A stretch of 64,000 bases of DNA, taken from a bacterium (lineage in GTDB: Bacteria; CLD3; SB21). The stretch is taken from positions 1 through 64,000 of the forward strand of contig WBUR01000006.1 of assembly GCA_008933615.1 (NCBI GenBank). The letters are read 5' to 3'. The notes beneath the pieces are model-generated. The model did no database searches and was not told where the DNA came from. It saw nothing but the letters and a program-made list of their open reading frames with translations. Positions 1-64,000 of this stretch are shown here, piece after piece. Each line of letters starts with the position of its first letter. The stretch's first letter is position 1. The position numbers and the translations under genes were made by a program.

Positions 1-43
1 AATGGCATATTGGCGCGGCAAATCGTTCTTATTGATCTTATCG

Positions 44-1627
44 TCAAGATAGATAGGCGCCATGTGTTTCCCGATCCGATGTTTTTAAACTTATGATTTT
101 TAGTTTGTCTCTGTTAGAACGAACGTAGCGCTGAATGGTAAGGCGTTCATCCAATGTATCCTGATCTTCAATTGTTTTTTGTTTTTTCACATCCCCAGAT
201 TCAATAATCGCTTCAACATCCTGCAATTCATTTTCGGCAAAAACTCTTTTCAGTAAACCGTCAACGATCAGGTAGCCGGTACAGTCTTCGGGGTTATGGA
301 TCAGATACTTCTCTTCATAACTTTCCGGAATATCCTTTATCCGGGTTTTTTCACGGCGCAGAGCTTTCCGCATTTCAGTCAGTTCCGGCCTCTTTGTTTC
401 CCGTGATTTTAAAAACAAATCTATGTTTTCTTTCGTGTCCAAACGTGTATAATACGATAATATAGTTTTCGCTTCTTCAATATGTTCGCTATACGCCGCC
501 GGGTCAATCCCTCCGCCGCATGCGCCGGAACAACCGCCCAACTGATAGGAAAAGCAAAATCCCTTTTGATTCCGTTTTGGCTTCATTAGTTCCGGGCAAA
601 GTTTCAAATGTTTCTGCGTTTTGTCCAAAAGGTATGTAAGAAATTTAACGGATCGAAATGGTCCAATATACTCGTTTCCGTCATCTATCTTGGAATCGAC
701 AACTAACAATTTTGGGTATATATCGTCTGATATTTTTACGAACATATATCCTTTTCGCTGAATCTGCTGAACGTTGTAAAAAGGCTGGTGCTTCTTTATC
801 AGACGTGACTCAAGGATGAGCGATTCAAGTTCGCTTGAACAAACGATCGCGTCGAGTCGTTCCGTATAACGCAGCAACCGCTTTTTTTTAGGAATATCGT
901 CTTCACGTAAATGGCTCAACACCCTCGATCGGATATTATTGCTCTTTCCGATGTATAACGGGAGATCGTTAGCGTCCTTGAACATATAAACGCCTTTGGC
1001 TGAAGGCAACTGCATAATTTCAGGCTTAAGCCGTTCCTGCCACTTATCTGTTTTTTCAAGCGTTCGGGCAAATTTTGTAAAAACTTCAACTGCATTAGGA
1101 TGATGCAAGAATTTTAGTAAAATTTCCGCAGTAGCCATGGCGTCACTGAGCGCGCGATGGCGATTTTGAACGCGAACGCCAAAACGTTCGATCAGCGCGT
1201 CTAAATTGTATTGTTTGTATCCGGGAAATAATTTCCTGCCTAATTTAACCGTACAAAACCGGTCTTTATAAAATGATTCTCCTGCCCTTTCAAATTCCGT
1301 CTTGAGGAACTCATAGTCGAAATTTACATTATGCGCTACAAAAAAATTTCCATCCAGATGCGCTTTTACGTCAGAAAAAATTTTCTTAAATGAAGGCGCG
1401 GCTGCAAGATCGTTGTCGCTCAAGCCCGTGAGCTGCGTGATAAATGGAGGTAACGCAATAGGCGGATGAACAAGCGTTTGATACGTTTCAGTAATACGCC
1501 GGTTCTTAATATTCACAATGCCGATTTCGATAACATACCCGTTCCTGCTGCTGTTTCCTGTGGTTTCAATATCCACCACAGAAAAACCTGCGTCGAGATC
1601 AAAAATAGGAAGTGAGGAAAGTGTCAT
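44..1627 (-). CDS. DnaQ-like 3'-5' exonuclease fused to a UvrC-type GIY-YIG nuclease domain
   Basis: 527 residues. The N-terminal ~180 residues form a DEDDh exonuclease: ExoI VVDIETTG, ExoII HNVNFDYEFLK and ExoIII HRALSDAMAT are all visible. After a short linker, residues ~215-300 are a GIY-YIG module (GVYMFKD, LYIGKSNNIRSRV, LESRLIKKHQPFYN) like the N-terminus of UvrC. The C-terminal third contains a cysteine-rich stretch (CFSYQLGGCSGACGG) followed by poorly characterised sequence. The architecture is that of the stand-alone 'DEDD exonuclease/GIY-YIG' proteins often annotated as DNA polymerase III epsilon subunits; the fusion suggests repair rather than replication proofreading. Last gene of a minus-strand group after the transketolase and hydroxyacyl-CoA dehydrogenase genes, 21 bases after the latter. 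All catalytic residues are present. Exact substrate not known. Confidence 0.88.
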   Translation of the reverse strand: MTLSSLPIFDLDAGFSVVDIETTGNSSRNGYVIEIGIVNIKNRRITETYQTLVHPPIALPPFITQLTGLSDNDLAAAPSFKKIFSDVKAHLDGNFFVAHNVNFDYEFLKTEFERAGESFYKDRFCTVKLGRKLFPGYKQYNLDALIERFGVRVQNRHRALSDAMATAEILLKFLHHPNAVEVFTKFARTLEKTDKWQERLKPEIMQLPSAKGVYMFKDANDLPLYIGKSNNIRSRVLSHLREDDIPKKKRLLRYTERLDAIVCSSELESLILESRLIKKHQPFYNVQQIQRKGYMFVKISDDIYPKLLVVDSKIDDGNEYIGPFRSVKFLTYLLDKTQKHLKLCPELMKPKRNQKGFCFSYQLGGCSGACGGGIDPAAYSEHIEEAKTILSYYTRLDTKENIDLFLKSRETKRPELTEMRKALRREKTRIKDIPESYEEKYLIHNPEDCTGYLIVDGLLKRVFAENELQDVEAIIESGDVKKQKTIEDQDTLDERLTIQRYVRSNRDKLKIISLKTSDRETHGAYLS

Positions 1628-1648
1628 CTAATCTGCGTTTGTTGAAAT

Positions 1649-2512
1649 TTATTTTATGGAATTCGTATATTCGTACACGCCTTTACCGGCTTTTCGTCCG
1701 AGCCTTCCTGCTTTGACGTATTGGACCATGAGCGGGCAAGGTTTGTATTTTTCGCCGAGCGCTTTATGAAGGTATTCCAAAATGCTCAACCGCGTGTCGA
1801 GTCCTACCAGATCAACCATTTCAAAAGGCCCCATAGGATGATTCAGCCCGAGTTTCAGCGCCGTGTCAATATCTTTGGCCGAAGCCACGCCTTCTTCAAG
1901 CAGGTAAAAAGCTTCATTGCCGATCATGGCGTTAATTCGGCTTGTAATAAATCCCGGCGATTCCTTGATCGTTACGATCTCTTTTCCCATTTGTTTAGAA
2001 ACGTCTTGTGTTATTCGGATCGTTTCCTCATCCGTTTCCAACGCGCGGATGATCTCGACTAATTTCATTTTATGAACCGGATTAAAAAAATGCATGCCGA
2101 TACATTTCTGTGGACGGCCGGTAACCGCAGAAATTTCCGAGATGCTAAGAGAAGATGTGTTCGTGGCAAAAATGCTTTCAGGTTTACAAACTTTATCCAT
2201 CGCAGAAAAAAGCTTGATCTTGAGTTCAATTTTTTCCGGCGCGGCTTCGATAATAAAATCCGCGTCCCGCACTGCCGAACCTAAATCGCTGTTTAGCTTT
2301 AGATGTTTGAGCGTTTTGTCTTTTTCCTGGCCGGTAATTTTACCAAATTCAATACCTTTATCCAGATTGTTTGTTATCGTTGCCAGCCCTTTATCCAAGG
2401 CCTCTTTGGAAATATCATTCAGCGTCGTTTCAAATCCGGCCTGCGCGGCAACGTGGGCAATTCCACTACCCATAATACCCGCGCCGATAACGGTAATTGT
2501 TTTAACGCTCAT
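1649..2512 (-). CDS. 3-hydroxybutyryl-CoA (3-hydroxyacyl-CoA) dehydrogenase
   Basis: NAD-dependent oxidation of (S)-3-hydroxyacyl-CoA to 3-ketoacyl-CoA. The N-terminal Rossmann motif GAGIMGSGIAHVAAQAG, the FATNTSSLSISEI strand and the catalytic region GMHFFNPVHKMKLVEII (His-Glu dyad) are clear, as is the C-terminal helical domain (GFITSRINAMIGNEA, NHPMGPFEMVDLVG). At 287 residues it is the usual length of the single-domain Hbd/PaaH family. The reading frame is open to 2548, but I choose ATG 2512 because AAGGAGTG lies just upstream of it and the family starts at this Val-Lys-Thr strand. It lies between transketolase and the nuclease fusion, probably cotranscribed. It could serve the beta-oxidation steps after benzoyl-CoA ring opening, but that link is inference. 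Confidence 0.93.
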   Translation of the reverse strand: MSVKTITVIGAGIMGSGIAHVAAQAGFETTLNDISKEALDKGLATITNNLDKGIEFGKITGQEKDKTLKHLKLNSDLGSAVRDADFIIEAAPEKIELKIKLFSAMDKVCKPESIFATNTSSLSISEISAVTGRPQKCIGMHFFNPVHKMKLVEIIRALETDEETIRITQDVSKQMGKEIVTIKESPGFITSRINAMIGNEAFYLLEEGVASAKDIDTALKLGLNHPMGPFEMVDLVGLDTRLSILEYLHKALGEKYKPCPLMVQYVKAGRLGRKAGKGVYEYTNSIK

Positions 2513-2605
2513 CACACTCCTTCTTGTGCAATAGCACGAACGCACCATGAACTTGCCGTAAATTCATTTCACGGCGCGTTACAGACTATTTAATAAAATA
2601 GAGAA

Positions 2606-5008
2606 CTAAAGTTTATTTTCTTTGTGCCGTTTTTCGATCATGCTCGCATAATCCAGAATTGCCGACATCTGTCCGCTCGCATGAATACCTGCTTCTTCCA
2701 GTACTTTGGCGCCGGAACCGCTTCCGAGGTAATGCCCTTTTCTGAATGGATACAGCGTCCGGCGGAGACCTTCTTCGGAACGAATCCACTTATACATAGT
2801 CGGTAATGTGAAATCCGACATGCCAAAAGCATGCGTGCGCAATTTTTCAGAAAATATTTTTTCCTGTTCGTCATCCGGTAATAGGCCGAACAATTCTGTG
2901 CTGGCAACATAATACACATTCATGTTAATACCTTTCGCGTCTAACTTCTCCAGCACTTCACTAACGAAGATCGTTGCCACGCCGTTGCCCTGAAGCACCA
3001 GTGTTCCATGATATTCTTTGGCGCTCATATCCGCTTCGCGCAGCGCATACACGCCTTTGATCGCAGCAGACGCGTCGGGCAGCTTCATTTTAATCCGATC
3101 TACGATAATATCTTCCGGGCGCGTTACAAACGGAGCTAAGACGGCAGGTTGTTTTTTCAAACCTTCTACCATTAGATGCCATATTTCACAAGCGTCCCAC
3201 GGCGTCAGGGTGATCAATTTTCCTTTTGGAAAACCTTCGCACAAAAGCTGTAAAGGCTGCGGGTCTGCATGGGTCGGGCCGTCTTCGCCTGTTTTCGGGC
3301 CGGCGTGTCCGTTTAGTATGATCCACGTTCTGAACGGCTGTCCTGTAATTTCCCATTGATTCTGCTGGCCGATGGAATGCGTGCGTGCCGCGGTATGTTC
3401 CATCGCAGTAACGAAGGCAGAATATGATGCGGTTACGCCGACGTGATTTCTATAACTGGATAAGCCCGACATAAAACATCCCATCGCATCTTCGCAAATG
3501 CCGCCAACGGGAATCAAGCGTGAACCGGGATTGGTAAATGCATTATAAAATCCTTGCGGGAAATCTTTGTTGATCGCGCTCAGGCTGGTAGAACCGAACA
3601 AGTCCGCCGCGGTTCCAATAAATGCGCCGCCTGTTTTTTTGTTCAAATAATTAATAACGGACATGACCTGTCCGCGCAATGTTGCCGCGGAGCCTGGTTT
3701 TAATTTCAATTCATCCGGCGCGGTTGCAGAGGCAATCGAGTCGGTATACAGTTTTTCAATTTCAGGCGCATCCGCGCGAACTTTTATGTTCCGTTTTTCC
3801 AGACGCTCTTTTGCGGCGGTCAACTTTTCTGATGCTTTTTTTGCGATTTCAGGATGCTCTGTTATCACTTGGCGCACCATTAATAACGAATCCCAGAAGT
3901 TTTGTTCAATAGACACATTGTTTTTCTCTCCGGTAAATCTCGGAATTTGGACATTGAACATTTTCTCAAATTCGCTGACAAATTTATAATATTCATCCGA
4001 ACAAAATTTATGTCCCGCGCCGTGAGATGCTTTTCCGGTAATGCCGTAGGACCAGCCTTTGACCGTTCTGTAAACGACCGCCGTCGGCTGTTTACTATCA
4101 AGCGAATACGCTAATTTCTGCGCAGCGAATATCTGCTGGAAATTATGTCCTTCCGGCGCGTAAATGACATTCCAGTCGTGGAGATACAGGAGTTCACGCG
4201 GATCCCACTGCACGTAGTCGCCCGGTTTATCATCCTCTGCCGTGCATCGGTCGGAATCGATCGTCGATTGATTCCAGTCGACGTGCAAAACTACGTTATG
4301 GAGTTGCGCCGTGGCCGCCGCCGGGAGCGCTTCGTGCACGCGGCCGGGCGTCATGCCGCCTTCGCCTTCTATAATATTCACCATCGGCGGATTATCCGGA
4401 AACATGTCCAGCGCGCCCAATGCAAGGCCGAGCGACGCCGGTAAACCGATCCCGCTCGGGCCGGTTGCCGTTTTTACAAACGGGACCACGCAGGACGGGT
4501 GGCCGTCAAGCGCTTTGGAATGAAATTGATTAAAGAGCGGCGTTTCCTGCGTGGGGTTTCGCCGGAAGCCCAACAAATCCTCTAACCGTAATTGTCTTTT
4601 TTCTCCGGCCAGCAATTTGGGATTTCCCTGGCGGATCAATTCGTTTCGCAATGCCCACATCGCATAAAGACCCATCGCTTTATGTCCGGCGGCATACGCG
4701 ATCATATCATTTTCAAAAATGTCGGGTTTGGAAAAATCATAATCCATCATGTTATACAGCAAGCCTTCAACAATCCGGCCGGACGAAAGGCTTCCGCCCG
4801 GATGACCGGATAGCGGAACGAAATTATACAAAATCCCGCATATCGTTCGATACATTACGTCCAGTTTTTCAAAAAAAGAGATTTCTTCTTGGGTAAGCTC
4901 GGATCCTTTTTCTTTCATAATGTCGGATACATTATAAAATACGCTGCGGCGGGGGCGTAAACTAAAAGGCAATGTTTTCGCACCGGCAAATTCAGTTCGT
5001 CGTTTCAT
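2606..5008 (-). CDS. transketolase-family protein (full length, ~800 residues)
   Basis: Thiamine-diphosphate enzyme of the transketolase family, transferring two-carbon units between sugar phosphates. Visible are the N-terminal substrate/TPP region (PLSGHPGGSLSSG), the diphosphate/Mg site (GEGGMTPGRVHEALPAAA followed by VDWNQS), the middle pyrimidine domain (SVINYLNKKTGGAFIGTAADLFGS; GICEDAMGCFMSGLSSY) and a C-terminal domain. It is longer than E. coli TktA (about 660 residues) and carries GEGG where classical transketolases have GDG, so it belongs to a divergent subfamily and the exact sugar substrate is uncertain. The frame is open to 5032 (GTG), but GAGGAG lies about 8 bases before ATG 5008, which I take as the start. 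Divergent from the radical SAM gene. Confidence 0.85.
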   Translation of the reverse strand: MKRRTEFAGAKTLPFSLRPRRSVFYNVSDIMKEKGSELTQEEISFFEKLDVMYRTICGILYNFVPLSGHPGGSLSSGRIVEGLLYNMMDYDFSKPDIFENDMIAYAAGHKAMGLYAMWALRNELIRQGNPKLLAGEKRQLRLEDLLGFRRNPTQETPLFNQFHSKALDGHPSCVVPFVKTATGPSGIGLPASLGLALGALDMFPDNPPMVNIIEGEGGMTPGRVHEALPAAATAQLHNVVLHVDWNQSTIDSDRCTAEDDKPGDYVQWDPRELLYLHDWNVIYAPEGHNFQQIFAAQKLAYSLDSKQPTAVVYRTVKGWSYGITGKASHGAGHKFCSDEYYKFVSEFEKMFNVQIPRFTGEKNNVSIEQNFWDSLLMVRQVITEHPEIAKKASEKLTAAKERLEKRNIKVRADAPEIEKLYTDSIASATAPDELKLKPGSAATLRGQVMSVINYLNKKTGGAFIGTAADLFGSTSLSAINKDFPQGFYNAFTNPGSRLIPVGGICEDAMGCFMSGLSSYRNHVGVTASYSAFVTAMEHTAARTHSIGQQNQWEITGQPFRTWIILNGHAGPKTGEDGPTHADPQPLQLLCEGFPKGKLITLTPWDACEIWHLMVEGLKKQPAVLAPFVTRPEDIIVDRIKMKLPDASAAIKGVYALREADMSAKEYHGTLVLQGNGVATIFVSEVLEKLDAKGINMNVYYVASTELFGLLPDDEQEKIFSEKLRTHAFGMSDFTLPTMYKWIRSEEGLRRTLYPFRKGHYLGSGSGAKVLEEAGIHASGQMSAILDYASMIEKRHKENKL

Positions 5009-5096
5009 ACCGTATACTCCTCTAACAGACACCTGTGTTGATTTTAAGTAATTCTATTTTTCTTGCGAATCCTTATGAAATCGTTTAATTTCTTTT

Positions 5097-6269
5097 ATGC
5101 CAACCAAAACCGCCAATCGTAACAAATCTTTGAGCAGTTCCGAAAGAAAAAACGGCGAATTCGCTGAAGAATATAATGAATTTGAAAGTATACCGCAAAA
5201 GCAATTTACAACAACCACCAAAGGAAGAAGCTCGGGATTTAATCCTGTAAACCGATTTGACGATTTTCATTTGGAAAAAACAGCGGACGATATTACGGAA
5301 GAAGACATCGAACGCAAGGTTCGGACGGAATTCATCAGGGACAACACTAAAACTATTCTGTCCAAAAACGATTCACCGGATATTCCGTATACGTACAGCA
5401 TCAATCCCTATCGCGGTTGCGAACACGGATGCATTTATTGTTATGCCCGGCCTTCGCACGAATATCTGGGTTATTCATCCGGCATGGATTTCGAGACGAA
5501 AATTCTGGTAAAGCACGATGCAGCAAAACTTTTGGAAAAAACATTTTTAGATCCGAAATGGAATCCCGAACCGATCTGTTTATCCGGCAATACCGATTGT
5601 TATCAACCGGCGGAGCGTAATTTCAAACTCACACGCGATCTCTTGAATGTTTTTCTGAAATTCAGAAATCCCCTCCGGATTATAACAAAAAATTTCCTTA
5701 TTACACGGGATATTGATATATTGAAAGCGTTGGCAGAGCTTCATCTGGCCCATGTCGTCATTTCTATTACGACTCTCGACAAAGAATTATCTCGCCGCAT
5801 GGAACCTCGGACCTCTATCCCTTCACAACGTCTTGAGGCCATTGCATTGCTCGCTGGGCATAATATTCCTGTCGGCGTACTGGCTGCGCCGATCATTCCG
5901 GGCCTCAATGATCACGAACTGCCTGAAATGCTGCGCCATGCTTCAGATGCAGGAGCTACGACGGCCGGATATACGGTTATTAGACTCTCGCACGCATTAA
6001 AAGAATTGTTCAAGGATTGGATTGAAAGAGAGTATCCTGACAAGTATGAAAAGATTATCCACTCCATTCAGGATGTTCGCAACGGCAAACTCAATAACAC
6101 GGAATGGGGCAAACGCATGCAGGGCGAAGGTGAAATGGCTGAATACATTGCCGCCATGTTCAAGACCTTCTCCAAAAAGTACGGCTTGAATAACCGGCCA
6201 TCTGAAAGTAAACCGGCTCTTTTCTTACGCGGTAATTCAGATCAGATCAACCTGTTTGATCAACAATAA
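5097..6269 (+). CDS. radical SAM protein, PA0069/SplB-like family
   Basis: 390 residues. The radical SAM [4Fe-4S] motif is CEHGCIYCYARPSHEYLG (CxxxCxxC), preceded by YSINPYRGCEHG and followed by KILVKHDA and CLSGNTDCYQPAE, the pattern of the PA0069 family related to spore photoproduct lyase. The first ~70 residues are charged and low in complexity. The C-terminal end (PALFLRGNSDQINLFDQQ) is short and polar. No ribosome binding site is obvious before ATG 5097. It is divergently arranged with the transketolase across 88 bases and followed 63 bases later by a histidine kinase gene. The reaction of this family has not been established to my knowledge; DNA repair or nucleotide chemistry is only a guess from SplB similarity. 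Confidence 0.85.
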   Translation: MPTKTANRNKSLSSSERKNGEFAEEYNEFESIPQKQFTTTTKGRSSGFNPVNRFDDFHLEKTADDITEEDIERKVRTEFIRDNTKTILSKNDSPDIPYTYSINPYRGCEHGCIYCYARPSHEYLGYSSGMDFETKILVKHDAAKLLEKTFLDPKWNPEPICLSGNTDCYQPAERNFKLTRDLLNVFLKFRNPLRIITKNFLITRDIDILKALAELHLAHVVISITTLDKELSRRMEPRTSIPSQRLEAIALLAGHNIPVGVLAAPIIPGLNDHELPEMLRHASDAGATTAGYTVIRLSHALKELFKDWIEREYPDKYEKIIHSIQDVRNGKLNNTEWGKRMQGEGEMAEYIAAMFKTFSKKYGLNNRPSESKPALFLRGNSDQINLFDQQ

Positions 6270-6332
6270 GGTAAGTTTACGTCTCTAATAATTAAGCAGT
6301 CATTCTTTTTCTTACTAAAAAGGATCTGAAAT

Positions 6333-7751
6333 ATGTCGGAATACTTGCTACTGATCATAACCGTTTTTGCTCTTGCGGCCGTGATCGTTTTTCTCGTTCA
6401 TACGCGGCATCAGCGAGTTTTAAATGATACCCGTAAGACATATGAAACACAGATCAGCGAGATCAAAAAGCGACAAGAGCGGCAACTGGAAGACCGCACT
6501 TTCGATTTGAGGTTATTGGCGAAAAGTTTAAGAGAAAAAAAAGAGGAGCTTGAAAAAATTAACGTGATCGTAAAATCGATTAACTCTGAAATGAATTTTG
6601 TCGGTTTTCTGAATACGATCTTGGATCAATCGAGGGTCATCAAAGGGCTTGAACGAGCGCGCGTTCTTGTTTATGACAAGGACAATGACGTGTTTAAATA
6701 CAAAGTTGCCAAGGGCTGGGATATGGAACAACTAAAGTCCATTGAAATGTCACCGGCTGAAGTTGAAAACCAGTTCATCAAAGATTCAGAAGAAATATAT
6801 CAGGATATTTTTCTTGTAAAAAAATCCGTTTCGCAGGCCAATCAATTGCCTTCACCAAGGTCGATGATTGTGCTGCGAGTTAAAGTCAAAGAGATGGTGG
6901 AAGGTTATCTTTTCTTTGACAATATGCAAAGCGATGAGGCTTTTGATGAACATGACAAACAACTTTTGCATAACCTCAAGGAGCATATTATCTCCGCATT
7001 TTTAAAGACAAAAATTCTTGAAGAACTCAAAAAACTTAACGAGGCAAAAAACGAATTTCTCGGCGTGGTGGCGCACGATCTTAGAAATCCGTTAGGTAAC
7101 ATTGCCAATTTTGCAAAGCTTCTTTTGATGGACATTGAAATGGATTCGCTCGACCTGACCAACGCAAAAAAAATGCTCGATCGTATCAATCAGTCATCTA
7201 AGAATCTGGTCGAAATTGTCGGAGGCTTGCTTAACCTTTCCGCCATTGAATCCGGCAAGATTACTCTGAATTTAAAGAAAGAAAAAATCGATTCCATTCT
7301 AAGCGAGTGTGAGGAAGTTCATAAAAATGCGGCGCAGAACAAAAATATTCAGCTTATAATCGAGAAAAATAAATCGCTGCCGGAGATCGCAGTTGATAAA
7401 CTCCGAATAATGGAGGTGTTTGATAATCTGATCAGCAATGGAATTAAATACTCGCACTCCGGCGGACGCGTACGAATATACTGCGAAGCCAATACAAAAG
7501 AGGTCATAACACACGTTGAGGATACGGGACAGGGGCTAACGGAACAAGATTTACAAAGTATTTTTTCTAAATTCACCCGGCTCAGTTCCAAGCCAACTGC
7601 CGGAGAATCCAGCACCGGCCTGGGATTGTCTATTGTAAAGAAAATAGTGGAAATTCACGGTGGACGGGTATGGGTTCAAAGTACCAAGAATGTTGGCTCT
7701 ACTTTCAGTTTTTCGATTCCTATCGAGAATAACTCAGTGAAAGCAGTATAA
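6333..7751 (+). CDS. membrane-anchored GAF-domain histidine kinase
   Basis: 472 residues. One N-terminal membrane segment (residues 4-22), a coiled coil (about 30-80, rich in Lys/Glu/Arg), a GAF-type sensor region (about 90-225), then a HisKA domain with the phosphoacceptor His248 (VVAHDLRNPLGN) and an HATPase_c domain with N box (EVFDNLISNGIKYS), G1 (DTGQGLTEQD) and G2 (STGLGLSIVKKIVE). AAGGA lies eight bases before ATG 6333. There is no periplasmic sensing loop, so the signal is probably cytoplasmic and read by the GAF domain. No response regulator gene lies next to it: it is an orphan kinase. Confidence 0.9.
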   Translation: MSEYLLLIITVFALAAVIVFLVHTRHQRVLNDTRKTYETQISEIKKRQERQLEDRTFDLRLLAKSLREKKEELEKINVIVKSINSEMNFVGFLNTILDQSRVIKGLERARVLVYDKDNDVFKYKVAKGWDMEQLKSIEMSPAEVENQFIKDSEEIYQDIFLVKKSVSQANQLPSPRSMIVLRVKVKEMVEGYLFFDNMQSDEAFDEHDKQLLHNLKEHIISAFLKTKILEELKKLNEAKNEFLGVVAHDLRNPLGNIANFAKLLLMDIEMDSLDLTNAKKMLDRINQSSKNLVEIVGGLLNLSAIESGKITLNLKKEKIDSILSECEEVHKNAAQNKNIQLIIEKNKSLPEIAVDKLRIMEVFDNLISNGIKYSHSGGRVRIYCEANTKEVITHVEDTGQGLTEQDLQSIFSKFTRLSSKPTAGESSTGLGLSIVKKIVEIHGGRVWVQSTKNVGSTFSFSIPIENNSVKAV

Positions 7752-7763
7752 ATTGGGAATACT

Positions 7764-7863
7764 TACCACCGAGACACTGAGAACACGAAGAAACATAAAA
7801 ATATTTTACATATAAATATCAAAGACTCGGTGAACCTCTGTGTTCTCTGTGTCTCTGTGGTAA
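7764..7863. repeat. intergenic inverted repeat, 24-base arms
   Basis: Bases 7764-7787 and 7840-7863 are near-perfect inverted copies (22 of 24 positions) rich in CTCTGTG words; the 52 bases between are AT-rich. It fills the space between the histidine kinase and nth genes. It has no coding potential and no transposase. The U-tract of an intrinsic terminator is missing, though the transcript could fold into a long hairpin. Confidence 0.7.
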
Positions 7864-7911
7864 AATTCATAATACCCGAATAGTTCAAAACTTTTAACTT
7901 ATCAAAATGAA

Positions 7912-8550
7912 ATGAAAAAAACCGATTGGCCTGAGGTTTTCCAGCCATTAATAAAACAATACCGCGGGCGCAAGCATCCTCTTGATTATCAGAACCGATA
8001 TCAATTAACCGTAAGCGTTATTCTCTCGGCGCAGGATTCCGATAAACATATTAATGAAATTGCACCGGATTTTTTCAGAGTCTACCCGTCTATCAAAGAA
8101 CTAGCCATGGCGGAACCGGCTGATCTATATCCTTATCTCAATAAAGTCAGAAATTTTGGTAATAAATGTAAATGGCTGACTAAGCTGGCTAAAACCCTGG
8201 GTACGGATGAGCAAATTCCATCCACAATGGAAAAACTGACGGAGCTTTCCGGAATTGGAAGAAAGTCGGCGAACGTGATCATTCGTGAGTCAGGCGGAGA
8301 GGCGGAAGGTATTATTGTTGACTTGCATGTAGTCCGAGTTGCGCCAAGGCTCGGCGTTGCGGTGGGTGATAAACCGGATAAGATCGAAAAACAATTAATG
8401 GAATCGCTGCCGAAGAACATGTGGGGCGAGGCCGGAATGGCTATTTCTTTTCTCGGAAGGGAAGTCTGCCGCCCAACTAACCCTAAATGCGAAGAGTGTG
8501 TGATGAATTCGGTATGCGCTTATTTTAATTCAGAGATCAAAGGCAAGTAA
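7912..8550 (+). CDS. nth: endonuclease III-type DNA glycosylase/AP lyase
   Basis: 212 residues, the usual family length. Base-excision repair enzyme removing oxidised pyrimidines. The helix-hairpin-helix ELSGIGRKSANVI carries catalytic Lys118, and VDLHVVRV supplies catalytic Asp137. The C-terminal [4Fe-4S] loop is intact: Cys186, Cys193, Cys196 and Cys202 (C-x6-C-x2-C-x5-C). The usual LSAQATD stretch near the N-terminus reads LSAQDSDKHIN here, a small departure. Ends 20 bases from the convergent purM stop. Start ATG 7912 follows a weak purine stretch only. Confidence 0.93.
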   Translation: MKKTDWPEVFQPLIKQYRGRKHPLDYQNRYQLTVSVILSAQDSDKHINEIAPDFFRVYPSIKELAMAEPADLYPYLNKVRNFGNKCKWLTKLAKTLGTDEQIPSTMEKLTELSGIGRKSANVIIRESGGEAEGIIVDLHVVRVAPRLGVAVGDKPDKIEKQLMESLPKNMWGEAGMAISFLGREVCRPTNPKCEECVMNSVCAYFNSEIKGK

Positions 8551-8570
8551 ATAGGGAATATGAAGCGAAA

Positions 8571-9578
8571 TCACTCCGCCACAATCTCTCCGATCACAAA
8601 CGACTCTTCTTTTTTGTTTTTTAGAATACGCTGCGTTTTATCGACATCCTTTTTATCTACGACCAAGATCATCCCTACTCCCAAGTTGAATGTTCGTATC
8701 ATGTCTGAGTAAGGCACATTTCCCAGCCGATGAATTAATTCAAACACCGGCAATACATTCCAGGAATCCCAATCCAAAGTCATTTTTAATTTTTTTGGCA
8801 CAACGCGCATCGTGTTTTCAAATATACCTCCGCCCGTAATATGCGAGATGCCTTTGATCTCAATCTTATCCATGAGGGCGGACACAGGTTTTAAATACGA
8901 TTTATGTACTTTCATTAATTCCTCACCGACCGTACAACCCAGTTCGTCAATATGCGAATCAACTTTAAATGTATTTAATAACACTTTCCTTGCCAGCGAA
9001 TACCCATTGGTATGAAGCCCTGAAGAATACATACCGATCATAACGTCCCCTTTTCGTATGGATGCGCCGTTAATCATTTTTTTCTTTTCGGCCACGCCTA
9101 CGATCGTACCCGACATATCATATTCCCCATCCGCATAAAATCCAGGCATCTGCGCCGTTTCGCCGCCAATCAACGCGCATCCGTTTTTCTTACAGCCTCG
9201 CGTCAGGCCCTCTACGATTTGCATGATCACCGTGTCGCTCACTTTGCCCAAGCCGATATAATCCAGAAAGAAAAGCGGCTTGGCGCCGCACGCTAAAATG
9301 TCATTTACGCAGTGATTAACGAGATCTTCACCGACCGTATGATGTTTCTGCATCATAATCGCAATTTTAAGTTTAGTTCCAACCCCGTCTGCGCTTGAAA
9401 CCAGTACAGGCTGCTTATAATCCTTTTTCCTGAGTTCGTAAAACCCGCCGAACAGCCCGATCTCAGACAAGACGTTTTTATCGTACGTTTGGCGTACCAT
9501 TTTTTTAATACGGTCTTTTACGGCATTGCCTTGGCTGATGTCAACGCCGGCCTCTTTATACGTGACGGTTTTACTCAT
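8571..9578 (-). CDS. purM: phosphoribosylformylglycinamidine cyclo-ligase (AIR synthetase)
   Basis: 335 residues. Fifth step of purine synthesis: ATP-dependent closure of FGAM to aminoimidazole ribotide. Family motifs are YKEAGVDISQGN at the N-terminus, LVSSADGVGTKLKIA, the HCVNDILACGAKPLFFLDYI stretch, CALIGGETAQMPGFY and SHITGGGIFENTMRVVP. The glycine-rich N-terminal motif and the AIRS C-domain (SYLKPVSALMD) exclude the paralogue SelD, which would carry a Cys/Sec near the N-terminus. GAGGGGGAAAA precedes ATG 9578. It starts 14 bases after the stop of the T9SS cargo gene, so it may be read from the same transcript. purD lies at 27.5 kb, so purine genes are scattered. Confidence 0.96.
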   Translation of the reverse strand: MSKTVTYKEAGVDISQGNAVKDRIKKMVRQTYDKNVLSEIGLFGGFYELRKKDYKQPVLVSSADGVGTKLKIAIMMQKHHTVGEDLVNHCVNDILACGAKPLFFLDYIGLGKVSDTVIMQIVEGLTRGCKKNGCALIGGETAQMPGFYADGEYDMSGTIVGVAEKKKMINGASIRKGDVMIGMYSSGLHTNGYSLARKVLLNTFKVDSHIDELGCTVGEELMKVHKSYLKPVSALMDKIEIKGISHITGGGIFENTMRVVPKKLKMTLDWDSWNVLPVFELIHRLGNVPYSDMIRTFNLGVGMILVVDKKDVDKTQRILKNKKEESFVIGEIVAE

Positions 9579-9592
9579 TTTTCCCCCTCGAA

Positions 9593-12500
9593 TTATTTAG
9601 TTACAGCTATTTTGACGGTACGAGTTACTTTCTTACTGCTGACGGTGCTTTTCGCGGTAATCTTAGCGAGATAAACGCCGCTTTGAATTTTTTTCAGATT
9701 CCACTGCACTTCATTATCCGTTTGTGTAATTCCGCTTCCGGTTAACGTTTGTACAAGATCGCCCGCCATATCAAAAATGTGTATCTTCACATTTGCGGGC
9801 TCGGTCAAAAAATACCGGATAGTTGTAAAACCGCCGTGAGCAGGATTGGGATAATTATACGCGCTGGTTTTTGGAATCAAATCCCCGGCAAGAGGTGCGA
9901 GACTGTTTTGCTCGCGCGAAAGAGATGAGTTTCCTGCGTCATGCGCATACTGGCCCCATTTTATTTGGGATGCGTTATATGCTGCCGGCAAATCCCAAAC
10001 GTAGACAAAACCATCTTCACTTGTTGTTGCAATTTCCATGTCGCCGTCATTATCAATGTCCAGCAAAGCCGGAGTAGATAAAATCGGTTTACCCGTTGCC
10101 ACTGGAAATCCGTTCAATAACTTGCCCGTAGTTTCATACGCATAAATATTTCCGTTAGGCGCTCCGACAATGAGATCGGGTTTATTGTCGCCGTTCATAT
10201 CGCCGGCCAACACGGTTGATAAAATCATTCCTGTAGGTGCAGTGACATCAATGGTTATCGGAAAATTGGTTGCTAAAGTTCCGTTATGATTATAGGCGTA
10301 AATTTTATTATTACCCGCAAAAAGTATCTCCAAATATCCGTCGTTATCAATGTCGGCCAGGCTTGGCGGAGATGAAATTGATTCAGGAAGTAGCGATGTA
10401 AATCCGGTATAGCCTCCAAAATAGGATTGAATTGCATTATCGTGAATAAGTACAGCGACTTTACTTCCGTTTTGTAATAGATCGCCAACTGCAATTGCAT
10501 TTGTTAAAGCAGAGGAAATATTTGCGACAGTGGAAAATGAAAAAGAATTCAAGTTAACGGCATAAATCTCGTTGGTAGTAACTGCTATAATTGAATCATT
10601 GTTGATTTGGGCGATACCGGCAATAGCTCCTGAAAGCATGGCCGATCCTAATGATATTCCGTTTGAGTCTAAAAAAATTATTTTTCCTCCGTTCGTTCCA
10701 AAAATGATTTTTTTCGCATTAGTTATAACGGGCGGCGTTGTGATCTTATCGCCGGATGTGTCATAAACAAATATCGAATCCGCTAAACCATCGGTATTAA
10801 TATCGGCTGCTTTCCATGCGTAGGCTTTACCGTTTTTTGAAACAGCAATCACATCTAATTTATTATCATTATTAAGATCAGCCAAGGCGGGCGAAAATAA
10901 AATTGAATCTGAAGCCTGGGCAAATAGTGCAACTTGATAAAGAGCCGTGTCATTCCCTAGTCCATTATAGAGAGCCGTATTCGTATTGCTTATTACTTTA
11001 GCCCCTCCGCTTGTCCATGCATAGATTTTTCCGTCCGTGCCAACAGCGACTATCTCATTCTTAGCATCGCCTGCGATATCGCCGTATTTTATCGAATTTC
11101 TGCCCATGCTTGAGCCTGTGTAGCGAGGAAATCCTTTCTGCAAAAGCGACGTCCGAAGATTGAATGTCATGATTTGCTGCATCGGGCTGATCTGTGTAAT
11201 ATGAATTCCTGAATTTGCCCGGCCATTAGACAAAGTGTTAGGAACCGACGTCGGAGTAAAAAAAACAGAATCCACTTTATTATTATAAAAGGCAAATCCT
11301 TCGTTGCCTTTATAAAAATAATCAAAACGATTTCCGGGATCGATATCCGTTCCAAATAAACTCGAAATTCCAAAACCGATGCCCTGATTGCCGGAGCCTT
11401 CGACAACCTTAACGCCTCTACGGAAAAGATCGTTATTGATCGAGTTGGACGCTATGTTTTGTAATATGATATTTTCATCGATGTGCCATATCAGAAGCCC
11501 GTTGCCGGGTAAACCGTTGTCGTACTCATCTACTTTGGTAATGACTTTGGTGTCTGAGGATCGAACGACGCCCGCCATATACACAGTATCAATAGTAGTT
11601 GAACCGTCGGAATTATTGATCGTGTCAAAACGAGAGATAACTTCGGGCGAAAGGGCGTTGCTGATAACATCCCGCTGTCTGTTTTCAACTAAAAAATATT
11701 CCGATGCATTGATTGGAATTTTAAGAATCGTGTTTTGTCCTGCGAGTTTTCGGGGATAGAGATGAACATCAAAACTATCTGAAACGATCACGGGCTCTGC
11801 CCAGCCCAAATAAATTTTTGTCCACGGATCGGGTTCCGTCGGAATTAATCCTTCGCCGTTAAAAGCGCCTTGATCTTCGAGGCCAAAATAGCCGATCACC
11901 GCAGAACCGGTTTCAGTATTAAACAGATCCGGCATCCCGAGCTGACTTCCGAAATTAGCGATCAATATTCCCGATAGTCCGAGTTCTTTGAAATCTTCCG
12001 TTCCAAGTATGGGATCGATAAAGGATTGGCTTTCGGTTTCAGGAACTACCACGCCGTCGGTGACAAATAATGAGCTTCCGTTTACCGGAACGCCTTGATA
12101 AGTTTCGCCAAAACGCGTTTTTAGTAATTTATGTGAAACATAACGCGAAGAAAGATCGTTGGTGGTCGAGTTATCTAAATTAATATCTTCACCCGCACCG
12201 GCATGAAAAATAATTACATAGTCATACTGTGAAAAATCTATGGTGTCGGACAGATCGGCCTGCGTCACCGCGTCGGCAAAAAATTCGGCCAGTCTTTTAT
12301 CCCGCGCCTGTGGTGTACCGCGAATACCGTAATATTCCATCAGTTTTGTAAGCGTATACGCCGCTGTATCGCCGTCCGGTTTTACCGTATAGTCAATATC
12401 CAGTTTTCCATCCGATACATCAAAGAAATAATTCTTCATCGATAAAAGCTGATCTTCGAAATATCGTTTATTATGAGGCGCAGGATCGATTGTCCGAATC

Positions 12501-12739
12501 GAGCGTTGATCGCTCAGGTCAAAATGGCCGTTACCGGTAGTTTGTTCTTTGTCGGGAACTTCCTTTTGAAACTGCACTCGTAAGGCGAGAACTTTAACCG
12601 TTCCTGATGAGGTTTTTTTAGGAAGGCTGTTTTGTGAGTGCGTTAGTTGACGAAATAATTTTCCTGAGTGGGTGTGTTGAGAATAAAGAAATTCACCCGA
12701 GAAAATAAAAAAACTTACGAGAAAAAAAATATATTTCAT
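9593..12739 (-). CDS. secreted M6-peptidase-like FG-GAP repeat protein with T9SS sorting domain; zinc motif lost
   Basis: About 1048 residues from ATG 12739 (frame open to 12808). The chosen start gives a signal peptide MKYIFFLVSFFIFSGEFLYS. Residues ~60-330 resemble the M6/InhA-like metallopeptidase domain (KVLALRVQFQKE; YFFDVSDGKLDIDYTV; GMPDLFNTETG), but where active members have HExxHxLG this protein has ANFGSQLG near residue 260, so both zinc-binding histidines and the catalytic glutamate are missing. Residues ~480-950 contain several FG-GAP/VCBS repeats (ADLNNDNKLDVIAV, ADIDNDGYLEILFA, GDMNGDNKPDLIVG, LDIDNDGDMEIATT). The end (YPNPAHGGFTTIRYFL ... SGVYLAKI) is a type A T9SS C-terminal sorting domain. 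Probably a surface-attached or secreted, non-proteolytic protein. Confidence 0.82.
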   Translation of the reverse strand: MKYIFFLVSFFIFSGEFLYSQHTHSGKLFRQLTHSQNSLPKKTSSGTVKVLALRVQFQKEVPDKEQTTGNGHFDLSDQRSIRTIDPAPHNKRYFEDQLLSMKNYFFDVSDGKLDIDYTVKPDGDTAAYTLTKLMEYYGIRGTPQARDKRLAEFFADAVTQADLSDTIDFSQYDYVIIFHAGAGEDINLDNSTTNDLSSRYVSHKLLKTRFGETYQGVPVNGSSLFVTDGVVVPETESQSFIDPILGTEDFKELGLSGILIANFGSQLGMPDLFNTETGSAVIGYFGLEDQGAFNGEGLIPTEPDPWTKIYLGWAEPVIVSDSFDVHLYPRKLAGQNTILKIPINASEYFLVENRQRDVISNALSPEVISRFDTINNSDGSTTIDTVYMAGVVRSSDTKVITKVDEYDNGLPGNGLLIWHIDENIILQNIASNSINNDLFRRGVKVVEGSGNQGIGFGISSLFGTDIDPGNRFDYFYKGNEGFAFYNNKVDSVFFTPTSVPNTLSNGRANSGIHITQISPMQQIMTFNLRTSLLQKGFPRYTGSSMGRNSIKYGDIAGDAKNEIVAVGTDGKIYAWTSGGAKVISNTNTALYNGLGNDTALYQVALFAQASDSILFSPALADLNNDNKLDVIAVSKNGKAYAWKAADINTDGLADSIFVYDTSGDKITTPPVITNAKKIIFGTNGGKIIFLDSNGISLGSAMLSGAIAGIAQINNDSIIAVTTNEIYAVNLNSFSFSTVANISSALTNAIAVGDLLQNGSKVAVLIHDNAIQSYFGGYTGFTSLLPESISSPPSLADIDNDGYLEILFAGNNKIYAYNHNGTLATNFPITIDVTAPTGMILSTVLAGDMNGDNKPDLIVGAPNGNIYAYETTGKLLNGFPVATGKPILSTPALLDIDNDGDMEIATTSEDGFVYVWDLPAAYNASQIKWGQYAHDAGNSSLSREQNSLAPLAGDLIPKTSAYNYPNPAHGGFTTIRYFLTEPANVKIHIFDMAGDLVQTLTGSGITQTDNEVQWNLKKIQSGVYLAKITAKSTVSSKKVTRTVKIAVTK

Positions 12740-12784
12740 TTGTTTGTTTTGGTCCTTTGCGCCGGCTTCATGTTCCGGTTTACT

Positions 12785-12827
12785 AAAAAAAAACCGAATC
12801 AGCTCCATGGTGGAATTGATTCGGTTT
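12785..12827 (-). terminator. intrinsic terminator between PorV-like gene and T9SS cargo gene
   Basis: A perfect 11-bp stem, AAACCGAATCA at 12791-12801 with its complement at 12817-12827, is followed on the minus strand by a run of T (12785-12793 reads as A on the plus strand). It lies 24 bases after the stop of the PorV-like gene and ~50 bases before the next start, so it ends or attenuates that transcript. Confidence 0.8.
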
Positions 12828-12850
12828 AAAATCTAAAAATCTTTCTTTAA

Positions 12851-13933
12851 TTAGAAAGTTAAACCAATACTGTAAAACTGTGATCCATCACGCGGATTAA
12901 AGCTGCTTCCAAGATTGGTCGTGTACGCAAAATCAATTCTGAAGAGCGAATACTTAATTCCCGCGCCAAAATTAAGATCATACAACTTCCCTGCAAAATC
13001 AAGGGACATGCCGCTTCGCAAAGCCAGGAAATCGGAATAGGTATATTCTGTGCCGAAGTTATGTCCGAGTCGATGCCATCCATTGTCAACCCACGTGGTA
13101 AAAACGGCTTTATATAACGGGTCAGCGCCGTTCCTTCTGCCGCGCACGATTTGGCGATTTATCTCGTATGCAACCAGAACTTTATTGTATTCGGACTTGA
13201 ATACAGGATATGAAAGTCCGATCCTCATATTTGTCGGTAATGGATCCGCCTGTTTTTCATCTGCATAGGCTATTTCGGGCCCGATATTTGCCAAACTCGC
13301 GCCAAAAGTCAAATCATCTATGAAAAAATTCTTTTTCATGACGCCGACATCAATGGCGACCGAACTGCCGATACCCTTTTCTGTTTCAGCGGTCGAGCCC
13401 TTATCAGAAAGTTTGCTATAAATAAATTTCAAATTACCGCCGACACCTAAATCCGGACTCAATTTCATTGCGTATGTTCCGCCTACTGCAATATCGTAAC
13501 TTGTGATGCGTCCGTTTTCATTACCTAAGGCATCCGTAGCGATCTGCTCGCCCAGATTTAAAAATGTAAAATTGAAACCAACAATCCCGAAATTTTCAAT
13601 ATTCCATATAATCGAACCGTAATCATAAAAAATATCATTCAGGTTAAACTGAGGCAGCCAGTTAACATGCATGAACTGAACATTCCGCGGCTGTTCCGGG
13701 GTTGTCAGAAAACTTACCGCTCCGGGATTCCAATAGATCGCATTCGCATCATTGGCTGTTGAAACTCCCGTTTCTCCCATACCGTTATGACGCGCGCCGG
13801 GCGGAATCAATAGAAAGAGTACGCCGGCCTCGCTGGTCTGAGCGGCGATCTTAGCTGTTGGAACCGATTGTAAGGTTAGACATAAACCAAGCGCTAAAAT
13901 AAAATATTTACAACATTTGACGATTTTAAACAT
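12851..13933 (-). CDS. PorV/PorQ-family outer-membrane beta-barrel protein
   Basis: 360 residues with an N-terminal signal peptide (FILALGLCLTLQSVPTAKIAAQ). The mature N-terminus EAGVLFLLIPPGARHNGMGETGVSTANDANAIYWNPG is the family hallmark, and the rest is alternating amphipathic beta strands ending in YSIGLTF with a C-terminal aromatic residue, as in outer-membrane barrels. PorV is the FadL-like shuttle that presents cargo to the T9SS sortase PorU; related proteins act elsewhere in the outer membrane. It lies directly upstream of a T9SS cargo gene, separated by a terminator, which supports the T9SS link. A second family member lies at 16.9-17.8 kb. Which one is the true PorV cannot be decided here. 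Confidence 0.85.
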   Translation of the reverse strand: MFKIVKCCKYFILALGLCLTLQSVPTAKIAAQTSEAGVLFLLIPPGARHNGMGETGVSTANDANAIYWNPGAVSFLTTPEQPRNVQFMHVNWLPQFNLNDIFYDYGSIIWNIENFGIVGFNFTFLNLGEQIATDALGNENGRITSYDIAVGGTYAMKLSPDLGVGGNLKFIYSKLSDKGSTAETEKGIGSSVAIDVGVMKKNFFIDDLTFGASLANIGPEIAYADEKQADPLPTNMRIGLSYPVFKSEYNKVLVAYEINRQIVRGRRNGADPLYKAVFTTWVDNGWHRLGHNFGTEYTYSDFLALRSGMSLDFAGKLYDLNFGAGIKYSLFRIDFAYTTNLGSSFNPRDGSQFYSIGLTF

Positions 13934-14416
13934 AAATTATCGACCTCCCTTAATAAAGGCACTATTGTTACGATTTTTCAACAACGTTCTAACAATACAT
14001 CCGATAGACACATATCCTTTCGTTGAGTGACTATAATAACCAAGTTAGAGAATTATTACAAGTTGAATCTCTTGCCTGAATGAAACCTCAGATAAAGAGA
14101 TATGAGACGTTTGATCGATTTTTTAGTTTCAATTCTGTATCAAATTACGATCAAAAACTCCTTTGAAGTTCCGGCGGTTTAAGGGAAGGTTAAACTGTGA
14201 TTTAATATACACATTTTACGGAAATCAGTCAAGCAATTCGTTTGAGATTCGAGGCTCATATCCTTATAACTATGGGGTACATCAAAGTGGCGTTACTTCA
14301 TTAATTTACAACTGCGCTCAGGCAGGGCCTGAAAATTGTCTTGCTTAAATAGCCTGCTCATAATATATTCACGGGGTTTTCTAAATGCAGTCGGGTCTTA
14401 AACATTCGGGTAAATA
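13934..14416. other. divergent intergenic region without a recognisable gene
   Basis: 483 bases between the PorV-like gene (leftward) and pyrB (rightward). It must hold both promoters. It is AT-rich near 14.0-14.2 kb. A 61-codon open frame at 14163-14348 has no ribosome binding site and no recognisable product, and I do not call it a gene. I see no tRNA, riboswitch fold or repeat here. Confidence 0.6.
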
Positions 14417-15337
14417 ATGGAGTTAAAAAGCCGTCATTTGCTTGGCCTTAAAGGCATGAGCAAAGATGAGATTGAATTGATCTTAGAAACGGCTGTTTCC
14501 TTTAAAGAGGTTCTAAACCGCCCTGTTAAGAAAGTTCCCACACTTCAGGGATTTACAATTGTTAATCTTTTTTTTGAACCATCTACTCGCACACGAATTT
14601 CCTTCGAATTAGCACAAAAAAGATTATCCGCCGATACGATTAACTTTGCCTCATCCGGCAGCAGTACGTCGAAAGGCGAGACGCTGAAAGACACTGCGCA
14701 AAATATCGAATCGATGAAGATCGATATGGTCGTAATCCGGCACGGATCGGCGGGCGCTCCTGCATTTTTGTCGGAACGTCTCAAATCCAATATCATCAAT
14801 GCCGGTGACGGGCAACATGAACACCCGACCCAAGGGCTACTGGATATTTTTACGTTAAAAGAAAAATTTGGCGATATCAAAGGCCTGCATGTCGTCATTC
14901 TGGGCGACATTACACACAGCCGTGTTGCGCGCTCGAATATTTATGGACTCAAAGCGCTCGGCGCCGACGTTGCCGTATGCGGCCCGCCAACGTTGATTCC
15001 CCGGCATTTGGAAGAGATGAATATTAGAGTGTACCATCATCTGGATGAAGCTATTCAAAATGCGGACGCGCTCAATGTGCTCCGCATACAATTAGAACGT
15101 CAGACTTCCGGACTATTTCCGTCAGTGCGCGAATACCACCGCACGTTCGGCGTAACGAAAGAAAAATTAGACAAATCAAAAAAATCCATAACGATTATGC
15201 ATCCCGGGCCGATAAATCGCGGCGTGGAATTGGATAGCGATGTTGCGGACAGCGAACATTCCGTTATTCTCGATCAGGTTCTCAATGGCGTCGCTATTCG
15301 TATGGCGGTATTGTATCTTCTTAGTTCAAAAAGGTAA
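14417..15337 (+). CDS. pyrB: aspartate carbamoyltransferase catalytic subunit
   Basis: 306 residues, the normal PyrB length. First committed step of pyrimidine synthesis: carbamoyl phosphate plus aspartate to N-carbamoyl-aspartate. The carbamoyl-phosphate site FFEPSTRTRISFE, the mobile loop with SSGSSTSKGE (family Ser-Lys), RHGSAGAP, HPTQGLLDIFT and the C-terminal HPGPINRGVEL are all present. No regulatory pyrI subunit gene lies next to it, so the enzyme is probably unregulated by PyrI. It is followed by rfbB after 12 bases, an operon-like spacing although the functions differ. Confidence 0.96.
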   Translation: MELKSRHLLGLKGMSKDEIELILETAVSFKEVLNRPVKKVPTLQGFTIVNLFFEPSTRTRISFELAQKRLSADTINFASSGSSTSKGETLKDTAQNIESMKIDMVVIRHGSAGAPAFLSERLKSNIINAGDGQHEHPTQGLLDIFTLKEKFGDIKGLHVVILGDITHSRVARSNIYGLKALGADVAVCGPPTLIPRHLEEMNIRVYHHLDEAIQNADALNVLRIQLERQTSGLFPSVREYHRTFGVTKEKLDKSKKSITIMHPGPINRGVELDSDVADSEHSVILDQVLNGVAIRMAVLYLLSSKR

Positions 15338-15349
15338 AAGGAGCACCTC

Positions 15350-16360
15350 GTGCACTCTATTTTAGTGACGGGCGGAGCAGGATTCATCGGAAGTAATTTT
15401 GTTCGATTCATGCTCAAAAAATATCCGTCGTACCGAATTATCGTTCTTGATGCGCTCACGTACGCAGGTAATCGGGAAAACTTATCAGACCTGGAAAAAG
15501 ATCCCAGGTTTATTTTTTATTACGGCAATATATGTGACCGTACTGTGGTCGATAATCTTGTCTCCAACGTGGATGCGATCGTTAATTTTGCCGCAGAAAC
15601 GCACGTGGACCGTTCGATTCATGAAGCGGACTCATTTGTTCAGACCGACGTACTCGGCACTCTGATCCTTCTTGAAGCGGCAAAAAAATATAATATCGAG
15701 CGGTATCTGCAAATTTCCACCGACGAAGTGTACGGATCCATAGAAGAAGGCGCTTTCACCGAAGAGCATTCGCTGGCGCCCAATAGTCCTTATTCCGCCA
15801 GTAAAGCCGGCGGCGACATGATGGTACGCGCGCATTATAAAACTTACGGCACGCCGACGCTGATCACGCGAGCATCCAATAATTACGGACCTTTCCAGTA
15901 TCCGGAAAAACTTATTCCGTTTTTTGTTACTAATGCAATCGATTCCGTTCCTCTTCCGCTGTACGGAGACGGGATGAACGTGCGCGACTGGCTTTACGTC
16001 GACGATCATTGTGAAGGAGTGGATCACGTGCTGCACCATGGCGTTATCGGGGAAACGTACAATATCGGCGGAGGAAATGAAAAAACAAACATAGATATTA
16101 CGAATATCATTTTAAAAAAATTAAATAAACCCGATACCCTGATTAAACGCGTTGCCGACAGGCCTGGCCATGACAGACGTTATGCCGTGGATACAAAGAA
16201 AATTGAAAAACTCGGCTGGAAACCCAGATTCCGGTTTGAAGAAGCTATCGCAGAAACTATTCAGTGGTACGTCAAGAACGAGTCCTGGTGGCGGAAGATC
16301 AAAGAAAAACAAAAGGCGTATCAGGAATTTCTAAAGAAGAACTATGAAGATCGAAAATAA
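15350..16360 (+). CDS. rfbB: dTDP-glucose 4,6-dehydratase
   Basis: 336 residues. Converts dTDP-glucose to dTDP-4-keto-6-deoxyglucose, the branch point to dTDP-rhamnose and related sugars of surface polysaccharides. Extended-SDR features: NAD motif GGAGFIGSNFVRFM, AETHVDRSI, the catalytic ISTDEVYGSIEEG (Thr-Asp-Glu), YSASKAGGD (Tyr-x3-Lys) and RASNNYGPFQYPEKLIP. The start is GTG 15350, preceded by AAAAGGAGCACCTC. No other dTDP-sugar genes (rfbA, rfbC, rfbD) are adjacent. Confidence 0.95.
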   Translation: MHSILVTGGAGFIGSNFVRFMLKKYPSYRIIVLDALTYAGNRENLSDLEKDPRFIFYYGNICDRTVVDNLVSNVDAIVNFAAETHVDRSIHEADSFVQTDVLGTLILLEAAKKYNIERYLQISTDEVYGSIEEGAFTEEHSLAPNSPYSASKAGGDMMVRAHYKTYGTPTLITRASNNYGPFQYPEKLIPFFVTNAIDSVPLPLYGDGMNVRDWLYVDDHCEGVDHVLHHGVIGETYNIGGGNEKTNIDITNIILKKLNKPDTLIKRVADRPGHDRRYAVDTKKIEKLGWKPRFRFEEAIAETIQWYVKNESWWRKIKEKQKAYQEFLKKNYEDRK

Positions 16361-16395
16361 CGGATTATATTTTGTAAATATATCATATACTACTA

Positions 16396-16866
16396 ATGGC
16401 TGAAAAAAATCAAAAATCTTTAGAAGAACTCATCAAAAGCGTCGAAATATTTGACGGCCTTGAGACACGCGATATTAATAAGGTGCTGAAAGTTGCAGCC
16501 GGGAAAAAGTATGAAAAAGACGAAGCGGTCTTTCATGAAGGCGATTTAGGGGATTGTTTTTATCTGATCATCGAGGGCAGCGTGCGGATAGAAAAGAAAG
16601 TGAAAGAGGATAAAATTGAACCCGTTGCCACTCTGAAAACGGGCGACTATTTCGGCGAAATGTCCTTACTCGACGGAGAACCCCGTTCAGCTTCGGTGAT
16701 CGCAAATGAGACGAGCAAACTTCTAGAAGTGAAGAACAGTCATTTTATTAAAATTGTGATGAACGATGATAATTTTGCACGTAAAGTTCTGTGGGCTTTT
16801 TGTATCACGTTTGCCAAACGTTTACGCGCAACAAACACCCTGCTTGGGCAGTTTGATAAGAAGTAG
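16396..16866 (+). CDS. single-domain cyclic nucleotide-binding (CNB) protein
   Basis: 156 residues. One CNB domain: FDGLETRDINKVLKVA, an acidic-then-glycine pattern (FHEGDLGDCFYLIIEG), and the phosphate-binding cassette GDYFGEMSLLDGEPRSASV. There is no helix-turn-helix after it, so it is not a Crp-type DNA-binding regulator; the tail is a helical segment only. The conserved Arg of the cassette is present, so binding of cAMP or cGMP is possible. It ends two bases from the convergent PorV-like gene. A related CNB domain heads the histidine kinase at 17.8-19.4 kb, which hints at a shared second-messenger input (inference). Confidence 0.85.
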   Translation: MAEKNQKSLEELIKSVEIFDGLETRDINKVLKVAAGKKYEKDEAVFHEGDLGDCFYLIIEGSVRIEKKVKEDKIEPVATLKTGDYFGEMSLLDGEPRSASVIANETSKLLEVKNSHFIKIVMNDDNFARKVLWAFCITFAKRLRATNTLLGQFDKK

Positions 16867-16868
16867 CT

Positions 16869-17795
16869 CTACTGAAAATCCAATGCCGCGCTGATGCGAT
16901 GTGTGGCGCCTAGAGAATTTGAAAAAGGCATATAACCGTAATCCACGCTGATTCTCTGAACCTTCATCCCGATTCCTGCCGATATTCCTCTCGCCTTATA
17001 TCCTAATTGATATCCTCCACGAACAAAACAACGATCTTCATATCCATATTCCATGCCAAGGTGCGTTCGTGCTGATTCCGCAAAAAATTTTTCCACATCG
17101 ATCGCAACCGACAAAGTGTTTTTCGACGCGGGGTTCTTTAATACGTCATAAGAGGAACCCAAACGCATACTTGCCGGGAGTTTTACCTTTTCATCAATAA
17201 ATTTCCCGGAAAATCCAATGTTGGATACCATAAACCCGGCCCGCCAACGATCGTCTAAATCAGAGTTTGACGAATATTTGATACGGTACCACGCCCCAAA
17301 ATCGAATGCTAATGCGGAAACGCTATTTTGAATACGCTCGTAAACGTATTTTGATGTGATACCGATGGATAATCTTTCATTCATCTTTCGCGCATAAGAT
17401 AAACCTAATGCCAGATCGTGTGAAGAAAAATAGGCAGTCGGGTTTTCCGAGGGAATGTCGCGCTGTTCAATGTCTTCAACACCGGTGGAAATATAATGGA
17501 GAGCAAAAGCATTATTTCCGTAAACAAATTTAGCGGCCCCAATATTATGCTGAATTCCGTCGATCCAACGGTTGTATGTAAAAATGAGGCTGTGGTTGTT
17601 TGATTGAATTAATCCTGCGGGATTCCAGAACGCCGCGGTTGCATCCGTTGCTGTGGCGGTAGCCGTTTCACCCATGCCTGCAGCTTTCCCGCCGATGCCG
17701 ATCTTTAGAAATGCAAAACCGGTTTCCCCGCCGCCGGCAAACAGGAAACCGGAAATGTGAAACAAAAAAAAAGAGATCAGAAAATTTTTTCTCAT
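16869..17795 (-). CDS. second PorV/PorQ-family outer-membrane protein
   Basis: 308 residues with a signal peptide (FLISFFLFHISGFLFAGG). The mature start GGETGFAFLKIGIGGKAAGMGETATATATDATAAFWNPAG carries the same GMGE and WNPAG landmarks as the PorV-like protein at 12.9-13.9 kb, and the remainder is beta-barrel-like strands. Its ATG overlaps the stop of the upstream CNB-GAF kinase gene by four bases (ATGA), so the two are translationally coupled. It is the last gene of the five-gene minus-strand array beginning with selB. Role in T9SS or in other outer-membrane transport cannot be decided from sequence alone. Confidence 0.82.
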   Translation of the reverse strand: MRKNFLISFFLFHISGFLFAGGGETGFAFLKIGIGGKAAGMGETATATATDATAAFWNPAGLIQSNNHSLIFTYNRWIDGIQHNIGAAKFVYGNNAFALHYISTGVEDIEQRDIPSENPTAYFSSHDLALGLSYARKMNERLSIGITSKYVYERIQNSVSALAFDFGAWYRIKYSSNSDLDDRWRAGFMVSNIGFSGKFIDEKVKLPASMRLGSSYDVLKNPASKNTLSVAIDVEKFFAESARTHLGMEYGYEDRCFVRGGYQLGYKARGISAGIGMKVQRISVDYGYMPFSNSLGATHRISAALDFQ

Positions 17796-19402
17796 GCGGT
17801 CTTATTTTCTAATGGAAATGTCATAATAAAGCGAGTTCCGCCCCCCTGATGGCTTTCCGCTTCGATCTTTCCTCCGTGAGCATCTACAATGTTTTTTACG
17901 ATCGCGAGCCCCAACCCTGTACCGTGCGACTTGGTTGTAACAAAAGGATCAAAAATACGCGGTAGAACCTGTTGCGAAATTCCCGATCCATTATCCGATA
18001 CGATAATCGTCAGTGTTTTGCCTTCCGTCTTGGCTTCGACGAAGACAACGCCTTTTGATTTTGGAACCGCATCGCAGGCGTTAATGAGTAAATTGTAAAA
18101 TGCACGGCTGATCTTATCGGAATCGAATGTGTAATTCAATGACTGCGGAACATTAACCGTGAGCGTAACATTGTTGGCCTTTAAGCGGTTCTCAAGCAGT
18201 TGTATCACCGTATTAAAAATATCAAGTAACGGCCATTCCTTTCGATTCAATTTAGCTTCACCTTGCGCATAGAACAAAACTTCATGGGACATTGAGATCA
18301 TCAGGTTCGAACTGGTCAGTATTTTGTCGACATATTCCTTTACATCGTTGAGATGGTCCGCTTTAAGTATGAACTTGGCGTAATTATCGATCACCGATAA
18401 TAAATTTTTAAAATCGTGCAGAATAGAACTGGATACTTTCCCGACTGCCGACAGTTTTTCTGTAACCAACATTTGTTTCCGCAGACTAATATTTCTAAGC
18501 GATATAGCGACATAAGACGATAACATGGCGACAAACGCTTCGTCATCGTCCGGCCATTTTCGGGCTATATTGCTTTTGACGATGATACACCCTTTTACTA
18601 AACGGTCCTCTATGATGGGCGCTACCAGAATACTTGCCGTTTTTTTCCAGAAGGAGACCGGTTCGGCGTTACGGTAATGTTCCAATGTAGTGAAATCATG
18701 GATCTGCAACGTCTTCTTAATCTGAATAAGATTAGTGTACACGGAGCCAATTGCTGAAACCTGCTGAAGAGTTCCGCGTTCATCAAGCGACGATACTTCT
18801 TCCGCCGTTTTGTCGTAAAGGAAAAGCTTGACGTTGTCGCACACCAACTGATCTATTACAATGACCGGCGCTAATTTGAAAAGGGTGCGTTCTTCGCAGT
18901 CGGCTGTGATAGCTTTGCTAAATTCAAATAAAGCCTGAAAACGTTCCGTTTGTTTTTGACCGGCTTTTTCACGTTCTAAAAAACTTTCGATGATCTGGTC
19001 GTTGGTTTGCCTCAGGCGAGCGCTGACCGTTTTTAGAATATTTAAAGCAACCTGCGGCTCCTCAAGCATCATCTTTGTAAAGTCTTTTTTGGCAATCAAT
19101 CCGGCTTCGCAATCTTCCATAGCCATAATGCGCGCCGATCGCGGGGCATCTTCCAATAGTGACATTTCACCAAAAAAATCGCCGCCGCTCCGAATTGCCA
19201 GGATCAGTTCTTTGCCGTTATCGGACGTTTTTGAAACCTTGACTTTTCCGGATATCAAAAGATATAACGTTTCTCCGTGGACCCCTTCCTCAATAAGAGC
19301 GGAGTCTTTGGGGTAATTTTTGATTTTGATGAAGCCTTTCAGGCGTTCAAAATGAGAATCCGACAAGCCTTCAAATAGTTTGTTGGAGCGTAATCGTTCC
19401 AT
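17792..19402 (-). CDS. CNB-GAF histidine kinase
   Basis: 536 residues and no membrane segment. Residues 5-125 form a cyclic nucleotide-binding domain (GDFFGEMSLLEDAPRSARI), residues ~150-305 a GAF-like domain, then a kinase core with His329 in ILHDFKNLLSVI, N box AFYNLLINACDAV, G1 DNGSGISQQVLPRIFDPF and G2 GTGLGLAIVKNIVDAHGG. The HDFKN form of the H box belongs to the NtrB-like groups. AGGA precedes ATG 19402 by eight bases and the dacB stop lies three bases upstream. Coupled by ATGA to the PorV-like gene downstream. No response regulator is adjacent. Signal input by a cyclic nucleotide is inference from the domain. Confidence 0.88.
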   Translation of the reverse strand: MERLRSNKLFEGLSDSHFERLKGFIKIKNYPKDSALIEEGVHGETLYLLISGKVKVSKTSDNGKELILAIRSGGDFFGEMSLLEDAPRSARIMAMEDCEAGLIAKKDFTKMMLEEPQVALNILKTVSARLRQTNDQIIESFLEREKAGQKQTERFQALFEFSKAITADCEERTLFKLAPVIVIDQLVCDNVKLFLYDKTAEEVSSLDERGTLQQVSAIGSVYTNLIQIKKTLQIHDFTTLEHYRNAEPVSFWKKTASILVAPIIEDRLVKGCIIVKSNIARKWPDDDEAFVAMLSSYVAISLRNISLRKQMLVTEKLSAVGKVSSSILHDFKNLLSVIDNYAKFILKADHLNDVKEYVDKILTSSNLMISMSHEVLFYAQGEAKLNRKEWPLLDIFNTVIQLLENRLKANNVTLTVNVPQSLNYTFDSDKISRAFYNLLINACDAVPKSKGVVFVEAKTEGKTLTIIVSDNGSGISQQVLPRIFDPFVTTKSHGTGLGLAIVKNIVDAHGGKIEAESHQGGGTRFIMTFPLENKTA

Positions 19403-19405
19403 AGT

Positions 19406-20977
19406 CTAATTCCTGCTAAAAGATGCCAGATTGACCAGTATGGCGTCCTGGACTTTTTGAACTTCTAAATTATCAACATTAAAATTATTGCACATAATGC
19501 TAAAAACTATTTCTTCGCCGTCTGCTGTTTTTACAAAACCCGAGATGGTCGATACATTGTCTAACGTACCCGTCTTCGCGCGCACATTGCCTTCGGCTGG
19601 AGTATTCTTCATACGATGATTCAATGAACGCTCCATCCCGGCCTTTGGCAGCGATTCATAAAATACTTTCCAATATTTATGTTGTCTGATAAATTTCAGG
19701 AGAGCCACGATGCTTTCCGGCGTAACCAGATTGGTGCGCGAATACCCGGAGCCATCCATGATAAACATTTTATCGGGACTGATCCCAATTTTTTTTAGAA
19801 ACTCTCTTTCGCTTTTTAATGCTCTTTGTCCGGTTCCGTCGGAATCGATTACCGCAGCAACCGTCCGCAGCAACTGCTCGGCAAATAAGTTTTGGCTTCG
19901 TTTATTTACAATTTTTAATATTTCGTCCAGTTTTGGCGATTGATAAACGGCAATCCGCATTACGGTCGTATCGCTATCATGATACGTATAAGACGTCAAG
20001 TTGTCAATATCTACCGATGCGCTGTCAACCTGTATACCTCTCTTCTGCAAAACCTCTTTCATAACTGTCGCTGTAAAAAGCGTGGGGTTTTCTACGGTGA
20101 CATATCCAACCTGAACATCCGATTCAGCGGTAATTTTACCGGTCGCATGAATAAGGTTCGAGCTGCGTTCTCTGGTGAATTCGATTTCCTGCGATTCGGA
20201 CGAACCCGCTACGGTTGTAATACGGTTATCAATAGTAACATAACTCGTTCCGGGCGCAAGTTGGATTTTTGCTGGCTTGCCAATTTGAGTGGGCGTGACG
20301 TACCAATTCACACAGTTGTCGTTAAACGACAAACCGCTTACCTGTGCAGAATACCAATAAGATTCCTCGTCCCACTCCCAGTGTTTGCCGAGCGCCTCAT
20401 CGCCAAAAAAATTGTCGTCTCCGATAATCCTGCCGTGAATTATTTTTATTTTTTTGGCGGCGAGGCTGTCTGCCCAATCTTCCAAAACTTTGGTTATTTT
20501 ATTATCAAAAAATCTTCCTGAAATAGTAGGATCGCCCATTCCGCGTAGAATCAGGTTTCCTGAAAACGTCGTGTCGTCTTCAAAACGGCCATGTAAATAT
20601 ACGGTTGTAGTGTACTGAAAATCCGGGCCCAATTTGTCCAGCGCAAAAACCGATGTAAAAATTTTCATATTGGACGCCGGAATCAGATTTTTATTCGCAT
20701 GATGGGAGTAGAGTATGTCTCCGTGTTTAAGCGATTGAACCTGAATTCCCCAAAACGCATTGTCTAAAAACTTTTGATTAATAAGCCGGTCCGTTTCCTT
20801 CTGAAATTTTTGTACGCTCAGCGTATGGTTCTGTGAAAAGAGGGAAAGGATACGGAAAACCAGAAGCCCTGAAACGATCAAACAAAATTTAATAACACTA
20901 TTCCTTTCATTTTTATTTCTTGACAACACGTGCAACCACCACAGCGCCAAGTTTATAATAAAAAACATATTTTCCAT
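19406..20977 (-). CDS. dacB: D-alanyl-D-alanine carboxypeptidase/endopeptidase (PBP4, DacB family)
   Basis: Periplasmic peptidoglycan hydrolase of the S13 family. The SxxK box is PASNMKIFTS (Ser102), the SxN-like box lies in MDGSGYSRTN, and the third box is AKTGTLDNVSTISGFV. At up to 523 residues it has the usual insertion-containing S13 length. The start is uncertain: the open frame reaches 20977 and overlaps the upstream gene by 65 bases, but the signal peptide (FCLIVSGLLVFRILSLFSQ) begins near residue 31, so the real start is probably internal. Candidates are GTG 20929 or TTG 20926; the only good Shine-Dalgarno (AAAGGA) is placed for an ATT codon near 20893. Fourth gene position from the array head selB, VCBS protein, dacB. 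Confidence 0.88.
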   Translation of the reverse strand: MENMFFIINLALWWLHVLSRNKNERNSVIKFCLIVSGLLVFRILSLFSQNHTLSVQKFQKETDRLINQKFLDNAFWGIQVQSLKHGDILYSHHANKNLIPASNMKIFTSVFALDKLGPDFQYTTTVYLHGRFEDDTTFSGNLILRGMGDPTISGRFFDNKITKVLEDWADSLAAKKIKIIHGRIIGDDNFFGDEALGKHWEWDEESYWYSAQVSGLSFNDNCVNWYVTPTQIGKPAKIQLAPGTSYVTIDNRITTVAGSSESQEIEFTRERSSNLIHATGKITAESDVQVGYVTVENPTLFTATVMKEVLQKRGIQVDSASVDIDNLTSYTYHDSDTTVMRIAVYQSPKLDEILKIVNKRSQNLFAEQLLRTVAAVIDSDGTGQRALKSEREFLKKIGISPDKMFIMDGSGYSRTNLVTPESIVALLKFIRQHKYWKVFYESLPKAGMERSLNHRMKNTPAEGNVRAKTGTLDNVSTISGFVKTADGEEIVFSIMCNNFNVDNLEVQKVQDAILVNLASFSRN

Positions 20978-22178
20978 CCGGCATTGCGGCGTCGTTTTCG
21001 TCTAACCCGTTCCACTCCAGCGCAAATTGCTGTTCATCCGGCAAGTCGGATTCAAATTCAAAATATTTTCTTACAGGTTTTGCCTCTTCATTGTATATGA
21101 TCATGCTTGCATTTTTGTAGGACGACATCATCCCCATATCGAACGAATTCGGTTTGGAAGAATCATTTTCATAAATGAGCGCCGCTTTTGCATCAACGAA
21201 TGAACTTGTGAATGCCCCCGTTGATTGATTCAAATAAATGACGACTTGGGTATTGATCGAATCAAGAACTGCAATATCCGGTTTTTTATCATTATTAAAA
21301 TCTCCCATTGTAAACACCGCGATCCCGTCCGGAATTTTTAGCGTGTGAATATCGTCCAAAATCAAACCGCCCGCCTCCGCAAGATGCACGGCCAATTCTT
21401 TTCCTCCGCTCTTTAAAATAACGGCATCGTTATACCCGTCCCCGTTAATATCGTTTAATTGAGCAAAATGCGGCGTTGTCAGCATATCAAGTTTGACCTT
21501 ATGAAAACGCCACTCTTTCGAACTGATTTCAGCAGGTGCGATCAGCGCCACATTTGAAAGTCCTTCAAATGAAATCAGCGCATGCGACAGTCCGCTTCCG
21601 GCAAGATCCTTGACAATCAAAGAAACAGGCGCGGCCTCTAAAACGTCTGTTGCAACCAACTTATAGGATGTCCCTTTATAAATTAACATTTCTTTGCTTG
21701 ACGGCACTATGACGGCGATATCCGGTTTCCCGTCTTTTGTAAAATCACCAACTCCGATAAAGCCGGGTTCTCCCTTGATTTTGATCGGATCTTTTGCTTT
21801 AAATCCGCCGGACTTTTGATTCATAAAGATAGTAACAGTTTGTGATTCTCTATTTGCGGTGACAATATCCTCGAGGCCGTCGTTATCCATATCCGTTACA
21901 ACAACGTTAACGGCATATTTGTCCGTTGACATGTCAATCTTGCTTTTGAAACCGCCGTCACCCTTTCCAAAAAGTACGGACATGATTCCGGAACCGTCGA
22001 GATCATTTTTTCCGCACACAACAATATCGGCAATTCCGTCTCTATTAAAATCGCCTGAAGCCATGGCCATCGGCGTTAAATATATACTTGAATTAATACC
22101 GCTTCCGAAAAGTTCTTGTGAATAAACCTTCAAGGGGATCATCATACAGCCAATAAGAATACAAACACGCTTTTTCAT
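20913..22178 (-). CDS. secreted FG-GAP/VCBS repeat protein
   Basis: 421 residues with a signal peptide (MKKRVCILIGCMMIPLKVYSQ). At least five FG-GAP/VCBS-type calcium-loop repeats follow, for example GDFNRDGIADIVVCGKND, TDMDNDGLEDIVTANRE, GDFTKDGKPDIAVI, NDINGDGYNDAVIL and GDFNNDKKPDIAVLDS, suggesting a beta-propeller. The C-terminal ~60 residues (LEWNGLDENDAAMPDGKYVFYYKLG) resemble a FlgD-like Ig fold rather than a canonical T9SS sorting tail. It starts 16 bases after the selB stop and overlaps the dacB frame, so it belongs to that transcript. Ligand or partner unknown. Confidence 0.82.
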   Translation of the reverse strand: MKKRVCILIGCMMIPLKVYSQELFGSGINSSIYLTPMAMASGDFNRDGIADIVVCGKNDLDGSGIMSVLFGKGDGGFKSKIDMSTDKYAVNVVVTDMDNDGLEDIVTANRESQTVTIFMNQKSGGFKAKDPIKIKGEPGFIGVGDFTKDGKPDIAVIVPSSKEMLIYKGTSYKLVATDVLEAAPVSLIVKDLAGSGLSHALISFEGLSNVALIAPAEISSKEWRFHKVKLDMLTTPHFAQLNDINGDGYNDAVILKSGGKELAVHLAEAGGLILDDIHTLKIPDGIAVFTMGDFNNDKKPDIAVLDSINTQVVIYLNQSTGAFTSSFVDAKAALIYENDSSKPNSFDMGMMSSYKNASMIIYNEEAKPVRKYFEFESDLPDEQQFALEWNGLDENDAAMPDGKYVFYYKLGAVVVARVVKK

Positions 22179-22194
22179 GATTGATCACTCATCA

Positions 22195-24063
22195 TTATGG
22201 GTGTAGCAACTCCCTGTGATCGCCGTTACGGGACGTAACTTGAATGGCGTCAAAATACTCTAATAGCGATAGAGCAAATTTCCGGCTTGTGTGAAACCGA
22301 TCTTTAAAATCGGTGATTTTAATATGACCTTTTTCACCAATAAAATCAATAATAAACTGTCTTGCTTGCCGCACTGCATCCCTATGAAAATAAAGATTTT
22401 TGTCCGTTTTCACTATTAATTCGAGCTGCACCATGATCCTCAGTATGCGCTGAAGTTCCGAAGCCGGTAATTTCGTTTCAGTTTCAATCACCTCGACCGA
22501 AGGCGGCGAAAAAGGGGTTTGTGCCAACTTTGATTCAATCTCCTCGATTAACTCCCGTTCATTTGTGTTAATCTGAATACGATAAGACGAAAGGTAGACT
22601 ATCTCCTTTTCTTCAGTCAACGCGCCTTTACGGACCGTTGTTTTCAGAACTAAATCAAAAACATCACCTTGCATCGCCGCCGCCAGTTTCATTCTCAATT
22701 CGCTTATTTTAAGCCCCTTTTCAGTGGGTCGCTCTTGATGAAACTTCTCAACCGCATTCACTAATTGTTTTTGTAAAATAGAAAAATAATTAACATCAAG
22801 CGCTTGTTCACCAATAGTAACAATCTGATTTAACTTTTCTAATTTGTTTAACTCATTTCTGATAATTGAATTTGATAACCCAAAAACTGAAATGATTTCT
22901 GTAACGCTGACAATCTTGTGATAGATTATAAATTCGCGTATAACTGTTGGCAAACTTTCATTCTCCATGAGTCGAAGATATGGCAACTCCGGAGTTATCT
23001 CAGGGTGAAGATGATCTAAAACTATACCGCCCCCGAGTGTCATTGAAGAATTAATTTCCCTCACAATAAACCTATCGCCGCGTATGCAAACCAGCGGATC
23101 TTCTGAAACTACCCGAATATATCCGCTTTTTCCGGGCTGAATCGATTCGCCGACGATATGAACTTTGCAAAATAGTTCGGCTGTACCCATATGCAAACGA
23201 ACTCGTATTTGTTTTTCGATGGTCTTTTTTACGGATTTTAATAAATACCATTTGCCAAAAAAAGAATTTGTTGAAATCAAGTGGCCGGGTTCAGCCAGCA
23301 CATTGCCGCGTTTTGTCGGCTCGTTATCAATTCCTGAGACATTGATCGCTGCACGGTCGCCGATCATTACCTCTTCGACCGGTTGGGAATGCTTCTGCAG
23401 CCCGCGGATTCGTACCGTTTTCCTAGCGGGAAGCAATTCAATCCATTGACCGTTCCGGGCAGTTCCAGACAAGACGGTTCCCGTTAGTATGGTTCCAAAA
23501 CCTTTTACTAAAAAGCTCCTGTCGATGTTCATTCTGAAAAAACCGCGATCAAATTTTGGTATTTTCTGCTGTGCCGCATTCTGCAGATGCCCCTTTAATT
23601 CATCAATGCCTGTCTTTTGCACTGATGAAACTCTAAAAAAAGGAGCGCTTCTCAAAAGTGAATCTGAAATCAAATTTTTGATTTCAATTTCGAGATTCCT
23701 TAAATGTAATTCATCTGCCTGATCGATTTTAGTGATGACAACTGCGCCGGAGGAAATATGAAGCAGTTTAAGAATTTCGAGATGTTCTATTGTTTGCGGC
23801 ATGATGCCGTCATCGGCTGCGATAACCAACAATACATAATCTATCGCACTGACGCCGGCAACCATATTACGAATAAACCGTTCGTGTCCGGGCACATCAA
23901 TGATCGTTATACCGTCTTTCCAGTAGGCAAACCCCAGATCAATGGTGATACCGCGTTCCTTTTCTTCTTTGAGACGATCGGTATCAATATCCGTTAACGC
24001 CTTCACCAACGCCGTTTTACCATGGTCTATATGCCCCGCAGTTCCGATGATAAAATGACTCAT
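22195..24063 (-). CDS. selB: selenocysteine-specific elongation factor
   Basis: 622 residues. SelB delivers selenocysteinyl-tRNA to UGA codons that carry a SECIS hairpin. The GTPase domain shows G1 [14 protein letters not shown], switch [15 protein letters not shown] and G4 KIDQ, followed by EF-Tu-like domains ([23 protein letters not shown]) and the C-terminal winged-helix repeats that bind the SECIS RNA (residues ~370-622, ending [12 protein letters not shown]). The short [11 protein letters not shown] stretch is typical of SelB rather than EF-Tu. No selA, selD or tRNA-Sec gene and no UGA-interrupted selenoprotein frame is visible in this window. First gene of a five-gene leftward array. 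Confidence 0.94.
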
Positions 24064-24223
24064 GTCAATTCTTGTTATTCATTTCGCGGATGTGATTTGG
24101 ATTGTTCGCTTTTAAACTATGACTATTTTTTTTGACTATCAATGAGCTAAAAGTATTTGATTCTATATACTAATCTTTCTATCTTGGCAAAGTTAATCAG
24201 AAACCAATTTCGATAATATTTTT

Positions 24224-24886
24224 ATGGCTATCGTAGCACCATCCGTCTTATCCGCTGATTTTGCGCATTTGGAATCTAGCATAAAAATGGCGGAAGAGGC
24301 AGGAGCAGACTGGATTCACGTTGACGTGATGGACGGACATTTTGTACCGAATATTACCATCGGACCATTTATTGTAGAGCATATTCGAAAGGTAACCCGG
24401 TTGCCTTTGGACGTTCACCTTATGATCGAAAATCCGGACCGGTATATCACGGACTTTCGTAATGCCGGGGCAGATATTATTTCGGTTCATCAGGAAGCCT
24501 GTATTCATCTAAACCGAACCCTTCAATTTATTCGCAGTACCGGAGCAAAAGCCGGGGTGGTGTTAAACCCGGCTACACCTCACGATACTTTATCATGCGT
24601 ATTGGATATCGTCGACTTGATTCTCGTGATGTCTGTAAACCCGGGTTTTGGAGGACAATCGTTTATTGCTGATTCGGTCAAAAAAATTGCCGCCATATCC
24701 AATATGATCGGGTCTCGAAAAATATGGATTGAGGTGGATGGCGGAATTAACGAACAAACGAGTATGGATGTCATTAAGGCCGGAGCGCATGTGCTTGTAG
24801 CGGGATCGTATATTTTCGGATCAACAAACCCCAAAGAACGAATTCACAAGTTAAAATCAATCCAGCCCGGTCTAACGTCGATTTAG
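24224..24886 (+). CDS. rpe: ribulose-phosphate 3-epimerase
   Basis: 220 residues, standard length. Interconverts ribulose 5-phosphate and xylulose 5-phosphate in the pentose phosphate pathway, which suits the transketolase at 2.6-5.0 kb. TIM-barrel motifs: VLSADFAHLE, WIHVDVMDGHFVPNITIG (metal ligands His and Asp), VHLMIENPD, SVNPGFGGQSF and EVDGGINEQT. Divergent from selB across 160 bases. A weak hairpin with a T run follows the stop. Confidence 0.96.
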   Translation: MAIVAPSVLSADFAHLESSIKMAEEAGADWIHVDVMDGHFVPNITIGPFIVEHIRKVTRLPLDVHLMIENPDRYITDFRNAGADIISVHQEACIHLNRTLQFIRSTGAKAGVVLNPATPHDTLSCVLDIVDLILVMSVNPGFGGQSFIADSVKKIAAISNMIGSRKIWIEVDGGINEQTSMDVIKAGAHVLVAGSYIFGSTNPKERIHKLKSIQPGLTSI

Positions 24887-24900
24887 CCTTCAGCAAACAT

Positions 24901-24946
24901 AAAGCTAAATAATCTAATTTACTCGCGTTTTACGTTAGCTTTTTTT
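24901..24946 (+). terminator. possible intrinsic terminator after rpe
   Basis: AAAGCTAA at 24901-24908 pairs with TTAGCTTT at 24935-24942, followed by a T run. The stem is only 8 bp with a 26-base loop, so it is a moderate candidate. Confidence 0.45.
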
Positions 24947-24977
24947 GAGCAGGTCAAGCAATGGAGTTTTATAATTT

Positions 24978-25994
24978 ATGATGACGCTTCCTTCATTTGA
25001 GTTTCTATCGCCTGAATCCACTAAAGATGCGGTCGGTCTGCTGGATCAGTACAAGGATCGCGCGAAAATTCTTGCCGGCGGAACCGATCTCATTCCGAGC
25101 ATGAAGAATAAATTATTCGAACCGGAAGTAGTCATCAGTATTAATAATATACCGGAACTGAAGAAAATTCATTTCGACCGGAAAACCGGCTTGACTCTCG
25201 GCGGCCTGGTGTCTCTCACTGACGTTGGACACCACCCTTTGGTAACTGAGAACTATCCCGTTTTGGCTGAAGCGGCAAAAAAAATTGCAACGCCGTTGCT
25301 TCAGAATAAAGGAACGATCGGTGGGAATATATTACTTGACACCCGCTGTTACTATTACAATCAGTCTCATTTCTGGCGTAAGGCTGTGAATAATTGTATG
25401 AAAAAGGACGGAGATATTTGCCGAGTAGCTCCGGGAGGGCATCGTTGTTATGCCATTTCTTCCTGTGACACCGTTCCGGTTTTATACGCGCTCGATGCTG
25501 TGATCACGCTGGTTAGCGCGCAGGGAGAACGGAAAATTCCGTTGCGTGAATTTTACCAAAATGACGGTATGGCATTTAACAAAATGTTGCCGAATGAAAT
25601 ATTAACCCAAGTGCAGATTCCAAAGTTACCTACCGGATTTCGCGGCGCGTATATGAAATTACGCCGTCGTCAGGCCATCGACTATCCAATGCTGGGGGTT
25701 ATGGTAGGATTAATTTTAGATGATAACGAGATCTGCCTTGACGCTAAAATTATTTTAGGCGCTGTATTCCCGTGCCCTTGGGAAGTAACTGAAGCACAGA
25801 ACGTGCTTATCGGAAAAAAGATCACTGAAAAAGAAATTGAAGAAGCGTCTGAAATTGCTTACAACACGGCTAAACCAATGGACTTGACTAATTTCCGCCC
25901 GGCATACCGAAAACGAATGGTGAAGGTGTTTACGCGGAGAATTTTACAAAACTTATCGCAGCAATCAGAATATACTGAAGAGGTATTGGCCTGA
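24978..25994 (+). CDS. 4-hydroxybenzoyl-CoA reductase beta (FAD) subunit-like protein
   Basis: 338 residues of the CoxM/XDH FAD-binding subunit family: KILAGGTDLIPSMKN and GTIGGNILLDTR bind FAD. What marks it out is an extra cysteine insert, Cys124, Cys140, Cys148 and Cys157. Spacings of 16, 8 and 9 equal those I recall for the additional [4Fe-4S] cluster of Thauera HcrB (C122, C138, C146, C155). That cluster lets electrons from low-potential ferredoxin run in reverse to reduce 4-hydroxybenzoyl-CoA to benzoyl-CoA, the substrate of the reductase encoded at 57-61 kb. The molybdenum (HcrA) and 2Fe-2S (HcrC) subunits are not adjacent; the neighbours are rpe and a tonB-like gene. GGAG lies upstream of ATG 24978. 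Confidence 0.82.
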   Translation: MMTLPSFEFLSPESTKDAVGLLDQYKDRAKILAGGTDLIPSMKNKLFEPEVVISINNIPELKKIHFDRKTGLTLGGLVSLTDVGHHPLVTENYPVLAEAAKKIATPLLQNKGTIGGNILLDTRCYYYNQSHFWRKAVNNCMKKDGDICRVAPGGHRCYAISSCDTVPVLYALDAVITLVSAQGERKIPLREFYQNDGMAFNKMLPNEILTQVQIPKLPTGFRGAYMKLRRRQAIDYPMLGVMVGLILDDNEICLDAKIILGAVFPCPWEVTEAQNVLIGKKITEKEIEEASEIAYNTAKPMDLTNFRPAYRKRMVKVFTRRILQNLSQQSEYTEEVLA

Positions 25995-26054
25995 TCGGCC
26001 GGAAACAATTCGCCTTCCGATGCGTTCTACCTGATAAAGATTCCTTCGGATTTT

Positions 26055-26705
26055 ATGACCGAAACCACACCTACAATCCCAGCACATAAAGTAGTTAAAG
26101 AATACCGTGTTCTCTATTTGGAATCCGGGCTGTTAGCGGTTTTAATTCTGCACATTATTTTTGTGAATTTTCTTCCAAAAATGGATACGGCCGACATTTC
26201 TGATCTAAAGCGTACTGATATCGTTCTGGAAGTTAACGACATCCCGCAAACCCGCCAAGCTTTATCCGTAAAAGGTTCACCTGTAAAGCCCGTCATACCT
26301 ATTGCATCGGACATTACTGAAAATATTCTTGCAGAAGAGACGGATGTTCGGTACGGAACCGAGGACGGCTTACTTGAGATACCGGCAATGCCCGCGCCTC
26401 CGGGCGGTAAAGGCAAATCAGAGTATTTCCCAGCCAAACTAATGGTAAGTAAATTCCCTGAATACCCTGCCGAACTCCAAAAGCAAGGCGTGTCCGGGGT
26501 TATTATACTTCAGGTCAAAATTGACGTAACAGGGAAAGTCATTGATCACAAAGTAAAATTAAATACAACCAAAAGCAGCGTGCTTGAAAAATTATCTATT
26601 GAAACCGTGTATAAATGCCGCTACAACCCGGCCTCTGATGGCAAGTCTCCTCTCGTTTCTTGGACAGATCACCGGTTTGAATTTCTTGACAAGACCGTTC
26701 AATAA
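26055..26705 (+). CDS. TonB-family energy transducer
   Basis: 216 residues. A short cytoplasmic N-terminus, one membrane segment (about residues 22-40, GLLAVLILHIIFVNFL), a periplasmic linker with a Pro-rich patch (PAMPAPPGG), and a C-terminal TonB fold (SKFPEYPAELQKQGVSGVIILQVKIDVTGKV ... YKCRYNPAS) that would contact the TonB box of an outer-membrane receptor such as the one at 35.4-38.0 kb. The linker is much shorter than in E. coli TonB. No exbB or exbD gene is nearby. It starts 60 bases after the 4-hydroxybenzoyl-CoA reductase-like gene. Confidence 0.82.
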   Translation: MTETTPTIPAHKVVKEYRVLYLESGLLAVLILHIIFVNFLPKMDTADISDLKRTDIVLEVNDIPQTRQALSVKGSPVKPVIPIASDITENILAEETDVRYGTEDGLLEIPAMPAPPGGKGKSEYFPAKLMVSKFPEYPAELQKQGVSGVIILQVKIDVTGKVIDHKVKLNTTKSSVLEKLSIETVYKCRYNPASDGKSPLVSWTDHRFEFLDKTVQ

Positions 26706-26794
26706 TGCTACTTTACTTCCAATCGCTAGTTAATTTTCAAATACCGTGGACTTGTACAATCTATTTATTATTTAACTGAGGAAATAAACCTGTC

Positions 26795-27502
26795 ATGGGA
26801 CGAATATTCGAGAAACGAAAATATAAAATGTTTGCGCGTTTTGATAAAATGGCAAAAGCATTCACACGGTACGGAAAAGAAATTGCCATTGCAGTAAAAC
26901 TGAGCGGGCCGGATCCGAACCTGAATCCGAGATTGCGCACAGCGATCCAGAATGCAAAGGGCGTGAATATGCCTAAGGATCGTATTGATGCAGCCATTAA
27001 GCGCGCATCATCCAAAGATGAAAAAGATTTACAGGAAGTTCTGTATGAGGGATACGGGCCGCACGGGATAGGAATTTTGGTGGAGTGCGCAACGGATAAC
27101 CCGACGCGCACCGTTGCAAATATCCGTATGTATTTTACAAAAGTCGGCGGCTCATTGGGCGCATCCGGCTCCGTTGGCTTTTCTTTTGAGCGGAAAGGCG
27201 TTTTTAAGTTGGAAGCTCCTGCGGTAGATTTGGAAGAACTGGAACTTGAACTTATCGATTACGGCGCGGATGATTTTGCAGTCGACGAAAATGAAATCTA
27301 CGTCTACACCTCTTTCGCTGATTTCACAAAAATGCAGAAAGCGCTAGAAGAAAAACAATTTAATATCATTACAGCGGAACTTCAATATGTCCCTAAAACA
27401 TCCACTCAGTTATCCGAAGAACAGGAGGAGGACATATTAAAGTTGATTGCAATTATCGAAGAAGATGAAGACGTGCAGAATGTTTATCATAACATGAAGT
27501 AG
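26795..27502 (+). CDS. YebC/PmpR-family protein (TACO1-like)
   Basis: 235 residues. Members have been described as transcriptional regulators and, more recently, as translation factors relieving ribosome stalling. The three-domain pattern is complete: AKAFTRYGKEIAIAVKLSGPDPNLNPRLRTAIQNAKGVNMPKDRIDAAIKRA, YEGYGPHGIGILVECATDNPTRTVANIR, and VGFSFERKGVF. The N-terminus (MGRIFEKRKYKMFARFDKM) is the form seen in Bacteroidetes rather than the MAGHSKW start of most bacteria, which supports the FCB placement. GAGGAAAT lies upstream of the ATG. 44 bases ahead of purD. Confidence 0.92.
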   Translation: MGRIFEKRKYKMFARFDKMAKAFTRYGKEIAIAVKLSGPDPNLNPRLRTAIQNAKGVNMPKDRIDAAIKRASSKDEKDLQEVLYEGYGPHGIGILVECATDNPTRTVANIRMYFTKVGGSLGASGSVGFSFERKGVFKLEAPAVDLEELELELIDYGADDFAVDENEIYVYTSFADFTKMQKALEEKQFNIITAELQYVPKTSTQLSEEQEEDILKLIAIIEEDEDVQNVYHNMK

Positions 27503-27546
27503 TTTGGTTCTTATTATATGAAGTTTTTAATTATTGAATTATTTCT

Positions 27547-28809
27547 ATGAAAATCCTTGTCATCGGGAACGGCGGCCGCGAACACGCATTGGTTTGGAAG
27601 ATCGCTCAATCTGAAAAAGTTACTCACATTTATTGCGCTGCCGGTAATGGCGGCATTCGCTCCCTCGCCGAATGCATTCCGATAAAACCGACAGATATTA
27701 ATGCTCTATTACAATTTGCCCTCCAAAATAAAATCGATCTCACGATCGTTGGGCCGGAACAACCGCTGACGCTTGGCATTGTCGATCTTTTTCAGCAACA
27801 CGAACTAAATATTTTCGGCCCGTCTGCTACGGCGGCGGAAATCGAAGGCAGTAAAGTTTTTGCCAAAAATTTAATGATGAAATATGGCATTCCAACGGCA
27901 GCCTTTAAATCATTTACCGTGATTGCAGATGCTAAGGCTTATATTACTGATATGAATCAGCCGTGCGTTGTCAAAGCCGACGGCCTCGCCGCAGGAAAAG
28001 GCGCGATAGTCTGTCCGACGCTGCAGGAAGCGCTAACGGCAGTTGACACGATCAAAAATGAATTAGGGGAAGCAGGTAACTCCATCGTTGTTGAAGAGAT
28101 GATGGAAGGTGAAGAAGCATCAATTTTTGCTGTTACCGACGGCATAAATTACCTTCTCTTGCCTGCCGCACAGGACCATAAAAGAATCTTCGACGGCGAC
28201 AGGGGAAAAAACACAGGCGGTATGGGCGCTTATGCTCCGGCTCCCGTCATGTCATCAACTTTATTAGACCGTGTAAAAAAGGAAATTATCGAACCTACAA
28301 TTTTAGCGATGACAAACGAAGGCCGGAAGTATCAGGGCGTTTTATATTGCGGAATAATGCTTACCCGCAGCGGGCCTAAAGTGGTTGAATTTAATTGCCG
28401 TTTCGGCGACCCGGAATGTCAGGCGGTATTACCTTTGATCAAAAGTGACATAGTTGACATGTTTCTATCGGTTGTAAATCAGAGTATAAGCTCATATAGA
28501 TTGGATGTGCGCCAACAATCTTCCGTATGCGTAGTAATGGCATCAGGCGGGTATCCTGATCAATACGAAAAAAACAAAGAAATTTCCGGTCTGGACAGAA
28601 TGACCGATGAGAACACCTTAATATTTCATGCGGGTACAGATTTGATAAACGGAAAGGTCTGCAGCTCCGGTGGCCGTGTTTTGGGCGTAACATCCTGTTC
28701 TGAACATTTACCCGATGCGATCAAGAAAGCATATACAGCCGCCGAACAAATTCATTTTGAAAAGGCGTATTTCAGAAAAGATATCGGCTACCGCGCACTA
28801 AAAAATTAA
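27547..28809 (+). CDS. purD: phosphoribosylamine-glycine ligase (GAR synthetase)
   Basis: 420 residues, normal length. Second step of purine synthesis. N-terminal MKILVIGNGGREHALVWKIAQS, ATP-grasp region (KADGLAAGKGAIV, VVEEMMEGEEASIFAVTDG), DRGKNTGGMGAYAPAPV and the metal-binding VVEFNCRFGDPECQ are all present. Followed after 19 bases by an amidase gene with its own ribosome binding site. Confidence 0.96.
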   Translation: MKILVIGNGGREHALVWKIAQSEKVTHIYCAAGNGGIRSLAECIPIKPTDINALLQFALQNKIDLTIVGPEQPLTLGIVDLFQQHELNIFGPSATAAEIEGSKVFAKNLMMKYGIPTAAFKSFTVIADAKAYITDMNQPCVVKADGLAAGKGAIVCPTLQEALTAVDTIKNELGEAGNSIVVEEMMEGEEASIFAVTDGINYLLLPAAQDHKRIFDGDRGKNTGGMGAYAPAPVMSSTLLDRVKKEIIEPTILAMTNEGRKYQGVLYCGIMLTRSGPKVVEFNCRFGDPECQAVLPLIKSDIVDMFLSVVNQSISSYRLDVRQQSSVCVVMASGGYPDQYEKNKEISGLDRMTDENTLIFHAGTDLINGKVCSSGGRVLGVTSCSEHLPDAIKKAYTAAEQIHFEKAYFRKDIGYRALKN

Positions 28810-28828
28810 TTTCGCTCAGGAGCATGCT

Positions 28829-30370
28829 GTGAAATTACAGTTTTGTTTTTTGTTTGTTTTTGTAACGCAATCGATCGCACAGGTCCCTATTAAGTTGGAC
28901 TTCGGAAATAAATCATCCTCCATTATTCCCGTGTATCATGGCGATCAGAATTACGTCTCTGCGAACGACATGGTTGATCTTCTCGATGCGGGATTTTATG
29001 AAAATAAGGCCAAGAAAAAAATTGTACTTTCTATTCCCGGTCATCAAATAAAAATCACCGGCAACAACCCGTTCATAGTGGTTGATGAAAAAGATATACT
29101 GCAGATGCCGGCAGACTGCCAGTATATCGACGATAAAATTTTTCTTCCAGTGCAGTTTTTTGTTCCAATTCTTAATGCGTATTTGACCACGCCCGTTTTG
29201 GTTGACGACCATAAATCCATAATGCCATTAACGGACGCGGGAATTTCAAAAAGCGAAGTTCTTGAAGATACGGAAAAGGGAAAGATTAACCTCACGGCGA
29301 TCACTTTTGACAAAAAAACTAACGGACTCCTGATTAAATTAAAAACAGAGAAAAATTTTCAAAAAAACGATGTCGAAGTTTGGAGGAACAAAAACTGGCT
29401 CTATGTAACTATTTCCGACGGACTGTCTTCAGATGACGTTTCGAGGGATATTAAGTTGTCGGAGCAATTTAAATTGATTAAGAGCGCTTTAATCTTTCAG
29501 CACAAGAATTCGGTGCAACTCTCATTTCAACTTAATTACGATATACCTGGACAGGAAATTTTTATTGACGATAAAAGCGGCGATGTTTTTGTCAGTATCC
29601 GCGTCAGCAATGCAGCGCATCTCGACGTTGATCCCCTCAAAATTCCGAAACTGAATATTCAAAAAGACCAGTGGAAAATTGATAAAATAGTTTTGGACGC
29701 CGGCCATGGCGGCTGGGATAACGGCGCGTCAGGAAAGAACAAGACCCGGGAAAAAGATATGACGCTTGCGATCGTATTAAAGCTGGGTAAATTGATAGAA
29801 CAACGGCTTGGTCTCAAAGTAGAATACACGAGAGATACCGATACCTACATCACGCTTCATGGCAGAACCAAATTTGCCAATTCCCGTAACGCTAAACTTT
29901 TTGTGAGCGTACATTGTAACTCTAACGTTAAACGGAAAGCAAATGGATTTGAAACGTTTTTTCTGTCGCCCAGCCGAACCGATGAGGCCCTTGCTGTGGC
30001 CCGAAAGGAAAATGAGGTTATAGAACTAGAAAAAGATAACCACAAGTATGGTGATTTTACGGATGAAAAATTTATTTTAAGCAATATTATGCAAAGCGTT
30101 TTTGTAAAGGAAAGCGAGGAATTGGCCGATTACATTCAGAAGGGGTTGGACAAGCAGCTCAGTCTTACAAATCGCGGCGTTTCGCAGGCTCCGTTTTATG
30201 TGCTGATGGGCGCTTCGATGCCGTCCGTGCTGGTAGAAACGGCTTTCATTTCTAATTTAAATGAGGAAAAATTTTTGAAATCGGAAGACGGACAAAAGAA
30301 ATTGGCTGAAGGTATTTATGACGGAATCAAAAATTTCATCCAAGATTACGAGAAATCACAAAAAGAATAA
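28829..30370 (+). CDS. N-acetylmuramoyl-L-alanine amidase (AmiC-type)
   Basis: 513 residues from GTG 28829, preceded by CAGGAGCATGCT. An N-terminal signal sequence (LQFCFLFVFVTQSIAQ) leads to ~270 residues that contain a copper-amine-oxidase-N-like/AMIN-type beta region, then a zinc amidase_3 domain: VLDAGHGGWDNGASG (Zn His), TREKDMTLAI (Zn Glu), LFVSVHCNSN (Zn His) and VLVETAFISNLNEE (catalytic Glu). Cleaves the lactyl-amide bond of peptidoglycan in the periplasm, usually during cell separation. Convergent with pabB, 7 bases apart. Confidence 0.92.
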   Translation: MKLQFCFLFVFVTQSIAQVPIKLDFGNKSSSIIPVYHGDQNYVSANDMVDLLDAGFYENKAKKKIVLSIPGHQIKITGNNPFIVVDEKDILQMPADCQYIDDKIFLPVQFFVPILNAYLTTPVLVDDHKSIMPLTDAGISKSEVLEDTEKGKINLTAITFDKKTNGLLIKLKTEKNFQKNDVEVWRNKNWLYVTISDGLSSDDVSRDIKLSEQFKLIKSALIFQHKNSVQLSFQLNYDIPGQEIFIDDKSGDVFVSIRVSNAAHLDVDPLKIPKLNIQKDQWKIDKIVLDAGHGGWDNGASGKNKTREKDMTLAIVLKLGKLIEQRLGLKVEYTRDTDTYITLHGRTKFANSRNAKLFVSVHCNSNVKRKANGFETFFLSPSRTDEALAVARKENEVIELEKDNHKYGDFTDEKFILSNIMQSVFVKESEELADYIQKGLDKQLSLTNRGVSQAPFYVLMGASMPSVLVETAFISNLNEEKFLKSEDGQKKLAEGIYDGIKNFIQDYEKSQKE

Positions 30371-30377
30371 ACACGGC

Positions 30378-31769
30378 TTAATCTCTATTTAGCCTTTCCA
30401 ATGCCTTAATAATTCCCTGAGCCTTATCTATACATTCCTGATATTCTTCATCAGCTTCTGAATCCCACACGATGGCTCCGCCGGTTTGGAAATATCCCTT
30501 TTCGCCTTGCAGGATTAGAGTCCTGATCACTACGGAGAGATCCATAGTTCCATCATATCCGATATAGCCCAAAGCGCCGGAATAAACGCCGCGGTTGAAT
30601 AATTCCAATTCGTCGATGATTTCCATAGCGCGAATTTTCGGCGCGCCGGTCATTGAACCCGGCGGAAAACAAGCTTTCACAACGTCTATATTGGTACAGT
30701 TCTCTTTGAGTTTGCTGTTAATAGTCGAAACCATCTGAAATACGGTTGAGTATTTTTCAATATCGAAAAGGCGGGTTACCTGTACGCTTCCTGTTTCCGA
30801 CACACGGCCAAGATCGTTTCTCACAAGATCAACGATCATCACATTTTCTGCCCGATCTTTCTCGCTATGTAATAATTCGAAATACATTGCCTCATCTTTG
30901 AAAAAGTCGCTGTGTCTCGGACGGGTGCCTTTGATTGGTTTACTTTCGGCTTCACGATCATGAATACGCAGAAAACGTTCCGGTGAGGAACTTATTACCG
31001 AAACATTCCCGCATTTAAGAAATGCGGAAAATGGCGAAGGGCTGACGTCAATAAGGTTTTTAAAAATCCGAAATTCGGTCCATTCTTCTTTTTTTCGAAA
31101 GATGACATTAAAACGTTGAGCCAGATTCAACTCATACACATCGCCGTCAGCAATGTGCTCTTTCACAACACCGATTTGTTTCATATAATCGGCTTTGGTG
31201 ACCGTGTGAGTAATGTTGTATTCAACCGCTTCTTTTTTTGGTTGAATGTTATCGTTGTTATTAACGACTTTTTCAAGTCTTTGAATACCTTCGTCCGTTC
31301 CAACGAAGTAATATTTATTTTTCAAATGATCAATGACTATGTGCCCGTCGTAAAACATCCAGCATGAATCCGGCAGATTGGGGTTGTCCTCAGCGGTAGA
31401 GGACAATTGTTCGATATGGTTTTTCATATCGTATCCCCAGTAGCCTATTGCGCCTCCCTTAAAGAAGGGCATTCCGGCAATATGAGTATTGAACTTATAG
31501 TCTATTTTTTGAGCAGTCATTAGACTTACAAAATGCTGAAATGGATTGCCTTCATATTTCTCTATTTTTTCTTTTTTGTTTATGATGATCTTGTTATGCT
31601 TCGCCGTGAAAACGATGCTGGGATCGCATGACATGTAAGAAAACCGGGAGTTTTCATTTTGAAAAATCGAACTGTACAGAAAAAAACTGTATTCATGCAA
31701 ATACAGCTTCGCGAATAAATCCAATAAAGAATTTTTACAATGGAATTCACGTAGATACCAGCTCGTCAT
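30378..31769 (-). CDS. pabB: aminodeoxychorismate synthase component I
   Basis: 463 residues of the chorismate-utilising family. It makes 4-amino-4-deoxychorismate for folate. The diagnostic SKPIKGTRPR with Lys at the nucleophile site points to PabB; anthranilate synthase TrpE has Ala there. Other motifs are RAENVMIVDLVRNDLGRV, FPPGSMTGAPKIRAMEIIDELE, GVYSGALGYIGYDG and QTGGAIVWDSEADEEYQE. The start lies two bases after the stop of the pabC-like gene. No pabA glutaminase gene is adjacent. Confidence 0.92.
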   Translation of the reverse strand: MTSWYLREFHCKNSLLDLFAKLYLHEYSFFLYSSIFQNENSRFSYMSCDPSIVFTAKHNKIIINKKEKIEKYEGNPFQHFVSLMTAQKIDYKFNTHIAGMPFFKGGAIGYWGYDMKNHIEQLSSTAEDNPNLPDSCWMFYDGHIVIDHLKNKYYFVGTDEGIQRLEKVVNNNDNIQPKKEAVEYNITHTVTKADYMKQIGVVKEHIADGDVYELNLAQRFNVIFRKKEEWTEFRIFKNLIDVSPSPFSAFLKCGNVSVISSSPERFLRIHDREAESKPIKGTRPRHSDFFKDEAMYFELLHSEKDRAENVMIVDLVRNDLGRVSETGSVQVTRLFDIEKYSTVFQMVSTINSKLKENCTNIDVVKACFPPGSMTGAPKIRAMEIIDELELFNRGVYSGALGYIGYDGTMDLSVVIRTLILQGEKGYFQTGGAIVWDSEADEEYQECIDKAQGIIKALERLNRD

Positions 31770-31771
31770 AA

Positions 31772-32653
31772 TTACTCTAAAATTTCAATTAATGATTGAC
31801 GGAAAGTATGCAGAATGTTCTCAGTCAACCCGCCCATCTTACCGTCGCTTATGGTGGTCTTCTCAGCTTGAGTTACCGGCAGTACTTGAATATTGGTGTT
31901 GGTCAGAAAAATCTCATTGGCCTGGAGGGCATCGCTTTTGGAGAAAGTCGTTTGAGCAACCGGTAGATTCAATTTTTGTGAAATTATTTCTATGACGCGC
32001 GCGCGGGTCGTTCCGGCCAATATCCCTGCTTCCAATGGCGGCGTTAAGAGCATCCCGTTCTTGATAATAAAAATATTGCTTGCGGTTCCCTCATAAACGG
32101 TTTCAAATGCATCCATAAGCATCATGTCATAACATTGTTTGTCGAGCGCCTTTTGTTTCGCTAATACATATGACTGCGCGCTCAGGGATTTTGTTTTGCC
32201 TGTTTTTTCATGCGAATTAAACAATGAACTGAATTGAAAATCAATCTTGACTCCTTTCTCGTAAAATGAATCCGGAATTATTTTACTCGGGCGAACAACG
32301 GTCAGTAAAGTCGGCTTAATGTCTTTTGAATACCCAAAGCCAAATTGATCGCCGCTTCCGCGCGTGACGGTAACGCGCACATAGGCGTCTGATAATTTAT
32401 TCTTGATGAGCAGGTCATCTATAATATTTCGTATATCAGATAAAGAAGTTGAAAGCTTAATTTCTGAACGTTGACACCCGTCAAGCAGTCGTTCATAATG
32501 AGCCTTATATGAAATAACTCTCCGCCCAACCGTCCGCATAGTTTCAAAGATGCCGTCGCCATAGAGAAATCCCCTATCATTGGGAGATAGCGTTATATCG
32601 GATTCCGGAACATATTTTCCGTTGTAGTACGCTATATAATAAGATGAGTTCAT
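31772..32653 (-). CDS. pabC: class IV aminotransferase, probable aminodeoxychorismate lyase
   Basis: 293 residues from ATG 32653; the frame is open to 32680 but the family starts at the YYIAYYNGKYVPESD strand. PLP fold type IV: SPNDRGFLYGDGIFETMRTV, TVTRGSGDQFGFGY, KTKSLSAQSYVLAKQKAL (PLP Lys within this block), YEGTASNIFIIKNG and FLTNTNIQVLPV. Branched-chain aminotransferases share this fold, but the two-base spacing to pabB makes a PabC role most likely: release of pyruvate to give 4-aminobenzoate for folate. Confidence 0.85.
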   Translation of the reverse strand: MNSSYYIAYYNGKYVPESDITLSPNDRGFLYGDGIFETMRTVGRRVISYKAHYERLLDGCQRSEIKLSTSLSDIRNIIDDLLIKNKLSDAYVRVTVTRGSGDQFGFGYSKDIKPTLLTVVRPSKIIPDSFYEKGVKIDFQFSSLFNSHEKTGKTKSLSAQSYVLAKQKALDKQCYDMMLMDAFETVYEGTASNIFIIKNGMLLTPPLEAGILAGTTRARVIEIISQKLNLPVAQTTFSKSDALQANEIFLTNTNIQVLPVTQAEKTTISDGKMGGLTENILHTFRQSLIEILE

Positions 32654-32806
32654 AATGTAGATACGGTAAAATGTCAGCAAATCTAATCAACGTGCGCCTG
32701 ACAATCAAACAAAAACAACCCGAAATTTCTTGAATTGAACTTGTTTTTTATATATGTTGCTCGAGGTTTCAAGAAAACGTGAAAGTTCATAGGAGAAAGC
32801 AGAGCC

Positions 32807-33892
32807 ATGATCGATACGATATTCGATAAAATTGAAAAAGGCGCTCGTTTAACTTTTGATGACGGCTTAGCGCTATATCAATGCAAGGAACTTCCCATTC
32901 TGAGTTATATGGCAAATCATATACGTGAAAAGAAAAAACCTGACAATACCGTTACGTATATTATTGACCGCAATATTAATTATACGAATGTATGTGTCGA
33001 CAAATGCAGTTTTTGTGCGTTTTACAGGCCGGTGGGCTCAAATGAGGGTTATGTGTTATCTTATGAAGAGATTGACAAGAAAATCGAAGAACTGATCGCG
33101 CTCGAAGGTATTCAGATTCTGATGCAGGGCGGATTAAATCCAAAATTAAAAGTAGCGTATTACGAAAATCTTTTCCGTCATCTAAAATCTAAGTTTCCGC
33201 AAATTTGGCTTCACTGTTTAAGCGCACCTGAAATAGATTACATAGCCAAAGTGTCTGATTTATCCGTAGAGGAAGCGCTCCGCCGTCTTAAAACTGCCGG
33301 ATTGGATTCTATTCCCGGCGCAGGAGCCGAAATACTGGTAGATCGGGTTCGTACTGAAGTTTCCCGCGGGAAATGTGATTCAGAACGCTGGCTTGATCTG
33401 CATCGGATCGCGCATAAAGTGGGATTGACGACGACTGCCACGATGATGTACGGGCATGTGGAGACGCTCGAAGAGCGAATTGAACACATACTGAAGATCC
33501 GCGACTTACAAGATGAGAGCCTTAAGAATTACGGAAGAGGTTTTACGGCGTTCATACCGTGGAATTTTCAACCGGATAACGTCCCGCTCGGTCAAAATCC
33601 GAATATTCGCGTCACCACAACGGTCGAGTATCTTCAGACGCTTGCCATCTCGCGAATCATGCTGGATAATATCGACAATTTCCAGGTTTCCTGGGTTACG
33701 CAAGGTAAAGACGTCGCTCAGGTTGGACTCAATTACGGCGCTAATGATTTTGGAAGTTTGATGATTGAGGAAAATGTAGTGAGTCAAAACGGTACGACGT
33801 TCAACGTAACTGTCAAAGACATCGAAAAAATGATTTCGGATGCGGGCTATAATGCGAAACGTAGAAACAACCATTACGAGATTATAAATTAG
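32807..33892 (+). CDS. mqnC: cyclic dehypoxanthine futalosine synthase (menaquinone synthesis)
   Basis: 361 residues. Radical SAM enzyme of the futalosine route to menaquinone. The cluster motif is CVDKCSFCAFYRP (CxxxCxxC), with LMQGGLNPKLKVAYYE, LSAPEI, DSIPGAGAEILVDRVR, TTTATMMYGHVETLEERIEHI and the C-terminal VSWVTQGKDVAQVGLNYGANDFG. These fit MqnC rather than its paralogue MqnE. An AGGAG stretch lies ~12 bases ahead of ATG 32807. Other mqn genes are not in the window. Menaquinone implies anaerobic or low-potential respiration. Confidence 0.93.
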   Translation: MIDTIFDKIEKGARLTFDDGLALYQCKELPILSYMANHIREKKKPDNTVTYIIDRNINYTNVCVDKCSFCAFYRPVGSNEGYVLSYEEIDKKIEELIALEGIQILMQGGLNPKLKVAYYENLFRHLKSKFPQIWLHCLSAPEIDYIAKVSDLSVEEALRRLKTAGLDSIPGAGAEILVDRVRTEVSRGKCDSERWLDLHRIAHKVGLTTTATMMYGHVETLEERIEHILKIRDLQDESLKNYGRGFTAFIPWNFQPDNVPLGQNPNIRVTTTVEYLQTLAISRIMLDNIDNFQVSWVTQGKDVAQVGLNYGANDFGSLMIEENVVSQNGTTFNVTVKDIEKMISDAGYNAKRRNNHYEIIN

Positions 33893-33930
33893 AAATTTTG
33901 AATTGTGAATTTAGAATTCAAAATTTCTAA
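33889..33930. terminator. bidirectional hairpin between convergent mqnC and spoIID-like gene
   Basis: A perfect 16-bp inverted repeat, 33889-33904 and 33915-33930, with a 10-base loop. It begins inside the mqnC stop codon and ends 8 bases before the stop of the convergent gene. AT-rich, with only a short T tract on either side. Probably stops transcription from both sides. Confidence 0.55.
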
Positions 33931-33937
33931 TTTCATT

Positions 33938-35185
33938 CTAGTATTCTTTCTTCATTTCAGTTCCTCTATAAAAAAACTGCAGTATCTGTTTGTAAGTATA
34001 TCCTTGCTTCGCCATCGTTCTCGCGCTGTACTGACACATACCGACCCCATGGCCAAAACCGGCGCCTTTACATTTCACCGACTGGATCGTTCCGTCCGGG
34101 TTTCGTATGATATCGAGACGGAACAGGGAACTGTACAGAATGTATTTTTCACCTCGTAAAATTCGACGGGCTTGTTCTCCGCTCACGATAAAACTGTCCT
34201 TGGTAAATCCTATTTTAAATTCCTTTACCCGCTGCGATGAATCGCGAGAGATCACGGCCAGATTATACAACCGTTGATTATCAATTTGTGAAACTTCTTC
34301 CTGCGGTATCACCACTTTCAGGTTTTCTTTGATCAATTTTTCAATTTCGTCACCTGTCCAATTCAATTCCCATCGGTAGTGCGGCGATTCTTCACACAGA
34401 TTTTTACCTGCAACCTCGTTGTTTATACTCGCGAGATAGGTTGTTGGCGTCGAACTTTTCCAGACCTCCTGCACATTCGCCGTAACCCCGCCGCAAGTGG
34501 AGAAATAAAATGCATTGACCGGTTTCCCGCCCATGACCGCAATTTCACCGACCGTTTCGATCACAGCGCGTGTTGTGATATCACTTTCGCTTGACGCGCC
34601 TTCATACACCTGATCATTCACATCGCTTACGTAATCGTATTGTTTGTACTTGCCTTTATATCGAACCGCATAAGTCCGCGCCGCAACGGCCTGAGCTTTG
34701 GCGGCTTCTAATTGATCAGGCATGAGATTTCCAATTTCATTTCGCACTACCCCCATGAGGTAGGATTCCAAATCAAGGACATTGATCACATTGATCTTGT
34801 CTTCTTCCGGTAACAAAAGAAGATATCCGCGGTAGGAATTTCCACCAACGCTAAAGCGGATGTTCGCGGACTTGGTGTCCATTGAAAACGAAGCGGAAAC
34901 GCCAATCGATTTCCCCGACGCATCAAAGACTTCTATTTTATCCTTGTTCCTCTTGAGTTCAATCCGTTGTTCCGCCGACACATACCCGACGTCTTGCCCC
35001 GAGATATTGTCTTTCACCGCAAATGCTGCATTGGCATATAAAGAAACGTTCGACGTTTTTTGAATTAAGATCTTGACCTGCGGAATCGATGCGTTATCCG
35101 GTAAGGAACGGGTCGTCATAGTCGACGAGCAACCTATGGCAGAAAAAGTGACTAGTGCGCAAAGGAGTAAAGTTTGACTTTTCAT
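33938..35185 (-). CDS. SpoIID/LytB-domain lipoprotein
   Basis: 415 residues. A lipoprotein signal peptide (LLLCALVTFSAIGCSS, lipobox AIGC) suggests periplasmic anchoring. Residues ~140-400 form a SpoIID domain: SYLMGVVRNEIGNLMPDQLEAAKAQAVAARTYAV, YEGASSESDITTRAV, FYFSTCGGVTANVQEVW and a C-terminal GAGFGHGVGMCQYSARTMA. SpoIID enzymes are lytic transglycosylases acting on denuded glycan; the family is common outside spore formers. Residues ~35-120 are a beta-rich region of unknown role. Confidence 0.88.
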   Translation of the reverse strand: MKSQTLLLCALVTFSAIGCSSTMTTRSLPDNASIPQVKILIQKTSNVSLYANAAFAVKDNISGQDVGYVSAEQRIELKRNKDKIEVFDASGKSIGVSASFSMDTKSANIRFSVGGNSYRGYLLLLPEEDKINVINVLDLESYLMGVVRNEIGNLMPDQLEAAKAQAVAARTYAVRYKGKYKQYDYVSDVNDQVYEGASSESDITTRAVIETVGEIAVMGGKPVNAFYFSTCGGVTANVQEVWKSSTPTTYLASINNEVAGKNLCEESPHYRWELNWTGDEIEKLIKENLKVVIPQEEVSQIDNQRLYNLAVISRDSSQRVKEFKIGFTKDSFIVSGEQARRILRGEKYILYSSLFRLDIIRNPDGTIQSVKCKGAGFGHGVGMCQYSARTMAKQGYTYKQILQFFYRGTEMKKEY

Positions 35186-35315
35186 TAGTACGTTGGTTTC
35201 GTTCTGAAAAATATATCGTTGACTGCAACTAATATTACATAATTTTTTGATTAATGGAACAAATTTTTCGTAATAGTGTCAATGAAAGCGCCACGTCTCT
35301 TTTGGCTAAAATAAG

Positions 35316-35351
35316 AAGAGCCGCGTTCGGTAGAATGCGGCTCTTTTTTTA
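35316..35351. terminator. intrinsic terminator, probably bidirectional, after the TonB-dependent receptor gene
   Basis: AAGAGCCGC at 35316-35324 pairs perfectly with 35337-35345 across a 12-base loop. The T run is best on the plus strand (35344-35350); leftward, as needed for the receptor gene that ends at 35399, the tract is interrupted. Confidence 0.65.
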
Positions 35352-35398
35352 AAAATTAAAATAACGATAAGCTTGCTATCGGTGACGACAAGGATTTA

Positions 35399-38002
35399 CT
35401 AAAACTTGAACCCTAGCCGCGTGAAATAGTAAGCGCCGCTGAATCCCATCTGAACGGCATCCCAATTTCCCCCGGTTTCAGTAAGACCCGCGTCATGTTG
35501 GTCCGGGTAAATATTGGCAATATTGTTTGCGCCGACGGTGATCATAATATTTTTTGAAACATCATAGCCAAAGGCTATGTTTGTAACAACTTTTGCCCGG
35601 TATTTGTCAATATTGCCGTCCCAGTTTTCTAGTTTTACTTCACCAAACCGAATGAATTGTAGGTTTGTTGTAAATGCATTCATTTTGTAATCAAACGTTA
35701 AGTTCATCTTACTGTCCGGCGCGGAAGCCAGTAGAAACAACTGTTCACGTCGGCCAAAATAAATGTCTTCCTTTCCTGCCAACTTGTCGGAAGTCTTTAT
35801 TTTTTTACCCAGCGACATGTCCGTAAAGTTAGCGGCGTACGTGACATTCAGGCGACTGTTGTCCAGATATTTTGTCCAACCTAACACAATGTCCAGACCA
35901 TTCGTTTTTGTGTCGATGGCATTGGTAAAGAATGATGCTTGAGCGATTCCTGCCGGGAAATACGCACTGATCGTCGTGTCCGAATTATCAAAAGCACCCG
36001 TCAACACAATTCGGTCTTTGATTACAACTCGGTACGCATCTACTGTTGCGGTAAAATCCTCATATTTTGCCGTGAAACCAAGGCTCATGTCAATCGCTTT
36101 TTCCTGTTTGAGCTTTGGGATACCCAGCGCCTTAGTAATTTCTGCATCATTTCTGGCAATAAGTTTTTCAACCGGTTCACCGCCGACAAAATCAGTAAAA
36201 GAAGAATTGAAATATTTTTGTGCAAGCGAAGGTGCTCGGAAACCGCTGCTGACAGATCCTCGCACGGATACGTCCGGCGTTACTTTGTAGCGAGTGGCAA
36301 TTTTGCCATTAAACGTGTTTCCAAAATCGTTATAGTGCTCAAATCGCGCGGCGGTCCCGATCATGAGTTCCTGAGTGATATCAAATTCCGCATCCGCATA
36401 CGCACCGATGTTGGTCCTGGACCAATTAAGTACATTAGACGGTTGGAACCCGGGAAACCCTTGTGATCCTGCGGGACGAAGCGTACTGTCCGTTCCGTCG
36501 AAATATTTTCCGCCATAGTTTTTCCAGGAACCTTCTTCGCCGGCAAAAATCTGATACTGGTCAACTCGAAAGGCTGCACCAAATGCGATATTCGCGCCTT
36601 GCGCTATACTCGGATAGAATTTGCTGAAATTGACTTCGCTCGTATTTTGAATAAGTTGGAATCCTCCGGCGTCAAATTTTGTCGGCGAGGCAGCCAAAAG
36701 CGATGCGTTTAGTGTGTGTTTAATCGTATAATCGAACCGGTTAGATCCGATCGTATTGTTCAGATCAACATCCCAACCGCTGAACTTTGTTCGGTAGCCG
36801 GCCGATAACGAATAGTCAGTTATGATCGAAGTAATGCGAGGATTAAATCCATTCGGATAAATTTCAGGAATATTTCTATCTTCGTCAGCGCCTCTGGTCC
36901 ATGCATACGCATCCGTGTACCGATGATTATATCCGGCAAACGCATAAAAACTTGAGTTGGTAGAAATCGGAACGGCAGAATTCACATAGACCGCGAAGTT
37001 GTTGGCAGAAGCGTCTCCAAACTTTTCTCTGTATACATCAAAGGCGTCCGGATCGGTTGGACGATTGGTCTTGGCCTTTGAAACATAGTCCAGCGTGAAG
37101 TTGGCATAACCGTCTTGCCCAAGTCTTACACCGTAATTCGCGCTTGTGTTAACGGTTCCCCCGTCAAAAGTGTTATCAGGCTTTATGTCGTATTTTGGAC
37201 CGACAAATAGATGAGAACTCGGGTCCGCATTGCTGAACCCGGTTGTAACCGATCCGGTAAATTCTTCAACTGATGATTTGAGAACAATATTGATGACACC
37301 GGCAATCGCATCCGATCCATATTGTGCGCTGGCGCCGTCCCGCAGAATCTCTATGCGTTCGATGGCCGCGGCCGGAATCGCATCAAGGTCTGTCCCTGTG
37401 TTTCCGCGTCCACGCGAACCAAATATGTTAATGAGAGAAGACTGATGACGACGTTTACCGTTGATGAGAACCAAAGTCTGATCCGGCCCTAATCCTCTTA
37501 AGGTGGCCGGATCAATATGATCTGCACCATCTGCCCCGGATTGTTTATTTGAATTGAAAGAAGGCGCGGTGTATTGCAGCAACTGATTAACACTCACTTG
37601 CCCGGAATGCTCAGTCACATCTTTCACCTGAATTACGTCTACCGCTACAGGTGTTTCTGTCACGGTTCGGTTGAAACTGCGCGTACCGACGATTTGGATC
37701 GCATTTAGCTCAATCACATTTTCCTTCATCACGACGTCTATTTCAGACTGGCCATTTACTGGTACCTCGAGTTTTGAGTAACCTATGTAAGAAAATACCA
37801 GAGTAGCCGTCGGCGATGTAGCTGCAATCTTAAATTCTCCGCGAATGTTCGTCGTCGCCCCGCGATAAGTTCCTTTTTGAACAATATTCACGCCTACGAG
37901 CGGCTCGCCAACAGAATCTCTCACTGTTCCTGAGACCGGGTGTTGTGCTAACAGTATCGCCGGCACCAGCAAGAACAGGGCGATGAGTAAAATAGGTTTC
38001 AT
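35399..38002 (-). CDS. TonB-dependent outer-membrane receptor with carboxypeptidase-regulatory-like domain
   Basis: 867 residues. Signal peptide (LLIALFLLVPAILLAQ), then a CarboxypepD_reg-like domain (HPVSGTVRDSVGEPLVGVNI, residues ~22-100), a plug domain (about 110-240: VNQLLQYTAPSF, LRGLGPDQTLVLINGKRRH, IEILRDGASAQYGSDAIAGVINI) and a 22-strand barrel ending with an aromatic residue (AYYFTRLGFKF). The layout is that of Bacteroidetes receptors, but no SusD-like partner gene is next to it, so glycan uptake by a Sus pair is unlikely; the substrate is unknown. GAGGAGAGGTTATC precedes ATG 38002. Confidence 0.92.
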   Translation of the reverse strand: MKPILLIALFLLVPAILLAQHPVSGTVRDSVGEPLVGVNIVQKGTYRGATTNIRGEFKIAATSPTATLVFSYIGYSKLEVPVNGQSEIDVVMKENVIELNAIQIVGTRSFNRTVTETPVAVDVIQVKDVTEHSGQVSVNQLLQYTAPSFNSNKQSGADGADHIDPATLRGLGPDQTLVLINGKRRHQSSLINIFGSRGRGNTGTDLDAIPAAAIERIEILRDGASAQYGSDAIAGVINIVLKSSVEEFTGSVTTGFSNADPSSHLFVGPKYDIKPDNTFDGGTVNTSANYGVRLGQDGYANFTLDYVSKAKTNRPTDPDAFDVYREKFGDASANNFAVYVNSAVPISTNSSFYAFAGYNHRYTDAYAWTRGADEDRNIPEIYPNGFNPRITSIITDYSLSAGYRTKFSGWDVDLNNTIGSNRFDYTIKHTLNASLLAASPTKFDAGGFQLIQNTSEVNFSKFYPSIAQGANIAFGAAFRVDQYQIFAGEEGSWKNYGGKYFDGTDSTLRPAGSQGFPGFQPSNVLNWSRTNIGAYADAEFDITQELMIGTAARFEHYNDFGNTFNGKIATRYKVTPDVSVRGSVSSGFRAPSLAQKYFNSSFTDFVGGEPVEKLIARNDAEITKALGIPKLKQEKAIDMSLGFTAKYEDFTATVDAYRVVIKDRIVLTGAFDNSDTTISAYFPAGIAQASFFTNAIDTKTNGLDIVLGWTKYLDNSRLNVTYAANFTDMSLGKKIKTSDKLAGKEDIYFGRREQLFLLASAPDSKMNLTFDYKMNAFTTNLQFIRFGEVKLENWDGNIDKYRAKVVTNIAFGYDVSKNIMITVGANNIANIYPDQHDAGLTETGGNWDAVQMGFSGAYYFTRLGFKF

Positions 38003-38034
38003 GATAACCTCTCCTCTAACGTTAGGGTTTGTTT

Positions 38035-38058
38035 AACAGTATTTCCCAAAATACTGTT
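38035..38058. promoter_or_regulatory. perfect 10-bp hairpin in the leader of the TonB-dependent receptor gene
   Basis: AACAGTATTT at 38035-38044 and its exact complement at 38049-38058 enclose a 4-base loop, 33 bases upstream of the receptor start codon. There is no T run, so it is not a terminator; it may be an operator or an RNA structure near the ribosome binding site. Confidence 0.4.
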
Positions 38059-38316
38059 TGTCTATGTGAATTAGGAATATTCAGCAATTGAACCAAACTT
38101 CAAACTATTCTCATATTTTCATGATCAATAAAAATGTCATGGCTTGCGGCGAAGCATTTGACTTATTTTATAATGAACGAGTTGAAAGAAATAGATGTGA
38201 TAAATAAAAACAGATCTGTTTTATGATATGTGCAACACGATAAGTATTTATTGTTTTACAATCAAGTGCTATTTAGCAATAAATTACTACCTATCATTTT
38301 TTTTGATACGAGACGT
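38059..38316. other. AT-rich intergenic region without a gene
   Basis: Part of the 405-base space between the receptor gene and the RRM gene. It should hold the promoter of the receptor gene (leftward). Beyond the flanking hairpins I see no gene, tRNA or riboswitch-like fold. Confidence 0.5.
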
Positions 38317-38351
38317 AAAAAACCCCAACTTCTTTCGAAATTGGGGTTTTT
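38317..38351 (-). terminator. intrinsic terminator after the RRM gene
   Basis: AAAACCCCAA (ending at 38328) pairs with TTGGGGTTTT (from 38341), 12-base loop, with T runs on both strands. It follows the RRM stop by 57 bases. Confidence 0.8.
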
Positions 38352-38407
38352 AAAACAAAGTCATCGGGTGACTTACTTTTTCAAGAAGCTACCCTGAAAC
38401 AATATTC

Positions 38408-38701
38408 TTAGTAACGGCTTGAACCGCCACGATCACCGAAGGACTTTTTTTCCATTGGTTTAGCCACATTGACCTTCAGATTTCTCTCCATGAGCGAATA
38501 GTTGTTGAACATTTCGATGGCTTTTGTTGCCTCTTCTTCGGTGCCCATTTCGACAAAACCGAATCCCTTGGAACGTCCGGACATCTTGTCCATAATGACT
38601 TTCGCGGATGTGACCGTACCGGCCTGTGAGAATAAATCGCTTAATGCCTGGTCATCCGTATTATACGAAAGATTACCGACATAGAGTTTGTTTGAATTCA
38701 T
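38408..38701 (-). CDS. small RNA-binding protein with one RRM domain
   Basis: 97 residues: essentially a single RNA recognition motif. RNP2 is KLYVGNLSY and RNP1 is KGFGFVEM; a short basic Gly/Ser tail (KKSFGDRGGSSRY) follows. Such Rbp proteins are common in cyanobacteria and Bacteroidetes, some induced by cold, and bind single-stranded RNA; the exact target is unknown. AAGGAAACGTATC precedes the ATG. It lies between two terminators, just downstream of the rRNA operon on the same strand, so it is transcribed alone. Confidence 0.93.
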   Translation of the reverse strand: MNSNKLYVGNLSYNTDDQALSDLFSQAGTVTSAKVIMDKMSGRSKGFGFVEMGTEEEATKAIEMFNNYSLMERNLKVNVAKPMEKKSFGDRGGSSRY

Positions 38702-38792
38702 GATACGTTTCCTTCTGATTAGAATATAAGTAAAGAGATAAATTAGATTATATTGTTGGGCTTAAACAGCCCCCTGAACTTCTTCAGAACTT

Positions 38793-38826
38793 AAAAAAAA
38801 AGACCCCAATAAGAACTTATTGGGGC
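38793..38826 (-). terminator. rRNA operon terminator
   Basis: CCCCAATAAG and CTTATTGGGG form a near loop-less perfect stem (38804-38825), followed on the minus strand by a long T run (38793-38800). It lies ~12 bases after the 5S gene. Confidence 0.85.
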
Positions 38827-38837
38827 CAAAAATAAAT

Positions 38838-38953
38838 CCCGGCGACGTCCTACTTTTCCATGCAGTTACCCACATAGTATCATTAGCGCTGGCAGGCTTA
38901 ACTGCTCTGTTCGGAATGGGAAGAGGTGTTACCCTACCGCTAAAGTCACCGGA
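38838..38953 (-). rRNA. rrf: 5S ribosomal RNA
   Basis: Read on the minus strand it starts CCGGTGAC and ends GTCGCCGG, closing the terminal helix, with the conserved internal CCGAACAGAGCAGTTAAGCC. Third rRNA of the operon; ends are accurate to a few bases. Confidence 0.92.
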
Positions 38954-39007
38954 AATTTGTAATAAAATCTTGACAATTGAGAGTACTGATTTATGAGAAT
39001 CAACTAT

Positions 39008-39029
39008 GATGTTTTATGAAAATAAAATT
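39008..39029 (-). other. 23S processing stem, 3' arm
   Basis: Complementary to 41976-41997 at 21 of 22 positions, directly flanking the mature 23S. A second 13-base perfect pairing lies further out (38970-38982 with 42082-42094). Together they form the double-stranded stem cut by RNase III-type enzymes. Confidence 0.75.
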
Positions 39030-41975
<2,946 letters not shown>

Positions 41976-41997
41976 AATTTTATTTTAATAAAACATC
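41976..41997 (-). other. 23S processing stem, 5' arm
   Basis: Pairs with 39008-39029 (21 of 22). The outer arm 42082-42094 pairs with 38970-38982. Confidence 0.75.
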
Positions 41998-42171
41998 ACA
42001 CTATTAGCATAATATAAATTATAAAAAATAGCGATTCTCGAAATCAAAGATTGTAGTCTTCAATTTATTAAATCAATAACATCTCAATTGTCAAAGAACT
42101 TTGGTTGATATAACTGGTATATCAATGAAAATTTATTATTTCGGGCAAAAGCCCTAATCGTAATCTAATTG

Positions 42172-42245
42172 TGGAGCTAAACGGGCTCGAACCGTTAACC
42201 TCCTGCGTGCAAGGCAGGCGCTCTCCCAAATTGAGCTATAGCCCC
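42172..42245 (-). tRNA. tRNA-Ala (TGC)
   Basis: Minus strand in the 16S-23S spacer. Acceptor GGGGCTA pairs with TAGCTCC, anticodon loop contains CTTGCAC, TpsiC arm GGTTCGAGCCC. No CCA encoded. Confidence 0.95.
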
Positions 42246-42271
42246 GTGTGTTCCGGCAAACCTTTAAGCAG

Positions 42272-42345
<74 letters not shown>

Positions 42346-42383
42346 TCAACCAAAATTGTAAAAGAACAAAAAAAAATAAAAAA

Positions 42384-42395
42384 GAGAGTATACAT
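42384..42395 (-). other. 16S processing stem, 3' arm
   Basis: Exactly complementary over 12 bases to 44062-44073 upstream of the 16S gene; the two arms bracket the 16S and would form an RNase III-type stem. Confidence 0.7.
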
Positions 42396-42478
42396 GTTAA
42401 AACAAAATGAGAATCAAATCGAGTTATATATGGAATATGTATTGGTGCTAACCGAAGTTAACCCAACACCTATTCTCC

Positions 42479-43994
<1,516 letters not shown>

Positions 43995-44061
43995 CAATAT
44001 ATTATTTTATAAATATACTATAGAAGAGCTGATTGACTCAATTACTCAAATTGAATTAACG

Positions 44062-44073
44062 ATGTATACTCTC
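44062..44073 (-). other. 16S processing stem, 5' arm
   Basis: ATGTATACTCTC (plus strand), complementary to 42384-42395. Confidence 0.7.
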
Positions 44074-44177
44074 ATTTTCAAAAAACATTTTGCGATAACC
44101 TGTGTTATTCGCATCTATAATCAGACTTACGTCTTGAAATTGCCTTTTTAAAAGACCCTTTTTTCACAAGGGAGTCC

Positions 44178-44206
44178 AATATATATAAAAACTTATCGCT
44201 TTGCAA
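44178..44206 (-). promoter_or_regulatory. candidate rRNA promoter
   Basis: On the minus strand, TTGCAA (44201-44206) and TATATT (44178-44183) are separated by exactly 17 bases and followed by GGACTCCC, about 180 bases upstream of 16S. It fits a sigma70-type promoter; the Bacteroidetes-type consensus (TTTG near -33, TAnnTTTG near -7) is not clearly met. Confidence 0.55.
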
Positions 44207-44378
44207 GTACTATTTTAAGTTTCTTATATATTCTGTTCCTAACAAGTTATCAACACCAAATACACGCTCCTGCAACGGTTCCAAAACGGGTTGCAATGAT
44301 ACAAAAAAAAGTATCCGATGTCAATAGTTAAATGATGATTTATCAAATATTTTATAGGTAAGAATGCGGCGCGGTTCA

Positions 44379-45413
<1,035 letters not shown>

Positions 45414-45485
45414 TTAGAACTTAACCTTCACACGGTTTTTTTGTACTCTGGTATGTTGGTTTCAATTTACTTAACATATAACCTC

Positions 45486-45510
45486 GCAGATTACGCTGAT
45501 TTACGCAGAA
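45486..45510. repeat. degenerate intergenic repeat, copy 1
   Basis: 25 bases that match, as reverse complement, 55338-55362 at 21 positions. It lies in the 263-base obg-tdk spacer, which also holds another short repeat-like stretch at about 45571-45604 (CTTAGCGTCTTTGCGCCC). No coding potential. Confidence 0.55.
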
Positions 45511-45613
45511 TAGCCTATCGTTAATTCGCAATATCTGTGGTACCTTAAAAAAACAAATTTTCTAAAGAATCCAACTCTTAGCGTCTTTGCGCCCTTTGCG
45601 GTTAGAGTGTTTT

Positions 45614-46198
45614 TCATCGTTTGCTGAGTCCGGGAACCGTGAGCGTAGGATCAAAATGACGACGGCATCGCGCTTCGTATACGCCGGATGCGCCGACCAA
45701 AACGCGTTCTTCGTTTTGAACAAGCCGCTGGGTATAATTCGCCGGCGCGCCGCAGATGACACAGATTGCCATCGACTTGGTGATGTATTCCGCTATCGCG
45801 AGCAATTCCGGCATCGGTTCAAACGGTTTTCCAAGATAATCTTTATCGAGGCCAGCCACGATCACACGTTTTCCCATGTCGGCCAGCCGGTTGCACACGG
45901 CAACAATCGTTGAGTCAAAGAACTGCGCTTCATCTATTCCGATCACCTCTGTACGTGGATCGACTTTTTCTAAAATTTCATCCGCTTTTTCAACGGTCTC
46001 GGACTTCATGCGCAAATCACTGTGCGACACGATGTGGTCCTCGCTGTAACGTTTATCTATCAGCGGTTTAAAAACCTGAACGCGTTGGCGGGCAATTTCA
46101 GCGCGGCGCATGCGGCGAATAAGTTCCTCCGACTTCCCGCTGAACATGCTTCCGACAATCACTTCGATGCAGCCGCCGTTCATTGACACAAAACTCAT
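45614..46198 (-). CDS. tdk: thymidine kinase (type II, TK1-like)
   Basis: 194 residues, usual length. Phosphorylates thymidine in salvage. P-loop [15 protein letters not shown], the IDEAQFFD DExx motif, the lasso loop region and the structural zinc site ([13 protein letters not shown] with [10 protein letters not shown]) are present. GGAGAGGTT precedes ATG 46198. Divergent from lpxC across ~105 bases. Confidence 0.96.
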
Positions 46199-46303
46199 AA
46201 CCTCTCCTGTTTCTGGATTATTCTAAGGGGTTGCAATCTAATATATTTTTCTACGTTCTGCAAATTTAATTTCTTTGAATTCCGGTAATTTTAGACGTAT
46301 TTT

Positions 46304-47206
46304 TTGTCTGTGAAACAGAACACAATCCAAAGAGAAGCTTTTATCTCGGGCAAAGGAATACACGCAGGGAAAGCTGCATCAGTGAAGTTCCTTTCGGCGG
46401 AACCGAACAGCGGAATCTATTTCATCCGCACCGACCTCAAAAACTCACTGCCGATCCCGGCGCTTTGGAACAACGTCTGCAATACGGAACGAGCGACCAC
46501 CCTAGGCATTGGAGAAATCAAAGTTCGGACGGTCGAACATCTTTTGTCTGCGATTTTTGGATTGGGAATCACAAATTTGAGAATTGAAGTGGACAATGAA
46601 GAAATTCCAATTCTGGATGGAAGCAGTAAAATCTATTATGATCTGCTTGAATCGTCCGGCGTGCTGGAACAATCAGAAGATGCAAAATGCCATGTCATTG
46701 AAAAGGAGATCGTTTTTACTGGCCCTAAGAACCATTCTGTGATCCGGATGACGCCCGGCGACGAACTTAAGTTCACGTATCATTTGAATTACGCTGAGAC
46801 ATTCGAACAAAATTTAACGTATCAATTCTCAAAGAAAACGTATCATGCGCAAATCGCTCCGGCAAGAACGTTCTCTCTGCTCAGCGAACTGGAGTATTTA
46901 TTCGACAATGGTTTGATATGCGGAATCAGGGACGCTGAAGGTTTCGCCGTAGTCGATGACTTTTCAAAGATAGATGAATTTACAAAAAAATTTGATATAA
47001 ATGCAGATTCTTTTACTCATTCTGAGGGCAAAGTTACAATTCTCTCAAAAGAAAAGCTGCGGTTTGCAGATGAAATGGTGCGCCATAAAATACTCGACAT
47101 TATCGGCGATGTTGCTTTAAGCGGATGTTATGTGCTAGGTCATGTTGAAGCGTTTGGAACGGGTCATTCGGAAAATATCGGATTACTGAAATCTGTTTTC
47201 GGTTGA
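46304..47206 (+). CDS. lpxC: UDP-3-O-acyl-N-acetylglucosamine deacetylase
   Basis: 300 residues. First committed step of lipid A synthesis, so the cell makes a lipopolysaccharide-type outer membrane. N-terminal TIQREAFISGKGIHAGK, zinc-site TVEHLLSAIFGLGI, IPILDGSSKIYYD, ARTFSLLSELEYL and the C-terminal HKILDIIGDVALSG with GHVEAFGTGHSEN (catalytic His). The start is TTG 46304 or, equally possible, GTG 46310; neither has a good ribosome binding site. In many Bacteroidetes lpxC is fused to fabZ; here it stands alone. Confidence 0.95.
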   Translation: MSVKQNTIQREAFISGKGIHAGKAASVKFLSAEPNSGIYFIRTDLKNSLPIPALWNNVCNTERATTLGIGEIKVRTVEHLLSAIFGLGITNLRIEVDNEEIPILDGSSKIYYDLLESSGVLEQSEDAKCHVIEKEIVFTGPKNHSVIRMTPGDELKFTYHLNYAETFEQNLTYQFSKKTYHAQIAPARTFSLLSELEYLFDNGLICGIRDAEGFAVVDDFSKIDEFTKKFDINADSFTHSEGKVTILSKEKLRFADEMVRHKILDIIGDVALSGCYVLGHVEAFGTGHSENIGLLKSVFG

Positions 47207-47263
47207 ATTTGAAATTCTTGAGTTGATATTTTAACTTCATTTGTTGAGAGGCACAGTAGTCAT

Positions 47264-48472
47264 ATGGATCAAACTGCAGTTCTTGTAGATGCGATACGAA
47301 CCCCGATGGCTAAATACGGCGGGGCTCTTTCAACCGTTCGCCCGGACGACATGGTTGCGGAACTATTAAAAAGCATCATGGAACGTAACCCAAAAGTGGA
47401 TGTCAATACCATTGCCGATATTATTATCGGCTGCGCTAACCAGGCGGGCGAAGATTCGCGTAACGTTGCACGCATGGCGGCGATCATCGCAGGCTTGCCT
47501 TTTGAGATCCCGGGACAAACGGTGAACCGGCTCTGCGGTTCAAGCATGCAGGCGATCATTACGGCGGTAACAACTATTCAAAGCGGCTGGGGAGATGTTT
47601 TTCTTGCCGGCGGAGTAGAGAGCATGTCGCGCGGGCCGTATGTCATGCCGAAGCCCGATAAGGCGTTTCCGTTTGGCTCATTACCCACCTACGACACATC
47701 CCTCGGATGGCGATTCCCTAATCCAAAGATCGAGGCGCGTGTTCGCCCGCTCAATATGGGCGAGACGGCGGAGGAGATTTATGCAAAGTACAAGATTCCG
47801 CGTGAGGAACAAGACCGCTATGCTGTTCAGAGTCATCGACGTGCGATCGCCGCATGGAAAAACGGCGTTTTTTCGGACTACGTCATACCGGTTCCGATCC
47901 AAACTAAAGGCGGTGTAACTATGGTCGACCGCGATGAGGGGCCGCGCGCCGATTCTTCTTTGGAAAGCTTAAGCAAACTCCGGCCTGCATTTAGAAAAGA
48001 CGGAACGGTGACCGCAGGCAACAGTTGTCCCATGAGTGACGGCGCATCGATGACGCTGTTGATGAGTGAAAACAAAGCGCATGAGCTGGGTTACACATCC
48101 TGGTTTCGCCTTCGAAGCGCGGCCGTGTCCGGTTTACATCCGGATATCATGGGACTGGGGCCGGTCGAAGCGACACGAAAAGCGCTTGCGCTGTCAAATT
48201 TATCATTGAAAGACCTTGGCCTGATTGAAATCAATGAAGCTTTTGCAGTTCAGGCTTTAGCGTGCATTCGTGAACTGGAATTTGATGAGACACGAGTAAA
48301 TGTGAATGGAGGCGCGATCGCACTCGGTCATCCACTAGGCTGCTCGGGCGCGCGGATCGTGGGAACGCTGGCACACGAAATGCGAAAAAGGGACATCCGG
48401 TTTGGCCTTGCCGCCATGTGCATCGGCGTCGGGCAAGGTATCGCAACGGTATGGGAGAAGGTAGGGAAGTAG
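47264..48472 (+). CDS. thiolase (acetyl-CoA C-acyltransferase)
   Basis: 402 residues of the degradative thiolase family. Acyl-enzyme Cys91 (VNRLCGSSMQAI), INEAFAVQAL, GGAIALGHPLGCSGARI (catalytic His) and the second Cys in AAMCIGVGQG are all in place. Cleaves 3-ketoacyl-CoA with CoA to acetyl-CoA. GAGAGG lies upstream of ATG 47264. It could complete beta-oxidation of the ring-opened product of benzoyl-CoA together with the dehydrogenase at 1.6-2.5 kb, but it is not in the benzoyl-CoA operon, so this is inference. Chain-length preference cannot be read from sequence. Confidence 0.93.
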   Translation: MDQTAVLVDAIRTPMAKYGGALSTVRPDDMVAELLKSIMERNPKVDVNTIADIIIGCANQAGEDSRNVARMAAIIAGLPFEIPGQTVNRLCGSSMQAIITAVTTIQSGWGDVFLAGGVESMSRGPYVMPKPDKAFPFGSLPTYDTSLGWRFPNPKIEARVRPLNMGETAEEIYAKYKIPREEQDRYAVQSHRRAIAAWKNGVFSDYVIPVPIQTKGGVTMVDRDEGPRADSSLESLSKLRPAFRKDGTVTAGNSCPMSDGASMTLLMSENKAHELGYTSWFRLRSAAVSGLHPDIMGLGPVEATRKALALSNLSLKDLGLIEINEAFAVQALACIRELEFDETRVNVNGGAIALGHPLGCSGARIVGTLAHEMRKRDIRFGLAAMCIGVGQGIATVWEKVGK

Positions 48473-48597
48473 TTAACACTGTCGCAGGACATTTGTTCAT
48501 AAATTGAAATTGATTCATTGCTCCTCATCTCAGGATCACATTATGACGGATTCCTCCTGCGATTCTCGTCGGTCCCAATAACCTGAAGGACTGAATA

Positions 48598-49569
48598 ATG
48601 AAAACATTCTATTATATCTTGCTTCTAATGGCCTTTAGCTCTTGTGCCCCTTCCAATGATAGGTCATCGCAATCTGAACCGGCCGCGAAACCAAAGACTA
48701 TAACCGAAACATCACTAATTGTTTTGGGCACATTGCAAGATGGCGGTTCTCCTCATATTGCCTGCAAAAAAGATTGCTGCAGAGACTTATTTGAAAACCC
48801 GGATAAAAACAGAAAAGTGGTGTCGCTCGGTTTAGTTGACCCGAAAAATAACGCAAAGTACCTGTTCGAGGCAACTCCGGACATGCCGGAACAGATGAAA
48901 AAATTAAAAGCGTTTTGTTCTGCAGATTCCATAGAAACTCCTAACGGTATTTTTTTAACGCATGCGCATATTGGACATTACACCGGATTGATGTATTTGG
49001 GAAAGGAAGCGATGAATGCGCAAAAGGCAAACGTATTCGCAATGCCGGTTATGAAAAGATTTTTGGAAAAGAATGGCCCATGGAACCAATTGGTCTCAAA
49101 TCAAAATATTTCAATTCAGGAACTATCCGACAAAAACCCGATAATTTTGTCTTCTGATTTAAAAGTAATTCCATTCAAAGTTCCTCATCGAGACGAATAT
49201 TCAGAAACTGTCGGATATACCATTAGTGGACCAAACAAGAAAGTTTTGTTTATACCCGATATCGACAAATGGGAAAAATGGGATAGAAATATAATAGCAG
49301 AAATCTCTGAAGTAGACTACGCATTTATTGATGCCACATTTTACGATGGAGATGAGTTAAATAATCGTCCTATTTCGGAAATACCGCATCCATTTATAAT
49401 TGAAAGTATGGCGTTATTTGCGAATCTGTCATCAAAGGAAAAAAGTAAAATATATTTTATCCATTTAAACCACACCAATCCGGCTTTAAATCCCGAAAGC
49501 GCTCAGACAAAGCACATTTTGGAAAATGGTTTTAATATTGCCAGAATTTATGATGTATTTAAATTATAG
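48598..49569 (+). CDS. metallo-beta-lactamase-fold lipoprotein, PqqB-like
   Basis: 323 residues with a lipoprotein signal (YYILLLMAFSSCAPS, lipobox FSSC), so probably membrane-anchored in the periplasm. The core resembles the PqqB branch of the MBL fold: LGTLQDGGSPHIACKKDCC, LTHAHIGHYTGLMYLG, PHRDEYSETVGYTI, FIPDIDKW, YAFIDATFYD and IHLNHTNP. In the HxHxDH zinc motif the Asp is replaced by Gly (HAHIGH). No other pqq gene is nearby, so a role in PQQ synthesis is unlikely; hydrolytic substrate unknown. AAGGACTGAATA precedes the ATG. Confidence 0.75.
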   Translation: MKTFYYILLLMAFSSCAPSNDRSSQSEPAAKPKTITETSLIVLGTLQDGGSPHIACKKDCCRDLFENPDKNRKVVSLGLVDPKNNAKYLFEATPDMPEQMKKLKAFCSADSIETPNGIFLTHAHIGHYTGLMYLGKEAMNAQKANVFAMPVMKRFLEKNGPWNQLVSNQNISIQELSDKNPIILSSDLKVIPFKVPHRDEYSETVGYTISGPNKKVLFIPDIDKWEKWDRNIIAEISEVDYAFIDATFYDGDELNNRPISEIPHPFIIESMALFANLSSKEKSKIYFIHLNHTNPALNPESAQTKHILENGFNIARIYDVFKL

Positions 49570-49667
49570 AGGAAGAAGCGGGACACGGCGGATGAACGGT
49601 CACGTTAGTATGGACAAGAGATTTTAGTTTGTTTAATTATTATTAGAATCGTGGACACTTCACAATT

Positions 49668-50192
49668 ATGGGAAATCGCATGACTCGAATTAATATTTTT
49701 TTTGTGGCGTTCAGTATGCTGTATCCTGTAGTTAGTCAGGCCACACAATTGAAAGCCGCTGAAAAAATGGACACAGCCATTTTCCAGGATTCTATAGTAA
49801 CTTCTGCCGCTGACTATGTTGATATAATTAAGAAGATCGCATGGGAAATTGAGCTGCTGAAAGATCAATATCCACAGTTGAGAGATTTTGAATCTTCCGT
49901 ATATGTTGATGCTAACAATCTATCCATCAGCTATGGCTACAAGACACATAGAGCGGTTCATCAGAGCGGGTGGACTTCCGGCGTTCCAAATCCCGATGAT
50001 GATGGGATTTGGTTGTACATAGACTTCCATTCACCGAAATCGACGAAACAGATTCATACTCAACCGAAAATGCCGGCATTGTGTATTGGAGAGATGCAAG
50101 TTTCATTTCTGATACTCGAAGGCGATGCAACTCCTTCAATTGCTCCGTTAGTTCGAGATATTCTAAAAAATAATGGGATCATTAAATGTTAG
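49668..50192 (+). CDS. secreted protein of unknown function
   Basis: 174 residues. Signal peptide INIFFVAFSMLYPVVSQATQ, so exported; the start may be ATG 49668 or 49680. I recognise no domain. The mature part is mixed alpha/beta with an amphipathic helix (VDIIKKIAWEIELLKDQYPQLRDF) and a Trp/Tyr-rich middle (QSGWTSGVPNPDDDGIWLYIDFH); a single Cys is the last residue. It follows the MBL lipoprotein gene by about 100 bases on the same strand. Codon use and lack of a good ribosome binding site leave some doubt, but the signal peptide supports a real gene. Confidence 0.6.
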   Translation: MGNRMTRINIFFVAFSMLYPVVSQATQLKAAEKMDTAIFQDSIVTSAADYVDIIKKIAWEIELLKDQYPQLRDFESSVYVDANNLSISYGYKTHRAVHQSGWTSGVPNPDDDGIWLYIDFHSPKSTKQIHTQPKMPALCIGEMQVSFLILEGDATPSIAPLVRDILKNNGIIKC

Positions 50193-50292
50193 TTTCTTAC
50201 CCACCTAACGGTCTACCGCGCATAACTTGGAGCGCAAATGGTCTCATTTCAACCGACATGCTCACAACCTTAAACCATAAGGAAAAATGATC

Positions 50293-51909
50293 ATGAAACA
50301 GAAAATTGAAAAAATATTTCCAAATAAAATCGGCGTTCCGGCAAATGTAACTCCGCCGCTGCCCATGGATCAGACCGAGTATCTGATCAATGGCGAATTA
50401 CTGAAATGGAAAGGCCCTTTTGAAAAAGTTCATTCTCCGGTTTTTGTGGAAGACAAGGGTTTACTTGATAATTTGATCGGCTCGTATCCTCTGTTAGACG
50501 AAGCATCGGCGCTAAAAGCCCTGAAGGCCGCGACGGAAGCTTATGATAACGGGCAGGGCGAGTGGCCATTGATGACTATTGCAAAAAGAATTGCATGCTT
50601 CAAGAAATTCATTCGTCTCATGAAAGAGCAGCGTGATACGATCGTCAAACTGCTCATGTGGGAGATCGGGAAGAACTTAAAGGACTCAGAGAAAGAATTT
50701 GACAGGACGGTGGACTATATAAGCGATACGATCGAAGCATTGAAGGACATGGACAGAGACGCGTCGCGCTTTGTCATCAAACAAGGTATTATTGCTCAGA
50801 TCCGAAGGGCGCCATTGGGCGTTGTCTTATGTATGGGGCCGTTCAATTATCCTTTGAATGAAACATTCACCACTTTGATCCCCGCCTTGATCATGGGTAA
50901 TACGATTATCTTCAAGCCGCCCAAACTTGGCGTCTTGCTGCATGCGCCTCTGCTCAAGGCTTTCCAAGAAGCGTTTCCGAAAGGTGTGGTGAATACGGTA
51001 TATGGTGAAGGTCAAAAAGTGATCGCGCCGCTCATGGCTTCCGGAAAAATAAATGTACTGGCCTTCATCGGTTCCTGCAAAGTCGCAGACATTCTCAAGA
51101 AACAGCACCCGCAGCCGCATAAATTAAGGTCCGTCCTTGGGCTGGAGGCAAAAAATCCCGCTATCATATTGGAAGATGCCGATCTGAACATTACTGTTCA
51201 AGAATGTATCGCCGGTTCCTTATCGTTTAACGGACAGCGATGCACGGCGTTGAAAATTATTTTTGTACATGAAAAGATCAAGGATGCGTTCATTGATAAA
51301 TTTGTATCCGAAGTGGAAAGGCTCAATATCGGAATGCCGTGGGAAGAAAATGTTTTCATCACACCTCTGCCGGAACCGAATAAATCGGAGCATTTGGCAG
51401 AGTTGGTCCATGACGCCGTGACGAAAGGAGCTAAGGTTTGTAATCCTTCGGGCGGGCTGAAAAACCGATCGTTCTTTTTTCCGGCGGTACTCTCAGAAGT
51501 GAATGAGCAGACGCGAATTTACCATGAGGAACAATTTGGCCCGATCGTGCCGATTGTCACTTTCAAGGAAATTCAAAAACCTTTGGATTATGTGATTCAC
51601 TCCAACTACGGCCAACAGGCGAGCATCTTCGGAAAGGATTCAAATAAGATCGCCGCGCTGCTCGACACGCTCGTTCATCAGGTTTGCCGACTTAATATCA
51701 ACTCCCAATGCCAACGCGGCCCCGACGTTTTTCCGTTCACAGGAAGAAAAGATTCGGCGGAAGGAACTTTATCCGTGAGCGATGCGCTGAGAGTTTTTTC
51801 GATTCGCACGCTCGTTGCTTTAAAAGAAAATGATCTTAATAAAGAGATCGTCACGGATATTCTTAAAAACCAGCATTCGAATTTTTTGTCGACGGATTTT
51901 ATATTGTAG
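50293..51909 (+). CDS. NADP-dependent glyceraldehyde-3-phosphate dehydrogenase-like aldehyde dehydrogenase (GAPN type)
   Basis: 538 residues from ATG 50293; ATG 50287 is two codons upstream but AAGGA is better spaced for 50293. Aldehyde dehydrogenase fold with PLGVVLCMGPFNYPLNE, catalytic Glu in LGLEAKNPAI, catalytic Cys in FNGQRCTALK and the C-terminal NSQCQRGPDVFPFTGRKDSAEGTLSV, which is typical of non-phosphorylating GAPN. It would oxidise glyceraldehyde 3-phosphate to 3-phosphoglycerate with NADP, yielding NADPH but no ATP. Longer than Streptococcus GapN (about 475 residues) by an N-terminal extension. Unrelated to its neighbours by function. Confidence 0.82.
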   Translation: MKQKIEKIFPNKIGVPANVTPPLPMDQTEYLINGELLKWKGPFEKVHSPVFVEDKGLLDNLIGSYPLLDEASALKALKAATEAYDNGQGEWPLMTIAKRIACFKKFIRLMKEQRDTIVKLLMWEIGKNLKDSEKEFDRTVDYISDTIEALKDMDRDASRFVIKQGIIAQIRRAPLGVVLCMGPFNYPLNETFTTLIPALIMGNTIIFKPPKLGVLLHAPLLKAFQEAFPKGVVNTVYGEGQKVIAPLMASGKINVLAFIGSCKVADILKKQHPQPHKLRSVLGLEAKNPAIILEDADLNITVQECIAGSLSFNGQRCTALKIIFVHEKIKDAFIDKFVSEVERLNIGMPWEENVFITPLPEPNKSEHLAELVHDAVTKGAKVCNPSGGLKNRSFFFPAVLSEVNEQTRIYHEEQFGPIVPIVTFKEIQKPLDYVIHSNYGQQASIFGKDSNKIAALLDTLVHQVCRLNINSQCQRGPDVFPFTGRKDSAEGTLSVSDALRVFSIRTLVALKENDLNKEIVTDILKNQHSNFLSTDFIL

Positions 51910-52023
51910 TAGTTTTTGAACTTTACGATTCATGTTTGAGGAGTGCATTTCTATTTTATAGATTGAACTTGGGCAACTAATCTCATACAAAAGTTGTAAA
52001 AAAAACGGTCGGAGGAATTCCAG

Positions 52024-52878
52024 ATGAATCATCCAAAATCAATTAAACTTTTCTTAATGGACGGTGAACCTAATGGCAGATGGGCGTGTGAGCTTTCCAA
52101 CTGGACTGGTAAAGCATACAAGATTCCAAGAATAAGAGTAAGAGATTCTTCTGACAGGGAAGATTTGAACAATACAGGCGTATACTTGTTATTCGGTAAA
52201 GATGATAATGACGATGAAATGGTTTATATCGGTGAAGCTGAGTCTATTCTTAAGAGACTCAATCAACAAATAAACCAACAAGACTTTTGGACCGAGGCGG
52301 TTGTGTTCATCAGCAAAGATGATAATTTAAACAAGGCTCACGTAAAATATATTGAAAATCGTCTCTTTGAGATTGCTAGCAATGCCAAGAGATACAAAAT
52401 CGAAAATAGCGTTACACCAACTCAATCTACGATTTCAGAATCCGATAGAGCCGAAATGGAAGAGTTTATCGAAAATATGAAACTGATGGTAAATACTCTT
52501 GGACACAAAGTCTTTGAACAAAAAGTAGCACAAAGATCAATAGGCAAGTCTGTCTTTAAAATCAAGGCTGCAAGAGGGGCGGACGCTAAAGGCCAACCGA
52601 CTTCTGAGGGTTTTGTTGTCTTCAAGGGATCTAAAGTTGCAAATTCAATTGTTGAATCGATGACTAAGTCATTTGTCTCAATGCGGGAGAGATTGATCGA
52701 AAAGGGTGTGATTGTAAAAAATGGCGATGCGTACGAAATTCAAGAGGACTACATATTTACCAGTCCATCTACTGCTGCAGTCATGGTTCTTGGTAGAAAT
52801 GCAAATGGTCTAACGGAATGGAAACTGGATGATGGAAGAACACTGAAGGAGTATGAATCGACAAGTAGCCAAACATAA
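52024..52878 (+). CDS. GIY-YIG nuclease-fold protein with DUF4357 domain
   Basis: 284 residues. GIY-YIG region at residues ~55-125 (TGVYLLFGKDDNDDEMVYIGEAESILKRLNQ, then YIENRLFEIASN with the Glu). The C-terminal SPSTAAVMVLGRNANGLTEWKLDDGRTLKEYE is a DUF4357 domain. The linker is charged and helical. An excellent GGAGGAATTCCAG ribosome binding site precedes ATG 52024. Proteins of this architecture occur in accessory, mobile or restriction-linked settings; here it stands alone between gapN-like and the benzoyl-CoA operon. Function unknown; a nuclease acting on incoming DNA is a guess. Confidence 0.8.
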   Translation: MNHPKSIKLFLMDGEPNGRWACELSNWTGKAYKIPRIRVRDSSDREDLNNTGVYLLFGKDDNDDEMVYIGEAESILKRLNQQINQQDFWTEAVVFISKDDNLNKAHVKYIENRLFEIASNAKRYKIENSVTPTQSTISESDRAEMEEFIENMKLMVNTLGHKVFEQKVAQRSIGKSVFKIKAARGADAKGQPTSEGFVVFKGSKVANSIVESMTKSFVSMRERLIEKGVIVKNGDAYEIQEDYIFTSPSTAAVMVLGRNANGLTEWKLDDGRTLKEYESTSSQT

Positions 52879-52975
52879 TTAAACGACCGCTCGCGTTGCG
52901 GACCTAAAATTGTAGCCTTCTGTAAACCCTCAATTACACATCCACGATCCTTTCAAAAGAAAAATTCTTTTTCTC

Positions 52976-53002
52976 TTGATTTTCGAACGAGCGTTCGATA
53001 AT
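52976..53002 (+). promoter_or_regulatory. candidate promoter with internal palindromic operator for the benzoyl-CoA operon
   Basis: TTGATT (52976-52981) and GATAAT (52997-53002) are 15 bases apart, about 50 bases ahead of the first gene. Between them lies TCGAACGAGCGTTCGA (52983-52998), a perfect 7-2-7 inverted repeat of the size bound by TetR-type repressors. A repressor there would block the polymerase. A second TATAAT-like box at about 53043 is too close to the ATG unless the message is leaderless. Confidence 0.5.
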
Positions 53003-53051
53003 TTATTCAAGATATTCAAGACAATAAGGTCTTAAATTCTTATATAATCTT

Positions 53052-54134
53052 ATGACAAAAATACAATCGTGGAAAATGGAAGCCGTTGGGAAACCCATGC
53101 GGCAATTTGATAGTGACGCGCCTGCTTTGCAGGTAGATGAAGTACTGGTTCGCGTAGCCGGATGCGGCGTGTGCCATACCGATCTGGGATTCTTTTTTGA
53201 CGGTGTGAATACGATGAAGCCTCTGCCTTTGACGCTCGGACACGAGATCAGCGGTGTAGTGGAAGAAGCCGGATCCGCTGCAAGTTCATGGCTCGGCAAA
53301 GCCGTTCTCATTCCTGCCGTCATGCCGTGCGGAACTTGCGATCTTTGCAAAAAGGGACAAGTTCGTATCTGCCGCAATCAGAAAATGCCGGGAAATCACA
53401 TTGACGGCGGATTTGCAAGTCACGTGGTCGTACCGTCAAAATACCTGTGCGTCGTGGATGTTGCAGATCAAAAAGCGCTGTTCGGAAAATCCGGAGCGAC
53501 GTTGGCGCAACTTTCTGTGATCGCCGATGCAGTCACAACACCTTTACAGGCAATCAAGAACGCCGGGCTCGTTTCCGGCAATGTCGCGATTTTCATCGGG
53601 GCCGGCGGAGTCGGAGGTTATGGTATTCAAATCGCCGCATCCTTGGGTGCACATGTGGTCGTGCTCGATGTTGATGACAAAAAACTTGAAACATATTCTA
53701 ATTTCGGTGCATCGCTCACTATCAACCCTAAAACATCCGACGCCAAGGCCGTTCGTAAATCCATACAGTCTTGGGTGAAAGAAAAAGCGTATAATCCCTT
53801 TGAGTGGAAGATATTTGAAACGTCCGGCACGGCCAAGGGACAGGAATTGGCATTCAGCCTGCTCACCTTCGGCTCCAGATTATGCGTGGTCGGATTTACA
53901 TTAGACAACGTGACTGTCCGCCTGAGCAATCTCATGGCGTTCGACGCACAGGCCATCGGCAACTGGGGATGCGACGTATCTTACTATCCGGAGGCGTTGG
54001 ATTGGATTCGCAGCGGACAGATCCAGTTGATCCCATTTGTTAAAACCTTTCCGATGAGTGAAATTAATGCTGTCTTTGACCGCTCACACCGAAAAGAAAT
54101 TGATCAGCGTCCAGTGCTCATACCTGATTTCTAG
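53052..54134 (+). CDS. had: 6-hydroxycyclohex-1-ene-1-carbonyl-CoA dehydrogenase (zinc alcohol dehydrogenase family)
   Basis: 360 residues. Medium-chain alcohol dehydrogenase: catalytic zinc ligands in GCGVCHTDLGF and LTLGHEISGVV, structural zinc CGTCDLCKKGQVRIC, NAD site IFIGAGGVGGYGIQ. The family call rests on context: it heads an operon with the two other ring-modifying enzymes and benzoyl-CoA reductase, where Had oxidises 6-hydroxycyclohexene-carbonyl-CoA to the 6-oxo compound with NAD. Length and the CMPAV/NHIDGGFASH stretch fit Had of Thauera/Azoarcus type. Weak ribosome binding site. First gene of the operon. Confidence 0.87.
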   Translation: MTKIQSWKMEAVGKPMRQFDSDAPALQVDEVLVRVAGCGVCHTDLGFFFDGVNTMKPLPLTLGHEISGVVEEAGSAASSWLGKAVLIPAVMPCGTCDLCKKGQVRICRNQKMPGNHIDGGFASHVVVPSKYLCVVDVADQKALFGKSGATLAQLSVIADAVTTPLQAIKNAGLVSGNVAIFIGAGGVGGYGIQIAASLGAHVVVLDVDDKKLETYSNFGASLTINPKTSDAKAVRKSIQSWVKEKAYNPFEWKIFETSGTAKGQELAFSLLTFGSRLCVVGFTLDNVTVRLSNLMAFDAQAIGNWGCDVSYYPEALDWIRSGQIQLIPFVKTFPMSEINAVFDRSHRKEIDQRPVLIPDF

Positions 54135-54218
54135 TCGGTATTTTAGCTGACACAATCGAAACATTTTAGAACAAGGATCAAACGAACAATCCAAAATCGT
54201 AAATCAGAGGAGTTACTT

Positions 54219-55304
54219 ATGTTTAAAAATCATGATCTCGTACCCGACTATACTTTTAAAGAGATCCGGTATGAACTCAAGCCCATCAAGAGATCGTCCG
54301 GTCAATCGGTTGAAGGTTTATACGTTGCATGGGTCACTCTCAACAACCCTTCGCAGCTTAATTCATACACCACATTGATGGTCAAAGAAGTGATATTGGC
54401 ATTCCGTAAAGCGTCCAATTCCCGCGACGTGGTTGCCGTAGTTTTTACCGGTGAAGGCAATCGGGCATTCTGCACCGGTGGAAACACGAAAGAATACGCC
54501 GAGTACTACGCTGGCCAGCCCGACGAGTATCGCCAATACATGCGCTTGTTCAACGACATGGTCACCACGATTATGCACTGCGATAAACCGGTGATCAGCC
54601 GCGTCAACGGCATGCGTATCGCAGGCGGACAGGAAATAGGAATGGCGTGCGACTTCACCGTAGCGAGCGACCTCGCCGTATTCGGCCAGGCCGGGCCAAA
54701 ACACGGTTCCGTTCCGGACGGCGGTTCCACCGACTTTTTACCTTTATTTGTCGGAATTGAAAATGCGATGCTCAGTTGTACTTTATGCGAACTCTGGTCT
54801 GCGCACAAAGCATACCGTTTGGGATTGATAACCGACGTGCTGCCCGCTCTGAAAAAAGATGGAAAATTTATTCCTAATCCGTTGGTTGTCACCGACCGTT
54901 GGCTCGACGAAATGGGCAAGATCGTGCACGGAAATTTCAAGGCCGGCGAAGAAAAAGAGCTCGCAAAAAAACTTATGGCTACTTGCGAAACCGATCTCTC
55001 GTTATTGGACAAGCGGATCGATCAGCTTGTAGAATCATTGATGATGACCGTTCCGGGCTGTTTGACTAAAACGTTGGAATCTATGCGAAAACACAAGCTC
55101 GCGCACTGGGATAAGAACCGCGAAAGCAACCGCGCCTGGTTGGGCCTCAATATGATGAATGAAGGCCGCGCCGGATTCAGGGCATTCAACGAGGGTACGA
55201 AAGAAAATCGCGAAGTGGATTTCATCAAACTGCGTCAATTACTCGCCCAGGGAGAAAAGTGGAGTGAAAAACTCATTGAAGAAGTTCTGCCAAAGGGAAA
55301 ATAA
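54219..55304 (+). CDS. oah: 6-oxocyclohex-1-ene-1-carbonyl-CoA hydrolase (ring-opening)
   Basis: 361 residues of the crotonase fold, longer than ordinary enoyl-CoA hydratases. It adds water and cleaves the C-C bond of 6-oxocyclohexene-carbonyl-CoA, giving 3-hydroxypimelyl-CoA. Crotonase landmarks: AFCTGGNTKEYAEYYAGQPDEY (oxyanion-hole region), CDKPVISRVNGMRIAGGQEIGMACDFTVAS and GPKHGSVPDGGSTDFLPL. The C-terminal half (GLNMMNEGRAGFRAFNEGTKENREVDF) is typical of Oah. GAGGAG precedes ATG 54219. 84 bases after had. Confidence 0.93.
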   Translation: MFKNHDLVPDYTFKEIRYELKPIKRSSGQSVEGLYVAWVTLNNPSQLNSYTTLMVKEVILAFRKASNSRDVVAVVFTGEGNRAFCTGGNTKEYAEYYAGQPDEYRQYMRLFNDMVTTIMHCDKPVISRVNGMRIAGGQEIGMACDFTVASDLAVFGQAGPKHGSVPDGGSTDFLPLFVGIENAMLSCTLCELWSAHKAYRLGLITDVLPALKKDGKFIPNPLVVTDRWLDEMGKIVHGNFKAGEEKELAKKLMATCETDLSLLDKRIDQLVESLMMTVPGCLTKTLESMRKHKLAHWDKNRESNRAWLGLNMMNEGRAGFRAFNEGTKENREVDFIKLRQLLAQGEKWSEKLIEEVLPKGK

Positions 55305-55337
55305 AAAGCTTTCTCGCTGATAAGCGCAGAACAGCAA

Positions 55338-55362
55338 TCTGCGAAAATCAGTGCGATCTGCG
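55338..55362. repeat. degenerate intergenic repeat, copy 2
   Basis: Reverse-complement match (21 of 25) to 45486-45510. It lies in the 97-base oah-dch gap, inside the benzoyl-CoA operon, and so is transcribed. Confidence 0.55.
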
Positions 55363-55401
55363 GGAGATACTTAACACAAACATTAAAATTTAAAAAACAC
55401 C

Positions 55402-56175
55402 ATGAGCGCTTATATGAAGATCAAAGTGGAATCTCGCTTCGACGAACAAGTTACTTTCATTTATCTAACCAACGGCAAAGGTAACATCGTTGACAAAGAG
55501 ATGATGCGGGAGATCATTCACGCGATCGACATTGCCGCCGAAGATATCCGCACCAAAGCGCTCGTTTTTTCCGGTAGCGGCGATCATTTCTCATTTGGTG
55601 CGAGTGTGCCTGAACATCAAAAAGAGCAGGCTGCGGAAATGTTGAGTACGTTTCATTCTATGTTCAGACGCTTATGCGAGGCCGGAATTCCGACCATCGC
55701 GCTTGTGCGCGGTCAATGTCTGGGCGGCGGGATGGAACTGGCCGCATTCTGTAATTGGGTCATCGCCGCAGAAAATGCACATTTTGGCCAACCTGAGATC
55801 GGCCTGGGAGTCTTTGCGCCGGTGGCATCTTTGCTTCTGCCGTATTTGGTTGCGCAATCGGCTGCCGATGACCTGTTGCTCGCAGGACATTTTATTTCTG
55901 CGACACGCGCCCGTGATATTGGATTGGTTAATACCGTGAGCGCCGATCCGGCAAGAGACGTGGACATTTTGCTGGAACAACATATTCTTACAAAGAGCGG
56001 AATCGCTTTACGAATGGCGGTCAAGGCAGCGCGGTTTCAGTTTTATCAATCGTTCCTTCGCGATATTCAGATTTTGGAATCCATGTACGTTAACGATCTC
56101 ATGGCTACGCATGACGCCAACGAAGGCATCGCGGCATTCATGGAAAAACGTAAACCCGTTTGGAAAAATACATGA
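55402..56175 (+). CDS. dch: cyclohexa-1,5-diene-1-carbonyl-CoA hydratase
   Basis: 257 residues, crotonase family, usual Dch/BzdW length. Hydrates the diene made by benzoyl-CoA reductase to 6-hydroxycyclohexene-carbonyl-CoA. Motifs: DHFSFGASVPEHQKEQA, IPTIALVRGQCLGGGMELAAFCNWVIAAENAHFGQPEIGLGVFAP. The GASVPEH stretch is characteristic of diene hydratases. No Shine-Dalgarno is obvious. It overlaps the next gene by four bases (ATGA). Confidence 0.92.
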   Translation: MSAYMKIKVESRFDEQVTFIYLTNGKGNIVDKEMMREIIHAIDIAAEDIRTKALVFSGSGDHFSFGASVPEHQKEQAAEMLSTFHSMFRRLCEAGIPTIALVRGQCLGGGMELAAFCNWVIAAENAHFGQPEIGLGVFAPVASLLLPYLVAQSAADDLLLAGHFISATRARDIGLVNTVSADPARDVDILLEQHILTKSGIALRMAVKAARFQFYQSFLRDIQILESMYVNDLMATHDANEGIAAFMEKRKPVWKNT

Positions 56176-56894
56176 TCAAGATAGATCTTAAGGACAAGGT
56201 CGTTGTTATCACCGGCGCGGCGAGCGGCATCGGGCGTTCGACCGCAGAAGTTTTTATTCGGGCAGGCGCGTCCGTTGTCGGCCTGGATATTAAGATTCCG
56301 GCGGAATCTTTGAAAGGCGCTCGATTTCTTGAAGTCAATGTAGCCAACTCGAACGACGTTGAGAAATGTTTCCAAAACATTTTGGAAACCGAAGGGCACA
56401 TTGATTGCCTCGTTAACAATGCAGGCATTTCAAAAGATGCGCCGGTTTGGAAAATGACCGAATCCATGTGGGATGATGTGATCGATGTAAATCTAAAAGG
56501 CGCGTTTAATTGTATTCACCATGTAGCGCCGCACTTTCGCGAACAGCAATCGGGAAAGATTGTCAATGTCGCATCCATCAACGGCATGCGCGGCAAATTT
56601 GGACTGGCAAATTATGCCGCATCGAAGGCGGGTATTATCGGACTCACGAAAGCCGTTGCCACCGAACTGGCTCGTTATCGCGTTAATGTGAACGCTGTTG
56701 CTCCGGGCCTAATCGCCACGCCGCTGGTGATGTCCATGACGCCCGAGGCTTTGGCGAAATCAAAATCGGAGATTCTACTCGGAGAGCCGGGCCAACCTGA
56801 GGATGTTGCCAATACCGTCGTTTTTTTGTGTTCCGATCTTGCAAAGCACATAACCGGCGAAATAATTAAGATCGACGGCGGACAGTATATATGA
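56172..56894 (+). CDS. short-chain dehydrogenase/reductase (FabG-like), probable hydroxyacyl-CoA dehydrogenase of the pathway
   Basis: 240 residues from ATG 56172 (frame open from 56160), an ATGA overlap with dch. Classical SDR: TGAASGIGRSTAE, LVNNAGISKDA, catalytic SINGMRGKFGLANYAASKAG (Ser, Tyr-x3-Lys) and VAPGLIATPLVMS. A similar gene (bzdZ) occurs in Azoarcus bzd clusters, as I recall. A plausible substrate is 3-hydroxypimelyl-CoA, the product of Oah, but this is inference; acetoacyl-type reduction is an alternative. Confidence 0.85.
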   Translation: MIKIDLKDKVVVITGAASGIGRSTAEVFIRAGASVVGLDIKIPAESLKGARFLEVNVANSNDVEKCFQNILETEGHIDCLVNNAGISKDAPVWKMTESMWDDVIDVNLKGAFNCIHHVAPHFREQQSGKIVNVASINGMRGKFGLANYAASKAGIIGLTKAVATELARYRVNVNAVAPGLIATPLVMSMTPEALAKSKSEILLGEPGQPEDVANTVVFLCSDLAKHITGEIIKIDGGQYI

Positions 56895-56965
56895 TGAGAA
56901 AAGATGTAATCAGTATGAATCTGTTCTATTAGTGTAATCCGTGTTCTATTGAATGGAGGAAAATT

Positions 56966-58126
56966 ATGACGTTTATCGAAAAATGCCATGGACAGACCCT
57001 TGATGAAATATTGTATTTGTGCCGTGAATTCAGCGAAGATCCGACGTATCCGACAGTAAAACAATGGAGAGAGGCCGGCGGAAAAGTTGTAGGACATTTT
57101 CAGGTTTATTTTCCTGAAGAGATCGCGCATGCCGCGGGGCTTCTTCCGGTTAAAGTTACCGGCGCGCAACTGGAAGGCATAGGCGCTGAATCGCATTTCG
57201 GGTCTTACCTATGTTCCGTCATCAAGACTTCACTTGAGCTCTCTATGTCCCATAACCTCGATCTCGATATGTTCGTCTCTCATCCGATCTGCGATGCGGC
57301 GCGAAATCTCGCTGCCATCTGGGGCCGGAATTTTCCGTACAAAAGCCAGATCCTCTATTTGCCGCAGAATCCGAATTCAAATCATTCGATCGAATACTTG
57401 CGCAATGAATACGACCGCTTGAAGCAGGACATTGAAAATGTTGCCGGAAGAAAAGTCAGCGATGATGATTTGAGACATTCTATTACGGTTTATAATGAAA
57501 GCCGGAATTGGATGAAAGAACTCTACGATATCAAACGCGATACGCCCTGGCAGATCGACGCTGAAGACGCCTATGCTCTGGTTGCCATGGCGGGTTTTTT
57601 GCCGAGAGAAGAACATAACGAGCTCATGTGCATAGTATTGCCGTTGATTCATGATCGTTCAAGATACGCTCAGGACAAGATGCGGGTCGTATTTGAAGGC
57701 GGGTTTTGCGAACAGCCGCCGTTAGATCTTATCCAAACGATCGGACGCTCATGTTATCTCGTGGATGACGACTTGCTTATTGGACTTCGGTATATACTGG
57801 ACGAAGTTCCGGCCACGGGCGATCCTTTACTTCAACTGGCCACAGCCTATATTGAAAACTCATCCTATAGCCCCGTTCAGCATGATCTGCGCAAACCCAA
57901 AGAAAAAATGCTTCTTCAGCGTTTTAAAAATGCCCGCGCCGATGCGGTAATTTTAGCGGCGGCAAAGATGTGCGAGCCCGGACTGGAGGAGCAGGTGGCA
58001 TATAGCAAGGCGTTGGACGAACACAAAATCCCCTATTTTATCAGCGAATTTGAGGAAAATCAGAACGCGTTTGACCATATCAGCATTCAGCTCGAAACAT
58101 TTGTCGAAAATTTAATCTTTCAATAG
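56966..58126 (+). CDS. bcrC: benzoyl-CoA reductase, HgdB-family subunit (BcrC/BzdN type)
   Basis: 386 residues, matching the 380-residue BcrC/BzdN class. Part of the substrate-binding and electron-accepting half of class I benzoyl-CoA reductase. 2-hydroxyglutaryl-CoA dehydratase D-component fold: [29 protein letters not shown], a Cys at [13 protein letters not shown] and another at [17 protein letters not shown] (cluster ligand candidates), and the C-terminal [28 protein letters not shown] precedes ATG 56966; the next gene follows after 10 bases. A 2-hydroxyacyl-CoA dehydratase is the alternative, but had-oah-dch upstream decide for benzoyl-CoA. Confidence 0.9.
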
Positions 58127-58136
58127 AGGAAACATC

Positions 58137-59435
58137 ATGAGTGAAACTTTATCTAACGAAACGATTGTCGGGCGCGGTGCGCGTGACGGTGCAGACCTGT
58201 TCCGAAACTGGTTCGCCGAATTATCTGACGCGGCGGAAACGGGCCGGCCGTCGGCCTACGTTTTTGTCATGGGCAGCCTGAATGAAATTTTGAAATCATT
58301 TGATTTTCCGGTTGTATTTCCGGAGATCAATTCGCTTCAAACCGCCGTACGCAGAATCTCCGGCGAATACCTGACCGAGGCGGAAGATTACGGTTACTCC
58401 CCTGATATTTGCGGATACGTTAAAGCAGATGTTGCGGTTCAGCTTCGGGGCGGTAAACACCCGATGGGAACCATACCGAAACCTTCAATGGCTGTGTTGA
58501 CCAATGCGTGTAACACGTATATCAAGTGGGCGGAAATTTGGGAACGCATGTATCAAATCCCGATAGTGACCATTGACGTTCCTGGGACACGTGGAAAGAA
58601 AATATTACGCGCACAGGATGACAGCCATTTTGAGAATGATCGTAAGTATGTACTTGCACAGTTGAAAGAATTAATTACGGTGTGCGAAAAAGTCAGCGGG
58701 AAAAAATTTGATATCGATAGATTTCGTGAAGTGCTTTCCTATGCAAACGATATGAGCCGCGCATGGAAAGAGATATTATTATGCAACGAGTCCCGGCCGT
58801 CCGTTTTTAACGCCCTAACCGACGGAACTATTTTTCTCGGAGTGGCCAATGGATTCAGAGGGACACGTGAAGGAAGCCGTTACTTCAAAGACCTTGCGGA
58901 GGAAATGCGCTACAAAGTCAGTGAGAGAATCGGAACTCTTACCGAGGAAAAATATCGTCTGGCATTTGTTGGTGTACCGTGTTATCCGATTTTCAGGAAA
59001 TTTAATGAGTATTTTTCGCTTTGGGGCGGAAGTTTTGTTCACTCCACTTATTTATGGTTTGCCTCCGGCGGAACCAACCTCGGTTTTGAATACGATCTCG
59101 AGCACCCGCTGGAAAGCCTTGCGGAAGGATTACTCGTGTCGGTGCGCGATGCGATGGACAGCATGTTTCATCAAGACCAGGCCTTGTTACAAATGATGGA
59201 AACCTACGCAATCGAAGGGGTTGTATATCATCCGATCAAGAGCTGCCGAACCGTTTCGACAGGGCTGGCCGATGGGCGTAAGCATTTGTTAGCAGAGCGG
59301 GACGTCGCCACTTTATTTTTGGAATCGGATATGATGGATAAACGCGTAGTATCTGAAGCACAAATGAAAAACAGAATTGACGCTTTTTTTGAAGGACTGG
59401 CATCGCGGCGAACTATCGCAGCAGCACAACTATAG
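58137..59435 (+). CDS. bcrB: benzoyl-CoA reductase, second HgdB-family subunit (BcrB/BzdO type)
   Basis: 432 residues. Partner of the preceding subunit; together they carry the active-site cluster and reduce the aromatic ring to the 1,5-diene. Visible: [59 protein letters not shown] (Cys), [10 protein letters not shown] and [25 protein letters not shown] with a Cys near the end. AGAGGAAACATC precedes ATG 58137. It ends 11 bases before the first activase gene. Confidence 0.9.
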
Positions 59436-59446
59436 GAGGTCGAGTA

Positions 59447-60259
59447 ATGGCATATGCAGCAGGAGTGGATGTCGGTTCCACTCAAACAAAAGCAGTGATT
59501 ATCGATGAGCGCCGCCGTATCGTGCAGCGATCGCTCATTGACACCGGCGCGAATGTGACCATGGCCGCAGAAAACGCTTTCAAGCAGGCGGTTGAACTTG
59601 CCGGTATAGGCGAACAGGAAGTGGAGTTTGTTATCGGCACTGGCTATGGACGATACAAGGTCACCTTCGGTAATAAGCAAATCACCGAAATAAGTTGTCA
59701 CGGACGCGGCGCCGTTCACATGTTTCCGAAGACCCGCACCGTGCTCGATATGGGCGGCCAGGACAGCAAAGCTATTCGTGTGAACGATAAGGGCGAGATC
59801 ATAGATTTCTGCATGAACGACAAATGTGCGGCAGGAACCGGAAGGTTTCTCGGCGCGGCGGCGGTAACGCTGGATATTCCGCTGGATAATTTAGGCCCTA
59901 CCGCACTGCTTGCTCAGCGAAGCGTGCGCATCAGCACTACATGTACGGTTTTCGCGGAATCTGAGATATTGTCCTGGCTTGGGAAAGGAAAAAAAGTCGA
60001 AGATATTCTATGGGGCGTTCATCAGTCTATTGCATCACGATCCACCGGACTCTTAAAGAGAGTGGGAGTTGAAGATGAAGTCTCGTTTACCGGAGGTGTT
60101 GCGAAAAACACGGGAATGATAAAAGCGCTAGAGGAAAGCCTTCAACATAAAATCAATATCAGCGAAGACTCTCATTATATGGGCGCTCTTGGTGCGGCTT
60201 TGTTTGCGATGGATCATATTATTGCAAGCCGGAAGCCTCATGCAAAGGAGGCCGTATGA
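59447..60259 (+). CDS. benzoyl-CoA reductase ATPase (activase) subunit 1
   Basis: 270 residues of the ASKHA/BadF-BcrA-HgdC family. It hydrolyses ATP to push low-potential electrons from ferredoxin into the reductase half. Phosphate loop [35 protein letters not shown] (Cys127) and [11 protein letters not shown] (Cys166): the Cys positions equal those of the cluster ligands of Acidaminococcus HgdC, a single [4Fe-4S] bridging two subunits. [13 protein letters not shown] and [10 protein letters not shown] close the fold. Sequence is rather HgdC-like. AGGAGG ribosome binding site. By order it corresponds to BzdP; overlap of four bases with the next gene. Confidence 0.9.
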
Positions 60260-61071
60260 AATACACAGCAGGATTGGATATGGGATCAACGTATATCAAA
60301 GCGGTAATCTTGTCTGAGGATCAGTCCATTTTCGGCAAGGCCATGGCGCCTACAGGATCAAAACTGGTCGAGACGTCGGAATCGGTTCTCGCAGAAGCCA
60401 TTCGCTCAGCCGGACTTATTAGAGAGAACATAAAATACATTATCACTACCGGCTACGGCCGCCACATGGTTCCGTTTCGAGATCTTCAGGTCACTGACCT
60501 GACCGCCTCGGCTCGCGGTTCACAGATGCTTTTTCCGACAACTCGCACTATTCTCGACATTGGCGGTCAGACGATGAAGGCTACGCGCGTTGACGATAAA
60601 GGAAAAGTCGTCACGTTTCGCCTCAATGACAAGTGCGCGGCCGGCACAGGCGCTTTTCTAGAGAAGACGGCCCGGTATATGGGGTACAGTACTTCGGATA
60701 TAGGCTCGCTGCTGCATTTGTCAAAGCAGAAAGTTCCAATCTCAGGCGTGTGTGCTGTATTTGCGGAATCGGAGGTCATCAGTCATTTATCCGAAGGTGT
60801 TCCGCCGGAAGATATTATGTACGGCGCCATTTCGTCGCTGACAGATCGATCCGTACAGCTTCTCACAAGAATTAAAGCAGAGCCAACCTACATTCTGATC
60901 GGCGGTATCTTGAGATGGGATACCATGGCACGATCGATCGGAAACCAATTGACCGGAACGGTGAATGTTCCAGACGGAGATCTGCCGCAATATGTTACCG
61001 CGACGGGCGCCGCATTGCTTGGGCATTTACGATTACATCAAATTGAGAAAACAGCGACTATAACTGCATAA
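60256..61071 (+). CDS. benzoyl-CoA reductase ATPase (activase) subunit 2
   Basis: 271 residues, homologous to the preceding gene: [46 protein letters not shown] (Cys127), [19 protein letters not shown] (Cys166). The two would form a heterodimer around one [4Fe-4S] cluster. Both subunits are about 270 residues, as in the Azoarcus Bzd type; in Thauera BcrA is about 440. AAAGGAGG ribosome binding site; the ATGA overlap shows translational coupling. By order it corresponds to BzdQ. No ferredoxin gene follows. Confidence 0.9.
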
Positions 61072-61075
61072 TACT

Positions 61076-61669
61076 ATGATAACCGCCATTCAAATTCTGG
61101 TTCAGGAACACCGCGTCATTGAGTCTATGTTGTTATGTCTTGAACGTCTTGTTGACAATATGCAACGTCAGAAGAAATTGGATAGCGCATACGCACTGAC
61201 TATTATCACATTTCTCCGTGAATTCGCGGATGCTTGTCATCACGGGAAAGAGGAAGATGTTTTATTTAAATTTTCAGATGCTAAAACGGGAGGGCATGGG
61301 CCTGTTGAAGTTCTGATAGAAGAACATTCTCAAGGCAGGGGCTATGTCGGAGAAATGATTAAAAGCCTGAATAAAGCGGGGGAAGGCGATCCTCATGCAA
61401 TAAGCGTATTCAGTGACAATGCGCTTGATCTCACTGATATGCTGCGCCGACACATAGAGCGGGAAGACAAAGTGGTGTTTCCGATGATCGAAGAACTCTG
61501 CCAATCGGAAGATGCGGAAAAACTGTGGAAAGATTGTGTTGCAGTTGAAAAGGATGCCGGGGGAAATCGTCACAAGGAATTTATTACTTCCGCAAAATCA
61601 TGTTGTAACTATTTTAATGTTCCGTTCCCTGAAAAAAGTATATCTGAACTAGTTATTCAATTCGCCTAG
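61076..61669 (+). CDS. hemerythrin-like (HHE) protein at the end of the benzoyl-CoA operon
   Basis: 197 residues. Four-helix hemerythrin fold with di-iron ligand candidates His12 (EHRVIE), His55/His56 with Glu60 (CHHGKEEDVLF), His84 (EEHSQGR) and His126/Glu130 (HIEREDKVVFP). Such proteins bind O2 or NO or store iron. It starts four bases after the second activase gene, so it is in the same transcript. An O2-binding guard for the oxygen-labile reductase is a reasonable inference. The tail holds a Cys pair (SCCNYF). A role in iron or cluster repair is the alternative. Confidence 0.88.
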   Translation: MITAIQILVQEHRVIESMLLCLERLVDNMQRQKKLDSAYALTIITFLREFADACHHGKEEDVLFKFSDAKTGGHGPVEVLIEEHSQGRGYVGEMIKSLNKAGEGDPHAISVFSDNALDLTDMLRRHIEREDKVVFPMIEELCQSEDAEKLWKDCVAVEKDAGGNRHKEFITSAKSCCNYFNVPFPEKSISELVIQFA

Positions 61670-61670
61670 T

Positions 61671-61976
61671 ATGTATACATCGCAAAACACAAAATTGCCG
61701 ATTCTTGGACAAAAAAACCACGATGGCGGTTCGGGCTGTACGTATGAAGACGAAACGCTTATAAAGGAAGGATGGGAACGAAGATTTATAGCGGACGAAC
61801 GAATGGCTAAAGATTCTGAAGCAACGTATCTCGATTTAGGTTATGAAGTGAAACGCGTTCCTTTTGACAGCGGCTCTATGTCTGAAGATTGCCATGGATG
61901 CGAGATAGTTGTAAAAAAATTTTGTGTCTTGTACACGCGAAAACTTTCTAAAATGAAGCAATATAAATCAGACTGA
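61671..61976 (+). CDS. small cysteine-containing protein of unknown function, last gene of the benzoyl-CoA operon
   Basis: 101 residues, not recognised as a named family. It starts one base after the hemerythrin stop, so it is translated from the same message. Four cysteines: Cys23, Cys74, Cys77 (CHGC) and Cys85. The middle (EGWERRFIADE ... YLDLGYEVKRVPFD) and the end (FCVLYTRK) have a compact alpha/beta look; no signal peptide or membrane segment. It may bind a metal or cluster, but it is too short and differently spaced for a ferredoxin (no CxxCxxC). Convergent with glyA, 6 bases apart. Confidence 0.72.
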   Translation: MYTSQNTKLPILGQKNHDGGSGCTYEDETLIKEGWERRFIADERMAKDSEATYLDLGYEVKRVPFDSGSMSEDCHGCEIVVKKFCVLYTRKLSKMKQYKSD

Positions 61977-61982
61977 TAAGGA

Positions 61983-63269
61983 TTAGGTATACAATGGAAA
62001 TCCTTTAGCCAATTCTACCACTTCCTGCCTTATTTTATCTAATGCTATTTCACTATCTGCCTGTTTGATAGCGCGGTCAATAAAATCTGCTATTTTTTTC
62101 ATTTCCGACTCCTTCATTCCGCGCGTGGTCAAAGCTGCCGTGCCGATACGGATCCCGCTCGTTACGAACGGCGATTGAGTGTCAAAAGGAACCATGTTTT
62201 TATTAACCGTAATTCCTGCATGCTCGAGAATATTTTCTGCTTTTTTGCCTGTAATATGCTTCCGGGTCAGATCGACCAGTATGAGATGATTATCCGTTCC
62301 GCCTGAAACGAGGTCGTAGCCCAAGTCAACCAACGTTTGCGCAAGAGCCTGGGCGTTTGACACAACTTGTTTAGCGTAAACTTTGAATGACGGCTGCAGC
62401 GCTTCTTTGAATGCAACCGCTTTGGCGGCGATAATATGCATCAATGGTCCGCCCTGAATTCCAGGCATTACGGTACTATCTAGAATTTCAGACATCATTT
62501 TAACTCTGCCGGATTTAGGCGCAGTAATTCCAAGACGGTTTTCAAAATCTTTCCCCATCAAAATTAGGCCTGAACGTGGGCCGCGCAACGTTTTATGCGT
62601 TGTCGTCGTTACAAAATCACAATGCGGTATTGGACTCGGATGAATCCCGGCCGCTATGAGCCCAGCCGGATGCGCCATATCGGACATGAGATACGCTCCA
62701 ATTTCATCGGCAATCTCTCGAAATTTTTCATATTCAATAAACCGAGGATAAGCGCTGGCGCCGGCGATGATCAGTTTGGGTTTATGTTCACGAGCAACTT
62801 TGAAAAGTTCGTCATAATCAATTCGTCCGGTTTCTTTCTTCACCCCGTATGCCACAACTTTGTACATTTTTCCGGAAAAATTTACAGGACTCCCGTGAGT
62901 CAAATGTCCGCCATGAGCGAGATTCATACCCATGATGGTATCGCCAGGCTGCAATATCGTAAAATATACCGCCATGTTCGCCTGACTTCCTGAATGCGGC
63001 TGAACATTGGCGTAGTCGCATTTAAATAATTCTTTCGCCCTTTCACGCGCGATATTTTCCGCGATGTCAACGAACTCGCACCCGCCATAGTACCGATTCC
63101 CGGGATAACCTTCCGCATATTTATTCGTCAAAACCGTTCCTGCCGCTTCCATTACGGCCTGGCTGACAAAGTTTTCCGAAGCGATCATTTCCAGCGTCGT
63201 GTTCTGACGGGTTTTCTCGCTAATTATGGTTTTAAAAATTTCCGGATCTTGCTTTTCTATAAATTGCAT
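61983..63269 (-). CDS. glyA: serine hydroxymethyltransferase
   Basis: 428 residues. PLP enzyme interconverting serine and glycine with tetrahydrofolate. Motifs: [55 protein letters not shown], and the PLP lysine [27 protein letters not shown] precedes ATG 63269. Links with pabB/pabC through folate use, though the genes lie far apart. Confidence 0.97.
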
Positions 63270-63358
63270 TTTTACCTTTCAAAAAATTCAATAGAACCCG
63301 GTGTTTTCATCAGGGTAATATTTTGCAAATTTTTTGCTTCACAATCAATATCTACTAT

Positions 63359-63389
63359 AAAAAAACCTCGAATATATATTCGAGGTTTT
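63359..63389 (-). terminator. intrinsic terminator after the CsgG-like gene
   Basis: AAAACCTCGAATAT (63362-63375) pairs perfectly with 63376-63389; a run of T follows on the minus strand. It separates the truncated gene from glyA. Confidence 0.8.
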
Positions 63390-63408
63390 GTGAATTAGCT
63401 TGAAACAA

Positions 63409-64000
63409 TTAAGGCAGAGCGGGCGGGCTTGCAAAAGAAGCCGTTCCGCTTTCTTTTTTCTTCAGCAATAGAAAAGCCCCGGCGCCTCCGCCAATGGCTA
63501 AACCTCCAAGAACCCACCAAATCGTATTACTCTCTAATTTAATTTTCATCGGCTCCAGTCCGGCAAATATTCTTGCTATGTTCCTCATGACTTGAACTAG
63601 ACCTTCGGTAGGGCCGATATAGTCTTGTTTGGAAGAATTGATAACCTTTCCGGTTTCCACTTCAATAAGCCTGACGTCAACCGTGTAAGTCCTGCCAACT
63701 TTCCCAATGGTGCCAATAGCTACTTGTTCCGCGCTCAAAAGCTTTCCTGCTTTCGCCGCGTTGGATTCGCTCAGTTCAGATATCGAGAAATCCTGTTCTT
63801 TTAGGAGGGCATCCATTTGCGAGCGCTCTATCAGATCGAATTTTTTTAACTCCTGCATTTCGCTTCGTAATCGGTCCGATAAGGCCGCGGCTTCCGATTT
63901 CAATATTCCTCCACTTACCTGTAGATCCAAAACCGCAACTACCGGCTTATTATCCTTACTTTTTTCTTGGGCGACCAGACGGGTCGGGATGAAAACCGTT
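63409..64000 (-). CDS. CsgG/LpoB-like lipoprotein-type protein, truncated at the window edge
   Basis: The frame stays open to base 64000 and beyond, so the true start is outside the window; the TTG at 63930 is internal, since codons upstream read on without a stop (TRLVAQEK SKDNKPVVAVLDLQ). This region looks like the end of a signal peptide. A CsgG-type fold follows: VVAVLDLQVSGG, LSDRLRSEMQELKKFDLIERSQMDALLKEQ, EQVAIGTIGKVGRTYTVDVRLIEVETGKV, ARIFAGLEP. It ends with a membrane-like segment (WWVLGGLAIGGGAGAFLLL) and a polar tail. CsgG-family proteins act in the outer membrane or as synthase activators; function here unknown. Confidence 0.75.
   Translation of the reverse strand, partial: TVFIPTRLVAQEKSKDNKPVVAVLDLQVSGGILKSEAAALSDRLRSEMQELKKFDLIERSQMDALLKEQDFSISELSESNAAKAGKLLSAEQVAIGTIGKVGRTYTVDVRLIEVETGKVINSSKQDYIGPTEGLVQVMRNIARIFAGLEPMKIKLESNTIWWVLGGLAIGGGAGAFLLLKKKESGTASFASPPALP

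Follow-up and report, generated by a model that had tools for sequence, protein, structure and literature searches.

The small gene at the end of a benzoyl-CoA pathway operon, referred to here as ORF101, is a real gene and more than a chance open reading frame, and it probably codes for a dedicated, though undescribed, helper of the class I (ATP-dependent) benzoyl-CoA reductase. The family to which it belongs is real, lies directly behind bcrD or within bzd operons, and follows the reductase subtype. We give roughly even odds to ORF101 being a soluble accessory protein dedicated to those class I reductases in which both activator ATPases (BcrA/BcrD or BzdP/BzdQ) are short, docking on the enzyme and aiding electron activation.

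The operon and its last gene

In the window, the whole 64,000-nucleotide stretch that was analysed, genes on the + strand are ordered had-oah-dch-SDR-bcrCBAD-hemerythrin-ORF101. The products of had (53052-54134; TIGR03201, 475 bits) and oah (54219-55304; TIGR03200, 579 bits) both score above the NCBIfam cut-offs, and assignment to the benzoyl-CoA pathway is thus safe; dch (55402-56175) has TIGR03189 as its top match, at 226 bits and below the cut-off of 292. A gene for an SDR-family oxidoreductase follows (56172-56894, or from an alternative TTG start at 56160; PF13561, with NF004198 under cut-off), and then those for the bcrC-like (56966-58126) and bcrB-like (58137-59435) catalytic subunits. 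Both match PF06050 and score far less than the Thauera-type models require (263 bits against a cut-off of 421 for TIGR02263, and 205 bits against 486 for TIGR02260), indicating a divergent reductase subtype. The bcrA-like (59447-60259, 270 aa, short form) and bcrD-like (60256-61071, 271 aa) genes code for the activator ATPase subunits, each matching PF01869 and TIGR00241, and a hemerythrin (HHE) domain protein is encoded at 61076-61669 (PF01814, E=1.2e-21), with a weak likeness to the RIC/YtfE di-iron proteins of Fe-S repair (TIGR03652, E=4.5e-5, under cut-off).

ORF101 (61671-61976, + strand) starts with ATG, codes for 101 residues and is the 3′-most gene of this array. The hemerythrin stop codon ends at 61669, leaving a single base between the two genes as the initial annotation had stated, and from this 1-bp spacing and the conserved gene order we infer that ORF101 is cotranscribed with the operon. 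A homologue lies at the matching place in the congener G002, with 60% amino acid identity, dN of 0.29 and saturated dS, and the gene is present in six of the nine genomes analysed from the window's phylum, each time behind bcrD and hemerythrin. Two others, G005 and G006, lack the gene, and neither Oah nor Bcr was found in them; in G001 the contig stops inside the bcr genes, about 240 bases past bcrA, and the position of ORF101 is therefore not visible. Between the window and G002, bcrA and bcrD are 98% and 95% identical (dS 0.34 and 0.45), and identity falls sharply just past 61150; comparing window positions 61076-61976 with L008:9431-10322 of G002, hemerythrin is 68% and ORF101 60% identical, with dS at 1.6 for the former and saturated for the latter. 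This fall suggests recombination at the operon end or much faster change there.

A small family with an invariant CxxC

The window protein had been described as a small conserved domain with no family name, and the searches agree: there are 40 distinct homologues and no Pfam or NCBIfam family. W35, Y53, G57, C74 and C77 are invariant in all 40 distinct sequences, and V60, T89, R38, E59, G34 and R90 are nearly so. Members share a b-a-b-b core of ~65 residues that closes with YTR-(K/R), or more broadly (Y/F/W)-T-(R/K), and the window protein fits all of these traits; its conserved core, placed by an AlphaFold2 model and alignment A2, spans about residues 26-92 (61746-61946), with the Cys74-His-Gly-Cys77 motif at 61890-61901 and the conserved C-terminal strand end, Y88-T89-R90-K91, at 61932-61943. 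Cys23, Cys74, Cys77 and Cys85 and the motifs quoted in the initial annotation are all present in ORF101; as features of the family, Cys74 and Cys77 hold throughout, whereas Cys23 is conserved mainly within the phylum and Cys85 only in the congener. Twelve members have a third cysteine, in a CxxCx4C arrangement.

A profile search recovered members from 19 of 386 genomes, a set that includes nine genomes of the window's phylum, one each from the phyla around G039 and G065, and five from that around G073. A consensus-like bait, composed with the alignment as a guide and used for searching only, located 23 family loci in named genomes of Gemmatimonadota, Acidobacteriota, Planctomycetota, Chloroflexota, KSB1, Tectomicrobia, Neomarinimicrobiota, LCP-89, Syntrophorhabdus and a Geothermarchaeota archaeon; all of these hits were also recovered with a profile made from alignment A1, which holds six members of the window's phylum and one from Tectomicrobia. 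As sole query, the window protein found nothing in the contig scan of named genomes and little outside its own phylum. Neither the family gene nor a close BcrB was found on plasmids.

AlphaFold2 predicts a mostly confident core with a helix-b-a-b-(a)-b arrangement and a disordered N-terminal tail, mean pLDDT being 92-95 for residues 31-60, 84 for 61-70, 77 for 71-80 and 92 for 81-90. Searches of Pfam, NCBIfam and PDB sequences with single proteins and profiles gave no real match to the family, and Foldseek comparison of two AlphaFold2 models with the PDB gave no usable one (best E 0.9), marginal rows including methyltransferases and PII/GlnK proteins. Resemblance to the MtbA/MtaA methyltransferases (NF041608, TIGR01463; about 340 residues) amounts to 19 bits against a cut-off of 600, with an MtbA match (E=6e-4) in only one of 22 family members, and is attributed to chance, as is a match to the dynein protein DC3 (E=0.0011). 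ORF101 matches neither PF01869 (BcrAD_BadFG) nor PF06050 (HGD-D), and is thus a neighbour of reductase subunits A-D and not one of them. The putative Fe-S cluster domain PF04060 (FeS) weakly matches two of 22 members (best E=0.005), but not the window protein; PF04060 has four cysteine ligands, whereas only two cysteines are conserved in the family. With only two of the four ORF101 cysteines conserved, a self-contained Fe-S cluster is less likely.

Linkage to class I reductases and dependence on subtype

Genes for class I reductase subunits lie within 10 kb and on the same strand at 36 of the 41 family loci, or 35 of 40 when the window is left out, and the chance that a random gene would lie so close to reductase genes is under 1%. 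Because the loci were collected through the family and not through the reductase, the count carries no bias toward bcr. The proposal that homologues would sit beside anaerobic aromatic genes is therefore upheld; the partner is narrower than the bcr, bzd and bam genes at large that had been suggested, being the class I reductases with short activator subunits. At nearly all bcr-type loci the family gene is right behind bcrD, or behind a hemerythrin gene that follows bcrD, and this placement spans the window's phylum, Gemmatimonadota, Acidobacteriota, Planctomycetota, Chloroflexota, KSB1 and Neomarinimicrobiota; the archaeal locus L050, with its bcr genes downstream of the family gene, is an exception to the order. 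In most bzd-type loci the gene lies between bzdV or a GNAT gene and an alcohol dehydrogenase gene, and in L067 it is between those for ferredoxin and GNAT. A contig end truncates each of the loci L051, L055 and L063, which still have had/oah or an aromatic-type alcohol dehydrogenase gene adjoining. The gene is away from reductase genes in L052 (Syntrophorhabdus), where a BcrC-like gene occurs elsewhere in the genome (E=2e-28), and in L064 (G109:C92:6017-6334), where it adjoins transporter and glyoxalase-like genes. L064 is the one real exception to the linkage, with no class I BcrB or BcrC detectable in the G109 genome.

Other neighbours recur at these loci. A GNAT-type acetyltransferase gene is seen in the operons of every class I reductase type, including those without the CxxC family (L009:1572, L011:10502, L013:9111, L058:9774, L067:3784, L068:9326, L144:10705, L145:2 and L146:7053), and loci of Planctomycetota, Gemmatimonadota and Acidobacteriota also have hemerythrin-like genes close to the reductase (L043, L047, L034, L038 and L040), with weak matches in L034 and L038 and the opposite strand in L040. 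L044 and L045 (JASMMN010000024.1, Phycisphaerales) are two apparently identical bcr operons with the family gene, in opposite orientation and no more than ~30 kb apart, and reflect either an inverted duplication or an assembly artefact.

Across the 386 genomes, the family and Oah occur together in 15 where 1.1 would be expected (19 genomes with the family, 23 with Oah; Fisher p=5e-18). Family and BcrD distances are correlated (Mantel r=0.65, 0 of 5000 shuffles), as expected of genes inherited together.

Presence of the family tracks the reductase subtype and not the host. Among Oah-containing genomes with an assessable class I reductase, which leaves out G001 for its contig end and G242 for having no convincing class I set, the family is in all 15 with window-type (11) or bzd-type (4) reductases and in none of the six with reductases of long-BcrA or divergent short type (Fisher p=1.8e-5, with six of the fifteen coming from one phylum). 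Both ATPase subunits are short in window-type and bzd-type reductases. The long-BcrA, Thauera-like genomes without the family (G033, G117, G344, G355 and G360) have a BcrA insertion of ~150 residues, and the reductase of G056 is a divergent one with short ATPases. Within a single taxonomic family of the five-genome phylum around G073, G073 and G214 (short BcrA) have the gene, but G344 (long BcrA) does not. We considered whether the long BcrA insertion might itself contain a fused member of the family and rejected this, as the two share no sequence similarity. In a BcrB tree the window type forms one clade of 25 rows, G001 included, with 100/100 support, although the tree has some long deep branches whose joins are uncertain. 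This clade, to which bcrCBAD of the window (56966-61071) belongs, is apart from the Thauera-like and bzd types and occurs in many, mostly uncultured, phyla; it may deserve a subtype name of its own.

Proposed role and alternatives

Cluster insertion, electron transfer and redox sensing, the roles raised in the initial annotation, are candidates. In our reading ORF101 would most likely act at the activator/electron-transfer step, with its CxxC as a metal or thiol site. ORF101 would dock on the activator dimer, the catalytic dimer or both through the conserved W/R/Y-T-R face, and once docked would aid electron activation or a short-lived contact between activator and catalyst. The CxxC would work as a dithiol or be the seat of a metal or Fe-S site, perhaps with the motifs of two subunits brought together in a homodimer; two cysteines per chain are too few for a [4Fe-4S] cluster, but a dimer could hold one, like the subunit-bridging cluster of the reductase activator (PMC11971306). 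We propose that Thauera-like reductases with long BcrA manage without ORF101 because the BcrA insertion would fill its role, a functional replacement that shows no sequence similarity to the family. BCR- and MBR-type reductases are reported as permanent tetramers, whereas the modules of BZD-type enzymes are predicted to meet only transiently (PMC11971306). The family occurs with BZD-type reductases and is absent where BcrA has the insertion; taken with this transient contact, its distribution is most naturally read as that of a helper in docking or coupling. However, neither the report on the MBR type nor G056 fits this reading neatly: MBR-type enzymes are also permanent tetramers, so that the argument from transient complexes is only suggestive, and the short ATPases of G056 occur without a family member, making the match between short BcrA and the family less than complete. 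L052 and L064, outside a reductase context, and the unlikeness of the BcrA insertion to the family also count against an accessory protein. A role in maturation is argued against by BzdNO, which carries both of its unusual Fe-S clusters when made from its catalytic genes in Escherichia coli (PMC11971306), and the family is thus not needed for these clusters in that host.

A different view, which we regard as unlikely, is that ORF101 and the hemerythrin shield or rebuild the oxygen-sensitive Fe-S clusters of the reductase, with the CxxC supplying, for example, iron or reducing equivalents. Within the benzoyl-CoA pathway it is the reductase step that is sensitive to oxygen (PMC5658619), the window hemerythrin has its sub-threshold likeness to RIC/YtfE, and a hemerythrin gene immediately precedes the family gene in all six genomes of the window's phylum that have it. 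Most other loci, however, have no adjoining hemerythrin, yet the reductase is nearly always there; the family is also found in bzd operons without hemerythrin, and the Thauera-like type lacks it, even though facultative anaerobes are, according to the literature, the typical hosts of class I enzymes.

The accessory-protein reading has a bolder form, which we consider decidedly unlikely: ORF101 would be a fifth component of class I reductases that has so far escaped notice, acting as a homodimer in which the two CxxC motifs together form a metal or Fe-S centre and gate electron transfer between a separable activator (BcrAD/BzdPQ) and catalyst (BcrBC/BzdNO), with the BcrA insertion replacing it in the Thauera-like enzymes studied so far.

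The single invariant CxxC, the small soluble domain and the position as the operon's last gene would also suit a redox- or ligand-responsive sensor with control over the operon or the reductase, its dithiol reading the redox state and turning the enzyme off when oxygen appears. We think this very unlikely, as Pfam searches gave no match to a DNA-binding domain in ORF101 or the family, and the strict dependence on subtype points at the enzyme and not at general redox control. It is more doubtful still that ORF101 is an electron carrier, a small Fe-S protein in place of the ferredoxin whose gene is behind bcrD in Thauera. ORF101 does lie behind bcrD, and no ORF with a ferredoxin motif was found in the window operon; like the 2[4Fe-4S] ferredoxins (BzdM and relatives) it is a small protein with a CxxC encoded in a reductase operon. 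It differs from them, however, in its predicted fold and in having one CxxC instead of eight cysteines, with four cysteines in total, two of them conserved, and without the two CxxCxxCxxxC motifs; two invariant cysteines are too few for a single-chain cluster, and in L067 the family gene adjoins the true ferredoxin gene of its own operon. Partnership with another enzyme of the operon, such as the SDR or the zinc-type alcohol dehydrogenase encoded directly after the family gene in about a dozen loci, is the least credible of all, since the loci of the window's phylum, Planctomycetes and many others have no alcohol dehydrogenase gene at that place, and the common neighbour is the reductase.

Although the enzyme class is known, its companion family has no name in Pfam or NCBIfam. 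It may correspond to bzdS, bzdT or bzdU, three genes in the bzd operon of Aromatoleum (Azoarcus) sp. CIB; these too belong to a class I BZD-type operon and have had no function assigned to them. In the bzd-type loci here the family gene has bzdQ, bzdV and the genes for ferredoxin and GNAT close by, roughly the place that bzdS, bzdT and bzdU occupy. In breaking aromatic rings without oxygen, class I benzoyl-CoA reductase carries out a reduction that is among the most demanding in biology, and its biochemistry has been built on few, mainly denitrifying, species. If our reading is right, the working enzyme of many uncultured phyla has a missing part, and the extra protein could help to explain the trouble in making or isolating such reductases. 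The ORF101 family also offers a compact marker gene for this reductase subtype in metagenomes.
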